Assembly: GCA_037176845.1 (NCBI GenBank)
Contig: JAYKXP010000010.1
Coordinates: 248,001 to 312,000 of the forward strand
Reading direction: 5' to 3'
Length of the DNA: 64,000 nt
DNA from: Paramarasmius palmivorus
Taxonomy: Eukaryota > Basidiomycota > Agaricomycetes > Agaricales > Marasmiaceae
Of this stretch, positions 1-64,000 are shown one piece after another; positions within the stretch are counted from its first letter, which is position 1; every line of letters starts with the position of its first letter. The notes beneath the pieces are model-generated. The model was not told where the DNA came from. It saw only the letters and a list, made by a program, of their open reading frames with translations, and searched no databases. The position numbers and the translations under genes are program-made.

Positions 1-2
1 TT

Positions 3-137
3 GATGCTGTCCCTTCTGGCGACCCAGACCCAACTTCAGCCCGTCAAAATACAATATCGATAACTCGAACGACTCCGAGTCGCGACTCGACTGTTGTGTC
101 TGTGTATGTTTATGATTGCGTTGTATTCACGGTGTAG
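3..137 (+). CDS. possible C-terminal end of a gene entering from the left
   Basis: An open frame enters from the left edge and runs about 44 codons to a TAG at 135-137. It is rich in Ser, Thr, Asp and Val. No start or domain is visible, and nothing inside the window confirms that it is translated. It would be the end of a plus-strand gene converging on the minus-strand decarboxylase at 563. An open frame this short can arise by chance, so the call is tentative. Confidence 0.25.
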   Translation, partial: DAVPSGDPDPTSARQNTISITRTTPSRDSTVVSVYVYDCVVFTV

Positions 138-562
138 ATGGGCACCTTGTCTATCGCCGTCACCCGAATAAGGGAAGCTGAAGCTTGAAGATGTATGAAG
201 GAGCTCGTAGGCTCACGATCGATCCGAATTAGGATAACCGCGCGTTGTGGTATGCAGAGGTACTTAGAGCAGAACACTCGTCGTTCATCATTAGATTAGA
301 TCTGATTGGGCAATCACAGGGTTTTGAAGCTCTGGCTTCGGCAGACAAATCAGGCCTTGACTACGATACGCTGAAAAGAGAACAGGTTGGGTCTACTACT
401 TCAAACAATTGCATATCCTACATTGTACTTGTACCTGCGAAGGAGCAATTTGGGATTTATTTTATCCATCCCACAGTTGCTAGCTACTAGCCGCCTCTCA
501 AGCACCTCTCAGTCCATTACTCAACTCGACATGCTTGAAACCAACATGCAAACTCGAATTTT
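138..562. other. intergenic, nothing recognised
   Basis: This gap lies between the possible gene end at 137 and the stop codon of the decarboxylase at 563. I see no convincing coding frame, tRNA or repeat. It should hold the 3' untranslated regions of the two converging genes. Confidence 0.4.
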
Positions 563-3500
563 TCATGCCTTCACCAATGGAATCCTACACAGTCGCAAGT
601 CAATCCCAGACCAAAAACAATCACCGATGACAAAAAAAGAACTCACAATCACATGTCCCCACTTCTCCCAAAGATGCCTTGGACCCTTCTTGCCAGGCAT
701 CATGTTCAACTCGTTTGTGTCAAAGAACGCCACGTTCCCGAGTGTGAGCGTAGCTCGAGGTACAATTTCCTTCAAGCCTTCTACATCCTCGGTAATCCTC
801 ACCTCAAACTCCGTCTTTGGTTTGAAGAAAAAGTCGGCGTAATTGTCCTTTATGGTCTCATTATCGGGGAAAGGTTGCATAGCCAGCTCGGGTTTGTCCA
901 GGACATGGGCGTATACATGTTCAGTGGGTCCGATGGAGGCGAGCTGGTGTGATAGATGGACTTGGTCGGCGGTGAGTTGAATGTTAGGTGATGCGAGGAG
1001 GACGTGGTCAATGTGATAGCTGTTCGAGGTGAGGCCGTATAGGTAGAAAGGCATGGTCGAACGCGGGTAAGTGGTTGTGAGGTTTTTGCTATCGAGTTGT
1101 CTTCGGACAACGATTTGAACGTTACTAAGTGTAACGTTTGGGATGAACAAGGAGCTGTCGCTGGATACGTGTAAGTAAGCGGAGTTGCTAAAAGAAAAAG
1201 AGAAGAATGTCGATGGACAAGACAACTCACGGACTGGGCGGAACTCCTTTGAAGATATTGACTGTGAACGTGCGTTGTGATACCATGTTTTCGAGGGTAC
1301 TAGGCTCTGCGTTTGCCAAAGTGAAGAGTTGTGTAGGGTCCTCTTTGCGAGCTCGGGTGTATTTTTCCATCGCGTCTGGGGGGAGGTAACCGGTGATAAT
1401 TAACTGGGATCGATGGCTGGCCATATTGAACATAGGGATATGGACAAGGTAGAGCACTTCTGTGCCTTGCATGATGAACCCATGAGTGTCCGGTGAGACT
1501 GTATTCCATTGTATGGATGTTGCAACCTCTTCTTCGATAACGGTTTGTAGATCCTCGATGATAGTCTTGGTGAAATCGAGTGTAGTGGGAAATGGAGACA
1601 TGACGACATTGATGAGGGAATAGAGGTCTTGTTCCGTGTCTTGGGCCAACCCTAGTCGACGTTTGTACGTCTTTAAACAATCTCCATAATTTTTATAGGA
1701 GAACTTTGTCGAAGTGAGGAAGAGTGGCTTGTCCTTGGGACCGTCCTCGGGGGATACGACGGAGAGTCGCTCAAAGATTCGTCGGTTGAGGTCGTTGGCC
1801 AAGATGACATCGTCATTGGGCTTGCCATCAAGTTTAAAGTTGACAGCAAATGCGTTGATTGAGAGATCTGATCCCATTTCCTTGACAAGATACATTGCTT
1901 CTTCGTCTTGGACGAGATCCTCGTTTCGAACACCGAGGATATGTTTACGGATGTATTTCTTCTGGTCTTCGACGTCCTTCCCTTTTAGTTCCGCAGGTAG
2001 GAGGTTCAACGGCGTAACAATGAAATTCGAATCATCTGTGGACATGGTGACAAGGTGCGCATACATCTATTCATTCAAAACACAGATGAGACATGGTCAG
2101 CAGAGACGAGTAAGAGGCACATACTATGGCGCATCCAAATACTGCCTCGCCGAGTAGTGCACCGTACCCTTTGGGATTTAGCCCGATGACTTCATGCGAC
2201 AGGAAGGCAGCGACGGGTGCCGCACCGGGTTTGCTATGACATTTTCAGAACACATGTTGATCTCTAGAGCGATCTTTCTCACCTTCCTTCAACACCATAC
2301 ACGCCCATGTTTTTTTCACCGCTTCTATTTACGACTGGGCTGGTCCACGACACCAGGTATCGCATCCTCTCGTCCCGATACAAAAGACCACCAGCAGGAT
2401 ACTGAATGTATCCGCTTTTGTGGGGGTCCACCGTCACAGAGTCACAGACACTGAGACAACGGAGACCTTTTTGGGTCGAGTCTTTCAGTGCAATAGAGGG
2501 AACAAAATGATGATCCTCGGCCGGGCCACCGATTCCCTGGTCGTCCAGCAGTGTCGTGCAGAAGTAGCCACCCCAGGCGGCGTCTGCGTGGAGGGCGAAA
2601 CTAAGGCCCTTTTCGCGGTACTGCCATAAAAAAGTAAGCGATAGTCAATGTGTACACAAAATGACACGTACCTCCCGGCGTATTGCGACGATTTCTTCCA
2701 GGGGATCACAAGCGCCATGTTCTGTAGAGCCCATGATGGCTACAATAGCGTAAACTGCCCGCTCTTCCTTGATGCACTTGTCAAGTTCATCTCGCAGAGC
2801 CTGGATCTTCATTCGAGCACCGTCGTCGACTGTGACGTTGATCAGATTACTCTCGCCAATGCCAGTAATAGCTGTTACACATTGAGCATCGGTATAGAGA
2901 AATAAGGCTAAAAGGAACGCACCAGCTCCTTTGGGCCACGAATAGTGCTTGGTCGCACTTGTGAGATAAGCAATATTGTTGATTCGTTCGAGCCCGAATT
3001 TCTTTGCGAACATGGTGGAATCTTTGCTTGCTGACTGAATATTGAATGGCTTGAGGGCGTTCTCCAAAAACGCAGAAGAGAAGGAATACTGCTTGTATAG
3101 GCGAGTTGGGATATCCAAGACGTCCTCCGGGGCAATATTCAACAACTCCCATGTAGTGAAATCGCGCAAGAGCTTGGAGGTACCCGTACAAGTGGGCACT
3201 TTGAATGAGTCTGCGATAAAGTCGAGCGGTTGGTCTTTTTCCATCGCAAGTACCAAGCTAAGGGGGTAAAACTTGAGGTTGCGAGCTGAAAGGAGCCACG
3301 AAACGAGTGAATTATGGGCAGAACGTAATGTTAAAAGACTTACCAGCCCACATCGACTCCAAGTTTGCGACAGAGCCGTCACACGTGATATGACCCCAGG
3401 GTTTAGGCTCACTCTTGATTTTGTATCCCACCATCTTGCAGAGCTGCTGGCCCACTTTGTATTCTGTCGACGTTGTAAGAGGGGAAGCCTCAGCCGCGAC

Positions 3501-3970
3501 ATTGTTCGGGTTGACTGGAGCACCTCGTTAGAATATTAATTACCAGGCGACAAGGCGTACTTACAGAGCATAGCCGTGAGATATCCTGCAATACCAGGCA
3601 GAGTAGTATCGTTGAGCATATGCCCATTGTAACGAGGGTTCCAAAACGGTACATGATGATCAGAAAGGTTCTCTGCGAATTTCTGGACACCGAACGCGAG
3701 CTTGTTGATCTGGTCTATTCGGAAAGCATTCAGAGCCTCTTCGAACACGTACAAGAAGTAAATCTCACGTTGAAAAGCGAACGACTCCTGCATCGCAGGT
3801 GTTATGAAAAGGGGATCATTTGGATAGTAGTCTGCTCGGGCCCTGCCCTGCTCCTGAAGAACAGTGTTGAGGACAAGTTCGAGATACCTAAAGTTCTCGG
3901 CACGAGGGCCAAGGAACCAGGCGCTAACAGCCTGATGTTGGTCTTCGTCGTAGTTGGGAAGCTGAGGCAT
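563..3970 (-). CDS. PLP-dependent aromatic amino acid decarboxylase with long C-terminal extension
   Basis: This is a group II pyridoxal-phosphate decarboxylase (DOPA/tyrosine/tryptophan decarboxylase family) that removes the carboxyl group of an aromatic amino acid to give an amine. The likely start is the ATG at 3970, giving MPQLPNYDED. The N-terminal part has the family pattern HVPFWNPRYNGHM followed by GIAGYLTAMLC. The PLP-binding lysine is in SVTVDPHKSGYIQYPAGG, with its codon at 2417-2419. About ten short introns interrupt the gene, which encodes roughly 950-1,000 residues against about 480-510 for an ordinary family member. The excess is C-terminal: exons at about 2066-1227 and 1160-563 continue in frame with no PLP-fold signature. 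Mushrooms are known to have such noncanonical decarboxylases with an appended C-terminal domain (described from Psilocybe as calcium-activated), and this gene fits that type. The substrate cannot be told from sequence. No signal peptide is seen, so it is probably cytosolic. Confidence 0.85.
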
Positions 3971-6518
3971 TTGTGAGAAGAGGATAGAACCTGAAGATTG
4001 ACGGAGGCCACTCAACGATCTTTATACTCCTGGCTACTCTCCACTTGCCTGCTCGGATATTTTCCTCAAAGCTCAGGCCTGACCTATCGAGCGACAGACG
4101 ACATGGACAGAGTTATTCCAGAAAGCGGTAAATACGCCCTTGTCGCTTAGTCTGTAACACGAGTGTGATCCTTTGCTTATCGATTCGCTATTTTGAGCTA
4201 GAGAACTGCAAAAATGAGTTCTTCTGGCTTGCCGCTTTCCGAATGACAGCATTGGTGATAACTAGATCAAAAGTAATTGGCCGATGCCACGGCAAATAAG
4301 CACTTGAATCAATTGGTATACAGGCCGAAGGCTAAGACACTTACCGGTGATAGAAAAGTCCCGTATCACAACGAAGTTCGGGACATATAGACCCCACAGG
4401 GTAAAAAGACAGACAGGAAACCTGATGATATATTAATGTGTCTCTGCATACCTCGCATACGTGACCACCCGAAGTCGGCAAGCTAGAAACTAGACCAGGC
4501 GGGGCTTGCAGTTTGCACAGCAAGCACCAGCATCTTTTCCGTTTGGTAACAGAGAAAGCCGAACTGAGTAGCTTCGCGCTCGGTAAACAAGACTAGCACG
4601 TGTCAAAGCAACAATTCTTCCATGGCAAGAGGTACGAGGTACCCACGAGATAGAAGCAGTGCTGTGTGACTGGCAAGCTATTGAATAACCGCGTGAACGG
4701 CAATGTCGAGAAGACACCGGGATATAGATCACAATCGATTGGATCAAACCTGAATGAAGAGACAAGATGAATGGAACGCTCAACAAATCTAGAGAGGAAG
4801 ACTTACCATGGAAATTCGAGCACATCTCCTTCGAAAATGTCACAAGGTCCACGGTGCGGAGAACCAATGACAGTTCATACCATCGCGTCGCACCATGTTC
4901 TACTGAATTTAGCCTCCTTCACCCTTCGAAAACCAGCACCACATGTTGTCGAAGTGCCGGGTAGCCACAAATTCTTAGGCCAAGTACGTGCCTGCGTTGG
5001 CATATGACTTGGTGTAGCTCTGTCGAGCCGTTTCGGCACCCAAACGTACCCCAGAAGAGGCACACCACCGCGGTCTTTGCTTCTCTTGGGATTGACATTG
5101 ATAAGATGTAGGGGTGCCCTAGCGACCTCCGCGGTTTATGGCTGCGCTGGGAACAAATAGGTGTGCTATTGAATAACCGCGTGAACACCAGCGTTGAATT
5201 GGGTAAGACTTGAGTGGAGAGACAGCATGAATGTATCATTCAACGCCCTAGAGAAGGAGATCAACCATTAGTTATCCATTCAAACTCTGAATATATCCCA
5301 TTCGAACCTGTCACAAGGTCGGTGAAATCTATGCCAGCCGTGTCGCCTCCAGGATGCAGCGGCTGGAAACGCCTAACACCGAAATAGAAGGAGACACCAT
5401 CGACGCCAATGAGATGACCGAAATAATTTGACGGTGACGATCATGAAAAAGTTCCCTGGGGTCCAATCTCTTCCTTTGTCGATACGCTTGAGTTTAACAC
5501 CGACACAAGGCAACGTCACTCCATGACGCTGATTCTAGCTGACTCGACGCATCTCCCAGTGCCTCTCGTTCCCCTCATACGTTGGTACTAGCTCCTTCAC
5601 TCGTATCACCCATCGTTGACATCGGTGTCCAAAGTTGATGTTGGGCTGATAATACATTCGTAGCGGCCCTTGAAACTCTATCGCCTGGTCTCGACACCCA
5701 GCGAAACCCCCGGAGAGGCCGTATTCCACCCTCAAGTCCATTCTTTGCGCATCTGAACTGACGAGGTGTATAGGTGCTCGGTGGTCCGCTTGAGCGAAAG
5801 GCTGCGACGAAAATACGAATTTGATGCGATTCTCGACAACTTCAACTCTTTCTTCTCTTTAGTGCGTTCCTGAGAACTAGTCTCGAGCTCTATGGCTATT
5901 AAAAATGTGAGTATGAGGTAGAATGAATAGAATATCCGACCTACCTTCGCGTCAACTGTAGAACTTAAAGAGCTTGTGGACATCCGGATGCGCTTGCATC
6001 CCTGTAGTGTTTCTGAGCCCCGACCCAGTGGTAAAAAAGGACCCCAACATCCTTTACAAAATCGACAATAAGACTACACGCAACATAGCTTTTTTCGACG
6101 TTCTGGAATTGAGATAGGGAAGTGGTGCGCGTAACATGTGGGGGTCGAGTGTATCCGAGGCGTTCAAAACGAATGTCAATGAGGACGAGCCAAGGCTATT
6201 TGCAGCCTATGAATTAACATGGTGATGGTGCTGAGCCGGGGGTGAGGGATTAAGGAGGCTAGGTGACAGGCCGAGGGAAGTCGAAAGAGAGCAGTAACGA
6301 GCATGTACGCATGGTCTGTCACTGAAATTCTGTTGGATTTTCCTTTGTCGACACCTCAAGTCGACATTGAGGTTAGCTGAATAGTTTGCGTGTCTCCGTG
6401 AGGTTGTCTGGAACATTGGTTGCGGGAGAGGATGGAAGTTGAGAATGAGCATTGAGTACCGCGTCACTGACGATTGACGTATATCCTTGTGTTTGTCCGA
6501 GGACATGTATTGAACACG
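3971..6518. other. 2.5-kb region without a recognisable gene
   Basis: This stretch lies between the decarboxylase start and the tRNA pair. Short open frames occur on both strands (for example around 4490-5240 and 5535-5983), but none shows a domain, a plausible intron chain or protein-like composition. The only structure I can support is a diverged direct repeat, annotated separately. The part next to 3970 should contain the decarboxylase promoter. Confidence 0.45.
4677..5400. repeat. diverged direct repeat, two units about 490 bp apart
   Basis: An exact 22-bp match occurs at 4677-4698 and 5165-5186. It is followed by about 200 bp of looser similarity in each unit, with matching stretches around ATGAATG, the AGAGAAGGA/AGAGAGGAAG segment and a shared TGTCACAAGGTC. 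This looks like an old tandem duplication or two related degenerate insertions. No terminal repeats or coding capacity were found. Confidence 0.45.
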
Positions 6519-6600
6519 GGCCGCCTGGCGAAATGGCATCGCGTCTGACTACGATGAAAGTTTGATCAGGAGATTGCAGGTTCGACCCCTGCGGTGGTCA
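6519..6600 (+). tRNA. tRNA-Arg(ACG) with a short intron
   Basis: The sequence folds as a complete tRNA. The acceptor pairs GGCCGCC (6519-6525) with GGTGGTC (6593-6599) using two G-T pairs. The anticodon stem pairs TCTGA with TCAGG around the loop CTACGA...A, giving anticodon ACG. The T arm is GCAGG TTCGACC CCTGC. About 10 nt (TGAAAGTTTG) after position 37 is a canonical tRNA intron. It decodes the CGN arginine box, with the wobble A normally edited to inosine. It lies 116 bp upstream of a tRNA-Pro gene on the same strand. Confidence 0.85.
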
Positions 6601-6716
6601 ATGTCTGTTCCGATTTCCTATAGTCAAGACTTTTTACAGTGTCCTGCAATTGCAAATATGACGACCGTACGTATCACACTCGGTCTATCGGACTTTCGCC
6701 GGAGTCCGGAAATATC

Positions 6717-6801
6717 GGCCTGATGGTCTAGTAGTATGATTCCTTGTTAGGGTATCAAAGTCCAATCGAGGAGGTCCCGGGTTCAATTCCCGGTCAGGCC
6801 C
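6717..6801 (+). tRNA. tRNA-Pro(AGG) with a 13-nt intron
   Basis: The acceptor stem GGCCTGA (6717-6723) pairs perfectly with TCAGGCC (6794-6800). The anticodon stem is CCTTG/CGAGG and the loop TTAGGG...T carries anticodon AGG. An intron of about 13 nt (TATCAAAGTCCAA) sits one base 3' of the anticodon. The B box GGTTCAATTCC is intact. This tRNA decodes CCN proline codons. It is separate from the neighbouring tRNA-Arg gene, and both are probably transcribed by pol III from their own internal promoters. Confidence 0.9.
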
Positions 6802-7231
6802 ATCCCAGACTCTCGGGGTGCATTTTTTCCTCCGATGTTCTAGTACTAAGAAAATTCAAGCTTCAAGCTTCGAGGCGCATCGATAACTCCTGGATCCTTT
6901 CTCAGTTTCCTAATATTGGATTGCTCATCGCCCGAAACCCTTGTTGCAACTTGGTCCTGACATCTCTGTCCCTTCCCTCTGCGTTGGTTCTCGTTTCCTT
7001 CAAGCTACAGTGGTAACATGCTTCCGCAGGATCTGCTCGGGCTCTCACCTACGCCTTATGTGAGTCTCAACCCATCCAACCATCAAAAAATGTCCGAATC
7101 CCAACCAGTGGTTCAATTGGTCCACTGCCTTGAAATGTGCGCTTATTCTAACTCGGCGGAAGCAGATGACCGTCATGATAGGCGTGGTATCTCAATTACA
7201 TGCAATGCGACAATACCACAATCGGGAACAT
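6802..7231. other. intergenic, nothing recognised
   Basis: This lies between tRNA-Pro and the stop codon of the xylanase gene. The open frames here run through the tRNA or into the 3' end of the xylanase and show no protein features. It should include the xylanase 3' untranslated region. Confidence 0.5.
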
Positions 7232-9075
<1,844 letters not shown>

Positions 9076-10671
9076 TCTTTGTGACCGTTGAGAGGAAAAG
9101 TGTGAGCATATGCAATGCGCTTATATGGTTCATGCATGCTCAGGCACATTAGAGGGCAATCCTCGGGTGTAAAATGGTTGCTGGGTAGGTGTTGTGATGC
9201 GTTGAGGAATGTGCTACAAATTCCGAACTTTTGCCTATGTGATCATGACGCGTTGAAAATAGGCTAATGAGCTGCTGAAAGCCCTGAACGTCAGTTTTGG
9301 TGCGCTATTCATAGTAAATGGTACGCACTATTTGAGCCTCTTATAAACGAGTGGACTATTCTTGAAGTTTTCGCAGAGCTAGGGCCTGCGTGCAGCGTAG
9401 TTTCCCCATTTCGCTGTCTGTGGGCACAGATCGCGTTGCAAATCCAAAATCCGATGTCTTCTTGTAGTATCTGAATAGGATACCCAGTCGAGTCAGCAAT
9501 GAGAGGTATGCAACCCGAGATGATGAAACTCACCTTGCTTAGGCTATAATCAATCTTCCACAATTTCACCGTGACGGACGCGACTCTACGGAACTCCGAA
9601 ATATAAACAATGGAGCTTCACGGGTCTTCTGTGGGAAACAAAGCTGCATAAAGACAGGGCGTTTTGTCAAGAGAGTGAGGTGTCATCGAAGCAGCAGAAA
9701 GGATTGAGCAACTTCAAAGCGGGTGGAAGGAAAAATGCCCAGCACACACAGTCCGAGAGTGGACCATGGACCCTGGGTCTGAGGACCGAGTCACCTAATT
9801 CAAATTCTGTCCACGGTCCATTCAACCTCAGGCCTCACGTCTGGACGTACGTTTATCTTCATTTGCTATCTAGTAAAGTCAATGATATTGGGAGTAGGAA
9901 AGGTTCAGAATTGTCCCAAGTACGTGCCGTTATCTCTTCTCGTTGCAGCAATCTCTAATTCTCAACTAGACTGTGGATTTACATTCTCACGAGGCAGCGC
10001 GAAAACTTCCAATTGTCACACTCTAAGTCGTCAATAGCCCTGCAGGCCTTTTGGCCCTACAGTAGAACAGCCGTCCAAGATTGCTTCATCATAGGGCAAG
10101 TTCACCGATTCAGAAGCTGGAGGTAGTCGTATTCCCATCGACCAATCCGCTGTCCACCGTGGCATACCCAAAATTAGTCGACGAACCACCTATCCTCAGT
10201 CTTCAGTCTAAACGTTCGCTAGTCAGTAACTACCCTTCTACCATCTGAATGCTCGGAGCTCATGAACTTTTCACAGGCAAAGATCAGCTGACCACTGTCT
10301 TATGAGGATAGATTGACAGTTATCTGACATATCTGCTGGGGTATAAGCTCTCCATGTCTATCTATCACTGACAGTGACATTCCATGGCCAGCGCCCACCA
10401 CTCGGCCTTCCTTGTGGATTATACTGGACCTATCGAATCAAATTGCCTGCTAACGTTCCTTGATGCAACAGCCCGCCCGCCGACTGACGATTGACGTTGA
10501 TTTCATTGTGTCAGAGATCGAAATACCTTCCAGGGGGTTGTTATATGTCGCATCGCTTTTACCCATCCCTTCACATTCGTGTCTTAAGCTCCTTGTACTT
10601 CGCTTGACAGAACAACCTTTCCCCAACATTGTCGCAACTAGTCTTTCTCGCTCCTTACTCTATTCCCAAGA
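9076..10671. other. 1.6-kb intergenic, promoters of two divergent genes
   Basis: This separates the xylanase (-) from the first DUF6533 gene (+). I found no tRNA, domain-bearing frame or repeat. The short frame at 9309-9569 (-) has no recognisable features. The xylanase promoter lies just above 9075 and the DUF6533 promoter just below 10,672, but no specific regulator site can be named. Confidence 0.5.
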
Positions 10672-12234
10672 ATGGCTGGCGAAATTGTGGTGGAGTTAAA
10701 CGAAAGCCATGTCCGAGAACAGTAGGTGGTCATAATACTTTTCCTTGAATCGATACCTGACATCCGTTCATTCAGCTATGTGCATTCATTAATGCAAATT
10801 CTCTCTACGAGTTCGTAATTGGCCTCCCAAAGTGCTCATGTCTAATTTTGAACACTTGTCAGGCATTCTCTTTTGGGACCACATCATCACCCTCGGTACG
10901 CGTGTTTCTGCTCTCTTCCTAGGTTATGCTGAACCCTCTACCAGACGCAGAAGTCAAATATATTTGGCTGCGCCCAAAATCTCGGAGCAGCATCATGTTC
11001 CTTGCAATTCGATATTTTGCATTGGCTAGCAATATATCGGTCCTGATTTCGTCCTTTTGTCGTTTCAATGCCAAAGTATGTACCTCCATACCTGGTCTTG
11101 GTATAATCGTGCTGATATGCTGATCGCTTCAGAGGTAATTGATCTCATCTAGCAGCCTCATCCTCAGAGTTGATCAGTCAGTGCGCTGTAGTTGTCAATC
11201 ATACAGTCTCTATCGCCAACTCCTTCTATTCTTTTCGCAAGCCGCTGTTTGCAGTACGTCCAAACTCGGCTCGGATTCTCATCTCGACCTGATAGCTCAC
11301 AGCGATGCTGACATTACGTATCTATGCTCTATATACGGCGGACCGCCGTATACTATGGCTATTCGCGGCGTCGACCGTGGTTCTCGCCGGACTGACTGGG
11401 GTATGCTTCTCATCATGAAAATGCCATATGTACTTTTGCTGATCACCTGTCATAGTATGTTCTCGCTGGGCAAGAGCAAATACGCTATCCGGTTCAACTT
11501 GGGTGCCACAACGGTTTATCGCGCCAAACGTACGCTCTCGCTGTCCCTCGCAGTCAACCTTCTGACTTTAGGCTATACAGATCACTGCGTAGGTTAGAGA
11601 TTTTCAAGTGGATTATTCATTCTCATCACTCAAATAAAGGCATCGCGAGTATATGGATGGGTCTCTTTGTGTACGACACTATTATCTTTGGGCTAACCGC
11701 CTCACGCACCTACCGATTCTGGCGTGACTTCACGCATGGAAGTCTCCACCTCCATCGTCCGAGTCTTCTCTCGCTATTCTTTCGAGATGGTGCAATGTAT
11801 TTTGGGTGAGTTTTGTGTCCTTTCCTTCAGTCTCGCTCGTTGACCAAGGACTTGGCAGTATCATGGCTTTGGCTACGCTTGCGAACATTCTGACATTCCA
11901 TGTGAGTTCTCAACGTCAACTAAGAGCGTTTTCTCTTGACTGAACTTTCACGAAAGTTGTGTGGTGTGAGTAGTCCGTCTGCCTTCGGAGGCTGTATCGG
12001 GATTAACTGGGTAGCCAGCCGTTCATGCGGGGTGGCCTTTCTTCATTTGCTAGCTGGTACGTGTGAAATGCCGTGCTTCAATTTTTTGCCCTGATTAGGC
12101 TTGATAGCATTTCCGCGACGATGCTTTGCCGCCTCATGTTGAACTTACATACGACGGCTGACACGGGGCTTTATACACGCGGAAACACACTGGTTTTGAC
12201 AACTCAATCTGCAGGAGGACTGGATGAGACTTGA
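10672..12234 (+). CDS. DUF6533 family multi-pass membrane protein (copy A)
   Basis: This is a member of a basidiomycete family of unknown function. The start ATG at 10,672 opens MAGEIVVELNESHVRE, and short introns lead to YVHSLMQIL, then ILFWDHIITL, then the family signature EVKYIWLRPKSRSS followed by a hydrophobic helix (FLAIRYFALASNISVL). Later exons give LTLRIYALYTADRRILWL, then IWMGLFVYDTIIFGLTASRTYRFWR, SLLSLFFRDGAMYFG and LATLANILTF. The end CISATMLCRLMLNLH is followed by a short polar tail stopping at 12,234. About seven hydrophobic segments are expected. Intron positions match those of the other copies in this window, which guided the joining. Nothing in the sequence tells the ligand or role. 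This copy is separated from the rest of the family by the giant transposon. Confidence 0.85.
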
Positions 12235-12377
12235 CGGAATGCTCGTATTATAGAAACTTAGAAAGTAAAGGTTGCAATTGTACTACTTCAGATTTCGCGA
12301 AGACCAGGACATTGACAATAAGTAGATGATTCGGAGGTAAGTCTAGGTCTCTCGGCACCTCGGCGCTGTTGAACTTG

Positions 12378-14191
12378 ATGCATCATGCATCCCTCTCTAT
12401 GCAACCACCGCCAAATCTACCCTACGATGTCCTGCAAGAAATTTTCCAGGCTCTTCACGAGGATACAGGAGTGCTTGCGTTGTGCTGTCTGCTGAACAGG
12501 GAGACATATCGTATCGCATCCGCAATTTTGTACCGAACGTTGGATTTAGAGATTGGGACCTTCATGGGACCTGGCTGGCATCATTCATGGGGGATTGCGT
12601 TGAGTCAGGTATGTTGCTACCCATTTCCTCTCTTGTGCAGTGATTGAACACCGCTTCTATGATAGACCGACCCAAAGCAGGTTCTGCTTTCTGCTTGCCT
12701 CCCGCATAATCGAGACCATGTGAGGACCTTAATATTGCGAGGTAGGTTTTGTCTGGTCGTTGTGATACAATAATCAATATTCATTTCCAGAACCCAGGAA
12801 CCTACGATCGAACATTGCTTCCTGCGCAGCTTTTTCTCCAAGCCATGTTGGTATTCACGAATCTTCGACACATAACCTTCAACCTCGTACCTTTTATGGG
12901 AACAGGCTACCGGGTTGGAGAAGTCGATCCAGAGTGCCTGCGATCAATTCTCAGATGTCTACGAGAAAGAAATCTTCGACTTCAAGGTCTAGCTGTAAAC
13001 TATGGGGCGTTTAAAACGAGTGAAGATATTGCCATGTTACTTCACTCTGAAACTCGGGAACTATCTCTCATAAACACCTCTTTTCTTGGTCGGGATCTGG
13101 AATGGAACTGGGTTGGGCTTCTTGAGGGGTGTGAAAGGTTGAAAAAGCTGCAGATACGCGTGCGTGTATGCCATTTGCTAACTTTAACGTTGATACTGAC
13201 AGTCCTTTTGTGTAGAGTTGCCGTTGGACCTCTACGAACTTCACGAACTTCGAACATGCGCTTCGGTTTCTCCCTAGCCTCCAATCTCTCACTCTTGGTT
13301 TAATATCGACCTCTCAGGATAACGAAGTATTCCAAGTACTATCGCAAACACCTTGCTTAAGGGACCTCACTCTCGAGTACAGGTTGACGAGCCATCCTAT
13401 GCGTGTACGTGTCCATTTTTCTTCCTCAGAAAAGAAAGCATTCTGATGCCAGTCATTGCCCTAGCAATCTTGTACACTCCCAACCACATTCACGCCTCTC
13501 TGCAACCTCAAGTCCTTCACCCTTCGCTACAAAGCTCTCTCGGAACTGTACTGTCCACTCACACCTGCCGAGATCAGCAAATGGATAAAACATGCTGTCG
13601 GACAATCACCTTTGGAGCAGTTGAGTTTTCTGCCATTTTATCAGCCACGTACGAGGAACCCGAAGCCTAAGCAGAGCTGGGATGCTCTCGTGGACCATCT
13701 GGTGGACAAGCATGCAGGAACCTTGCGTGGAATGGATCTACGCGCGGGGTTTGTTAGGAAAAGATCATTGAAGAAACTATTGAAGGGATGTGTGAAGTTG
13801 GAAGTACTGAAAGTAGGGACGAGCCGTGGAGCCTTGGTGAGTTCCGTACATATGCCTATCATATTTGGAGTCACTGATGTGGGCCACTTGATGAGGATAT
13901 GTTTGTAAGGAATGCGCAAAATGTGCCAGTGCTGCACGAAGCTCGGTTTGAACTTAGAACGTCGAGGAGAGACAAAAGGGAGCAAGAAAGAGAACGGCTT
14001 ACGAGTATTGATGAAGCCCGCACGATCGTCGAGAAAACACCTAGTCTTCGGAGGCTGTGTGTCGATGATGATATGTTCTTGGTGAGGTTCAATATAAGGA
14101 TTCAAGTATCAATCTTTCTGATCCATTCTGATAGGCCTCATGGATTCTCGAAGGAGATGGCTTAGCACGGGTTGTAGAAAGGATACATTAA
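12378..14191 (+). CDS. F-box-like / leucine-rich protein
   Basis: The first exon (ATG at 12,378, or the one 24 bp further on) reads LPYDVLQEIFQALHEDTG...CCLLNRETYRIASAILYRTLDLEI, the usual N-terminal F-box-like pattern of Agaricomycete genes. Later exons contain irregular leucine-rich segments such as LRHITFNLVPF, LEGCERLKKLQI, FLPSLQSLTLGLI, LKGCVKLEVLKVG and TPSLRRLCVDD. The last exon ends WILEGDGLARVVERIH at 14,191. About six introns are needed and all have usable GT-AG ends. F-box proteins usually recruit targets to SCF ubiquitin ligases through Skp1, and this family is very large and fast-evolving in mushrooms, so the target is unknown. It lies 143 bp after the DUF6533 copy A stop on the same strand, as a separate gene. 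Confidence 0.7.
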
Positions 14192-14560
14192 CAGGTTCAA
14201 ATTGTGTGCAGTGTAGTTTCCCAGCCGGTCTATGTATTATTCATCCTCCTGTCGTTCACGCCTTCGGTTAACTCGGAAGTAAAACGACCTATCCTGTTCG
14301 CCTCCGATCCCTGTGTTTTGCTCTCCTTCCACGTTAACTTTCGGGGGCGCGACGAGAATCGCCTAAACAGGCAACACCGGTTATTAGACTCTCTGGAGTG
14401 ACAGCACAAGAGACAAACCTTATTTCGCGTAGCTCGACGGCTCGTAGCCACCGACAGATGCCCTAGACTTTGAAACCGTGAGTATTCATGCAACACAAAG
14501 TAGAAGCGGGGGAAACAGTGCTTCTGAGAGCGAAAATTATGGTAAACCAAACCAAACCGT
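14192..14560. other. intergenic; start of a duplicated block
   Basis: There is no gene here. From about 14,340 the sequence resembles segments near 40,510 and 57,270, starting around the shared CACCGGTTATTAG / CTTTGAAACCGT pattern. It is therefore the downstream flank of the duplicated unknown gene rather than unique sequence. Confidence 0.5.
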
Positions 14561-15319
14561 TCACTGGACAAGCGAGTTGTTGAGCATCATTTCGAGCATA
14601 AATGGAGGTGTAACCCGGCGTGCACGCTTGATGGATTTCATGTCTTTAGAAGCGGTCGAGACCTTGATGTTTTCCTTGTTTCGTCGGGTTGTGCGAGGTG
14701 GAGTAGCGGTGGTTGCTGACCAAAGTCTGGAAATAGGGGCCTTCTTGATGGGTGTCGCGGGAGAGATAGTCGAGTTGCCAATCCATTTGTGAGGTGCCGA
14801 AGCGGTAGTGGTGATCTTATTCTTGACGGGAGTAGCAGGAGATACAGTCGAGTTGCCGAACCATTGTATAGGGGCCGACGCCGATGTCGAAGGCTTCAGT
14901 TGCTCGAATTCCTGTTCAGAAGAGAAGCTATCAAGGTAAGCATCAATAATATCATCCACATCCCCATCCTCGATCTCATCCTCATCCACTTCCTCAGCTT
15001 CACCTTCCTCGACTGACCCCTTTTTGACAAAGTCAGCAGATTCAAGTGGAAGCTTACTATTGATGAAGGCCAATGCGTCGACCTCGCGTCCAGTGAGTGC
15101 AGGGCGCAAGATATTGTAGAAGACGTCGCCAGCGGCCTTGAATGCGATCTGTTCAACGAAATCGAGCTTGGGGGGCTGTGAGACACTCGAGGTTAGCTCC
15201 GAGACATTGAGGAGTAAATGACGGGAGACATACCAAGAAGACATCGACACAGGCAGGAGAAGCATAGCAGATTGCATAGTAAAGTTCACGTCTGGCAAGC
15301 AGAGATGATGAGGGTTCAC
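14561..15319 (-). pseudogene. unknown duplicated gene, copy 1, probable frameshift near start
   Basis: This is a close relative of the gene at 57,490-58,258. The conserved body begins PPKLDFVEQIAFKAAGDVFY, then an acidic stretch (EEGEAEEVDEDEIED), then a duplicated motif (WFGNSTVSPATP / WIGNSTISPATP), and a basic C-terminus with TPPRTTRRNKENI and KRARRVTPP. No known domain is recognised; the tail looks nuclear and disordered. Compared with copy 2, this copy lacks 10 nt in the first exon (near 15,263), which shifts the frame before the 58-nt intron. If that intron is spliced, the frame breaks. If it is retained, the frame reads through (252 residues). It is therefore either a decayed copy or one that now depends on intron retention. 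Confidence 0.55.
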
Positions 15320-16973
15320 AAAAAAGATTGCGAATAGGGTCTAAAATGGAGAGGCGATGAATTTATAGTCCCTTTGGTGTCCCACGCTATGGTCAGGTCA
15401 GGCTTTGGAATGTAGAGGCATCCATAAATTGAAGCTTGTCCTAGTTCCAGTATATCAGTTACATCGTTATAGAACGTCGCGTTAACGTTGGGGCCATGTC
15501 TGATCCTGCATGAAGACAAAGGTCGTGGTTCAAAGCGTATAACGGAAAACCATGGACAAGAGCATTCAGTCGTCGATATACCTTCCTAGAGTTGATTGTC
15601 CTTTACCTAGCAATCGCAAGTATTCAGCCATGAGTAAGATTGCATAACGATTGTACGCACCGTCTGGCTCAAACTTCAACAGCGTCGTCTTGAACAGCCC
15701 AAACCCTTCCCAGGGCGTCAATGGAACAGAAGATTCGCTATCACGGTGTCAATTTTTCTGGATGTTCAATTCTTCGAGTCCGCAGAGGGTGTTGCGAGGT
15801 CCCCTATGATTCGTGAGAGTAGGGCGAGAGAGAAATAGATTGACCCCGGGTACATAACGTAGTGATACGAAACACTGTCAAAATGCACGTTTTGCTTTCA
15901 CTTTCACTTCACGCAATAATAGGGTGGGTTTGGTGAGTTGTGGGCAGGGAATCGTTCTTACTTACTCCTGATTTCTCCGGCAACTAGATTCTCGGAAGAA
16001 ACACTATCGCTCATTCATGTCAAAGCTCAAATCAAAACTACACTCCACGCCCTCGGCGCGTTTCCACTGGCACGGACCATAGGAACCTAAAGACTGCTAC
16101 CAGATGGATTTGAGGATGGATGTATGTTAGTGTGATATCGTTCATCATCCAGTCCACAGACTATCCTGCTAGTCCAAGGTTCTAGCTCTCTCCAGTCCAG
16201 AACCGTGACCCACTTTCAACCAAACACTTATAGCAGCGCTAGGAAGTCGAGCTTGGCGAGTGTTCATATCCTTGGGCACGCCGCGGCGATTCGAAACACC
16301 AAACAAGACTCAGTTGACACTAGGATCCCTTTAGAGCTCTCACCTTACGCTCGGCCTTCAGGACAGTTTCTAGTTTACCGTGCATAACTCAAGATCGCAC
16401 CAGGACTTGGATGGTACTGTGCAATGATCAGTACCCTACGACCAGTATAGGCGACTGCTAAGGTTTTGGCTGCTCAAGTCGAGAATATTCTAATCTATAC
16501 TTTTTTGGATCGCGGAAGAGGGTGGAATGGGTCTTTGACTGGAAATGGTTCGTATCAAGATTCAATCACTCGAGACCTTGGAGACACCCATTCCATCTGT
16601 GTTCTTGATCACAGTCACCGTGATATCTGTTCACCAATTTGACCGATCTCAGTTCCAACTTTTGTGGGGCTGTTTCCAATTGACTTTCCACTCTCGCATA
16701 TGCATGCTCTGACTGCCGGGGCCGGCTAGCTTGTATCATACATCATGTTCTCAAGTTTTCTTCTTGATTTCTGCGTCCCTGCGTTAGAATCGCTGTTTTG
16801 ACCTCCAAATCCTCATTCTTTGATGCTGTCAGTGAGTCATGCTGTTCATACAAATGATAGGTACCTGACCTCGATCTCATTCCTGTGGGTTTAAGTATCA
16901 TTGTGCCAATGTCTTTTTCTCTCCTGCTTTTCCTTTCCCCAAGATGCCAATGGGGGGCAGGCGTTAAGTACAA
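15320..16973. other. duplicated non-coding block and left flank of the giant transposon
   Basis: Up to about 15,720 this is the upstream region of unknown-gene copy 1, matching 58,260-58,560 and, in part, 45,126-45,250. A possible stray exon reads PLTPWEGFGLFKTTLLKFEP on the minus strand near 15,665-15,740, with no partner exons found. From about 16,190 to 16,540 a segment is repeated at 44,740-45,120. The rest, up to the transposon end at 16,974, shows nothing recognisable. Confidence 0.45.
16190..16540. repeat. segmental duplicate, partner at 44,740-45,120
   Basis: About 350 bp here matches 44,740-45,120 in the same orientation. The other copy has about 35 extra bases in the middle (around 44,966-45,003). 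Most single-base differences I can see are C/T or G/A. No coding capacity is evident in either copy. Confidence 0.7.
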
Positions 16974-17892
16974 TGACCGCTAGGACATTCGCGCGGAACA
17001 TTTCTCCGGGTCGCGCCGGTCCATTTTTGTATTCGAGCCCGTCAAACGATCCAAAATAGAAGTTCTTACTAAATAGCACGTGCCCCAAAACCTTGACACG
17101 AGTTTCATAGTTTACCGCTGGTTTATCGAGTTTACCCAGTAGTGTCTCTGCACTACCCAGCTATTATCTCCCGCGAGTAGTTTCTCTACACCACTCACCT
17201 CTCCTCCTGTCACACAGCCGTCACATATCAAGCCAGAAGCGCTACAACACTACTCGGCATCTATCGACTTGGCCGTTCATTACTGTGTCAGCGGAGCGGT
17301 GTTTTGGATTGCAAGAGGGTTCTGGAGGTGGTCGGGGAGCTGAAAAAGTGTTGGGGGGGTATTTTAAAGAGAGAGGAAGGATGCTAGGGGTCAAGTACGC
17401 TGGGGGCAAATGTGAGTAGTTTTTTGACACTATTCAAATCACAACGCTAAGGGCCGTTCTCAATAGTGCTCGTGCACTGTTCGGATTTCCGCACTCGGCG
17501 AGTGGTTTATGTGCACTACTGGACCCTGCAACCGATTTCAGTAGTGTCCAGGCACCACTCGAATTCCATCAAGATCTCAATAGTGCTCATGCACTACTCG
17601 TATTTGCAGCTCCGGTGAGTGGTTTTTGTACACTACTCAAATCAACGACTGATTTCAGTAGTGTCTCGGCACTACTCGTCTTCCCTCAAGATCTCAATGG
17701 TGCTCATGCACTACTCGGATTTGCGGCTTCGGTGAGTGGTTTTCGTACACTACTCAAACCGGCGACTGACATCAGTAGTGTCCTGGCACTACTCGTATTC
17801 CATCAATTTTTCGCTGGTGCCCATGCACTACTCGATATCCGGCCTTGGTGAGTAATTTTGTTACACTACTGAAGCCTGGATCTAACGCTAGT
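16974..17892 (+). repeat. left terminal inverted repeat (about 919 bp)
   Basis: It matches 37,651-38,569 in reverse complement over its whole length, including a run of seven G against seven C and the block around 17,180-17,450. The inner third is made of alternating AGTAGTG and CACTACT units. Short open frames inside it encode only this repeat and are not genes. Confidence 0.9.
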
Positions 17893-18365
17893 GTTTGGGT
17901 TCGATATCCAGCCTCAGCGAGCGGTTTCTGTACACCACTTGAGCCTACAACTGGAGGCACCACTTGTCTTCTTCCTTCGAGTTTCGCTGGTGCATATGCA
18001 TCACTCCAATATCTGTTCTGGTGACTTGTATCTGTACGCTACTCCGAGCCTGCGACTGATAACAATGAGGACTAGGCATTACTCAGCTTCTATCAAGCCC
18101 ACTGGTGCATATGCACTACTCCGATATCTGTCCTAGTGAGTAGTTTCTCTACACTACTCGATTATCTAACTGATACCAGTAGTGTCAGGACACTACTCAA
18201 CTTCCATCAAATGCTCTCCGGCCCACGTGCACCGCTCCGACAGTGAGTAGTTTTTTTACACTACTCGCGCTTGCAATCAGTTTCAGTAGTGCTAGGGCAC
18301 TACTCAACGTCCTTCTAAGTTTTCACTGGTGCTCATGCACTACTCCGCTGGTAGTCCCATGTGGG
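17893..18365. repeat. left subterminal degenerate repeat array
   Basis: This continues the inverted repeat with more divergent units, such as GAGTAGTTTCTCTACACTACTC and CAGTAGTGTCAGGACACTACT, ending about 65 bp before the MYND gene start. Such units next to a transposon end are typical candidates for transposase-binding sites. They also sit where the promoter of the MYND gene must be. Confidence 0.7.
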
Positions 18366-18428
18366 TTCCCCCACATATAGCTGACATTCGTCTGATTAAT
18401 TTCTCACGCAGGCTTTCTTCCTTCCCCA

Positions 18429-19258
18429 ATGGCGACGTCTCTCTCAATGTCGAATTATCGTCGCTTGCCTCCTCAGATCTTCAGGTCCGCTCGAACCTGC
18501 GCTCGCTGCATGGAACGGCTCGCTGAAGACGAGCGTAAACGTTGTGGTGGATGTGAAAGTGTCTCGTACTGTGTACGTACCTTGAGCCTTACCCTAAAAC
18601 TTACTGACAATGCAATCAGTCCAGGACCTGCCAGCGGGAACACTGGCGTACCCACAGAGCTGACTGTGCTCCCAACGACACTGCCTGGGCTGACGTTCCC
18701 GAGAACGACAAGCCACTTGTCAGTGCTGCCCGAAAATTCCTCAACCGGCACATGCATTCGTTGACCTACATGGCGGCCCAGCAATTCCAGCAATACATTG
18801 CCCAAGCCGGTCAGCATCACGGAACCGACCATGCATATTATGAGTCGTGGAAAACTACTTCCCATACATTCGCTCTTCTTGTACGTCTACAAGAGAAACC
18901 CGATTGCACTCGCGAAAATCCCTCCAGCGCCGACCTCTTTTACGTGCCACTCAGTGCCACGCTGATCCGTCTCAGCCTTGTCCCGGGAAGCAACGAGAAA
19001 CGTCGGGCTTTGCTTGGCAAGAAGGAGAATGCGATCGGATTTGTCGGCGCCTTCGTTGTCGCTGCTGACATCCTTTCCAAGGATGGATCCCCCTGCCGTA
19101 CCATCACTACCACCATGTCTCTCGGCTCTGTTGACCTCTTTCAGCACTACCGCGTTGCCAATGACGCTGAAGGCCAACTGGCAGCAACCAGACATCAGCG
19201 CATGCGTAGTGCTTTTTCGACTCCGGCTGCCTCTGTAGTTGAGCTCAGCTCGCTTTGA
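18429..19258 (+). CDS. MYND-type zinc finger protein (passenger gene)
   Basis: The ATG at 18,429 leads to a complete MYND finger split by one intron of about 47 nt. The pattern is CARCMERLAEDERKRCGGC, then SVSYC, then SRTCQREHWRTHRADC, giving all seven cysteines and the histidine of the Zn site. The remaining 200 or so residues (from about FLNRHMHSLTYMAAQQFQQY to the stop at 19,258) show no known catalytic domain. MYND fingers mediate protein-protein contacts, often in transcriptional repressors. This is the first gene inside the left end of the giant element and the frame is intact. Its link to transposition, if any, is unknown. Confidence 0.85.
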
Positions 19259-19542
19259 ACGCCAGATTCGCTTCCCTGCTTTTGGATAGTGTAGGTGTCA
19301 CATTCTGCTCATAGATATAGCGTCTCACCCACTGCACTTTCAGAAATCGTACATCAAATGTTGAATAAGATGATAGTCTAGTTAGAAAGAATTTTGTATA
19401 TTTTCTCGTGTCAAATAAACATGTTCACGTCATCATCGTCTCTCTAGTGTACAGAAACTACTCGCAGTAACTAATAAAGAAAGCCCACAAGTTCATGAGT
19501 TCCGATTCATTCCTTTCTTTCCCTCGCATCGTTGTTGCTACT

Positions 19543-20994
19543 ATGACAGATCCGTCAATTGCCCTTCTCCCAGATCCCAGTCGGTGAGTTATCTGTCGAC
19601 GTAATGAAGTTGTATTCACATTCAGGTGCTCCCCAGGAAATCTTTCAAATTTGCAGTTGAACTAGTCAACGAAATCATCGATTACCTTGGTGACGAACCA
19701 CATTACGATGACCGGAATCACAGGCTGGTTCTCACTCAGCCTCAACTCGTCATGTTCAACGCGGCTGCGCTGGTTGGCAGAGATTGGACCCCACGAAGCC
19801 GTTTCTGGGTAGCACAAGCTGTTTTGACCATTCTTGATGCCTCGCGCGCTCGTGCTCTTCGCGATCTTCTTGCAACCTTCCCCCTTCCCTCGACATTCAT
19901 TGACGTAGCGCGACAATTCCACATCAACCTACACAGTGGTAGAGATGTGCGAAATGTCAGGCCCTATTTCTTTCATCCCCGGGGAGACGTTGCGCAGCAA
20001 AACCGCCGACTGAAGGAATATGGACGGAGTGTCAACTCCTTTGTTGACATATTGGATATGACTGTTGGCCAACACACTCTCGCCCAGTCCTTCTATTCTC
20101 GATGCAGGTTTCTCTCCGTCCAGCCATTGTGGTATCCCAACCACATACTCACCGAGGAGCTTGACTGCATGAAACGCTCTTTCTCTGCCATCACCATTCT
20201 CGAACTGTCGGCACAATGGTGTACACGTTCGATCAGTCAAACTCTTGACTTTTTACGTGCATTTCCAATGCTCGAGTCTCTCACTCTAGGCCAACTCATG
20301 TTCTTGGAAGACGACAAAGAATTGGCCTGGATGATGCTTGAGACACCTCAGCAGCAGCCTGTGTTTCCCCATCTCTCGACTGTCACCCTCGACAGCCTCA
20401 AAGAGCCTGCCACAATCATCACCTTTCTCATTCTCGGGCCATATCCACGTCTCACCGAAATGAATCTTGGACTTGGGGGGGATTATGTAGACCAGATGTG
20501 GGACCGAGAGCATGCACATCGATGGAATAGGCTTTCCAGTATGTTCTCCACACTCGAAATTTTCACATTAACGATGTCTGGTTATCGGAACAAAGGTGCG
20601 TTATTCATCTATGATCCAGGTTAAGTATTTGACATTCTCTCTTCATACAGACATTCTCGAGGATGTCGATATAACACCAGCTGTGAATCTAGAAGAACTG
20701 CGACTCTGTGTATCCAAACAGCTCAATTTGTCCCCATTTCTTGAACGCAATGTTTGTGTCGAACACGTTCGACATGTCCTCATCTTTCATGAGGACCCTG
20801 ATTTCGAGGGGATAGACCCCATCCTCGCCCGCTATCCGGTTTTATCGACAGTCATGTTTCCAATTCGCCCTACCACCGATATCCCCGATGTGGTCCGTGC
20901 TGAGCTTGTAGATACAGCTAAATTGGCCGCACCTCGTTGCAATGCCAAGGGTATTATCAAGCCTTACATTGAAGAGTATAGTCTTTCTGTATGA
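19543..20994 (+). CDS. F-box-like protein (passenger gene)
   Basis: The small first exon MTDPSIALLPDPS joins at KSFKFAVELVNEIIDYLGDE when the acceptor just before 19,637 is used; the nearer acceptor would break the frame. The pattern ELVNEIIDYLGDE followed by NAAALVGRDWTPRSRFWVAQ is the N-terminal F-box-like motif common in mushroom proteins. Irregular leucine-rich segments follow (TILELSAQW, FPMLESLTLGQL, YPRLTEMNLGLG). One more intron near 20,596-20,650 joins RNK to DILEDVDI. The protein ends YIEEYSLSV at 20,994. It converges with the next gene on the minus strand, 77 bp away. It probably serves as a ubiquitin-ligase adaptor; the target is unknown. Confidence 0.7.
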
Positions 20995-21071
20995 CGTGGA
21001 GAGAACGGGGAATGTATTCATGTGCAAATAAATCTCATAGAAGTTACTGTCTACGTACGATGTAATTTGTA

Positions 21072-22189
21072 CTACATGACGAATGAGAACCCATAGAACT
21101 CGACAAACTTCTGCCTGTCCACAGAAAGAGTCTTCCGAAACATCTTCCAGCGTTCCTTGACCTTTTTCTCTGCAATCTCCCAGACTGACTCGTAGCAAAC
21201 GTCTGATTCCTCTACCCAAACTACCAAGTCAGTCACATGGTCATGACGCCAGTCCCCAACCGGATAGATAGCCTTCAGATCCTTCGACAACTCGCTGTAT
21301 TGCTCCTGGATGATCAATATGACCGACGGATGTACGTTCCAGTGTACAATCCCTTCCAACTCGAACGGTATCCCATCTGCATCAAGAACCTCAAGAACGA
21401 CCACCTGAACTCCGGGAGGAACAGCAAGGGATGGCACGCTGTCATCGATCTGCGTTTGCATAGCAGTTGCCGCATAGGAAAGGTAGAGATGGGTGACGTT
21501 TGTAAGCCAGGTAAAATCCTGGTGTGTGATAGCCACTTCATCGACGGGAGAATAGACGTCATACACCAGGCGAAGCTTCCGGAGTGCTGGAAGCATGTCG
21601 TTCAATGCATCCGCCTCCTCCTCGGAGGTGGGATAGAACAGTTGGATTGGAAGAATGAGTTCGTGAAGTCGGCTATAATGATGTTCTAGAAGCCTCTCCC
21701 TCAAACCAGGTATTGAGTCGTATATTGATACCGAAAGTCGAGTGATGAATGGCGCAAGACGTGTGAGTAGTGTCTTGAATGGTAGGAGGTCCTTTTCGGA
21801 AAGGGATTTGCTACTGGGGCCTACAGCTAGAAAACGCTGGCTGTGATAGTTTGCAGGAAACGCCCCGTCGCAGACTGTTGGCCATGGTGATGATAGGAAG
21901 CCGAAGCAGACCCACAGGGTTCGCACATAGCGAGCACGGATGGGGTACAGGATGAGGGTGCGGTTCAAAGACCGCAAACTTTTTGACCTTGTAATCATGA
22001 TTTCACGATAGAAAGTGCTGTGCAATCTGGTAATCTTCAGTCCTAGGTACTCATATAACTGGAATGAACAACGCACAAGGGATTCCATGCTTTATGAATC
22101 AACAGAAACTGTGTATTCTTCCGGCTCCCCTCTTGTCGAAGTATGTCTGTGATAATTTTGGCCCAAACGTCCGCTGGGAGCTGCACCAT
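21072..22189 (-). pseudogene. F-box-like protein with apparent 1-nt frameshift (passenger gene)
   Basis: The N-terminal frame (ATG at 22,189) reads LPADVWAKIITDILRQEG...FLLIHKAWNPL, an F-box-like start. The body reads VRCSFQLYEYLGLKITRLHS in another frame and runs openly to YGFSFVM at 21,072. The two frames meet near 22,075 and would join if one base were added, and I find no GT-AG intron that bridges them. An upstream exon (MAPPDANSAPAPLKN, near 22,280) could precede the F-box by splicing. The gene is either broken by a 1-nt deletion, affected by a sequencing error, or translated only from the internal ATG at 22,088. Confidence 0.5.
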
Positions 22190-22481
22190 CAGGTAAAGAC
22201 GACAAGAGAAGAGGGTTTGGGGTGAGCTTACATATATTCTTGAGTGGTGCAGGAGCACTATTGGCATCCGGTGGTGCCACAGCACTCGTCGTTGTTTGAT
22301 CCGACTCACTTGCTGTTCTTTTGAGGCGTTTGAAAGGTATTTAACCTCTGTTGGTGACCGGCGTCGACATAGAAGTAGAGAGCAAAAGGGAAAGCAGTTT
22401 TATTAACGTGAGAGTTCTAGTTCTAGCTATACGTGGACAATGTAATTACGTCTTCAAGCATCCACGTTCAACGTTCAACGT
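22190..22481. other. short spacer between passenger genes
   Basis: This stretch lies between two minus-strand genes. It may hold a first exon of the F-box-like gene (around 22,233-22,280). Nothing else is seen. Confidence 0.4.
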
Positions 22482-25400
22482 TCAACCATCAACCTCAACA
22501 TACTTCGACGTGCTCTTGGGTTGTACAGTGACCAAGGTACGACCATCTTCCGATTCAACAGGCTGAGGGGTCCTATTGGCCTGAGCGACAGACAATTTCT
22601 TCATTATCCTGGACGCCTGCTTCTTCAACCGGTCTTCCTCAGTCACTTTCACGTACTGCCACTGACCCAATACGTTCTTCAGCTCGTAGTCGAACATCTC
22701 CAGAATGTCAAGGTGACTCTCCTGCTCATACGCCTGGATCAGGAATTGACGTGTCCGCGTGGTAGGCTTTCCACGCTTGAAGCCTTCGGAGATATCCAGA
22801 ACTGGGGAGTAAATCTGCAGGATTTTCCACAAGTAAAATCCTTTAATGGCATTGATCATCGAGCACCCGCAATGGAAGAACCCGGACAGCAACTCGCCAC
22901 GAGACACCTTTCGAGTCGGGATCCCTGTAATACCATGGATTTGCAAATGGACCTCGTCCTCTTGTTCGCGTAACCTCAGGATCTCTGCTTTCTTCTTGGG
23001 ATCGCGGACGCGCTCAAGCAGCTTCTCCAAGTCCTGTAGTTCCTCCTCGCTTGGTAAGCTGGTTTCGTCGGTATCGGTATACGCCGATTTAAATAACTTT
23101 TGCACCCATAGTGGAATCCGTTCTGCCTCGTCCGTCTTATCTCCGCTCTTGTCGTTGAAGTGGTGGGTTATACACCGTACCATCTTCTCGCGAGTGGTCA
23201 GGATCATCAACGTCAACTCTGGGCATATCTTACCGCACTCCACAAGGTTTTGGGCATTGGCACGGGCCCATTTGCGAAGAGGATAGGGGATGTATTGCGC
23301 GATAGGGTTGTTAGCGTTGGGGAGGAACTTGGTGTGGATTACTCTGTGCAGAGCGTCTGCAGGGTATTTTGTAAGCACATATCGCTCTCCACTAATTCAA
23401 AGATTGCTTACCGCGCATCCTGGCATTCCAGGCTTCCAGTGCTAGAAGACAGATCAATAACAAGAATATCTTTTTGGAACCTCGACACTCACATTCATTA
23501 TCCCGTTGTTTATACTTTCTATCTTCCACAGTCTCGACTTGCGGTGCAAACTCATCATCATCATGGTCTCCTTGCGCGTCAAGGAACGCCTCTTCCAGTG
23601 CTCTATTTCGACGCTGCTTCCCTTCAAGGCAAAATCCATTAGTTACTATTCAACGCGTAGCAGAAATGTCAGCACCAACCTTTGCCACTTCTCTTCTCTT
23701 TTCCGTTCGGCAGTCCCTCCTCCACCCCCTCTCACGCACACCAACGGCTGAACATAGCGGCCGAATCGAGGTTGATGTCAGCGCTTGACATCTCCGTGGT
23801 GTTCTCAGGGACTACCTGCGTGTTCAAGCTAGCCTCAGAGGTCGCCCCAAGCTTCAAGTCCGGCTGTGAAACCTGCGGCAGTTCTTGTTTGGACTGCCCT
23901 TGCGCATGTGAGGTAGTCTCAGAGGTCTCCGAGGTCTCCCAGATATTCATCTCCGACTTTGAGTCCTGAAGCTGTTCCGTTTTGGGATATTCGGCGTGAT
24001 GTATGTTTCCGCTGAACGACTCATATCCCGATGGGAAATAAACGTCTCCGACCAAGATGCCTGGAACCGGCATCATGAACTGACTCCCAGCGTCGTGGTT
24101 GCCCGAAGAATTCGTCATGAACTCTTGTGGGTTATCCCACCAGATCATCTCTGTAGACATGGCATTAGTCCCATGCGTAGACTGAGAGTCTCCGGCGGAA
24201 GGTCCAAGACCACTCATTGGGATGCCGCCAGTGTCCTCTTGTCCTCGATAGCCCTGTGGTAAGTCCGAGTGCTGCATATTGAACGTGTTGTGCTGAACAT
24301 TGTCAACAGTCTCCATTTGACCTGGTATAGACACTGGCGGAACGTTCAAGTTGCCAGGATGCGATCCCTGGGCAATCGGTACAGTGTCAGACAGCCTGCC
24401 GGCATTCCCTTGGCCCGAGATCACCAAGTCAAAACTACACTGCACGGAATGGTTCTCGACCACTTGAGGAGGCTCTGGCGCCGTCTGAGCAGACCTGGCT
24501 ACAGCGGCAGGATCCTCCAGTGAAGTTCCTAGAGTTCCATCTCCACTGTTCGTCTCGTCAACACCCATCGCTTGGGTTGGATCGTCTGGAGTGTTCGGGG
24601 AATCTGCACTGGAGTGGCTATTGTCCACTTGAGGAGGTCCAGGCATCTGAGTAGACCCAGCTGCAGTGGCAGGATTCTCTACGGGTAGCACGGCGACATT
24701 CTCGACTTGCGATTGCAGCTGAGTTGTCCTCTCTCGAGCATCCACCTCATCGACACCTCTCTCATCGACACCTCTCCCATCGACACCCTTCTCGTCGTTC
24801 TCATCGACACCCTTCTCATCAATACCCCTCTCATCAACACCTGTCTCCTGAGTTGAAATCTCCAATGTGCGCTGGGATCGTGCATTGGAGTGATCATCGA
24901 CAACTCCGGGCACTGACTGAGCAATTCCAGACGCCCTTTCATGATCTCCGGAGACGATATGTGACATCCTGGTTTGCCCAGAGTGCAAGCTATCGTCCTC
25001 AGAAGGCACGTTGTGAATGCCAGAGTTGTCGGTCTTCGCTTCGACCGATTGCTTGACGACTTGGTTGGGCACTAGCATTATCTGCGTCGACGTTTCCGCG
25101 ATATCGTTCTCTGAGCCCCGAGAAGGAATTATGTGCAGGGCTTCCAGCTGCTCGTTGAGCGCTGGACCAGTCTTGATGGTGTTTCGCGTTGCTTGCGAGG
25201 GTAGTCGGCACTGCTGTGTTGGATTTACCGCCTTCGATGCACCTTCAGCTGGCTTTTTGGCTCGCACTGCTCGTTTTACTGGAGCAGGTGCATCACTCTG
25301 ACCAACCAGGACCTCACGTTGTTGTTGAACCCTGGTTGAGCGGCGTGTACCTGCCCTCAGCTGTGGTGTTTCTGTGAATGTGTCAGCGTTCACGGCGTAT

Positions 25401-25720
25401 TCGATGTTATCAGAGTACTCACCCGTCGCCGTTCCTTTCGCTTTTTTCCTACTTGGCCCTGAAACAGTGTTTTCCCCTGGAACATCATCATCTGTTTCTT
25501 TGGCGGCCTTCCTCTTCTTACCATCCGGTACGGTATTCGTTACGGCAGCACCGTTATTAGCTTCTGTGATGCAACGTTCAACCTTTGGAATTAAAATGAG
25601 GTACGATATACGTACCATCGCCGTCGTCGTCTGGGAGTTCTGACAACTCAGATTCGGAAGCATCCAGATCAACGAACCCATCAGGTACTTTCTTTTTAGA
25701 GGGTTTCTGCACGGTTACGT

Positions 25721-26067
25721 TGTTATGCTGGGCCTGGATTGGAGTGCTACATTGGTATAGATAGGATTGATAGGATTATAGGAATAGGGAATATTAGCAC
25801 GTCCAGGTCTCAGTGTTGCACAATAATCATGATAGCTATATACCGCCAAATAGTATGACTTAAGTGTCATCGGCTTCCCATATGTTGGTGTATCCCTTAG
25901 GTGGGGTCGCATATGCAATGTGTATATAGTGAGGCATGCTCTGTTGTGTAGACAAGGCACTATAGCTCAGTGGTTAGAGCACCTAACATGCAATCAGGAG
26001 GTCTGGGGTTCGACTCCCCATGGCGCCACTCTTGTTTCAACTTGGGATACAGTTAGCAGACTCTTTA
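25721..26067 (+). repeat. 5' LTR of the TRIM element
   Basis: This 347-bp repeat appears the same as 26,190-26,536. It contains a tRNA-like sequence at 25,956-26,028, near its 3' end. Confidence 0.88.
25956..26028 (+). tRNA. tRNA-like sequence in 5' LTR (probable pseudo-tRNA)
   Basis: It folds as a full cloverleaf: D stem GCTC/GAGC, T stem TGGGG/CCCCA, acceptor GGCACTA with TGGCGCC, anticodon stem CCTAA/TCAGG. Both pol III boxes are intact (TAGCTCAGTGG and GGTTCGACTCC). There are A-C mismatches at pairs 4-69 and 30-40, and a T-G pair at 6-67, all explained by G-to-A or C-to-T changes. The loop CATGCAA puts A instead of the universal U at position 33, and positions 34-36 would read TGC (Ala). 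It is therefore probably a decayed tRNA kept as promoter or structure, not a working adaptor. Confidence 0.7.
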
Positions 26068-26189
26068 TCTGGAGCCCACCGCGAGGGAAAAAGTCATTTC
26101 TATGGCTTGCTAACTCGTGTAAAAAAGTGATAATATGCTGCTGTTGAACAAGTTGACCAGGAGGTCAACATCTCTCAGTTTGGGGGAGA

Positions 26190-26536
26190 TGTTATGCTGG
26201 GCCTGGATTGGAGTGCTACATTGGTATAGATAGGATTGATAGGATTATAGGAATAGGGAATATTAGCACGTCCAGGTCTCAGTGTTGCACAATAATCATG
26301 ATAGCTATATACCGCCAAATAGTATGACTTAAGTGTCATCGGCTTCCCATATGTTGGTGTATCCCTTAGGTGGGGTCGCATATGCAATGTGTATATAGTG
26401 AGGCATGCTCTGTTGTGTAGACAAGGCACTATAGCTCAGTGGTTAGAGCACCTAACATGCAATCAGGAGGTCTGGGGTTCGACTCCCCATGGCGCCACTC
26501 TTGTTTCAACTTGGGATACAGTTAGCAGACTCTTTA
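26190..26536 (+). repeat. 3' LTR of the TRIM element
   Basis: It appears identical to 25,721-26,067, offset by 469 bp. It is bounded on the right by the target duplication ACGT. Confidence 0.88.
26425..26497 (+). tRNA. tRNA-like sequence in 3' LTR (probable pseudo-tRNA)
   Basis: This is the second copy of the tRNA-like sequence, with no base difference seen from 25,956-26,028. It carries the same A and B boxes and the same anticodon-loop anomaly. Transcription from here would run out into the interrupted passenger gene, antisense to it. Confidence 0.7.
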
Positions 26537-27433
26537 ACGTCGTCTTGAGGAGCTGGAGTCTCTTCAACAGCTATGTCTGGAGAGTGCACGGTGAGTTTCA
26601 TGCTACGTCAGAAAACTGAATACTAACACTTGTTGTTTTCCACGTCCATTAGCTCTGCCTTCTTCATCTTTTCCTCCAGTTCAGCGCTCTTGAGCTCCTC
26701 GAGTGCTTCCGCATACCGGTGCCGAAGATCTTCTCTCGCTTGCTCTTCATCTGGCGTACGCTTTTTTTTTTTGTCGGACTTCTTCAACTGGGTGTTGAGC
26801 GAGCTAGTCGTGCCTCGCATCTTGTTCGCCTTCTTACGGGCCGTGTTCCATGCTTCGTATACTCGTGCAAGAACTAATTGGTGAGCTTCACTGAACTACC
26901 GAAAAAAAAAAAAATACTAACCTTCTTTATATTCCTGCGCAGAACGGTCTAAACAGGAGAGGTATGTAAGTACAATTGAATAGATAATTTTTTGTAGCTC
27001 ACATCGGTTTCTGTCAGTTGTCGGAGGGGACTCAGACGTTGGGGCCGACATCGAGGATAGGTGATAAGAGTGATGCCCCGACCTTGGGCTATGGTCTACC
27101 TCCTTGGTTCCGGAACCCGCGTGGTGCCTATTTGATACTGAAGCAACATACTGAAGCAACAACAACCTCGTATTGAAGGACTTGTCTCAACATAAAAATA
27201 CACACCTAGCCGTCATTTTCGTTTCCGTTACTTATTTTATTTTTTTATCTCAAATTTATTGGTGACGAACCCTTCAAATTGGTGACGAACCTTCGGCCCA
27301 GTAGAATAAACAAAGGCACATGATCATTGCGACCAAGGTCTCTGGACTGAAGGACTTGAGTCTCAGTGTTCCTCTTGCCCCCTTGTTGAATCCTACCTCT
27401 GCCTCCTGTTTACCCGCCTCTTACAGTCCGACT

Positions 27434-28725
27434 ATGGGTACGTTTTTATCTCTCGCCCTCCTGTCTATAACCCCTCATCTCAGTCTCTTAGTTGGGTTGA
27501 AATCAGAGCCGTCTACTAGCAAAGCACCAGCAGATACTGACTCAAAGGCAACAAAACCAACGGCAGCGGCGGCAGCAGCATCAACATCCCTCAAGTCTCC
27601 CTTCGAAGAGGACGATGAATATGATCTGTACAATTTATCACAAGAGGTGACGCAGGGTAAGTGAAAAAAATTTTCTTCCTGTGGCACAACAACGCTGATC
27701 ATACCCTAGCTATGATCGATGCTTGTGAGCAGGTGGAGAAGGATTATAATGCGTACCAAGCGGCAAAGCGTCAGGTTCCAGTTAGTCGGGCTCGACTGTC
27801 CAAGGTGATCGGTATGTTGCACGAATCTCTTTTTTTAAATCTTTCTCTGATGGTCACGGTTGTCAGAGGCCTTTGACAAACTGTGGGATAAGGAGCAGGG
27901 ATCTTCACTCCCAAGTACTAGCCAGAATCCCACACGTTCTTCTCAAGCAGCGTCCCCTACAATGCCTTCGCCATCGTCATCGGTTCAAGCTCGCACACCC
28001 ACTGCACCGTTATCACCGGCTCAAGCTCGCTCGCCCACTGCACCAACATCACCGGTTCAAGCTCGCACAACAGCACCTTCCACCCCAACAAAGACACCTT
28101 TACGAGGCTCTCAACCGCCGCCTGAAACCCCAATCAATGAGTACCAGCCATTCACAACTGGAACTCCTGGCACTACCGTTCGCCTTGCTGATTTCAGGCC
28201 TCGTGGCTCATCGCCTACCGTGCCCAAACGCTGTTATGTGGTGTATGTTGGGGTCGGCGGCGCCAACGGCGTATATGAAACACTGTAAGTTTTTCTGTTG
28301 CCTCCTAACATGGCGGAATCTGAATTAATTCCACAGAGACGAGGCTTATGCGGTGTCTGGCGGAAAGGCGAATAAACAGGCACTCATCAAACGCTTCAAC
28401 GACGCCGCTTTGGGCCTTCAATGTTACGACGACTGTGTTCGCTATGACTTATTCAAATTGTTAGCGGTGCCCTGGGAAGCTGGTGAACATTTTGTGGTCC
28501 TTGCGGGTGTCGCGCCTGGGGTATACAACGGAAGGTCGGTCACTGTTTTACATCCCTTTGATCTCACTGACAGTGATGCGCAGGGGTCAATTGATGAAAT
28601 TAGGGCTCAGGTGGAGAGGTGGAGAAGTGATTAGAGTGTTGGGAACTGAAGCGGAAGCACAGGCTTATTTCGAGCATCATGAACATGCCGGGCACACCTC
28701 TGTCCTTCCGAGCTTTATTCCGTGA
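27434..28725 (+). CDS. viroplasmin / RNase H1 N-terminal-like domain protein (passenger gene)
   Basis: A first exon of only ATGG (27,434) splices to GLKSEPSTSKAPADTDSK, and five introns follow. The N-terminal part has an Ala run and a short helical segment (MIDACEQVEKDYNAYQAAKR). The middle is a proline-rich tandem repeat of the type PTAPLSPAQAR / PTAPTSPVQAR. The C-terminal part has two copies of a fold like the RNase H1 N-terminal (viroplasmin) domain: CYVVYVGVGGANGVYETL-DEAY and HFVVLAGVAPGVYNGR followed by VIRVLGTEAEAQAYFEHH. In RNase H1 this domain binds RNA-DNA hybrids or double-stranded RNA. No RNase H catalytic domain is attached. The stop is at 28,725 and all frames are intact. Confidence 0.7.
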
Positions 28726-29052
28726 AGGCTATATTAGTAGAATCCCATTACAACTCAAACTATTATGTATTCAAAGGATGTATGTTGTATGTTGCTACGT
28801 GCTCGAAATATACTTAGACTCTGTCCTGGAAGAAAGATACGTACGAATGAAGTCTGTCGTACAAGGCATAAAACGTGCCATATTTTCTATTCATTTGGCA
28901 AAGACATTTCTACTACTCAGTATCATATACTGACGCAGTTTGGTGCGAAATGAAAAGGTTAGGAAAATGCACCATAAGAGTAGTTGCATCGACCTAAGGC
29001 GCTATAGGTGAGTGCCGCGTCTTGACCCATAACCATTGCTTTCCTCACCGAT
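28726..29052. other. intergenic inside the giant element
   Basis: An AT-rich spacer between two plus-strand passenger genes. No repeat or RNA gene is seen. It should hold one 3' UTR and one promoter. Confidence 0.5.
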
Positions 29053-29901
29053 ATGCCTCGCCCTCTAAAACACAAGACCAAGAAGGATCGAGCGAAGGCC
29101 AATCGCGAAAAAGTGGCCAGACATTATGCAAGGTATGATATTCATTCCTATGCCAGGCAGCCACTAACATGATACCTTAAGAAATCGGGATCGTATCCTT
29201 GCACAGAAGAAGGAGGCTCGCACTCGAGGGCTTGCAGAAGCACAACAGCAACAAAAGAAGGAGGAGTATGCAAATTATAATTTCACGATACGTCCAGTAT
29301 ACTAATCATGAGTGAATTATAAACTCCCAGAATCGAGATGCGGAAACGTCGAAAGGCGTCCCACTGGCACGACCTGCAGCAGGATATGAAGATGTATCAT
29401 GACAAAAAGTAGGTCTCGAATGTCTCGTTTACTGGTTTACTCCTGATTCGTCCTAACAGGGATCCTCTCGACCATATTCGAGTGCTCTTCCGTGGACTGG
29501 AGAGGCATACAAATCGCTCTCCAAGCACATACATCGAAAATACATGCCGCCACTACCTTCAATTCAAACAGAGCACCGCAGCGAACCTGGCTTTTCAGTG
29601 CCCTATTCGAAATGCTCATATTGTCATGTCGAATCTTCTACGAGGCACGCAACTGTTCTCGGAGCGCCTACTAAGGGAATATGGTTGTACAGAGTACTTC
29701 AAACGGGCAGAGTCATTTGCGAGAAGGTTACGGTTAATCATCTATTGCATTGATGACATCGAAAGCTATCTGCTGGACGAGGATGCCGACTTGAAGAAGG
29801 CGTACGAGAAAAACGAGTTGAAAGTTCAGGATGTTCGGGTGAAGAAGTGGGTTGATGGTGAAGAAGATGTTCCCGATGTTTTACCTGACTGGTTGGGGTA
29901 A
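29053..29901 (+). CDS. unknown protein with basic N-terminus (passenger gene)
   Basis: The ATG at 29,053 gives MPRPLKHKTKKDRAKANREK, and three short introns join ARHYAR to NRDRILAQKKEARTRG, then KRRKASHWHDLQQDMKMYHD. The last and largest exon starts DPLDHIRVLFRGLERHTN. The N-terminal 60 residues are a continuous basic helix, like a DNA-binding or leucine-zipper-type region but without a clear zipper. The C-terminal part (LRGTQLFSERLLREYGCTEY) is globular and unrecognised. The next gene starts with a similar basic pattern (ARTVAERKAVNRISAANYRK), so the two may be distant paralogs. The stop is at 29,901. Confidence 0.6.
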
Positions 29902-30045
29902 ATAACACTTAAGCTGTATCAACTCTATCATCTGTCTATCTATCTCGTTCCTAGGAGTATCATAGCTAGGCAGAGCAATGATTTGATTTCCGAGAATCGC
30001 CGTTTCCAAAAATGTGTGACATCCGTGTGACACCAACCTTCTCTC

Positions 30046-30840
30046 ATGGCCAGAACAGTAGCGGAACGCAAAGCAGTGAACAGAATATCGGCAGCCAATT
30101 ACAGGAAGAAGTGAGTGTTGAAGTTACTCTCTGAACATAAAGAATCGATGATACAACTCGCAGAAACCTGGAGCTCACTAGGCAGAGTGCTCGGGAGAGA
30201 ATGCGCCAAAGGCGATTTCTCAAACGGTGCGTCTGATATTTTTCTCTGTCTACATGCCTATTCATCATGTCTTAGGAGTAGAAAGGAGCAACACGGCTGG
30301 TTTGATGACAATAGTATAAGACAGTGTGTTATACATTTTTCTGTCTACGACACACCATTCATCATCCATCAGGAGATGCCAACAAGAAGAACGAATCAGC
30401 GACGACAGCATAAACCCATCTTTCCCGCCTCGACTTCGTCGGCATGCTGACGACGATCAGCAGGACGAGTCAGTACAATATGCCCCGCATAATCCTCAAA
30501 GACAGATCCCTTTCCCAGAGTACGTCGACTTCCTGATTAGACTTGTATTAGTACTCTTACAAACGTCAACGCCAGACCTCAAGGGCTTTGGGAAGAGTTT
30601 TTCTCCTCAATTCACAAGGCATCCAGAGCCTTCCGCATGCTCACCAAATTCAGCACGCAGTTCGGAGATTCCGTCTTTTTAGACATGCCATCTACTCTAG
30701 GTGAGCATGAAGAGGCATGCAGCAACCGCTTTCGTGATGTGGTCAAATTAGCACTTTCCGAAGAGCATGAGAAGAGTAGTTGTATGACTGGTGTGCGTCA
30801 CGAAGGTGATCTTGCGGGATTGGGACTGGTGTTACGTTGA
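30046..30840 (+). CDS. unknown protein with basic N-terminus, cassette-like exon (passenger gene)
   Basis: The ATG at 30,046 gives MARTVAERKAVNRISAANYR, an intron, then ELTRQSARERMRQRRFLKR, again a basic helix. Two 49-nt introns of similar sequence (30,227-30,275 and 30,324-30,372) surround a 48-nt exon that can be kept or skipped without changing frame. An acidic stretch follows (HADDDQQDESVQYA). The C-terminal exon reads PQGLWEEFFSSIHKASRAFR and FGDSVFLDMPSTLGEHEEAC, ending at 30,840. The junction near 30,520-30,590 does not join cleanly in frame by eye, so either an intron is misplaced or the gene carries a small frameshift. Confidence 0.45.
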
Positions 30841-31047
30841 CAGTAATCATTTATCTTCTGTCTCAGTAGTCTTATTTTACCCCCAGTTCACGTACCTACA
30901 GCCCAGACTAAGATATTGCAATACACCCCGATACATTTCATGTGACAAAAACCACTGCTTCGTGTTTGTTTTATATTACTCGGTGCTTGTCCAGTAACGA
31001 GATGTCAAAGGGATTGTAGACAAGATTGTAAGTACAATTAACGATGT

Positions 31048-32692
31048 TTAAGGAGTACTGGACGTCGGGAACTCTGTATTAGGTGCGAGCCCATCTAACA
31101 TACTGAGGAAGTTGGCATGTCCGGCTTCACGAAGAGCACGTCGAACACCTTCCAGCACTTGCTGCTGCTGCCGCTGCTTCTCTGAGAGAGCGTCGAGGTC
31201 AGCTTGAGCACTGGCTGCAACAGTCCTAGCCTCCTCTGCCTCCCGGCGTGCCTTGGCAGCTTGATACTCGGCAGATGCCACGTCGCGACGTCGAGCAGCC
31301 ACGACAGACGCATAGATATCTTCTGTGAAGTCGTAAAGCTGATCCAAGCTTTGTGGTGCCTCGTCGCGAAAGGATTTTGAGACATAGTTTACAAAACCAT
31401 GTCGCGCACTGGGCAGCTGACTTGTGATCATCAAATAGGCACCAGTTTCATCGCAGAGTTCCTCACACTATGTTGATGTGAGCTAACGCGTGATTACGGC
31501 TGATTGGTTGAGCATACCCGGTTCACAATGCCTGCAAGCTTTTCGTCGAAACGCTTTTGAACGGATCCTTTGATAAGAGGCTGTTTGCGAGGGCGGACAC
31601 GCGGTATCTCTGCCAAATCATGTCAGTTTGATGCCAAAATAGAGCTATTGGACGCACTCCATGTTTCCGATCCTTTAAAAACACCATGGACAAAACCATA
31701 CACAGCATTTGAACGTGATGCTCGAATACGCTGTGGAGGTAGTGAACTGGCAGATGAGCTTGGAGTAGCACTGTTCGATGAGGGGGTAGCTAGGGTTTCA
31801 GCTGGCGTCATTCCCCTTGGCGCAGAGATTGAATGTCCATCCATTGTAAATAGGCGACGTGGATGCCGAGGCGTGAAAGGAGAGGAGCCTCGACTTTCAA
31901 CGACCTGCGAAAGTGGAGATAAGCTTGCGGTACTAGGGAATCCGTCACGAAAAGACTCTGTTTTTCCTCATCAGTATTTGATTGACATGACGAATATTGA
32001 ATATACCGGTAACTGAAGAGCGAGATACTGAACTGAGGCCTGCGGAATCCAAGGCAGTGGCCCTCGGAGGTGTAGCAGTTGCATGTTCTAGTGCGGGGTC
32101 AAGTACGAATGATGACACTTGAGCGGGTTCGTTCTGTGATGCTGGTAGACTTGCAGGGGGTAGGGAGCCTGGACAGTCTGAGGTGAGAAGTGCGAAGCGA
32201 GAAAAAAAGTTCGCCACGTACCGGAGTGAAGAGCAGGTTGTTCAGTGACTGCCGGCGCGGGTGTTTCCTGCAATTCAGTTCCTGCCTCATCATGCATAAG
32301 CACGGGCACCAGATTGGGATGCTCAATTAACTGCAGGTCATTTCCTGAACTTGCCTGTACGCATTGAGGTTAATAAGGAGGAACATTGATAATTTATAGG
32401 CATACCGCGTTGCTCAGTTCAAGTTGAGGCGGCAGGTCTACGGCGGACTCCTGTAACGGCACAGTAAGTAGCGAGAAAAAGATATCAGGAGATTACAGAG
32501 GGATACCTGTGTCTTCTTGCGTTGCTTGCGAGCAGAAGCGCTGTGAAGAGGACAGTCTTTTTGCAGAGTTTTACCTCCACACTTCTGACAAAGACGCGGG
32601 CCTCGTTGTTTCTTTGACTGCTGCAAGTGAAGCTTACGAGGAGAGGGCTGCGACTTTCGAGGAGACCGCCGCTGTGTTGGGGAAGACACCAT
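31048..32692 (-). CDS. Ser/Pro-rich protein with C-terminal coiled coil (passenger gene)
   Basis: The start at 32,692 gives MVSSPTQRRSPRKSQPSPRK, a basic Ser/Pro region. A possible small zinc knuckle follows (LCQKCGGKTLQKDCPLH). Short exons with GT-AG introns then join low-complexity segments (ETPAPAVTEQPALHSG, SVSRSSVT, SNSATPSSSASSLPPQRI). The C-terminal third is structured: ITSQLPSARHGFVNYVSKSF, then a strong coiled coil (QAAKARREAEEARTVAASAQ), ending at 31,048. No known domain is recognised. Composition suggests a nuclear, partly disordered protein. It is transcribed divergently from the transposase only 79 bp away, so the two may share control. Confidence 0.6.
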
Positions 32693-32771
32693 GATGGTGG
32701 TAGGAGAGAAACGGAACAGACGAGCATCGACTTTATATATATGTCGTGTGATTAGTCAGCATGTTGCGCAA
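32693..32771. promoter_or_regulatory. 79-bp bidirectional promoter region with TATA-like tract
   Basis: This is the whole space between the start codons of the coiled-coil protein (-) and the transposase (+). It contains TTATATATAT at about 32,733-32,742. Both 5' untranslated regions must overlap or be very short. Confidence 0.5.
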
Positions 32772-35700
32772 ATGCTCCCCCCACTTCCAGATACCAACAG
32801 TCCACCCAGGCGACGAGGATTACCAGTTCTACGGTCTGCAGAACCAAAAACACCCTTCAACTATCCTGGACATCATTTACGGGATGAGGAGAGACGAAGA
32901 AGTCCAAAGAAGAGAGTTACGACACATACACGGAATGGAGCAGAACACGGCAGGGCAAGAAAACGCCAGAAGAGCTCCAGAGTGTATCATGCAGTAGTCG
33001 AGAGAGACGAGGATCCTGTGCCAATAAGCTACGAGGATACGTCTAATCATTTCACTGGTGACGCGGAAGCACCACCAATCGGATTGGAACTCGACGCAGA
33101 CTTCGAATCCTACATCAGACTAGTCGAGTCACGATGTGTAGGATTCATCAGGATAAGCCAAGCGGTGTATGTGGTACAGGGATGGAATGTAAAGGAACGG
33201 ATGGCCACGGTGCGTGTTGCTGTATGATGAATACGATAGAGGTGTTGAAATAGACACAGGACCATTGGTACCATATGCAGGTCCAACATACTGGGGACGA
33301 CATTAGCTTGGCTTGTATGTGTCCTCAGGGAGGCTTTACTGATAGGCCCTGTGTGCATACGCAGTTCTATATGGAATTTAGGGACGAAAGGTTTCGTGAG
33401 GACGAGGATCTACCATTCAGGGGTGAGGATTGAACACTTTGCGAAGGACTGCTACTGACAGCGATGTAAGAGGGTAAAACAGTTGTGTTTTGGCGGGAGC
33501 GAATTGGATTTGAGGAGGAGTTGTGGTTAACACGATTCTCTGTTCGCGGCCATTCAGAAGCATTATCGAGTCGAGCAGTAGTAACTTACGAAGGGCTGGA
33601 TGACGGCTTTGGCAGCTGGCATTGTTCAAAGGACAAGAATACCCCATGCTCCCATATCCCGACCGCCCGCAAGTTCTTCAGCCAAATCTTTGGCCAGGAA
33701 CACGAAATGAACGATAGAAGCTCAGCCTCTAATCCTGACAACAGTCAAGTAGATGAAGAGGATTACGTCGGTAGGTGTTTGTTGTCATTGTCCTAGGCTG
33801 TAAACCTGATGATTTATGTCAGTGGATGATGGCGCAGGGCTAGAGCCAGCAATATCTCACCTGCCAATCATGCCTCCGCCGTGGGCAATCTTGTCCACAG
33901 ACATTGCTCACTATACCCGGGTACCTGTCGAGATGAACTACCCTGTGGTAATCACGATAGCAGGTCGAATATGTGGAAGCCTGTGCCAACACGAAGCTGT
34001 ATACGATCCCACACGCGCTGTGACAGTCAAGGAGTGCACCATATACACTCTAACCGGCACCAGATCTACGACGATCGAACTCCAACAATGTGCAAACTGC
34101 CCTTCACGGCGACATTGCTATATTGGTCCCGATACCAGAGATCTTGGACTCTTCAACTTCAACAATTCGGTGTTGTTTACGCACGAACTTCTTGACGAGT
34201 ACACGAGTCGATACACAAGTAGTGTTACCCCGTTTTCAGCTTTCATCCAAGCGATGGGTAGGGTGTATGAATGTCGTGGGAACCGCTTTGTGAAGGAGGA
34301 TCTGTTCCGTTCTGTCTGGTTTGCGTATGCGAGCGTGCAAGACCTGCGTGGGGATATGTTCTGTAACCGATGTGGTAGTGCACCGGAGAACGTGATATGG
34401 GATGGAATGACGCTTTCCTTCAGCAAGAAACATCTCAACAACTCGATGAAGCCACCGACAGTCGAGACGGAGGACTCTACAATCAGACTTCGGAAGTACC
34501 GCAAGGAAATCGCGTGGATGCCCATGAAGTCAAAGGAACTGGCATCGTTTAGAAGGCGGATGCTGGCTTGGCTTCGCAAGGGGAAGAAGGCTCAAGCACG
34601 GCAGGATGAAGACGAAAGCGAAGAGGAACATCCCATAGGACCAACAGGTAACTATTATGGAGAACTGCTGGCAATCGCAGCAACTTTCACGAAAGTGGCA
34701 CCGAGCTTGGGGACAATGTTCCTTCGAGTTTTTGGCACTGAATTGAGCACCACTGGTACTGTAGACAAATCGTTGCGGAAGTGGTATTCCATGTTCTTTG
34801 AACAGGTGTGTCGCAATACAATAGAGTCGTATGGTGCTGATATCGGTTCCGGGTGTGTAGCTGGTGGCAGAAGAGCCTGCGGTACAGATGGTCAATGAAG
34901 CAGCACTAGACAGCCTGTATGCCTTCATACAAGACCCATCACGTAGGACTGCATCCGCATTGATGGATATTCCGGCACTGATGAGGATTGTGGAGAAGGA
35001 GCTGCGAAGTGGTGAACGCTTTCCAAGCGACCTGCTTGACGTTTGCCAGTGGATGCACAGCCGGCTGAATGTGGTGCTATCGGAGCTGAAGAGCGGAGAC
35101 CTTCCGATGCTTCCGCTGCTTCAGCGTCACCAGAGGGATGTGGACGAGTGGAAAATGGTGAGTACTGCAAGAAACTAAGCATTGCACCGTTGACTTTGCG
35201 TAGACAGGCACCTGCTATGGCATGCAACAGATACGGGCCAGGCCTTCATATCCGTCACTCAAAGGAGACGGTGCACCAGACAAGGGAGACCAGCGTGGCG
35301 ATAAATGTTCCAAATATTATTCAACGTATGGGGAGCGGCGGTTGACAGGAGGAATCATGTGCGCCTGGTGCACACATAGCATTTGCTATGGATTCCATTG
35401 CATACCCAAGGGAGAGGGCAGAAACGACGTGTTTTCTGCTATGGTAACAAGATGGCCACAAGCTCCGAAGCGGGTGATATACGACTTCGCTTGTGCTCTG
35501 GGCCCATATTGTATGACGAGAGAGCCCGAGTTTTTTGGGAGAACGCAATTCCTCGTAGATGGCTTTCATGCCAAAGGGCACTCCAAATGCTCTACGGCGT
35601 CGTTTCTTTCCACGTACACCGAGGTCAACGCCAATCTCTCTCGGCTGAACTCCAGCGCAGCGGAATGTGGGAATAGCGGGTTGGGAAGAATTCGAAAGGC

Positions 35701-35794
35701 GGTCAGCTATATGAGGCAGAACCGCGCAATACTGTACACGAAGGTGTTCTTGTCAATATGGAATAGGTTGCGCATGCGAATGCAGACGCGGTGA
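32772..35794 (+). CDS. KDZ-type transposase with cysteine clusters
   Basis: Six exons (32,772-33,209; 33,254-33,422; 33,471-33,770; 33,823-34,805; 34,861-35,157; 35,204-35,794) join in frame to 925 residues. The N-terminus is basic and disordered. A SWIM-like Cys/His cluster follows (CMCPQGGFTDRPCVH, then CSKDKNTPCSH). Further CxC clusters lie in the middle (CQHEA, CANCPSRRHC, FCNRCG). The C-terminal block has GGIMCAWCTHSICYGFH, VIYDFACALGPYC, FLVDGFHAKGHSKC and LNSSAAECGNSGLGRIRK, which I recognise as the KDZ transposase region of the type whose neighbours carry CxC5/CxC6 cysteine clusters. Likely catalytic acids are the Asp of IWDGMTLSF, the Asp of VIYDF and the Glu of SSAAEC (inferred). 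The frame is uninterrupted, so it may be active. It lies near the right end of the element. Confidence 0.85.
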
Positions 35795-37650
35795 CCGAAC
35801 AATGAAGGGGTATCCGGACGATAAACGTTGAAGGGCACAGGCCATGCGGTGGAGGATAGAGATATGGGATTGAGGTCGGAGCTGTACCGAGAATATACGA
35901 GATGCTAGCACTTGCATCGTGCATGTTGTGGGGGTGCCACTTGCTAAACACGCGTCTGGCGTACGCAAGCAGCTATAGGTATTCCCAGAATGATATCTGT
36001 CAAGGTGTGTCATTAGACGGCGACATGTATAATTCAGAAGTATCACGTACGTTAGATGGTTGCAATGAATAATGTCAACGGAGTGATACGTGACTCCGAT
36101 GCAGTGGTTTTTATTATGGAGAATAAGGACACAACGAATAGCACTTGGTACCGGAGGAATCAGAGAGTGTGGCTGATGGCGCATTGAGACTACTTACCGA
36201 GGTCAACAACAGGAGTAGTGTGTGGGCACCAGCGAAGGAAACCGATGCCCGAATATCACGGAGGTTTAGTAGCTGGAATTCGGAGCTTTAGAAACAAGGA
36301 AGGGCCTGAACACTGCCGGAATCAGGTACTGGCTCGAGTGGTGTACATAAACTACTCACCAATGCCGAAAGTCCGAACAGTGCACGAGCACCACAGAGAG
36401 CGTCCGCTTAGCTATAAGCTATCCTTAACAGCAAAGAAGGACGGTACACCAAGAACCCTTTTGCGACCGTCATAGTTCCACTCATTGTGCGAAATCTCAG
36501 AGTAGTATGAGCACTAGCAAGCACTGTAGCGAACCGAGTCGGAGTAGTGGCGAGACACTACTGAAATCAGTAATCAGTCGCTGGTTCGAGTAGTGTACAA
36601 AAACTACTCACCAATGCCGGATATCGAGTAGTGCATGGGCACCATTGAGATCTTGATGGAAGACGAATAGTGCCGAGACACTACTGAAATCAGTCGCCGG
36701 TTCGAGTAGTGTACGGAAACCACTCACCAAAGCCGCAAATCCGAGTAGTGTATAAGCACCACTGAGATCTTGATGGAATTCGAGTAGTGCCTGGACACTA
36801 CTGAAATCGGTTGCAGGGTCCAGTAGTGCACATAAACCACTCGCCGAGTGCGGAAATCCGAACAGTGCACGAGCACTATTGAGAACGGCCCTTAGCGTTG
36901 TAATTTGAGTAGTGTCAAAAAACTACTCACATTTGCCCCCAGCGTACTTGACCCCTAGCATCCTTCCTCTCTCTTTAAAATACCCCCCCAACACTTTTTC
37001 AGCTCCCCGCCTCACAACTCTCAGACCGTCTCATTCATAATCCGTAGAACTACCCATAGACACAAGGCTTGTATTCATGGTGTGAGATTGTCGAGTAGTG
37101 AAGACGAATAGTGCCCGAACACTACTAGCGTTAGATCCGGGTTTCAGTAGTGTAGCAAAACCACTCACCAATGCCGGATATCGAGTAGTGCATGGGCACC
37201 AGCGAAAAGTTGGTGGAAACCGAGTAGTGCCGAGACACTACTGAAATCAGTCGCCGGTTCGAGTAGTGTACGGAAACCACTCACCAAAGCCGCAAATCCG
37301 AGTAGTGTATAAGCACCACTGAGATCTTGATGGAATTCGAGTAGTGCCTGGACACTACTGAAATCGGTTGCAGGGTCCAGTAGTGCACACAAACCACTCG
37401 CCGAGTGCGGAAATCCGAACAGTGCACGAGCACTATTGAGAACGGCCCTTAGCGTTGTGATTTGAGTAGTGTCAAAAAACTACTCACATTGGCCCCCAGC
37501 GTATTGGACCTCTACCATCCTTCTTCCCTCTCTAAAAGAGCCCAACGTGTCCTCACAACTCTCAGACCGTCTCATTCATAATCCGTAGAACTACCCATTA
37601 TTCATGGTGCGAGATTGTGGAGTAGCGAAAACGAATAGTGCCCGAACACT
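35795..37650. repeat. right subterminal repeat arrays
   Basis: From 35,795 to about 36,190 nothing is recognised. From about 36,200 increasingly regular AGTAGTG/CACTACT units begin, first degenerate (36,200-36,480), then strong. A block of about 130 bp that also lies in the inverted repeat (38,079-38,209) is repeated at 36,880-37,009 and, more diverged, around 37,435-37,545. The right end is thus built of about three partial copies of the inner inverted repeat where the left has one. A shared insert (CTCACAACTCTCAGACCGTC) follows the block at 37,013 and 37,554. Confidence 0.75.
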
Positions 37651-38569
37651 ACTAGCGTTAGATCCAGGCTTCAGTAGTGTAACAAAACTACTCACCAAGG
37701 CCGGGTATCGAGTAGTGCATGGGCACCAGCGAAAAATTGATGGAATACGAGTAGTGCCAGGACACTACTGATGTCAGTCGCCGGTTTGAGTAGTGTACGA
37801 AAACCACTCACCGAAGCCGCAAATCCGAGTAGTGCATGAGCACCATTGAGATCTTGAGGGAAGACGAGTAGTGCCGAGACACTACTGAAATCAGTCGTTG
37901 ATTTGAGTAGTGTACAAAAACCACTCACCGGAGCTGCAAATACGAGTAGTGCATGAGCACTATTGAGATCTTGATGGACTGCGAGTGGTGCCTGGACACT
38001 ACTGAAATCGGTTGCAGGGTCCAGTAGTGCACATAAACCACTCGCCGAGTGCGGAAATCCGAACAGTGCACGAGCACTATTGAGAACGGCCCTTAGCGTT
38101 GTGATTTGAATAGTGTCAAAAAACTACTCACATTTGCCCCCAGCGTACTTGACCCCTAGCATCCTTCCTCTCTCTTTAAAATACCCCCCCAACACTTTTT
38201 CAGCTCCCCGACCACCTCCAGAACCCTCTTGCAATCCAAAACACCGCTCCGCTGACACAGTAATGAACGGCCAAGTCGATAGATGCCGAGTAGTGTTGTA
38301 GCGCTTCTGGCTTGATATGTGACGGCTGTGTGACAGGAGGAGAGGTGAGTGGTGTAGAGAAACTACTCGCGGGAGATAATAGCTGGGTAGTGCAGAGACA
38401 CTACTGGGTAAACTCGATAAACCAGCGGTAAACTATGAAACTCGTGTCAAGGTTTTGGGGCACGTGCTATTTAGTAAGAACTTCTATTTTGGATCGTTTG
38501 ACGGGCTCGAATACAAAAATGGACCGGCGCGACCCGGAGAAATGTTCCGCGCGAATGTCCTAGCGGTCA
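37651..38569 (-). repeat. right terminal inverted repeat (about 919 bp)
   Basis: This is the reverse complement of 16,974-17,892. Its outer end lies only 24 bp from the start codon of the next DUF6533 gene, so it must contain most of that gene's present promoter. Confidence 0.9.
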
Positions 38570-38593
38570 CTTTACCTAGCGGTTATCCGGCCA

Positions 38594-40285
38594 ATGGACC
38601 ACGTGCATCTTGAACTGACCGAACATGATGCTTGGGACCAGTGAGTGGATAATTTTCTTTGGTACAACGTTCAACTAACATGACTTGTTTCCAGTTATAT
38701 CCACTCAGTATTGCAGTTTCTTGCTGCAGGTTCGTGATTATGGTTGGTCCCTATGCTTCGTCATGATAACGTCCCCAAGCCATCCTCTTCTGGGATCACC
38801 TTGTCACTCTCGGTAAGTGGCGCCAACTCACGCACGATTTTATGACTGGATTCATTCTTTTACTACCAGGTGTAGAGATCAAGTACATCTGGATACGTCC
38901 AAAGTCGCGAAGCAGTATCATCTTCCTTGCTTTCAGATACTTAACCTTGATCAATATGTTGTCAATGTTGGTTTTCAGCTTTTATCCGATCCATCAGGCG
39001 AAGGTGAGCGGTTTTCGTCGTTCTTCATCTGAGTACTGATTCCTTGTTAGAGGTATGTCGCTATCTCTGATCATCATTTACGCATCGCTTAAGAACTTTC
39101 AAATCATACCAGCTGTTCTGCTTTTGCCCTCTTCCGCCAGGTGGTACTTTTGGTATCACAAGCCGCAGTTGCTGGTCAGTACTTCAGTGTCCAAACCATG
39201 GTATTCACTGCATCCCCTGACTACTGTAATATACTTATAGCAATACTCGCAATGCGAATCTATGCCCTTTACAGTGCCGACCGCCGAATCTTGTGGCTAT
39301 CCGGTGCCATGGTCATCATCGCTGCAGGACTATCAGGCGTGATTATTATTTATAAAATTGCAGGCTACATATCGTTGACTATTGAAGGTTACAGTACGCG
39401 TTCCCATTGAAGGATCACGTAGAGTACCCCCTTCAATTCGGCTGTGATTCCGGGTTGTTACAACGAAAGTGAGCGTTCAGAGTTGGACTGGGCGTTATAT
39501 GTCGTTAAACCTCACACATTATTATCGTAGATCGCTGCGTACGCTTGTGTCTATTTCCTCACTCGTTGCATTTGTACTCATCCAACTATTTATTAGGTAT
39601 TGCCAGCCTCTGGATAACCCTCTTCGTCTATGATGTAATTTTCTTTGCCTTGACCGCCTCGCGGACATATCGAGCCTGGCGTGAAAGCAGTTTCGGAAAT
39701 ATTTATCTAGGAATGGTGAATCGACCGAGTCTGGTATCGTTATTCTTCAGAGACGGAGTGATGTATTTCGTGTGGGCAGTTCTATTTTCTTTCGTTTGAC
39801 AATAGCTGAATGAATTGGGACTAGGGTGATGGCGCTGGCGACACTAGCTAATATATTGACTTTCTATGTGAGTGCTGTGCTCGGGTCAAGGAATGCATGG
39901 TAGTCATTCTAACCTCCAATCCCTAGTTCGGTGGTGTGAGTGGTTCTTACTTGTTTCCATCGAGTTGTTTACAAACGAGTTGACACTACCAGCCATTCAT
40001 GCGCGGAGGACTTTCCTCGTTTGCGAGTTGGTATGTATCATTGTGGGTCTTAATTTACTGTCCGCATTGTTAAAGTCTGTGCTTCATAGTATCTCCGCAA
40101 CGATGGTTTGTCGACTCATGCTCAATTTGCACGAAACAACGAATGCTGGAATAGCCACTCGCCCGACATCAGGAACGTGGAAGATTCAAGGAACGGACAG
40201 TGGCGACGATAACTCAGATGTAGAAGCTGCCATCGTAGTCGATAACGAACATGGAGATACCAGCAATAGACAGGGCATAGATTAA
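38594..40285 (+). CDS. DUF6533 family multi-pass membrane protein (copy B)
   Basis: The ATG at 38,594 opens MDHVHLELTEHDAWD, then YIHSVLQFLAA, ILFWDHLVTL and the signature EIKYIWIRPKSRSS with FLAFRYLTLINML. Later exons give MRIYALYSADRRILWL, then GIASLWITLFVYDVIFFALTASRTYRAWR, SLFFRDGVMYF, LATLANILTF and SISATMVCRLMLNLHETTN. The polar acidic tail (DSGDDNSDVEAAIV) ends at 40,285. Exon boundaries follow copy A. The first codon lies 24 bp outside the end of the giant transposon, so its original upstream region has been replaced by transposon sequence. Function of the family is unknown. Confidence 0.82.
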
Positions 40286-40509
40286 GACCAAAGGCTACAA
40301 ATATTGTACGTAGACCATATTACGAGACAGAAACAAATGGAAAATGTAGTTTGGTCGCAACCTGAAAGGCAAAACTCGTCAGACAGGAACTAGTGGCCAC
40401 TAGCCTGGTCGTCGTCTAGTTTCCATAGCCTGTCAGTCAAAACGGGATCAATCGATGCCTATATGAAAAGGCAATCACTTACGAGCTCCGCCGAATCTCC
40501 TGAACAGAA

Positions 40510-40830
40510 ACACGAACAGCGTGTCGACTTGAAAGAAACTGCCTAAACGAGGTGTAGCGGTTGTTAGACTATCTGGAGCAACAGTGACGAAACGAACCTT
40601 GTTTTGCGTAGCTTAATGGCTCATAGCCACTGTCAAATGCCCTAGCTAGGCTTTGAAACCGTAAGTATTGATACTACACACGGAGTTTAAAAAAAGAAGC
40701 AGAGAAATAATGCTAAATTTGAATGTTAAAGCAAACCCAACCCGTTCACTGAAGCGAATTGTTCAGCATCATTTCGAGCATAGATGGAGGGGTAACCCTG
40801 CGTGCACGCTTGACGGCTTTCATGCAGAGT
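40510..40830 (-). pseudogene. 3' fragment of the duplicated unknown gene (copy 3)
   Basis: The sequence matches the 3' end and downstream flank of the genes at 14,561 and 57,490, including the part encoding the RARRVTPP...LEMMLN-type C-terminus near 40,760-40,810. It then stops abruptly. A matching 5' fragment lies at 45,126-45,250, so this copy has been split and mostly lost. Confidence 0.6.
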
Positions 40831-41160
40831 ACAAAACCGATCGCTTCCCGAATAATTCTTGGAGGTCTTCGAGCTTGTTAAGAACGACAAAAGTCGCGCC
40901 GGGGATACGCAGAGAAAGGATATCCGAGTCTGAAAAGTAGAGTGGTTGGTGTCGTCAAAAACATCGGAGATTCTAAACACACTATACTTTGGAGCCCATT
41001 CGACACAAATCTTCCATGGATGCTTTGCCGGAACATCAAGTAGGTTTCCGATGAGCGCCCATCCCCTAGGTCCCGGAGACGGTAGTTTTCTTGTAATGTC
41101 ACTCCTCGCGCCGAGTAAGACGCAGTTGGAGAGCAAGAGTATTGTTTCTAGCCCATCCAT
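40830..41160 (-). pseudogene. cytochrome P450 N-terminal remnant
   Basis: On the minus strand from 41,160 the frame reads MDGLETILLLSNCVLLGA, a membrane-anchor-like start. KLPSPGPRGWALIGNLLDVP and KHPWKICVEWAPKYS follow, the proline-rich hinge and first helix of microsomal P450s. After about 75-90 residues it degrades (FDDTNHST, PFSAYPRRDF) and runs into the copy 3 fragment. No I-helix, ExxR or heme-binding cysteine motif exists in the window. It is a truncated, non-functional piece. Confidence 0.7.
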
Positions 41161-42648
41161 TGGGGTGGACCGAAGGAATACCTATCCAGTCAGAAACAGT
41201 GGATTTTAAGAGGACTCGGAGCTACTGCATAGTAATCCGAGGCAGTACGTTTGGTCGGGGTTGGGTCAATAGTGGATATGTATCGGAGATGAATAGAGAA
41301 TGGTGATTGGGTTTTCTTGGAAATGGCAGCTCCTGATATAGATGTGACCTTTGACCAATTGTTGGGAAAAGACGTCCAAATGAGTACACTAGCTGGGTTT
41401 TTTTTTTTTAGCTCTATGGCCGACGAAACCATGCTCGTTAAAATTGAAACTGAGTGGGCTTTGCCGGTATGTAATTCGTATCTTGACCGGGAGGCCGAGA
41501 TTAAAAGATTGAGTTTTTCAGGGTTTTGAAAGAGTGAACTGAACGAGATTGAACTTGAAGCTTGAAGGATTGAACGTCGGGCTGCTTCGGGACACCCCGA
41601 ACGAGTGACTCGTCGTCACGGTCACGTCATGTCACTACCTTCGCTCTCCATGATCCATCCACGATTCAGTCGGTATCTACAGTACACCTTGCGCACCACT
41701 TGACACCCCGAGACTGCCCGAGTCTATAAAAACAGTCAAAGAAAATATATGAACATCGAATCATCAGAACGGAACAATCTCTGATGTTCGATATCGATTC
41801 AAGACAACACAACACCTCGATTCCGAACTCGTAATCGCTAACATTGTTACTAACAAGTTTTGGGAACGATCAATCAAGGAGTCACGGGATATATTTGGAC
41901 GGTAAAAGCCCAATTCATTTGATTTTGTGAGCATTGCCATGTTTCTCTGTCTCGCTGGACTCCTGCCTTTCAAGTTTCGAGTTTATCATTCGTATCACAT
42001 CAACAGCAGCCAAAGCGGCCCGTGGCAGTAGCCAACAGCGTGGCCAACGGAGCCGTTGTGAAATCGAATGCTGTTGGAGATCAGCGAACCTCAACGACTA
42101 TCTCGGTTGGCTCTACATATTCATTGTTCAAATGATTCTTGCATCTATTTCAACACGCAGCACCCAACAACATTCTGACCTCAGGCCTCAATCGTCTACG
42201 CAAGTTACCTCCTTCGATCGCACCCCATTGTTAACAGACAGCCCGGATTCTAGTGGCATTCTCTTTTTCTTTTACTCTGCTCCACATACACTTATGCGAA
42301 CAGATCAAAGTCTTTCTCGAGTTCAATCTGACCTGCGAGGCTCTCCAATCCAGGCGCTGTCACAGTTTGCTTGAATCGGAGCAGCATCAACCCAAGCAGT
42401 GCAGGTTAGTAGAGACGTGGCGCGGACTCAGGTGCGGGCTGAGTTGCTGGTATCATCTAGGTCTAGTTCTTCTGACGGTTGCATCTTACAGCAATTTTTC
42501 GCAACCGTTTAATCTCAACTGTCTATTGTTGGAAACCTCCTTTGACTGGATCCCTCCTCTGGAAAAATAAGTCAGAAGCATAAATATGTATTCCTCATTC
42601 GATCTCTTTCGCAGACCCAGACCCAAATCTAAACCCAAACCCATAATC

Positions 42649-44243
42649 ATGCAAGAAACCTTTCCGGAGTTGCACGAAAGCCACGTCCGGGATTAGTGAG
42701 TGCCAGATTTGTTAGTATTCTGCCTCCGAGTCTCAGACCTTGCCCAGCTACCTGCATACTAGCATGCAAGTCACTGCTGCATGTTCGTATACCTTATTTC
42801 TTAGTCACGCCGAGATCATGATAGGTATTTGCCAGCCATCCTCGTCTGGGATCATTTTGTCACATTAGGTGAGGATTCTGAATGACAATGCTTATCATCG
42901 GGGACACGGCCAACGAGTTTGTGATCAGCCGTGGAAGTTGACCACATATGGATACGTCCGAAATCGAGGAGCAGCTGGATATTCTTAGTTTTCCGATACC
43001 TCACATTGGCGAGCAGCCTACCTCTTTTGATTATCTCTCATCATTCTATGGACATCAAGGTACCCCCTTCGACCAAGTGTCAAGTCATATCGAGAACTGA
43101 TTTGATTTTAGAGGTGACTGTTTATATGACAGGTTCTACAGTTTCGCTCAGAGCTCATACCTTTATAGCTGCTCCTCTTTTATGCTATATCGCCAAGTCT
43201 CTGTAATCTTATCGCAGGTCGCCGTATGCAGCAAGTAATTTATCTTCATGGGCTCGGGTGGTGGTTAATGACTGTTGACTTTGTAGTACTGATGACGATA
43301 CGAACATACGCCCTCTACTCCGCAAACAAAAAAATCATCTGGCTCCCTGTTGTGTTCTTCATGGCAGCAGCTGGATTATCAAGTGTATGTGGCGAGCAGC
43401 AATTTCAGATCCTACCTCACTGAAAGCCTTCTTCGCAATAGTATGTTCTCAGCGCTCAAGACAAAGTACACAATCTAGCACGGCTAGGTTGCGAAGTCGG
43501 GATTTCCCATCAGACGTGCGTCTCAGTTCTGAATTCAGCTCGATACATGATTTACTAGGCTATTTGCATAGTGCACTTCGTACGTCAGCGTCTCCCTGTC
43601 GCGATAATCACATTGATTGGCGGCTGCTAGGTATCGTTTGGCTCTGGCACTTGCTCCTGTTATACGATGCCATTATCTTTGCCTTGACTGTTTCACGAGC
43701 ATGTCAATTCTACTATGGCATAAACTTCGGCGATATGATACGAAAATTCAAGGGACCGTGTCTCTTTTCTCTATTATACAAGGACGGTGCTCTCTATTTT
43801 GCGTGCGCCTTCATCGCCCCCGCCTATAATGATATTACTAACGAACGGAACAGTACTATGGCCCTCGTGAATTTGGCCAATATTCTGACGTTCTATGTGA
43901 GTGTAATGCACGGTTACCCCTCGGGCTTCAAGGATCTGACGAGATCGTAGCTCAGTGGTGTGCGCGAAGTCCCTATTTTTCGATTTTTGATATGCTCACT
44001 GCCGACAACCAGCCCTTTATGCGAGGAGGATTATCGCCCCTTTCTTGCTGGTATGTCACCGCCTTTATTGTGGATCGAGGATAAGCTGACCTGCGTTCCA
44101 GTATCTCAGCAGCTATGCTCTCGCGGCTCATGTTAAACCTCCATGTGTTTGTCGATGATGGTCTGTCCACGCAGATAATATCGACGACTGCGACATGGAA
44201 CATAGATACGGTGGTCAACGACATAGACCTATATACCGAGTAA
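42649..44243 (+). CDS. DUF6533 family multi-pass membrane protein (copy C)
   Basis: The likely start is at 42,649 (MQETFPELHESHVRD); an upstream in-frame ATG at 42,586 would add 21 basic and proline-rich residues. Exons give YLHTSMQVTAA, ILVWDHFVTL, the signature EVDHIWIRPKSRSSWIFLVF, MTIRTYALYSANKKIIWLP, GIVWLWHLLLLYDAIIFALT, SLLYKDGALYF, LVNLANILTFY and CISAAMLSRLMLNLHVFVDD, ending at 44,243. It is the most diverged plus-strand copy: the conserved FFRDGAMYFG is LLYKDGALYFA, and the loop before it is altered. The region around 43,090-43,250 is hard to join, so decay cannot be excluded. Confidence 0.7.
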
Positions 44244-45541
44244 TGCCATTAAAACTCTTGACAAGCCGTCGCTACTATGTAACCAAGAAATTTGAGAAAA
44301 CGGTTCCGGGTCGATGACTTTAGATACTTAAGTAGCCAGATCTGCATCCAATCAGATCCAATCTACGTCACGTAGGTTCACTTACAGCTCTAGTCAATAA
44401 TTTGAAGAGCTTTCCGAAAGATAGACTATAATCTGCATTTGGTTCATGTTTCACGAAAAGAAGATGCGGCTTGTGGTGCTGGACTGATGAACTGCCTAGA
44501 AGCGCCTCGGCTAGAACCTGGACCCGGTTCGTGGACCGGCGACCCGTATTCAAGCTTTCAAGCTTTTCAAGATCGATCTCATCCACGTAACATCGACTCT
44601 GGCCAGTGTCCGTCCAGCTCAAATCCGGCCCTCTGATAACAGACATGTCAACTTGTTTGTTGGTAATCCAGCTGGTCATAGCATCGACGAGCGTTGTAGG
44701 AAAGGGAAAAAGTACGTGGTCGTTTCGATACTTCCATACACCCTAATTCACTCTCTCCAGTCCAGAACCGTGACCCGCTTTCAGCCAAACACTCATAGCA
44801 GCGCTAGGAAGTTGAGCCTGGCGAGTGTTCATATCCTTGGGCACGCCGTGGCGATTCGAAACACCAAACAAAACTCAGTTGACACCAGGATCCCTTCAGA
44901 GCTCTCACCTTACGCTTGGCCTCCAGGACAGTTTCTAGTTTACCGTTCACAACTCAAGATCACACCAGTGCGGACCACTGGAACCCTTGATACATCACCT
45001 GAATTGGATGGTACTGTGCAACGATCAGTACCCTAATACCAGTATAGGCGATTGCCAAGGTTTTGGCTGCTCAGGTCGAGAATGCTCTAATCTATACGTT
45101 TTTTTTGGATCGCGGAAGAGGGTGGAATGGGAGATTGCATAGTAAAGTTCACGTCTGTCAAGCAGAGATGATGAGGGTTTACAAAAAAGATTGCGAATAG
45201 GGTCTAAAACGGAGAGGCGATGAATTTATAGTCTCTTGCGGTGTCCCACGCCTCAATATTCAATACGCGCCACAACCATCCGCAAGCGCTCAACTGGTGG
45301 AATACAAGGGTAGACGTCCGTCCCATTGAGGCTTCAACCTGTTACTGTCGTGTCTCGATGACGGGAACGACTCGGTCGATACATGTCCCCAGAGGATGTA
45401 CTGCACTGCGCCAAGGATCGTTAGCCAGCTGTAGACTTTGAAGAACTCTTTCCCTTCATTGCCACAGTTATTGCAATTCATTACTACGGTTCGACAATAT
45501 GACGCGTATCCTCTCAGTGTACGTAGCGCATAATGGAACAT
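44244..45541. other. intergenic with two duplicated segments
   Basis: 44,740-45,120 repeats 16,190-16,540. 45,126-45,250 repeats the 5' end and promoter of the unknown duplicated gene (about 15,265-15,390). The rest shows no supported gene, and the short minus-strand frame at 44,368-44,679 has no recognisable features. Confidence 0.5.
45126..45250 (-). pseudogene. 5' fragment of the duplicated unknown gene
   Basis: It matches the start and upstream sequence of copy 1 (about 15,265-15,390), including its TAGTAAAGTTCACG variant rather than the copy 2 form. It is directly abutted by the 44,740-45,120 duplicate. Only the first coding bases remain. Confidence 0.6.
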
Positions 45542-47168
45542 TTATGGAAGCATTGAGTCTTCTGCATCTTCCCAATCCCTTGCGACAAGTATCCGAGTCC
45601 TCACCCTCCATGTCTGTACAATCGCCGAGTTTGTCGTGTGGGAGCCCTGCAGTCTGACGTTTTCGTGCAAGTTGAGCATAAGACGGCCTAGCATTGCAGT
45701 TGATATGCTACGAATGGATATCAATAACTCTGAATGACTCAAGATTCCGAACGTTTGAAACCCACCAGCTCGCAAAAGTGGATAAACCGCCGCTCATGAA
45801 GGGCTAGTTGGTGATCAAGGGACCGTTGAAACGAATAAGAGTTTGTTCGAGGGGGAGGAGACTTACACCGCATAACTGTAAGCAATTCAGTTAGACAATA
45901 ACTCGGATCAGGCACAGAGCACAAACATAAAAGGTCAGAATGTTCGCCAAATTCGCCAAAGCCATAACGCTGAAAAGAACATGATCCCGAAGCGACCGCC
46001 CTTCAGCGCCTTCATATCAAGGAATGAGACAAGAAACACACGCAAAATACACCGCCCCATCTCGAAACATTAAGGAGAACAGCGTCATGGCCTCTGAATT
46101 TTCCCGTAGTCGAGTATAGCGCCAATGTTGATATGTTCGATAGGCAGTGAGAATGAAGACCACGCTATCGTAGAAAAACATGACCATCCAAAGGCCTGCG
46201 ATACCTGCAATACGAGTTCAGGACTAGTCAACCCAACCTTTCCATTTGAAGAACGCACGGAAAGAACTATGTTGGAAGCATGAGCCTTTGAGAAAACAGA
46301 TGAAATTACACCTACGTCTCATGAGGCGTCCCGATGTGACACCCAAATTGAACAGGGTACCGTATGGAACCTTGGCCCGACAATGCGTACTACTGACACG
46401 TTTACAGAACTGCGAAGGAGTCCGAAGGTTGACACTCACACCGGCTAATCCACTTCCCATTGAGGCGATCAGGCCAAAGAGTATCAGCACTCGCTTGTCT
46501 GCAGCATACAATGCATACAGACGCAGGGTTAGCAATGCTCGGAGGCTGTGTCAGTAACGGATACCGCTGATACAAAAAGGTGGACGTACCACAAACGACC
46601 GCTTGAGATATGAAAAGATTGACTTGTCGATAGAGACTGTATTGGTCACACCTAGCGGCAAAAAGTGTGAGGCGTCATGAAATTTGGTCGTCAGAATGGA
46701 AGGCTACCCCTAGTAGTGGACAAGGTAAGAAAGCCCCAGGTATTGCCATGTTTAAAGACACACCGTATCTGTCCAATGATTGAAGGGGATCCCTTGAACA
46801 GCCACTACCGCGATGTTGCTCGCCAGGGTAAAATATCTGAATGCCAAAAAGAGGATGCTACTCCGAGATTTCGGGCGGTTCCAGATGTTTCGCACTTCCA
46901 CATCTGCGAGAAATTCACACTCGAGTTTATACAAGGAACCAATACCAAATGAAGACCCACCGAACGTTATAAGATAGTCCCAGACAAGTAGCGCTTAGGA
47001 GGTAATTCAGCGCTGGGTCGATCACCAAAAACGGATTTACAAACAAACACCAAAGACTTGCATCAATTCGTGAATATAGCTAGTCAAAAGCAAACATTCA
47101 ACTAGTTCATGAGCCCCGTATCAAACAGAGACGAATTGTTACCCACTGATCTGAATGGTGATGTCCAT
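45542..47168 (-). CDS. DUF6533 family multi-pass membrane protein (copy D)
   Basis: The start at 47,168 gives MDITIQIS, then YIHELMQVFG, LLVWDYLITF and the signature EVRNIWNRPKSRSSILFLAF with RYFTLASNIAVVAV. MLTLRLYALYAADKRVLILF, GIAGLWMVMFFYDSVVFILT, SLMFRDGAVYFA and SISTAMLGRLMLNLHENVRL follow, ending at 45,542 after a charged tail. All expected segments are present. This copy and copy E form a pair that shares the N-terminal MD(I/V)TIQIS and a C-terminal TWRVRTR...ARDWEDA tail not seen in the plus-strand copies. The offset between the pair is 3.98 kb, so a tandem duplication produced them. Confidence 0.83.
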
Positions 47169-49135
47169 TTTCTGGAGAGTACCAGTCCCAGTCCATCTTC
47201 CAGGGACCAGCGGTGGAAGGTGCACGATTCGATAGAGGAGATAAAGTTGGGTGATTTTAACCAGCCTATCGCTAACTTGGTGGGTACTTAAGTCGGCTTG
47301 GGTTCCCGTAGTTGATACCATTACTGATTAATTATGGCTAATGTCCCTGGATATGTACATTCAGCCTCTTCGGTGATCCTATCATGCAGGATAATGGATG
47401 GTTTGAGTACAGATGGGTAATTGTAGGTACACTCACGGCGGTTGACAGTCACGCAAGCCACGAACCGATTACACAGCTGAAAAAGCCGGGATATTCCTAG
47501 TAAGGACCGACTTCATTGACCCGACCTGTCAGCGCCTCTATCAAAGTCTACCCATACAGATGACGCTGATGATTGATCATATTTTATGCCAAAGGCTGTT
47601 CAGATTGTGCGAACGATTCTCGCCTTAGGCTTGTCCTACAGCAGGAGTTGAAATGTCTCTGCCTAAATTTCGGATCTATATGGTTTCAGAACATCAGGTT
47701 CGCGTTTCAATTCAGTACAAGAGACACCGCGAAACTGCATGCACCTTGCTCATCTCCATCTCCAGAAACTTCGTACACCGACTTCCACTAAATAGAGCGG
47801 ATTGACGTTCGTTCCTGGCAGTTCCTCGGGCATCAATGGGATTTGACCGAAAGTTCCTTAGTCTGGCGATGAAACATCGTCGGAGTCTTTCGGCGCGCTT
47901 GCTTGGCTAGCGTTGTAGAGTCAGAAGAGTCGTTATTTCAAGTTTAGCAATAGTAACGCACCCATTCAGACTCGAATATTCCTCCAAAGATCTCTGAACC
48001 GGCTCGAAGCAAGTTTCCGGGAAGTGGGTTGGGTATTTGACGTCTTGACGCCTGAACCGAGCTTCACGAAGTATCAGATTTACAATGAATCTTTTTGAAC
48101 ACTAGTAGCTATGCAAGCCTTAGCATAGTGACTGAAACAAGATATAAGGGTTAACTTACAGTGCCTTAGAAGAACGAGAAGAAAGACAAGTCATAGCGAG
48201 ATATACGAAAAAATAGGAATCGGACATGGAAGAGCGAATTGAAAAGGTGAGCCCTGGGAAATCTTGGAACCCTGGCGTAGACCCTCGTAGACCTCAATCT
48301 GCCCTTTCTGTGTTCTTTTCTACTCGCTCTCCTACATTTGGACCGGGGCGTTGATGTTTCAACAAGCTTGTGAAGGAATCCAGACTTTTACATCTTCGAT
48401 ACAGAATTGCGCCGCCGCCGTCTTTCAATACGCTCCTTGAAATTCCACCAACTGTACCTCAGCGAGCTTGACACAGCCCGATGGAGATGCAGATACCTCA
48501 CCTCGAGTCGTCAAATACCCACTGTTCAGTACCTCCGACCACGACTCATATGCGAGAAAACCCGTTCGGCTCAAAACCACCTCTGTTTCGTTGATATGAT
48601 GGACACACAACACGAACGATTCACTCAGACCGCCAGTTCATTCGTCAATTGATTATACCCTCAGCCTATTTTGCATACTCGCGATCCCGGCTCGACTCGG
48701 GTTTCAAGGATAACTCCTCTCAGGTCTTTGTGTGTTCCTTAATACTGGGACCGTATAAGTACAAATCTCGGAAAAGCCCCAACGATCTCCCTACAGTGTC
48801 ACATTCTAGTAAGTCTATTCATGCACTAGATCCATTTCAATAGAGCATTGCTCAATCTCCTGTTCTATCCAAGTCTCAATGTCTTCAGCGTTCGATAATC
48901 CATAACCGACACTCATAACCCCCGAGTCATTTGTCATCTCATCACGCCAGTAAAACCGAACAGCCTTTCATTGCTCAGTACTCACTTCCGATCCGTGATT
49001 TACCAAAGTGAACGACACTTTGAATTTAACGGATTGGACCAGGAACAGCTTGGAGACTCGAAGATATTTCAAGGCCTATCAAATCACAAAAAAACAACCA
49101 CTCACCCGGGCTTGCCGCCTTACCCAACCATCGAA
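47169..49135. other. upstream region of copy D, partly duplicated
   Basis: Parts of this stretch (about 47,170-47,330 and 47,790-48,250) match the region upstream of copy E (51,150-51,330 and 51,930-52,420). Short frames around 48,400-48,650 lack any recognisable feature. No gene is supported. Confidence 0.5.
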
Positions 49136-49275
49136 ATGGAAGATACGCTGCTGGCACTGAATGACATAAGAGACCAGTAAGTAAAACGAACTTGTTCTCT
49201 CCCGATGGTGTCTAAAAGCGCGATTTCCAGTCATATTCATCAAGTCTTGCAGGTCGTTGCCGTAGGTCGGTTTTA
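49136..49275 (+). pseudogene. orphan 5' fragment of a DUF6533 gene
   Basis: The ATG at 49,136 gives MEDTLLALNDIRD, followed by a GTAAGT intron and a second exon reading HIHQVLQVVAV. This is the exon 1 / exon 2 arrangement of the family (compare SHVREH / YVHSLMQIL). No WDHIITL or PKSRSS exon follows; the sequence passes into the downstream flank of copy E. It is a truncated leftover of another plus-strand family member. Confidence 0.6.
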
Positions 49276-49523
49276 GCGACCCTATCGTGTCGATTCATTA
49301 CAGATCTTGCTCAAATCGTAGTGAGCCGAACAGATAGGCAGCAGTATTATACTATTCAGAAAATAAAAGATCGCGTTAGCCCCGAACGCGTTTGGTTTTG
49401 AAGAAGATATGGAATTGGCCTGGTCTTTGACACCTGCTTCAATAAGTCACCCCGAGGGGCGTAGCATTAGACAGTGTTCATTGATAGCGTATCTTCTGTT
49501 CACATAGAATAATGTCTCAATGT

Positions 49524-51148
49524 CTACGGAAGCCTTAAGTCTCCCGCATCTTCCCAATCTCTCGCTACAAGCGTCCGGGTTCGCACCCTCCACGTCTGTA
49601 TGATTTCTGGGTGTGTCGAGTGGGAGTCCTGGAATCTGACGTTTTCGTGCAAATTGAGCATAAGGCGGCATAACATTGCGGCCGATATGCTACAAAGGGA
49701 AATCAATAACTCTGGATGACTCAAGATTCCGAACATCTGAAACTCACCAGCTCGCAAAGGCAGATAAACCGCCGCTCATAAAGGGCTAGTTGATGATCAA
49801 GGAACCATGGATGAAATTGATTTCGTTCGAGATGAGGAGACTTACACCGCATAACTGTAAGCAATTCAGTGAGCCAACGGTAAGGCAGACCAGGCACAGA
49901 AAAGACTCACATAAAAGGTCAAAATATTGGCCAAATTCGCTAAAGCCATTATGCTGAAAAAAGTATTGTGCAACCCGTCAGCCCGAGCGACGTCAAATCA
50001 AGGAGAGGGACAGAATGACATACGCAAAATACATTGCCCCGTCTCGAAACATCAATGGGAGTAGTGCCATGGCCTCTGGGCTTTCCTGCGATCGACTACG
50101 GCGCCAATACTGATACGTTCGGTAGGCAGTGAGAAGGAAGACCACAGTATCGTAGAAAAACATGACCATCCAAAGACCCGCAATGCCTGTATTTCGAGTT
50201 CAGCGCTCTTTCATCGAGCAATAACCGTTGAAGAGCGTACGGAGAGAACTGTGAAAGTGTCAATCTTGAGAAAGCTAATGCAGGCATTCCACCTACGTTC
50301 CACGAGACGTCCCGATATGGCACCCAAACTGAACAGGGTATCGTATGGAACCTTGACCCGAAAGTGCATACTACCGGCCTATTCTAGATCTGCAAGACAT
50401 TCAAAAGATCCACACTCACACCGGCTAATCCACATCCCATCGAGGCGGTCAGGCCGTAGAGTATCAACACTCGCTTGTCCGTGGCATACAATGCGTACAA
50501 ACGCAATGTTAGCAATGCTTGAAGGCCGCGTTAGCAACAAGCACCGTTGATACGAAAAGGCAGACGGACTACAAACAACAGCTTGACATATGAAAAGGTT
50601 GACTTGTCGATATAGACTGTATTGGCTACACCTGACGGCGAAGGGTGAGGCGTGATGAGTTTCCGTGATCAGGAGGAACGTTACCCCTAGTGTGGCACTA
50701 TGTTAGCAAGCGCTAGGTATCGCTATGGCTGAAGACACACCTTATCTGTCCAAGAATCGAGACCTCTCCCTTGAATGGCTACTACCGCGATGTTGCTCGC
50801 CAGTGTAAAATATCGGAATGCCAGATAGAGGATGCTACTCCGAGATTTGGGGTGGCTCCAGATATTTCGCACTTCCGCGTCTGCTAAATAGTCACCGAAA
50901 CCCGTAACGAAGGTTCGAGGTAAAAACCTACCGAATGTTATAAGATAGTCCCAGACAAGTAGTGCTTGGGACAGTTTCACGATTCAGTGTCGAGTCAATG
51001 ACCTAGTAGGATGTAGTTACTAACAAACACCAAAGACTTGCGTTAGTTCATGAATATAGCTAGTCAAAAAATAAGCAATCGCTAGTCCGTTAGCTCCGTA
51101 TTGACTACCAATGAACTGCTACTCACTGATCTGAATAGTGACGTCCAT
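49524..51148 (-). CDS. DUF6533 family multi-pass membrane protein (copy E)
   Basis: The start at 51,148 gives MDVTIQIS. Exons then read LLVWDYLITF, EVRNIWSHPKSRSSILYLAF with RYFTLASNIAVVAI, the LRLYALYATDKRVLILYG-type helix, GIAGLWMVMFFYDTVVFLLT, PLMFRDGAMYFA and SISAAMLCRLMLNLHENVRF, ending at 49,524. It is nearly colinear with copy D, including intron positions and flanks. The signature arginine is changed (RPKSRSS to HPKSRSS), which also occurs in the copy at the right edge of the window. The frame appears intact. Confidence 0.83.
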
Positions 51149-52586
51149 TGTCTGGTGAGTTCCAGTCCCACTCCATCTTCCGGTAGGTTAGAAAGGTGCG
51201 GGCTCCAAAAGAGAAGAGTAAAGGCCACAAATCATGACCGGCGTATAATGAAGGGAGGTGGTCAAGCCTGTCAAGTTGGGTTTGGGTTCCCGTGGCAGAT
51301 ATGATCACTGATTGATTATGGCCCTCGGCATGTACATCCCTCCTTCTGGTGATCCTATCATCCAGGTGTAAAACCACGGCCCACGAAATGGACGATTTGC
51401 GACTAGGTGATCATAAGGTCGCCATAAGGTATACATACCATCCTCGGTACGGGTAAGGGCAGAGCGACGAACCTGCTACACAGCTGAACAAGCCGAGATA
51501 AAACCGAAACTACCGCCATTAATAGTAAGGATCCAGCTTCATTGACTTGAGCTGATCAACCTGTCGGCGCTTAGTAGATGACGGCGCTGATGGTCAACGA
51601 ATTTCGCATGCTCTTATCTGACGCTGGAATGAAATGGGCTTCTGGCAGTGGCAAAGATCTTCAAGTCTGGAACCTTTGGGACAGCTCTGCCTAACTTTCG
51701 ACGCTTTCTATGTGGCTTCAGGGCATCATATTCACCCGTCTCAAATCAGCACAAAGAACACCGCAAGACCGCATGCATGTAGTCACCTCGCTCATCCCTA
51801 TCCCCAGAAGGTTCTTCCCCTGAGCTCTAAGAGTCACGTTCACAGAAACAGCATTCCCAAATCGGCTATATATCTCCTCTCTATTCGGTGCTCTCTCATC
51901 TCGTGTACAGCTTTCATCGAATAGTGCGGACTGATGTTCGTTTCTGACAGTTCCGCGGCACAAGCATCAATGGGGTTTGACCGAAAATCGACTGGTTTGG
52001 CGATAAAACGTCGTCGTCTTTCAGTGCGCTTGCTTGGCTTAACGTTGTAGAGTCAGAAGACTCCATATTTTAAGTTTAACAATAGTAACGCACCCATTCG
52101 GACTTGAATATTCCTCGAAAAATCACCGGACCATCGCAAAACACGTTTCCCGAAAGTAGTATCGCGTAAAACTGGGTGGAGCGGGTGTTGGGTGTATATG
52201 GCCTGACGCTGAACTGAGCTCCTGAAGTGACAAGTCTATGATGAATCTTTCGGAACATTAGCAGAACTATGCAAGTATTAGCATAGTGATTGAACGAGAC
52301 GCAAGATTAACTCACGGTACTTTAGAAAAAGATAAAAGATAGGTCATAATGGGATAAATGTGACACGGAGATGATTTAGGAATCGGATGTGGAAGAGCGA
52401 ATTGAAAAGACAAGCCCTGGGAAATTTGACCTTTCTAGGCTTTCCTCTCCTGGCATTCATGGGCACGTCAAAGTCTCTCATTGGCCAAATTACTTGGTAA
52501 GGTGCGATGCACAAGATTTCAAATTCCAAAGTTGAATTGAGTCCATTCGTGCATGTAAAGTGTTCTAGATAAAGTACATATATGAT
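51149..52586. other. upstream region of copy E, no gene
   Basis: The parts shared with the copy D upstream region are described there. Between 51,340 and 51,930 I see only short frames without features. The last part should hold the 3' untranslated region of the S28 peptidase gene. Confidence 0.45.
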
Positions 52587-54781
52587 CTATAACATGGACA
52601 AAGTGCATCCCAAAAGCATATAATAATGGGATCTCTTGGGCAAGAATCTCAGCGCCGAGTTATTCGTTTTATCTATATCCAGGTTCGTGGTGGTTCGGTC
52701 GGTCGCTTTGAACTTCGGAAGCCACACTTTCATGCTCGCCAGCGCTTTCTGTTGCACATCCAAGATTGTTGGATCAACTAGCCCATTGCTGGTAAGCATA
52801 TCCGAGCAATGGAATCCATCGCTGATCGCTATGGGTCTCGAGTCGGTACTAGCAATATTCTGAGATGGGGCGGATAATGTTGCGGCTAGCCATGGATCAC
52901 CTGAATGTCAATGAACGTGAGATGAATCAAGTCAGAATAGTGACACAACATACGGCGACCGTTCGCCACAAATAACCGGTCAACCTGAATATCCCAACCA
53001 TGGAACGCTGAAGTAGTCTCTAAGACTCGAGGACGATCTGCTAGCGTGAATGTCTTGGGAAAATAGTTGACGCATAGTGAGTGCTATAAACGTGATTCCT
53101 GTCAGATCGTGTCACTTGAATACTCGCGGAATCTCCAACCTGATTATACTCTTCGCTGACCAGACGCGACACGATAGCAGGTGTTCCTTTAGGTGGCCCG
53201 GTTTGATACCATCCAACTTCGTTGCACCTAAGAAACGCGTCAACAAAGGGCAAGACGAAAAAGTCACGAAGCGAGGCTGACACTATCCAGAACCATGAAC
53301 GGTTCCAATTGTCCAAAGAGGTGTCAGTCGAAGTCGTGTTATGAGTGTTGAAGCATGTCCTGGATGAACGGGTTAGATCTAGTAGTTAAACCCATAGAGG
53401 AAGACGAACTTCACGTCGTAATTACCACACACTAAGCGAGGATCAGTAATGAGTTTTGTACCAAAGATTGGAAGCTAACTTTTCTTGATATAAACCTTTC
53501 TGAAATAAAGACCCATGGCATCGTATGCATGCTGTAACCCCCATCCTGAAGACGCTGCTTGCACTCCATCCTTCACTTCCAGCGCGTCGCAGAACTCGAA
53601 AAAGGTCGAGTTAGAATATTCTGGGTCTGGCTGTAGATCCTGCCACCTCGAAATCGGACCTGACACTGTTTCTCATCAGTACCAGAGCAACGCAAAATCT
53701 AGGCTGACCACATACGAGCGCTAGCAACATCATCGGTATACTCAAGAGCCTGCAGTCCGAAGTTCGTTTTTATGGCTTTGATTTCCGCTTGGGTACCATT
53801 CGCGAATTTCTCGTCAATGAGTGATATAACTCGTTCGACATCCGCAGAGCAATTCTGAGGCATGTTCTGACGAATCGGTTCAAAGTATTGCCAAAAGTTG
53901 CTTGAGTGCGACATTAGCGAAGAAACATATTCACTGTGGCGAAGACTCACATGATAGGTTGAACGACGCCTGATGACGAGTAACCAGCCCAAAAGATGCC
54001 AGGGTTTCTAGTCGTTATCAGGGTACTGTGGGGTTGAAATATAGACGCTTTGCTCACTTCGCCATCGTCCACGCAGTCAATGCACCTGTTTCTTGAATTA
54101 AACGCACGTCAACAACTGATATGAAAGGTACCCACCAGCATAGCTACCACCAACCAAAATCCACGGGACTTTATTGGGTGGCACTTGGTCGCCTCCAGGC
54201 ATAGGTAGCTTCACGTTCTTCGCAAAATATACCAGATCGTCCATAGCCTGTTGTATGGTGAGGAACTTGAGGCTCTTTTCGCTGAGGTCTGGCTGAGGAT
54301 TCGAGTCTCCGAAGAAACGATGCTCGAGAACTATCGTGGCTCCGTTGAACTTCTGCGCGAATTGGCCCATGATTGAAGAATTAGTGAGGTCTACCCATGA
54401 GTCTCCAGCGTTGGATTCTCCGGGCGTAGATAGGATGATGGGTCCACCTGTATCATGTTCAGTGTTAATGTCGATAGATGAACCAAATGCTGTGTACCGA
54501 CCTGATTTATGGAACTCCCATGTGTGGTAGTATCTTTGCTTGAATGTTCCCATCTTTGGGTTCTGGTGATCGATGAGTTGATTAAACCAGTATTCTTCCT
54601 CGTAGGGAGGAATCGGATTTCGGTTAACATCGGTCGGGTTTCCTGGGGACGTTTCGACAGCACGGCGAGGCAGCCTAGGTCTTCGCATGATATTTGCGTT
54701 CGGTCTGTTATTGGCAACAGTAACCCAGAAACTGGTACACCAAAGGAGGAGGTAGAAGAGCACCCATTGAACGCGGATCAT
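52587..54781 (-). CDS. secreted serine peptidase, family S28
   Basis: This is a prolyl-carboxypeptidase / dipeptidyl-peptidase II type enzyme that cleaves after proline and acts outside the cell or in the vacuole. The start at 54,781 has a signal peptide (VLFYLLLWCTSFWVTVA). The mature part begins around YWFNQLIDHQNP, followed by GGPIILSTPGESNAG and IVLEHRFFGDSNP. The nucleophile serine is in ILVGGSYAG. The catalytic Asp is in FVANGRRDPWL and the His in ISDGFHCSDM, each the usual S28 pattern. The last exon (VQQKALASMKVWLPKFKATD) ends at 52,587. About eight short introns are needed. All catalytic residues are present and the length (around 550-580 residues) is normal. It lies alone between DUF6533 copy E and the aldo/keto reductase. 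Confidence 0.9.
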
Positions 54782-55575
54782 CGGTGTGGGGATGAATGTG
54801 AAAATATAGGATTTGGGTGTAAGGTTAATGCAGGCAGGTCAACCCTTATATGATGGACGTCGACGAGTATTGTCTCTGAGACGTTCAGTCACTGAGCGGC
54901 CGTTTTCGAGGGTTGTACGCGGGTGTCTCTGATTCGTTGGATGTACCTCTAGGAACGAGAGGGCGGTCCAAAGTGAGGGGCTCGATGATAGACCACATCT
55001 ACCGCAGAATTGAGTACAACCTCTATATTGAGACTTGAATTGGGTGCGTACCGAATGGTGTAAATCTATTCTAGTAATATTGCTTGTTCGGAGGAGTCGT
55101 GCTGGACCTCATATCGACTATAGGGACAGAATCGTGCCAAAAATCTTGACTTGGATTAATAGACACGCACCACAAATCGTCCTAAGCTTCTCAAATATTC
55201 TCCATAGCGCTCTAAAGCACGCTCCTAATATGTTCAAGAGAGGCAGTATTGGGGCAGTGACCAGACAAGACCTAAGGTGGCCCTGCGCGCAAGGTATGGG
55301 TGACTTGAACTGAAAACATTCAAGGTGTTTACTTACCATGCTCTAGAGAACGACAGACGCGATAGTCGAGTGACAATCATCGTGAAAGAGTGGGTTCAAC
55401 TCGGAGGCCTGGGAAATTTGCAGTACCGCGACCTTGCACGCGACACTCACACTCACCCATAAAAAACTGTTACTTCAAACTTGTACATCTAATCCTACTT
55501 ATTGCGTACAATCCATCTAAAAGTACACTACGGTAAGCCTTTGGTTCTCCGATACGTCGTTCCCATTCTCACGAA
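54782..55575. other. intergenic, nothing recognised
   Basis: This contains the promoter of the S28 peptidase and the 3' region of the aldo/keto reductase. The short frames at about 55,035-55,340 on both strands show no protein features. Confidence 0.5.
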
Positions 55576-56788
55576 TCACAGTGACGGACTCTCCACATAG
55601 ACCAAATCGATCCAGCCTTCTCCGTACATGTCTCCTGGAATACCTGCACCTGCTTCATCCGCGGCTTTGGTGATCTCTGCAACTTCCTCGGGTGTCAATT
55701 TGACGCTTCCTGCACCGACATTCTCCTTCATGTACTGCCCAATCCCCATCAGCACACCGCACTGAACACCATCAATTCAACCACACTCACCTTGACCTTC
55801 TTTGTCCCCGGGATAGCAAAGAATTCTTCTCCTTGAGACAAAATCCACGCCAACGTCGTCTGTCCAGGTGTCGCGTTATGTTTCTTTCCGACTTCCCCAA
55901 TCTTGTTCACCAACGCGAGAATCTTGGGGAAATTCTCGTTTGAGAACTTGGGAATGAACCTCCTGAAGTCGCCTTCTTCAAAGTCATCAACACTCTTAAT
56001 TTGACCCGTCAACACACCCCTTCCCAGAGGCGAGTACGCGACAATCTTGACACCGAGGGCTTTGGCTTTGGTGAGGAGGTCTTGAGGAGGTCGGAAGAGA
56101 GGTGAATACTCGACTTGGAGAGCGGTTATGGGATGGACGGAGTGGGCACGTTCGAGACCCTTGGCGGTACAGTCGCTGAGACCAAGATGCTTGACTTTGC
56201 CAGCCTTGACGAGGTCGGCCATGGCGCCTATGGTTATTTCGATGGGGGTTTTGGGATCGACACTATGCATGGTCGATAATCAGTAGCACGTACGAAGGAA
56301 GGTGTAGAATACACACCGATGTTGGTAGTATAGATCAACATAGTCCACACCAAGCCTCTTCAGCGACTTCTCGAAGCATTCCCTGACGTATTCAGGGTCT
56401 CCACGAACAGGACCGTCAAATTGAATTCCGAATTTGGTGGCGAGAAAAATGTGAGGGCGCTTCTCTGGGTTCTTTGCAAGCCTATACGCGTATAATTCAG
56501 AACGGCGAACCTTTCATGCTGGAGAGAACGCACCACTTGCCAATGAGCTCTTCAGAATCGCCGTATATATTGGCGGTATCCCAAAAGGTGCATCCAGACG
56601 CGTAGGCTGCATCGAGTACCTTGTGAAACAGTTAGCTGTGAAACGGGTTGATGGCAAGGAACTGATACTTTGAGTCGCTCTTCATCGTTCTCTATGGCAC
56701 CATATCCGCCAGAGATACCCATTACGCCAAAGCCAATGGCGGGCACAAGGCTGGAGCCGAGAGGTCGCTGAGGAATCGAGTTGGACAT
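55576..56788 (-). CDS. aldo/keto reductase
   Basis: This is an NADPH-dependent reductase of carbonyl compounds, (beta/alpha)8 fold, cytosolic. The start at 56,788 gives [20 protein letters not shown]; an upstream in-frame ATG at 56,827 is less likely. The catalytic tetrad is visible: Asp and Tyr in [14 protein letters not shown], Lys in FLATKFGIQ, His in DLYYQHR. Cofactor-binding segments follow: [35 protein letters not shown] and [11 protein letters not shown]. Four introns are needed. The last exon reads [20 protein letters not shown] and ends at 55,576. Length and motifs are normal for the family (about 340 residues). The substrate is unknown; no biosynthetic neighbours suggest one. Confidence 0.9.
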
Positions 56789-57489
56789 AGTGGTTGAGAG
56801 TACAGACGCGTTCGGCATGCTCAGCACCCTTTTATCGATCGGTTCGAAGACACCGCCGCGGCCGAGTGCATCAGGAACGCATTACCATCTTACCTTATAC
56901 ATGATGAATCGGCCGTGAACAGCAAATTGCTACATGAACGTTCTGGAAAGTGATATTTTGGTATCGACAATGACAAAGGAAAAGATATATGACACAGATA
57001 CATGACGCTCGAGTGCCCGAGTCCCAACGCAATAACTTCAAGTCATCCCCGATTTCATCCCAGGTTTGTGGCATCACCGCTCGAAATAAGATTGGAGTCA
57101 TGCAGGAATCGCGTCTGGATTAGGGAAATCAGATGCGAAATGCATGACCTTAGTTCATACCTCTAAGTACCCCGAAAATTCACCACGCGTGGTATAATCC
57201 TGCGAAATGTTCTCGAGTCAGTTTACGGTCACATGTAGATTGGGATGATACTTACAGGGTTCGATGAGAACCACCTAGAACAAGAAACACCGGTTATTAG
57301 CTTGTCTCAAGGAACAATGAAGGAGACGAACCTTGCTTCATGGTAATTCACATTGACGCGTTGACGGCTGAGATCCACCAACCGATGCTCCAAGCCTCAA
57401 AAATGTAAGTAATCTACAACACATGAAGCTGGAGAAATAGAAAAAGAAACGAAAGAAACAATGCCCCGGAAGAAGTGAACCCAAACCGT
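56789..57489. other. intergenic, nothing recognised
   Basis: This contains the promoter of the aldo/keto reductase. From about 57,270 the duplicated block shared with 14,340 and 40,510 begins. Confidence 0.5.
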
Positions 57490-58258
57490 TCACTGGGGAA
57501 CCGCGTTGTTGTTGAGCATCATTTCGAGCAGAGATGGAGGTGTAACCCGGCGCGCACGCTTGACGGATTTTGCGTCTTCGGAAACGGTCAAGAGCTTGAT
57601 GTTTTCCTTGTTTCGCCGAGTCGTGCGAGGTGGAGTTGCGGTAGTTGCTGACCAAAGCCTCGGAATAGGGGCCTTCTTGACGGGAGTCGCGGGAGAGATA
57701 GTCGAGTTGCCAATCCATCGGAGGGGTGCAGAAGCGGTGGTGGTGATTCTGTTCTTGATGGGTGTAGCAGGAGATACAGTCAAGTTGCCGAACCATTCTA
57801 TAAGGGCCGACGCCGATGTCGAAGGCTTCAGTTGTTCGAATTCCTGTTCAGAAGAGAAGCTATCAAGGTAAGCATCAATAATATCATCCGTATCGTCTTC
57901 AATCTCATCCTCATCCACCACCTCAGCTTCACCTTCCTCGACTGACCCCTTTTTGACAAAGTCAGCAGATTCAAGTGGAAGCTTACTGTTGATGAAGGCC
58001 AAGGCGTCGACCTCGCGTCCAGTGAGTGCAGGGCGCAAGACATTGTAGAAGACGTCGCCAGCGGCCTTGAACGCGATCTGTTCGACGAAGTCGAGCTTGG
58101 GGGGCTATGAGACACGCGAGATTAGCTCCGAGACATCGAGGAGTAAATGACAGGGGACATACCAAGAAGACGTCGACACAGGCAGGAGAAGTAGCGGAGA
58201 TCATAGCAGATTGCATAGTAGAATTCACGTCTGGCAAGCAGAGATGATGAGGGTTCAC
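57490..58258 (-). CDS. unknown duplicated gene, copy 2 (intact)
   Basis: The start at 58,258 gives MNPHHLCLPDVNSTMQSAMI, then SATSPACVDVFL. A 58-nt intron (58,107-58,164) joins in phase 0 to PPKLDFVEQIAFKAAGDVFY. The body has an acidic stretch (EEGEAEVVDEDEIED), a predicted helix (IIDAYLDSFSSEQEFEQL) and a duplicated motif (WFGNLTVSPATP, WIGNSTISPATP). The tail is basic (TPPRTTRRNKENI, KRARRVTPP) and ends at 57,490. No known domain is recognised; composition suggests a nuclear protein of about 235 residues. Being intact, it is the reference for copy 1 and the fragments at 40,510 and 45,126. Confidence 0.65.
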
Positions 58259-59167
58259 AAAAAAGATTGCGAATAGGGTCTAAAATGGAGAGGCGAGGAA
58301 TTTATAGTCCCTTGCGGTGTCCCACGCTATGGTCAGGTCATGCTTTTTAACGCATAGAACGTCGCGTTGGTTAATCCTAAGTACGTGAAGACAGAGGTAG
58401 CGGTCCAACGCGTACAACGGAAAACTATGAACAAGAACATTCGGTCGTCGATATCCCTTCCTAGACTTGCTAGAAGCCGCAAGTATTTAGCCATGGGTAA
58501 GATTGCAGGGACCATTGATACACACCTTCTCTTCAGCAGTGTCGCTTTCAGCAGCCTAAACTCTTCACAAGCCAGCCTTGCGACAGATGAATCGCCAGCA
58601 AGGTGGGAATCTCTGTGAATGCAATTCTCCGAGTCTGCAGATATTCTCGATGATCCATGGGTGAGAGTAAAGAATTCCCTCGACCCCGGGTAACCGAGGA
58701 TTCGCTTTCACCTCCTCCATCATGATCTTTTCGCGGCACCTTCCATTGTACATGTACCCGCTCAAGCTGAGCCCTTCGACAGACTCCCGACAACTACCCG
58801 ATCCACACTTTACCCAGAATTGATCGTTTCCCTGTCCAAATAGTATCCCTCAACATTCCCGTCTTAACGCGCCCACAGATACGCCTCCCTGCCATAGCCC
58901 AGTCACTAGGAAAGCCAGATGTGTATTCTTCCTGGTTACAGCCGTCTGCTACTAACACAAAACAGTACCAATTTCTGCTCTCGCGATCATTTCGCAGGGC
59001 CGCCCATGCGTAACCCGACTGCCGGGCTCTTTGCGACTCCCGACAGTGTTGATACATCAATCATTTCGCCAGGTGATATTATGATACTCATCGAGTATTC
59101 TTGGTTTTAAGTAGCCTATGATAAGCTGCAATCGGTCTCTACATTTTTCCCGCCGTTGATACTCAAA
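58259..59167. other. upstream block of copy 2 and promoter region of DUF6533 copy F
   Basis: Up to about 58,560 this matches the upstream region of copy 1. From about 58,900 the sequence resembles 63,040-63,310, the region upstream of DUF6533 copy G, including the shared CGATCATTTCGCA and the TTTTAAGTAGCCTATGA or TTTAAGTAGCCTATGA tract. It is the duplicated promoter region of copies F and G. No gene is supported. Confidence 0.5.
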
Positions 59168-60755
59168 ATGACTGACATCCTCAAAGAATTAGATAAAAGT
59201 CATGCTATAGAGCAGTGAGCTGACCTTCATTCTTTCTTTGCACCTTCTAATCAGCTCAACTCTCTAGTTATGTTCATTCTGTGATGCAGATTCTTCCGAC
59301 AAGTCTGTAAATTTCATTCTTTGCTAAGTCATGTTGCACACCTATCCTGTTTCAGGCATCCTCTTCTGGGACCATCTCATCACTCTTGGTAGGAGTTCGA
59401 GGCTGCTAACTAACACCTGCAGTCTCAAAGCTTTCACTAGACGTTGAAGTGAAATACATCTGGTTGCGTCCGAAGTCAAGAAGTAGCTTCGTGTTCCTCA
59501 CTTTCAGGTACTTTGTATTGGCAAGCAACGTATCGATCTTAGTTCTGACATTTCGCCAACTCGGAGTCAAGGTGCTTTCTACGTTCTTCCTTCATTTTGT
59601 AGTCGCTAACATGCTCAGCTTTCCAGGGGTAAAAATCCTTATACCAACACCGTTCCCGAGATCAGTTGCTGACCTTTGTGCTGTAGTTGTCAATTGTACA
59701 GTCTCTATCGCCAAGTACTTCTTATCCTATCTCAGGTCGGGGCTTGCAGTAAGTTCAAGTTGATGTCCCGCACTATCCGAAATTGAACTTACAGGTACAG
59801 CAATACTAGCCTTGCGAATATACGCCTTGTATTGCGCTTCTCGGCGGATTTTATGGCTATTTGGATTATCTGCATTGGCTACGGCAGGACTGGTTGCAGT
59901 ACGTCTGGGTCTACAAATTTAAACCGGGAACAGACGCTTACTGACTCCACCAACAGTTTGCAATGACTGGACAAGAGAAAGTACCCTACCCAATACAAAT
60001 AGAATGTCATGTTGGGCTATGGTGGCAAACGTATGTGAAACAATTTGGAGTTCAATATCGGCCATTCTCATTGTGTCTACAGTTCACTTCGTATGTTGAC
60101 GCCTCTGGCAGCAATCTCAGCCTAATTTCTTGGCTACAGGACTTGCTGGTATATGGCTAGCTCTCTTCTGCTATGATACTATGATCTTCTGGTTGACCGC
60201 GTCACGCACATACCGTTCATGGCGCGAAACCACACTCGGGGTTGTCAACCTGAATCGCCCAAGTCTCTCGTCGCTATTCTTCCAGGACGGGGCTATGTAT
60301 TTTGGGTGAGATTTACCGTTTCCACCATTGACTCTCTGATAAATGAACTACTGGTAGAATTATGGCTTTAGCGACACTTGCTAATATTTTGACCTTTTAT
60401 GTGAGTTTTGGTATGATTGTCGGTTAACGATCATGGCCTTACCTCTTATCAAGTTATGTGGCGTAAGTGCTGTTTCGATGCGCCAATACGCAGTAGCTTA
60501 ATACGTCCCGGAAAATAGCCCTTCATGCGCGGAGGTCTATCCACCTTTGCTAGTTGGTCCGTCCGCGGTGGCTGATTCTGTCCTTGTTCTGAGTTCTGAT
60601 TCCGTCTGAACAGCATTTCGGCGACTATGCTTTGTCGGCTAATGCTGAACCTACACAAGGGCGCCGACACAGGAATAGACACGCACCCAAATACCCTAGC
60701 TTTGACAACGTTGTCTGCCGCCGTGGGAGGTACATCAAGTTTAGATGACATCTGA
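59168..60755 (+). CDS. DUF6533 family multi-pass membrane protein (copy F)
   Basis: The ATG at 59,168 gives MTDILKELDKSHAIEH, then YVHSVMQILPTS, ILFWDHLITL and the signature DVEVKYIWLRPKSRSS with VFLTFRYFVLASNVSILVL. AILALRIYALYCASRRILWL, GIWLALFCYDTMIFWLTASR, SLFFQDGAMYFG, LATLANILTF and CISATMLCRLMLNLHKGADT follow, ending at 60,755. It is closest to copies A and G by its first exon and tail. Its upstream region is shared with copy G, about 4.15 kb to the right. All expected helices are present. Confidence 0.84.
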
Positions 60756-60968
60756 CAAACTCAATTCAAAATATCAGCTATGTGTATCGATAGACGCAAC
60801 AGAATAAAGAATTGCATGTAAAATACGTTTACATACATCGGCACCACTCTAGTACTGACTATCCAGGCTGAGGTATGTGGATATTGAACAATGAGCATTG
60901 CGGTCGCGTCAAGTTCGAGCATACATGCTGAATCGATATGTTAGTCATCACTATCACGTCGTTTTCCT

Positions 60969-61960
60969 TCACCTAACCATCCTCCCCACATTGACCGTGG
61001 ATCCTGAGTCCCAGTCTCCAGTAGAGCCAGCTACGATGACTGCCATGTCGTGTCCAGGCGCACCTTGAGCTCTGTGGATAAACCCGTTCCACACGATGGT
61101 AGCGAAGATGAGAGGATCGATGATCAGGATCTTAGGGAGGTATACTGTACGGAGACTTCTGTGGGTGCTTTGGGGTGCTTGGGTAACGATCCGGCTTCGG
61201 TGGGACAGTAGAGGCATCAAGGCGAACTTGAAGCTCGAGGCGCAATGGAGTTGGTGTGTGAGTCACCCAAACTTCCGACATGCGATGATCCGGAATTGTC
61301 ACTTCAGGAACGAAAAGACATCCCGAAGGCGTGGATCTTGACCAATGGCGACCCGGACGTCTAACACACCCACTTCAGCATCAAGTAAAGATGCCCAGAT
61401 CGCAGAGTGCGAGATGTAGAACGTTTGGGCATATTCCCATGGGAGTCGGATGTGATTATGCCGCGCAGTTCAGTGATGGGTTTTTCTAAGATAGGGCTGT
61501 TGAAACCGCGTTCAGTGTCAAGACATGAACGATCCACGGGCTGACGTACCTACAACTTCAGTCCCAAAACTCTCTCAGAGCTGACCCAGGATCCCTCTGG
61601 ACCTATTGTCACGTAATCCGCGTCGAAAACGTCCTCAGTGTTCCAATATACGCGCCATATCAACTCTAACACCTGCGATAGGCAAAGTAGAGGTAAGGGT
61701 TGCGTGAGCGTAGGTTAATGGATGTAGGTGACAAATGACGAAGAATAGTGATACAGGAGGTGGTTGAGCCCATAGAAATAGCAGCGAGACCAAGAAACCA
61801 CAGTGGGAGTGGAGATTGAGATGTTCCGGGATGTGGTAGTTTTCAATACTGTTTGTGCTGTGGGCCAGTCGTACATATTACGACGTGGCGCTTGAAAAGT
61901 GAAGATGCTGTTCCAGACGATAGACACAATCACTCGCGTTTAGATGCTTGGTGTTGTCGC
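60969..61960 (-). CDS. unknown, possible gene
   Basis: Several stretches on the minus strand look protein-like: IVWNSIFTFQAPRRNMYDWP, ELIWRVYWNTEDVFDADYVT, FYISHSAIWASLLDAEVGVL with VRVAIGQDPRLRDVFSFL, and ILIIDPLIFATIVWNGFIHR ending GSTVNVGRMVR at 60,969. They are in different frames and would need about four introns. No start codon or domain can be fixed, and some junctions do not join cleanly. It may be a real unknown gene with aromatic-rich, partly membrane-like segments, or a decayed one. Confidence 0.35.
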
Positions 61961-63317
61961 ACTGAGAACAAAAGGTTCAGCGTCAGTGTCAAAGGTGATA
62001 AAAAGAGCGATATGGACCGACCAAACAAGGCTGGAGCCTATAGATTGACTCTGCGCCGCCGCTAACAATCACCAACAGCTCTCAACCCATGACTTATAAT
62101 TGTATCCCGTATGTTTTCTCCTCCTATAGATCCAAAAACAGCTATACGCGAGCCTTGACCTCGATACGCGGGAAGCCTATGCAAGTCAATCTCGCGGGTA
62201 AGAGGTCGAGTACTATTGAGGTGGTAGCGTCGTTATTCAATGGGATGAGCGTCAGTTCTCAGACTGGGGAAGGTGAGCTGGGTAAATAGCGCGTTCTGTG
62301 TATGGGTTTGTGGAAGCCTCGAAGGTCGCTTGGTTGAAATCGGCTGAAGGAAGGGGCGGCTGTGAACTTTTCCAGATCAAATATATAAGCAAGTCGTCGC
62401 CGCAAGAACAGTGGGAAGGGACTCGAGGAAGGGACTCGAGGATACAATCATTGAACTGGCAAAGAGAGGCGCGGCGGAAACGTTACAGCGCTTGTAATAA
62501 TTGTAGAATAGTTACCAGCTTTTGCCCCATTGCGCCTTTGTTTATGGTAAACAAAACCCGCCCCACCAGTCGGGATCCCGACCCTTGTGCGCCTCCCGCT
62601 ATGCTTCACATTCGGACCATTCAAGACATATTGGTTTCAGTCTTGTACGAGTTGAAGGGATTCTGGCTTTTCCGGGGCTTGGTGGGCTGCAGAAAGGCGT
62701 GTCGATGGTCGTCGCAGGCGGTTGCCAGTGTGTTTTGGTGGGACCAATGACGCCATCCTTTCCGGAATTGGTAGCATGCTTGTTTGTCGTCAACAAAGGC
62801 GCAAGGACGTAAAACTTGAAAACTATTCTAGAATTATTACAAGCGCTGTAACGAGTCAATGTCTTACTACTTACTTCGGGTAGAGATTCCCACCTTCTAC
62901 CACTCACCTTATTTGCCCTTGCTCTCTGGATTTGCAGCGTTACTCCTGTCCAGATACGTATCTTTCACCATCTCATCAACCTGTTCAACGATACGTCTCC
63001 TTCGCCTTACTGCTTACAGATGGTGCCATAAGGTAGATGGATATACCAAAGTTTGATATCAAATACAGATCATGTATGTCCTGTTTACAACAAGATACTA
63101 ACCACGGAACAGGACCAATGACGATTCCTATCTTGCGATCATTTCGCAAGGCCGCGCATCCGCAACCCTCATGGAGGGATATGTGCCGAACAGAAAGACT
63201 GGTCAACACTGTTGATAGATCAATCGTTTCATTGGGCGATGTTGATGACACTCCTGGCTTTAAGTAGCCTATGAGCGGCCACAAATCCTCACATTCTTTC
63301 TCCCATTGATACTCGAG
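61961..63317. other. intergenic with a small inverted-repeat element
   Basis: A MITE-like element lies at 62,481-62,853. A short tandem duplication (GGGACTCGAGGAA twice) lies near 62,417-62,440. The part from about 63,040 is the duplicated upstream region of DUF6533 copy G. No gene is supported. Confidence 0.5.
62481..62853. mobile_element. MITE-like element with terminal inverted repeats
   Basis: The ends are inverted copies: the first 22 bp (62,481-62,502) match the last 22 bp perfectly, with TTACAGCGCTTGTAATAA as core. Similarity continues for about 75 bp, including TAGAATAGTT and TTGCGCCTTTGTT on both sides. The interior has no coding frame of note. No clear target duplication beyond a CG dinucleotide is visible. 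It is probably a non-autonomous DNA element. Confidence 0.75.
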
Positions 63318-64000
63318 ATGACTTATAGCACCTTGGAATTCGAAGAAATAGATGAAAGTCTTGTTAGAGAGCAGTGAGTCAACCTCCATTTTTCCCTGCG
63401 CCGCCTTCTAACCCACTCGAACTACGAGTTACATCCACTCTGTGGTGCAAGTTCTAGCGATCAGTCTGTAAACCTCATACTACTGGGATAAGTCGCATGG
63501 TTCTGATTACCTTCTTTTTTCAGGCATCCTCTTCTGGGACTATCTAATCACTCTCGGTAGGGACTTTGCTAAGTTACTATCCCCAGTCTGCGAGTGACCT
63601 TTCACTAGATGTCGAAGTGAAATACATCTGGCAGCATCCAAAATCGCGAAGTGGTATCATATTCCTCGCTTTTAGATATTTCGCATTGGCAAGCAACATC
63701 TCCCTCTTGTTCTTGACATTTCACCGTCTCGAAGCCAAGGTATCTTCTATATTTCTCGTTTCTTAGGGGTAAAGTGTTCAGCACTTCCGGACATCAGCCC
63801 CTGACCCGTGTGTGTAGTTGTCAAGCATACGCTCTCTATCGCCAAGTACTTTTCACGCTGTCTCAGGCTCAGGTTTGCAGTACGTTCTTTTCCGTGCTGT
63901 GGTTGCCGAGATTACAGAACACCATCCGTACAGCAATATTGACCTTGCGAATCTACGCTTTGTATTGCGCCTCTCGGAGGATCGTGTGGCTATTTGGTAT
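63318..64000 (+). CDS. DUF6533 family membrane protein, partial (copy G)
   Basis: The ATG at 63,318 gives MTYSTLEFEEIDESLVREH, then YIHSVVQVLAIS, ILFWDYLITL and the signature DVEVKYIWQHPKSRSGIIFL with FRYFALASNISLLFL. ILTLRIYALYCASRRIVWLF is the last part before the window ends. The signature differs from the other copies (QHPKSRSG), as seen partly in copy E. No break is visible in the part present. It is the tandem neighbour of copy F. Confidence 0.78.

Follow-up and report, generated by a model that had tools for sequence, protein, structure and literature searches.

The locus analyzed here raises the question of how a retroelement that carries no genes, and whose two long terminal repeats (LTRs) each enclose a tRNA-like sequence, is transcribed and by which machinery it is moved. 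The element lies in a 64,000-nucleotide stretch of Paramarasmius palmivorus contig JAYKXP010000010.1 (C10 hereafter), which we refer to as the window and whose positions are used throughout. A first-pass annotation, made from the sequence alone, had described it as a miniature LTR retrotransposon (TRIM). We consider it probable that the element is a recently mobile, non-autonomous TRIM of the Helenus kind, whose LTRs carry a promoter derived from a tRNA and whose movement depends on a Ty3/Gypsy element acting in trans.

Anatomy, insertion site and genomic copies

The element spans 816 bp (25721–26536) and contains two LTRs and no genes. Its 5′ LTR (25721–26067, forward strand, TGTTATGC...CTCTTTA) and 3′ LTR (26190–26536, forward strand) measure 347 bp each and show zero differences, and the target-site duplication ACGT is present on both sides (25717–25720 and 26537–26540). 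The 122-bp internal region between them (26068–26189, forward strand) opens with a TC spacer (26068–26069) that separates the 5′ LTR from an 18-nt primer-binding site, TGGAGCCCACCGCGAGGG (26070–26087, forward strand), exactly complementary to the 3′ end of host tRNA-Lys plus CCA, and closes with a polypurine tract, TTTGGGGGAGA (26179–26189, forward strand), that adjoins the 3′ LTR directly. Repeat comparison and inspection of the ends thus bear out the identical repeats, TGG-type primer site, purine tract, absence of genes and 4-bp duplication of the first-pass annotation. An LTR pair, primer-binding site, polypurine tract, target duplication, lack of genes and length below 1000 bp are together the features of a TRIM. 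Within the internal region, positions 26152–26169 hold the 7-bp arms GTTGACC and GGTCAAC of a perfect inverted repeat, separated by a 4-nt loop, a possible RNA hairpin.

The element interrupts a host gene. An open reading frame on the reverse strand (23732–25681) has a single protein match, P. palmivorus VNI00_017761, with 99.7% identity over the last 292 residues and 53–73% elsewhere. At the filled site the alignment to VNI00_017761 is split by the element; when the element and one duplication are removed, the alignment of residues 1–154 runs unbroken through the junction, and one frame spanning the empty site has no stop for 69 codons. Because the alignment is continuous only across the empty site, the element sits inside a predicted coding exon, the one upstream of this open reading frame. 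The interrupted gene reaches to about 27000, is possibly highly polymorphic given its strongly uneven identity, and contains no Pfam domain over the cut-off.

The window also holds other repeats. Two 931-bp stretches, 99.1% identical and in opposite orientation, occupy 16962–17892 and 37651–38581, and tandem copies related to them lie at 36542–38210; matches to a CxC4 cysteine cluster and a KDZ transposase at 33816–34898 and 35222–35794 on the forward strand mark a KDZ transposon. A dispersed repeat at 14549–15406 and 57478–58346 (90% identity over 872 bp, with a further part at 45132–45251) has pieces that also match a stretch near a Gypsy LTR of family A (see below) on contig C29.

The spread of the element was assessed in the host genome (68.3 Mb in 393 contigs). 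A query with the LTR returned 10 matches, namely nine near-full LTRs of 98–100% identity and one 60-nt piece, and a query with the internal region returned two copies; the family therefore comprises two full elements, the window copy and a minus-strand copy on C89, and five solo LTRs, on C158, C225, C275, C143 and C194. An exact genome-wide pattern of the purine tract followed by the LTR start likewise recovered the two full elements only. The first-pass annotation had made its reading depend on the LTR occurring elsewhere and on other copies keeping the tRNA-like part; neither objection applies, the LTR being found at seven places and the tRNA-like part in 9/9 near-full LTRs. Since the seven insertions have different flanks and duplications, the element is not a chance or assembly duplicate. 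The 60-nt piece, at C193:50101, is 90% identical to the start of the LTR and was considered as a larger relative; this was rejected and the piece taken as a truncated copy, because the similarity does not continue into the 572-bp palindromic stretch that comes next. At this locus (L076, 4102–4731) the first 60 nt of the LTR are followed immediately by the palindromic stretch.

Read from 5′ to 3′ of the element, the target-site duplications are CCGG (C158), GCGG (C225), CCGT (C143), GCGG (C194), ACGT (C10) and ACGA (C89), and one imperfect pair, CCAC/CCGC, at C275. Duplications are hence perfect over 4 bp at six of the seven insertions, all six have the form NCGN with a central CG, and no duplication among the seven extends to 5 bp. 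With a CG dinucleotide frequency of 0.053 in the window, six CG-centered duplications out of six have a chance probability of about 2e-8.

The two LTRs of the window copy, with 0/347 differences, set an upper age of about 4 million years if sites change at 1.05e-9 substitutions per site per year, the rate that PMC5689174 quotes for fungi. The solo LTR on C158 is identical to that of the window copy, and the LTR pair on C89 differs by one substitution and eight gap positions. To judge from these sequences, the element is recently mobile.

The tRNA-like sequence as a candidate promoter

The tRNA-like sequence lies at 25956–26029 in the 5′ LTR, with an A box (TAGCTCAGTGG, 25963–25973) and a B box (GGTTCGACTCC, 26007–26017), and at 26425–26498 in the 3′ LTR, with the boxes at 26432–26442 and 26476–26486, all on the forward strand. 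ARAGORN calls both instances Ala-TGC, and the Rfam tRNA model scores the sequence at 55.3 bits (gathering score 29, E 3.5e-9). Its presence in all nine near-full LTRs, dispersed through the host genome, supports the initial description of a TRIM both of whose repeats contain a tRNA-like sequence. That description had also specified a full cloverleaf with intact A and B boxes. The unconstrained minimum-energy fold does give a four-armed cloverleaf (−21.9 kcal/mol), but its acceptor stem contains a mismatch and its anticodon arm is distorted. All nine LTRs have an exact A box and eight of them an exact B box, with C275 deviating in the latter. The anticodon is TGC in six of the nine LTRs and TGT in the other three. 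We infer that the stretch would act as a promoter rather than as a working tRNA.

The source of the stretch was sought by comparison with 39 distinct tRNA predictions from the host, a set without any nuclear Thr gene, and was not found among them. The closest genuine candidate, tRNA-Ile(AAT), agrees at 59/73 positions with gaps; another of the 39 was rejected as source, being an ARAGORN artefact built from the two LTRs of the element itself. A BLAST search of the host genome with the 73-nt stretch, at E values up to 10, returned only copies of the element, although introns can break such matches. For genome annotation these calls carry a warning, in that at least eight LTRs of the element are among the 63 tRNA matches listed for the host genome. 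The window also contains two adjacent tRNA genes on the forward strand (6519–6600 and 6717–6801), the second being Asn(GTT) and the first changing isotype with ARAGORN settings (unassigned versus Lys).

That ARAGORN and Rfam call the sequence tRNA could be taken to mean that the locus simply holds a pair of ordinary tRNA genes, duplicated locally or by the assembly. This reading is refuted by the dispersed copies and the seven insertions with their duplications, and further opposed by the primer-binding site and purine tract, by the reading frame of the empty site in the host gene, and by the lack of similar sequence elsewhere in the genome in the BLAST search; its probability is close to nil.

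The arrangement of possible terminators bears on which polymerase may use the promoter. The sense strand of the element contains no TTTT, whereas the 40 nt that follow a predicted nuclear tRNA gene include one in 17 of the 19 cases sampled. Taking the missing TTTT as proof of selection was rejected, since 39% of dinucleotide shuffles of the element are also free of it. Beyond the end of the LTR, the first TTTT appears at +100 in the window copy and between +23 and +188 in the five solo LTRs; downstream of the C89 element there is none within 300 nt. RNA polymerase III could initiate at the tRNA-like sequence within the 5′ LTR. Because the sense strand lacks TTTT, it would read on past the primer-binding site and through the internal region into the 3′ LTR, and stop there or beyond. 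The resulting RNA would hold a tRNA-like stretch near both ends, serving as R region. By the established mechanism of LTR retrotransposons, an RNA extending beyond the 3′ LTR would still permit first-strand transfer.

A promoter for RNA polymerase II is also possible because a TATATA motif (25923–25928 in the 5′ LTR, 26392–26397 in the 3′ LTR, forward strand) lies 33 nt upstream of the start of the tRNA-like sequence. Under this alternative, the element and its Gypsy helper would be the same, transcription would proceed from TATATA by RNA polymerase II, and the tRNA-like part would be a passenger from a captured SINE or tRNA. It speaks for this alternative that a TATA-like match at −28 to −39 occurs in only two of the 19 tRNA genes sampled; one further sampled gene has such matches near −64. 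Set against it are the absence of TTTT after the tRNA-like part and the preservation of the A box in nine and the B box in eight of nine LTRs, conservation that weighs little in a family of few young copies. We regard transcription by RNA polymerase II as possible but less likely; the promoter structure of the LTRs suggests transcription by RNA polymerase III.

Primer site, integration footprint and the candidate helper

The primer-binding site exactly complements CCCTCGCGGTGGGCT plus CCA, the 3′-terminal sequence of host tRNA-Lys(TTT) (C45:174298–174397), and is equally exact for tRNA-Lys(CTT) on C23. A degenerate pattern of the site was found in the host genome at 39 positions without mismatch and at 89 with at most two mismatches (reversed control, 20). 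Of the 39 mismatch-free sites we read 30, two of which belong to the family of the window element and 28 to five larger LTR families (A, four; B, three; C, three; D, 15; E, three). The site continues with (G)TGGTTCTAG in families A–E and with AAAAAG in the TRIM; it is preceded by TC in families A, B, C and E, as in the TRIM, and family D differs. Contig C83 (L075) alone contains nine near-matches to the site, of which the two that are readable are 3′ ends of degenerate tRNA-Lys-like sequences not called by ARAGORN; the contig perhaps holds a cluster of tRNA-Lys pseudogenes.

Two of these families have downstream pol open reading frames. Those at L077:5105–9175 (family C) and L079:4920–9002 (family B) match the Pfam domains RT_RNaseH_2, RT_RNaseH and Integrase_H2C2; the family C pol gives no Pfam match to RVT_1 or rve even at E 5. 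Compared with solved structures, this pol is best matched by Ty3-G Gag-Pol in its reverse transcriptase/RNase H part and by PFV integrase in its integrase part, and it has 709 relatives in the protein database, some of those among the 120 listed being from Lentinula edodes and Moniliophthora perniciosa. The copies of family C (C19; L077, L084) share with the TRIM the 18-nt primer-binding site, the TC spacer, LTR ends of the form TG...TTA and 4-bp NCGN duplications. The LTR of family C (1660 bp, TGATACGCC...GGTATTA) starts right after a purine tract, TTTGGGGGGAGA, that has one more G than that of the TRIM. Unlike the TRIM, family C is coding and its LTR contains 14 TTTT runs. There is no tRNA match in the readable parts of that LTR (L045, L050), and a comparison of LTR and internal region between the TRIM and the Gypsy families reveals no similarity beyond the ends. 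At C19:75631–95172, family C is arranged as internal part, LTR, internal part and LTR, like two elements sharing one LTR.

The NCGN rule was first noticed on the TRIM and then held on Gypsy copies as a test, in a comparison that covers the TRIM, family C and a single end of family A. For family C, eight LTR copies with both ends read were taken from at least 23 whose match began at the LTR start. Seven of the eight have perfect 4-bp NCGN duplications (TCGG, GCGG, CCGG, CCGG, ACGG, CCGT and CCGC), and the eighth, on C274, has CCGG on one side, ACAT on the other and no duplication. The 3′ LTR on C19 is followed by TCGC, and the only 5′ end of family A seen is preceded by CCGG.

Because duplication length, target, primer site, spacer and a nearly identical purine tract are shared, the likely helper is the Ty3/Gypsy group that carries the tRNA-Lys primer site. 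Family C is one candidate only, since at least four families (A, B, C and E) share the primer site and spacer. What sets the element apart, and what the first-pass annotation missed, is that its 4-bp NCGN duplications and the use of a tRNA-Lys primer site indicate a helper of the Ty3/Gypsy class. In the cycle we propose, tRNA-Lys would prime the copying of the TRIM RNA by the reverse transcriptase of this helper, the Gypsy integrase would insert the product at NCGN with a 4-bp duplication, and recombination between LTRs would leave the solo LTRs.

Relation to Helenus and Cassandra

Whether elements of this kind had been described, which the first-pass annotation could not tell, can be answered in the affirmative. 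Our literature search found a single description of TRIMs with tRNA sequence in the LTR (Kojima 2024, PMC10886601), where they are named Helenus. By its definition the window element is a Helenus, on account of its architecture and of the tRNA-derived sequence in both LTRs. Fungal Helenus families include Agaricomycetes, such as Agaricus bisporus and Coprinopsis cinerea (PMC10886601), and the element shares with them a length below 1000 bp, A and B boxes in both LTRs, a primer-binding site, a polypurine tract, solo LTRs and a host in Basidiomycota, including Agaricomycetes. The polymerase III promoter function of published Helenus elements is likewise putative (PMC10886601).

Compared by description, the family is nevertheless atypical of fungal Helenus. 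The fungal families have 5-bp duplications, a Copia partner and mostly, if not always, a primer-binding site for a tRNA anticodon loop (PMC10886601), in contrast to the 4-bp duplications at 6/7 insertions (the seventh with one mismatch), the primer site common to Ty3/Gypsy families (the Gypsy side being the one compared) and the fit to the tRNA-Lys 3′ end in the window family. In these three respects it is like the animal families, which have 4-bp duplications, a primer site for the tRNA 3′ end and a Gypsy partner (PMC10886601); they belong to a different kingdom, and the likeness is one of description alone. Mobilization by Copia, as reported from other fungi, would agree with the host phylum and the kind of element, and PMC10886601 concludes that fungal Helenus depends on Copia. 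The 4-bp rather than 5-bp duplications at six of seven insertions (three of four bases agreeing at the seventh) and the tRNA-Lys 3′-end primer site common to Gypsy families make this very unlikely here, and favor the Ty3/Gypsy helper.

The plant element Cassandra, whose helper is unknown according to PMC10886601, is similarly a TRIM with polymerase III promoter sequence in its LTRs. That sequence derives from 5S rRNA in Cassandra, unlike the tRNA-derived sequence of the window LTR, and an Rfam scan of the window at gathering level gives tRNA matches only, with no 5S rRNA.

The kind of element is therefore already known, and the new point is its probable Gypsy partnership in a fungus. We give even odds to a separate fungal origin of polymerase III-promoted TRIMs, in which a tRNA-like promoter was joined to Ty3/Gypsy ends in Marasmiaceae or near that family. 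If so, a short, terminator-free polymerase III RNA would be a substrate for Gypsy particles and an NCGN-preferring integrase. Through the Gypsy partnership, fungal Helenus would also come to include Ty3/Gypsy-dependent elements, contrary to the published division between Gypsy in animals and Copia in fungi. Matching integration footprints identify the helper group here, as is not the case for Cassandra, and because this is a small, young family whose helper group can be named from primer site and footprint, the way in which TRIMs with polymerase III promoters find their helpers becomes testable.
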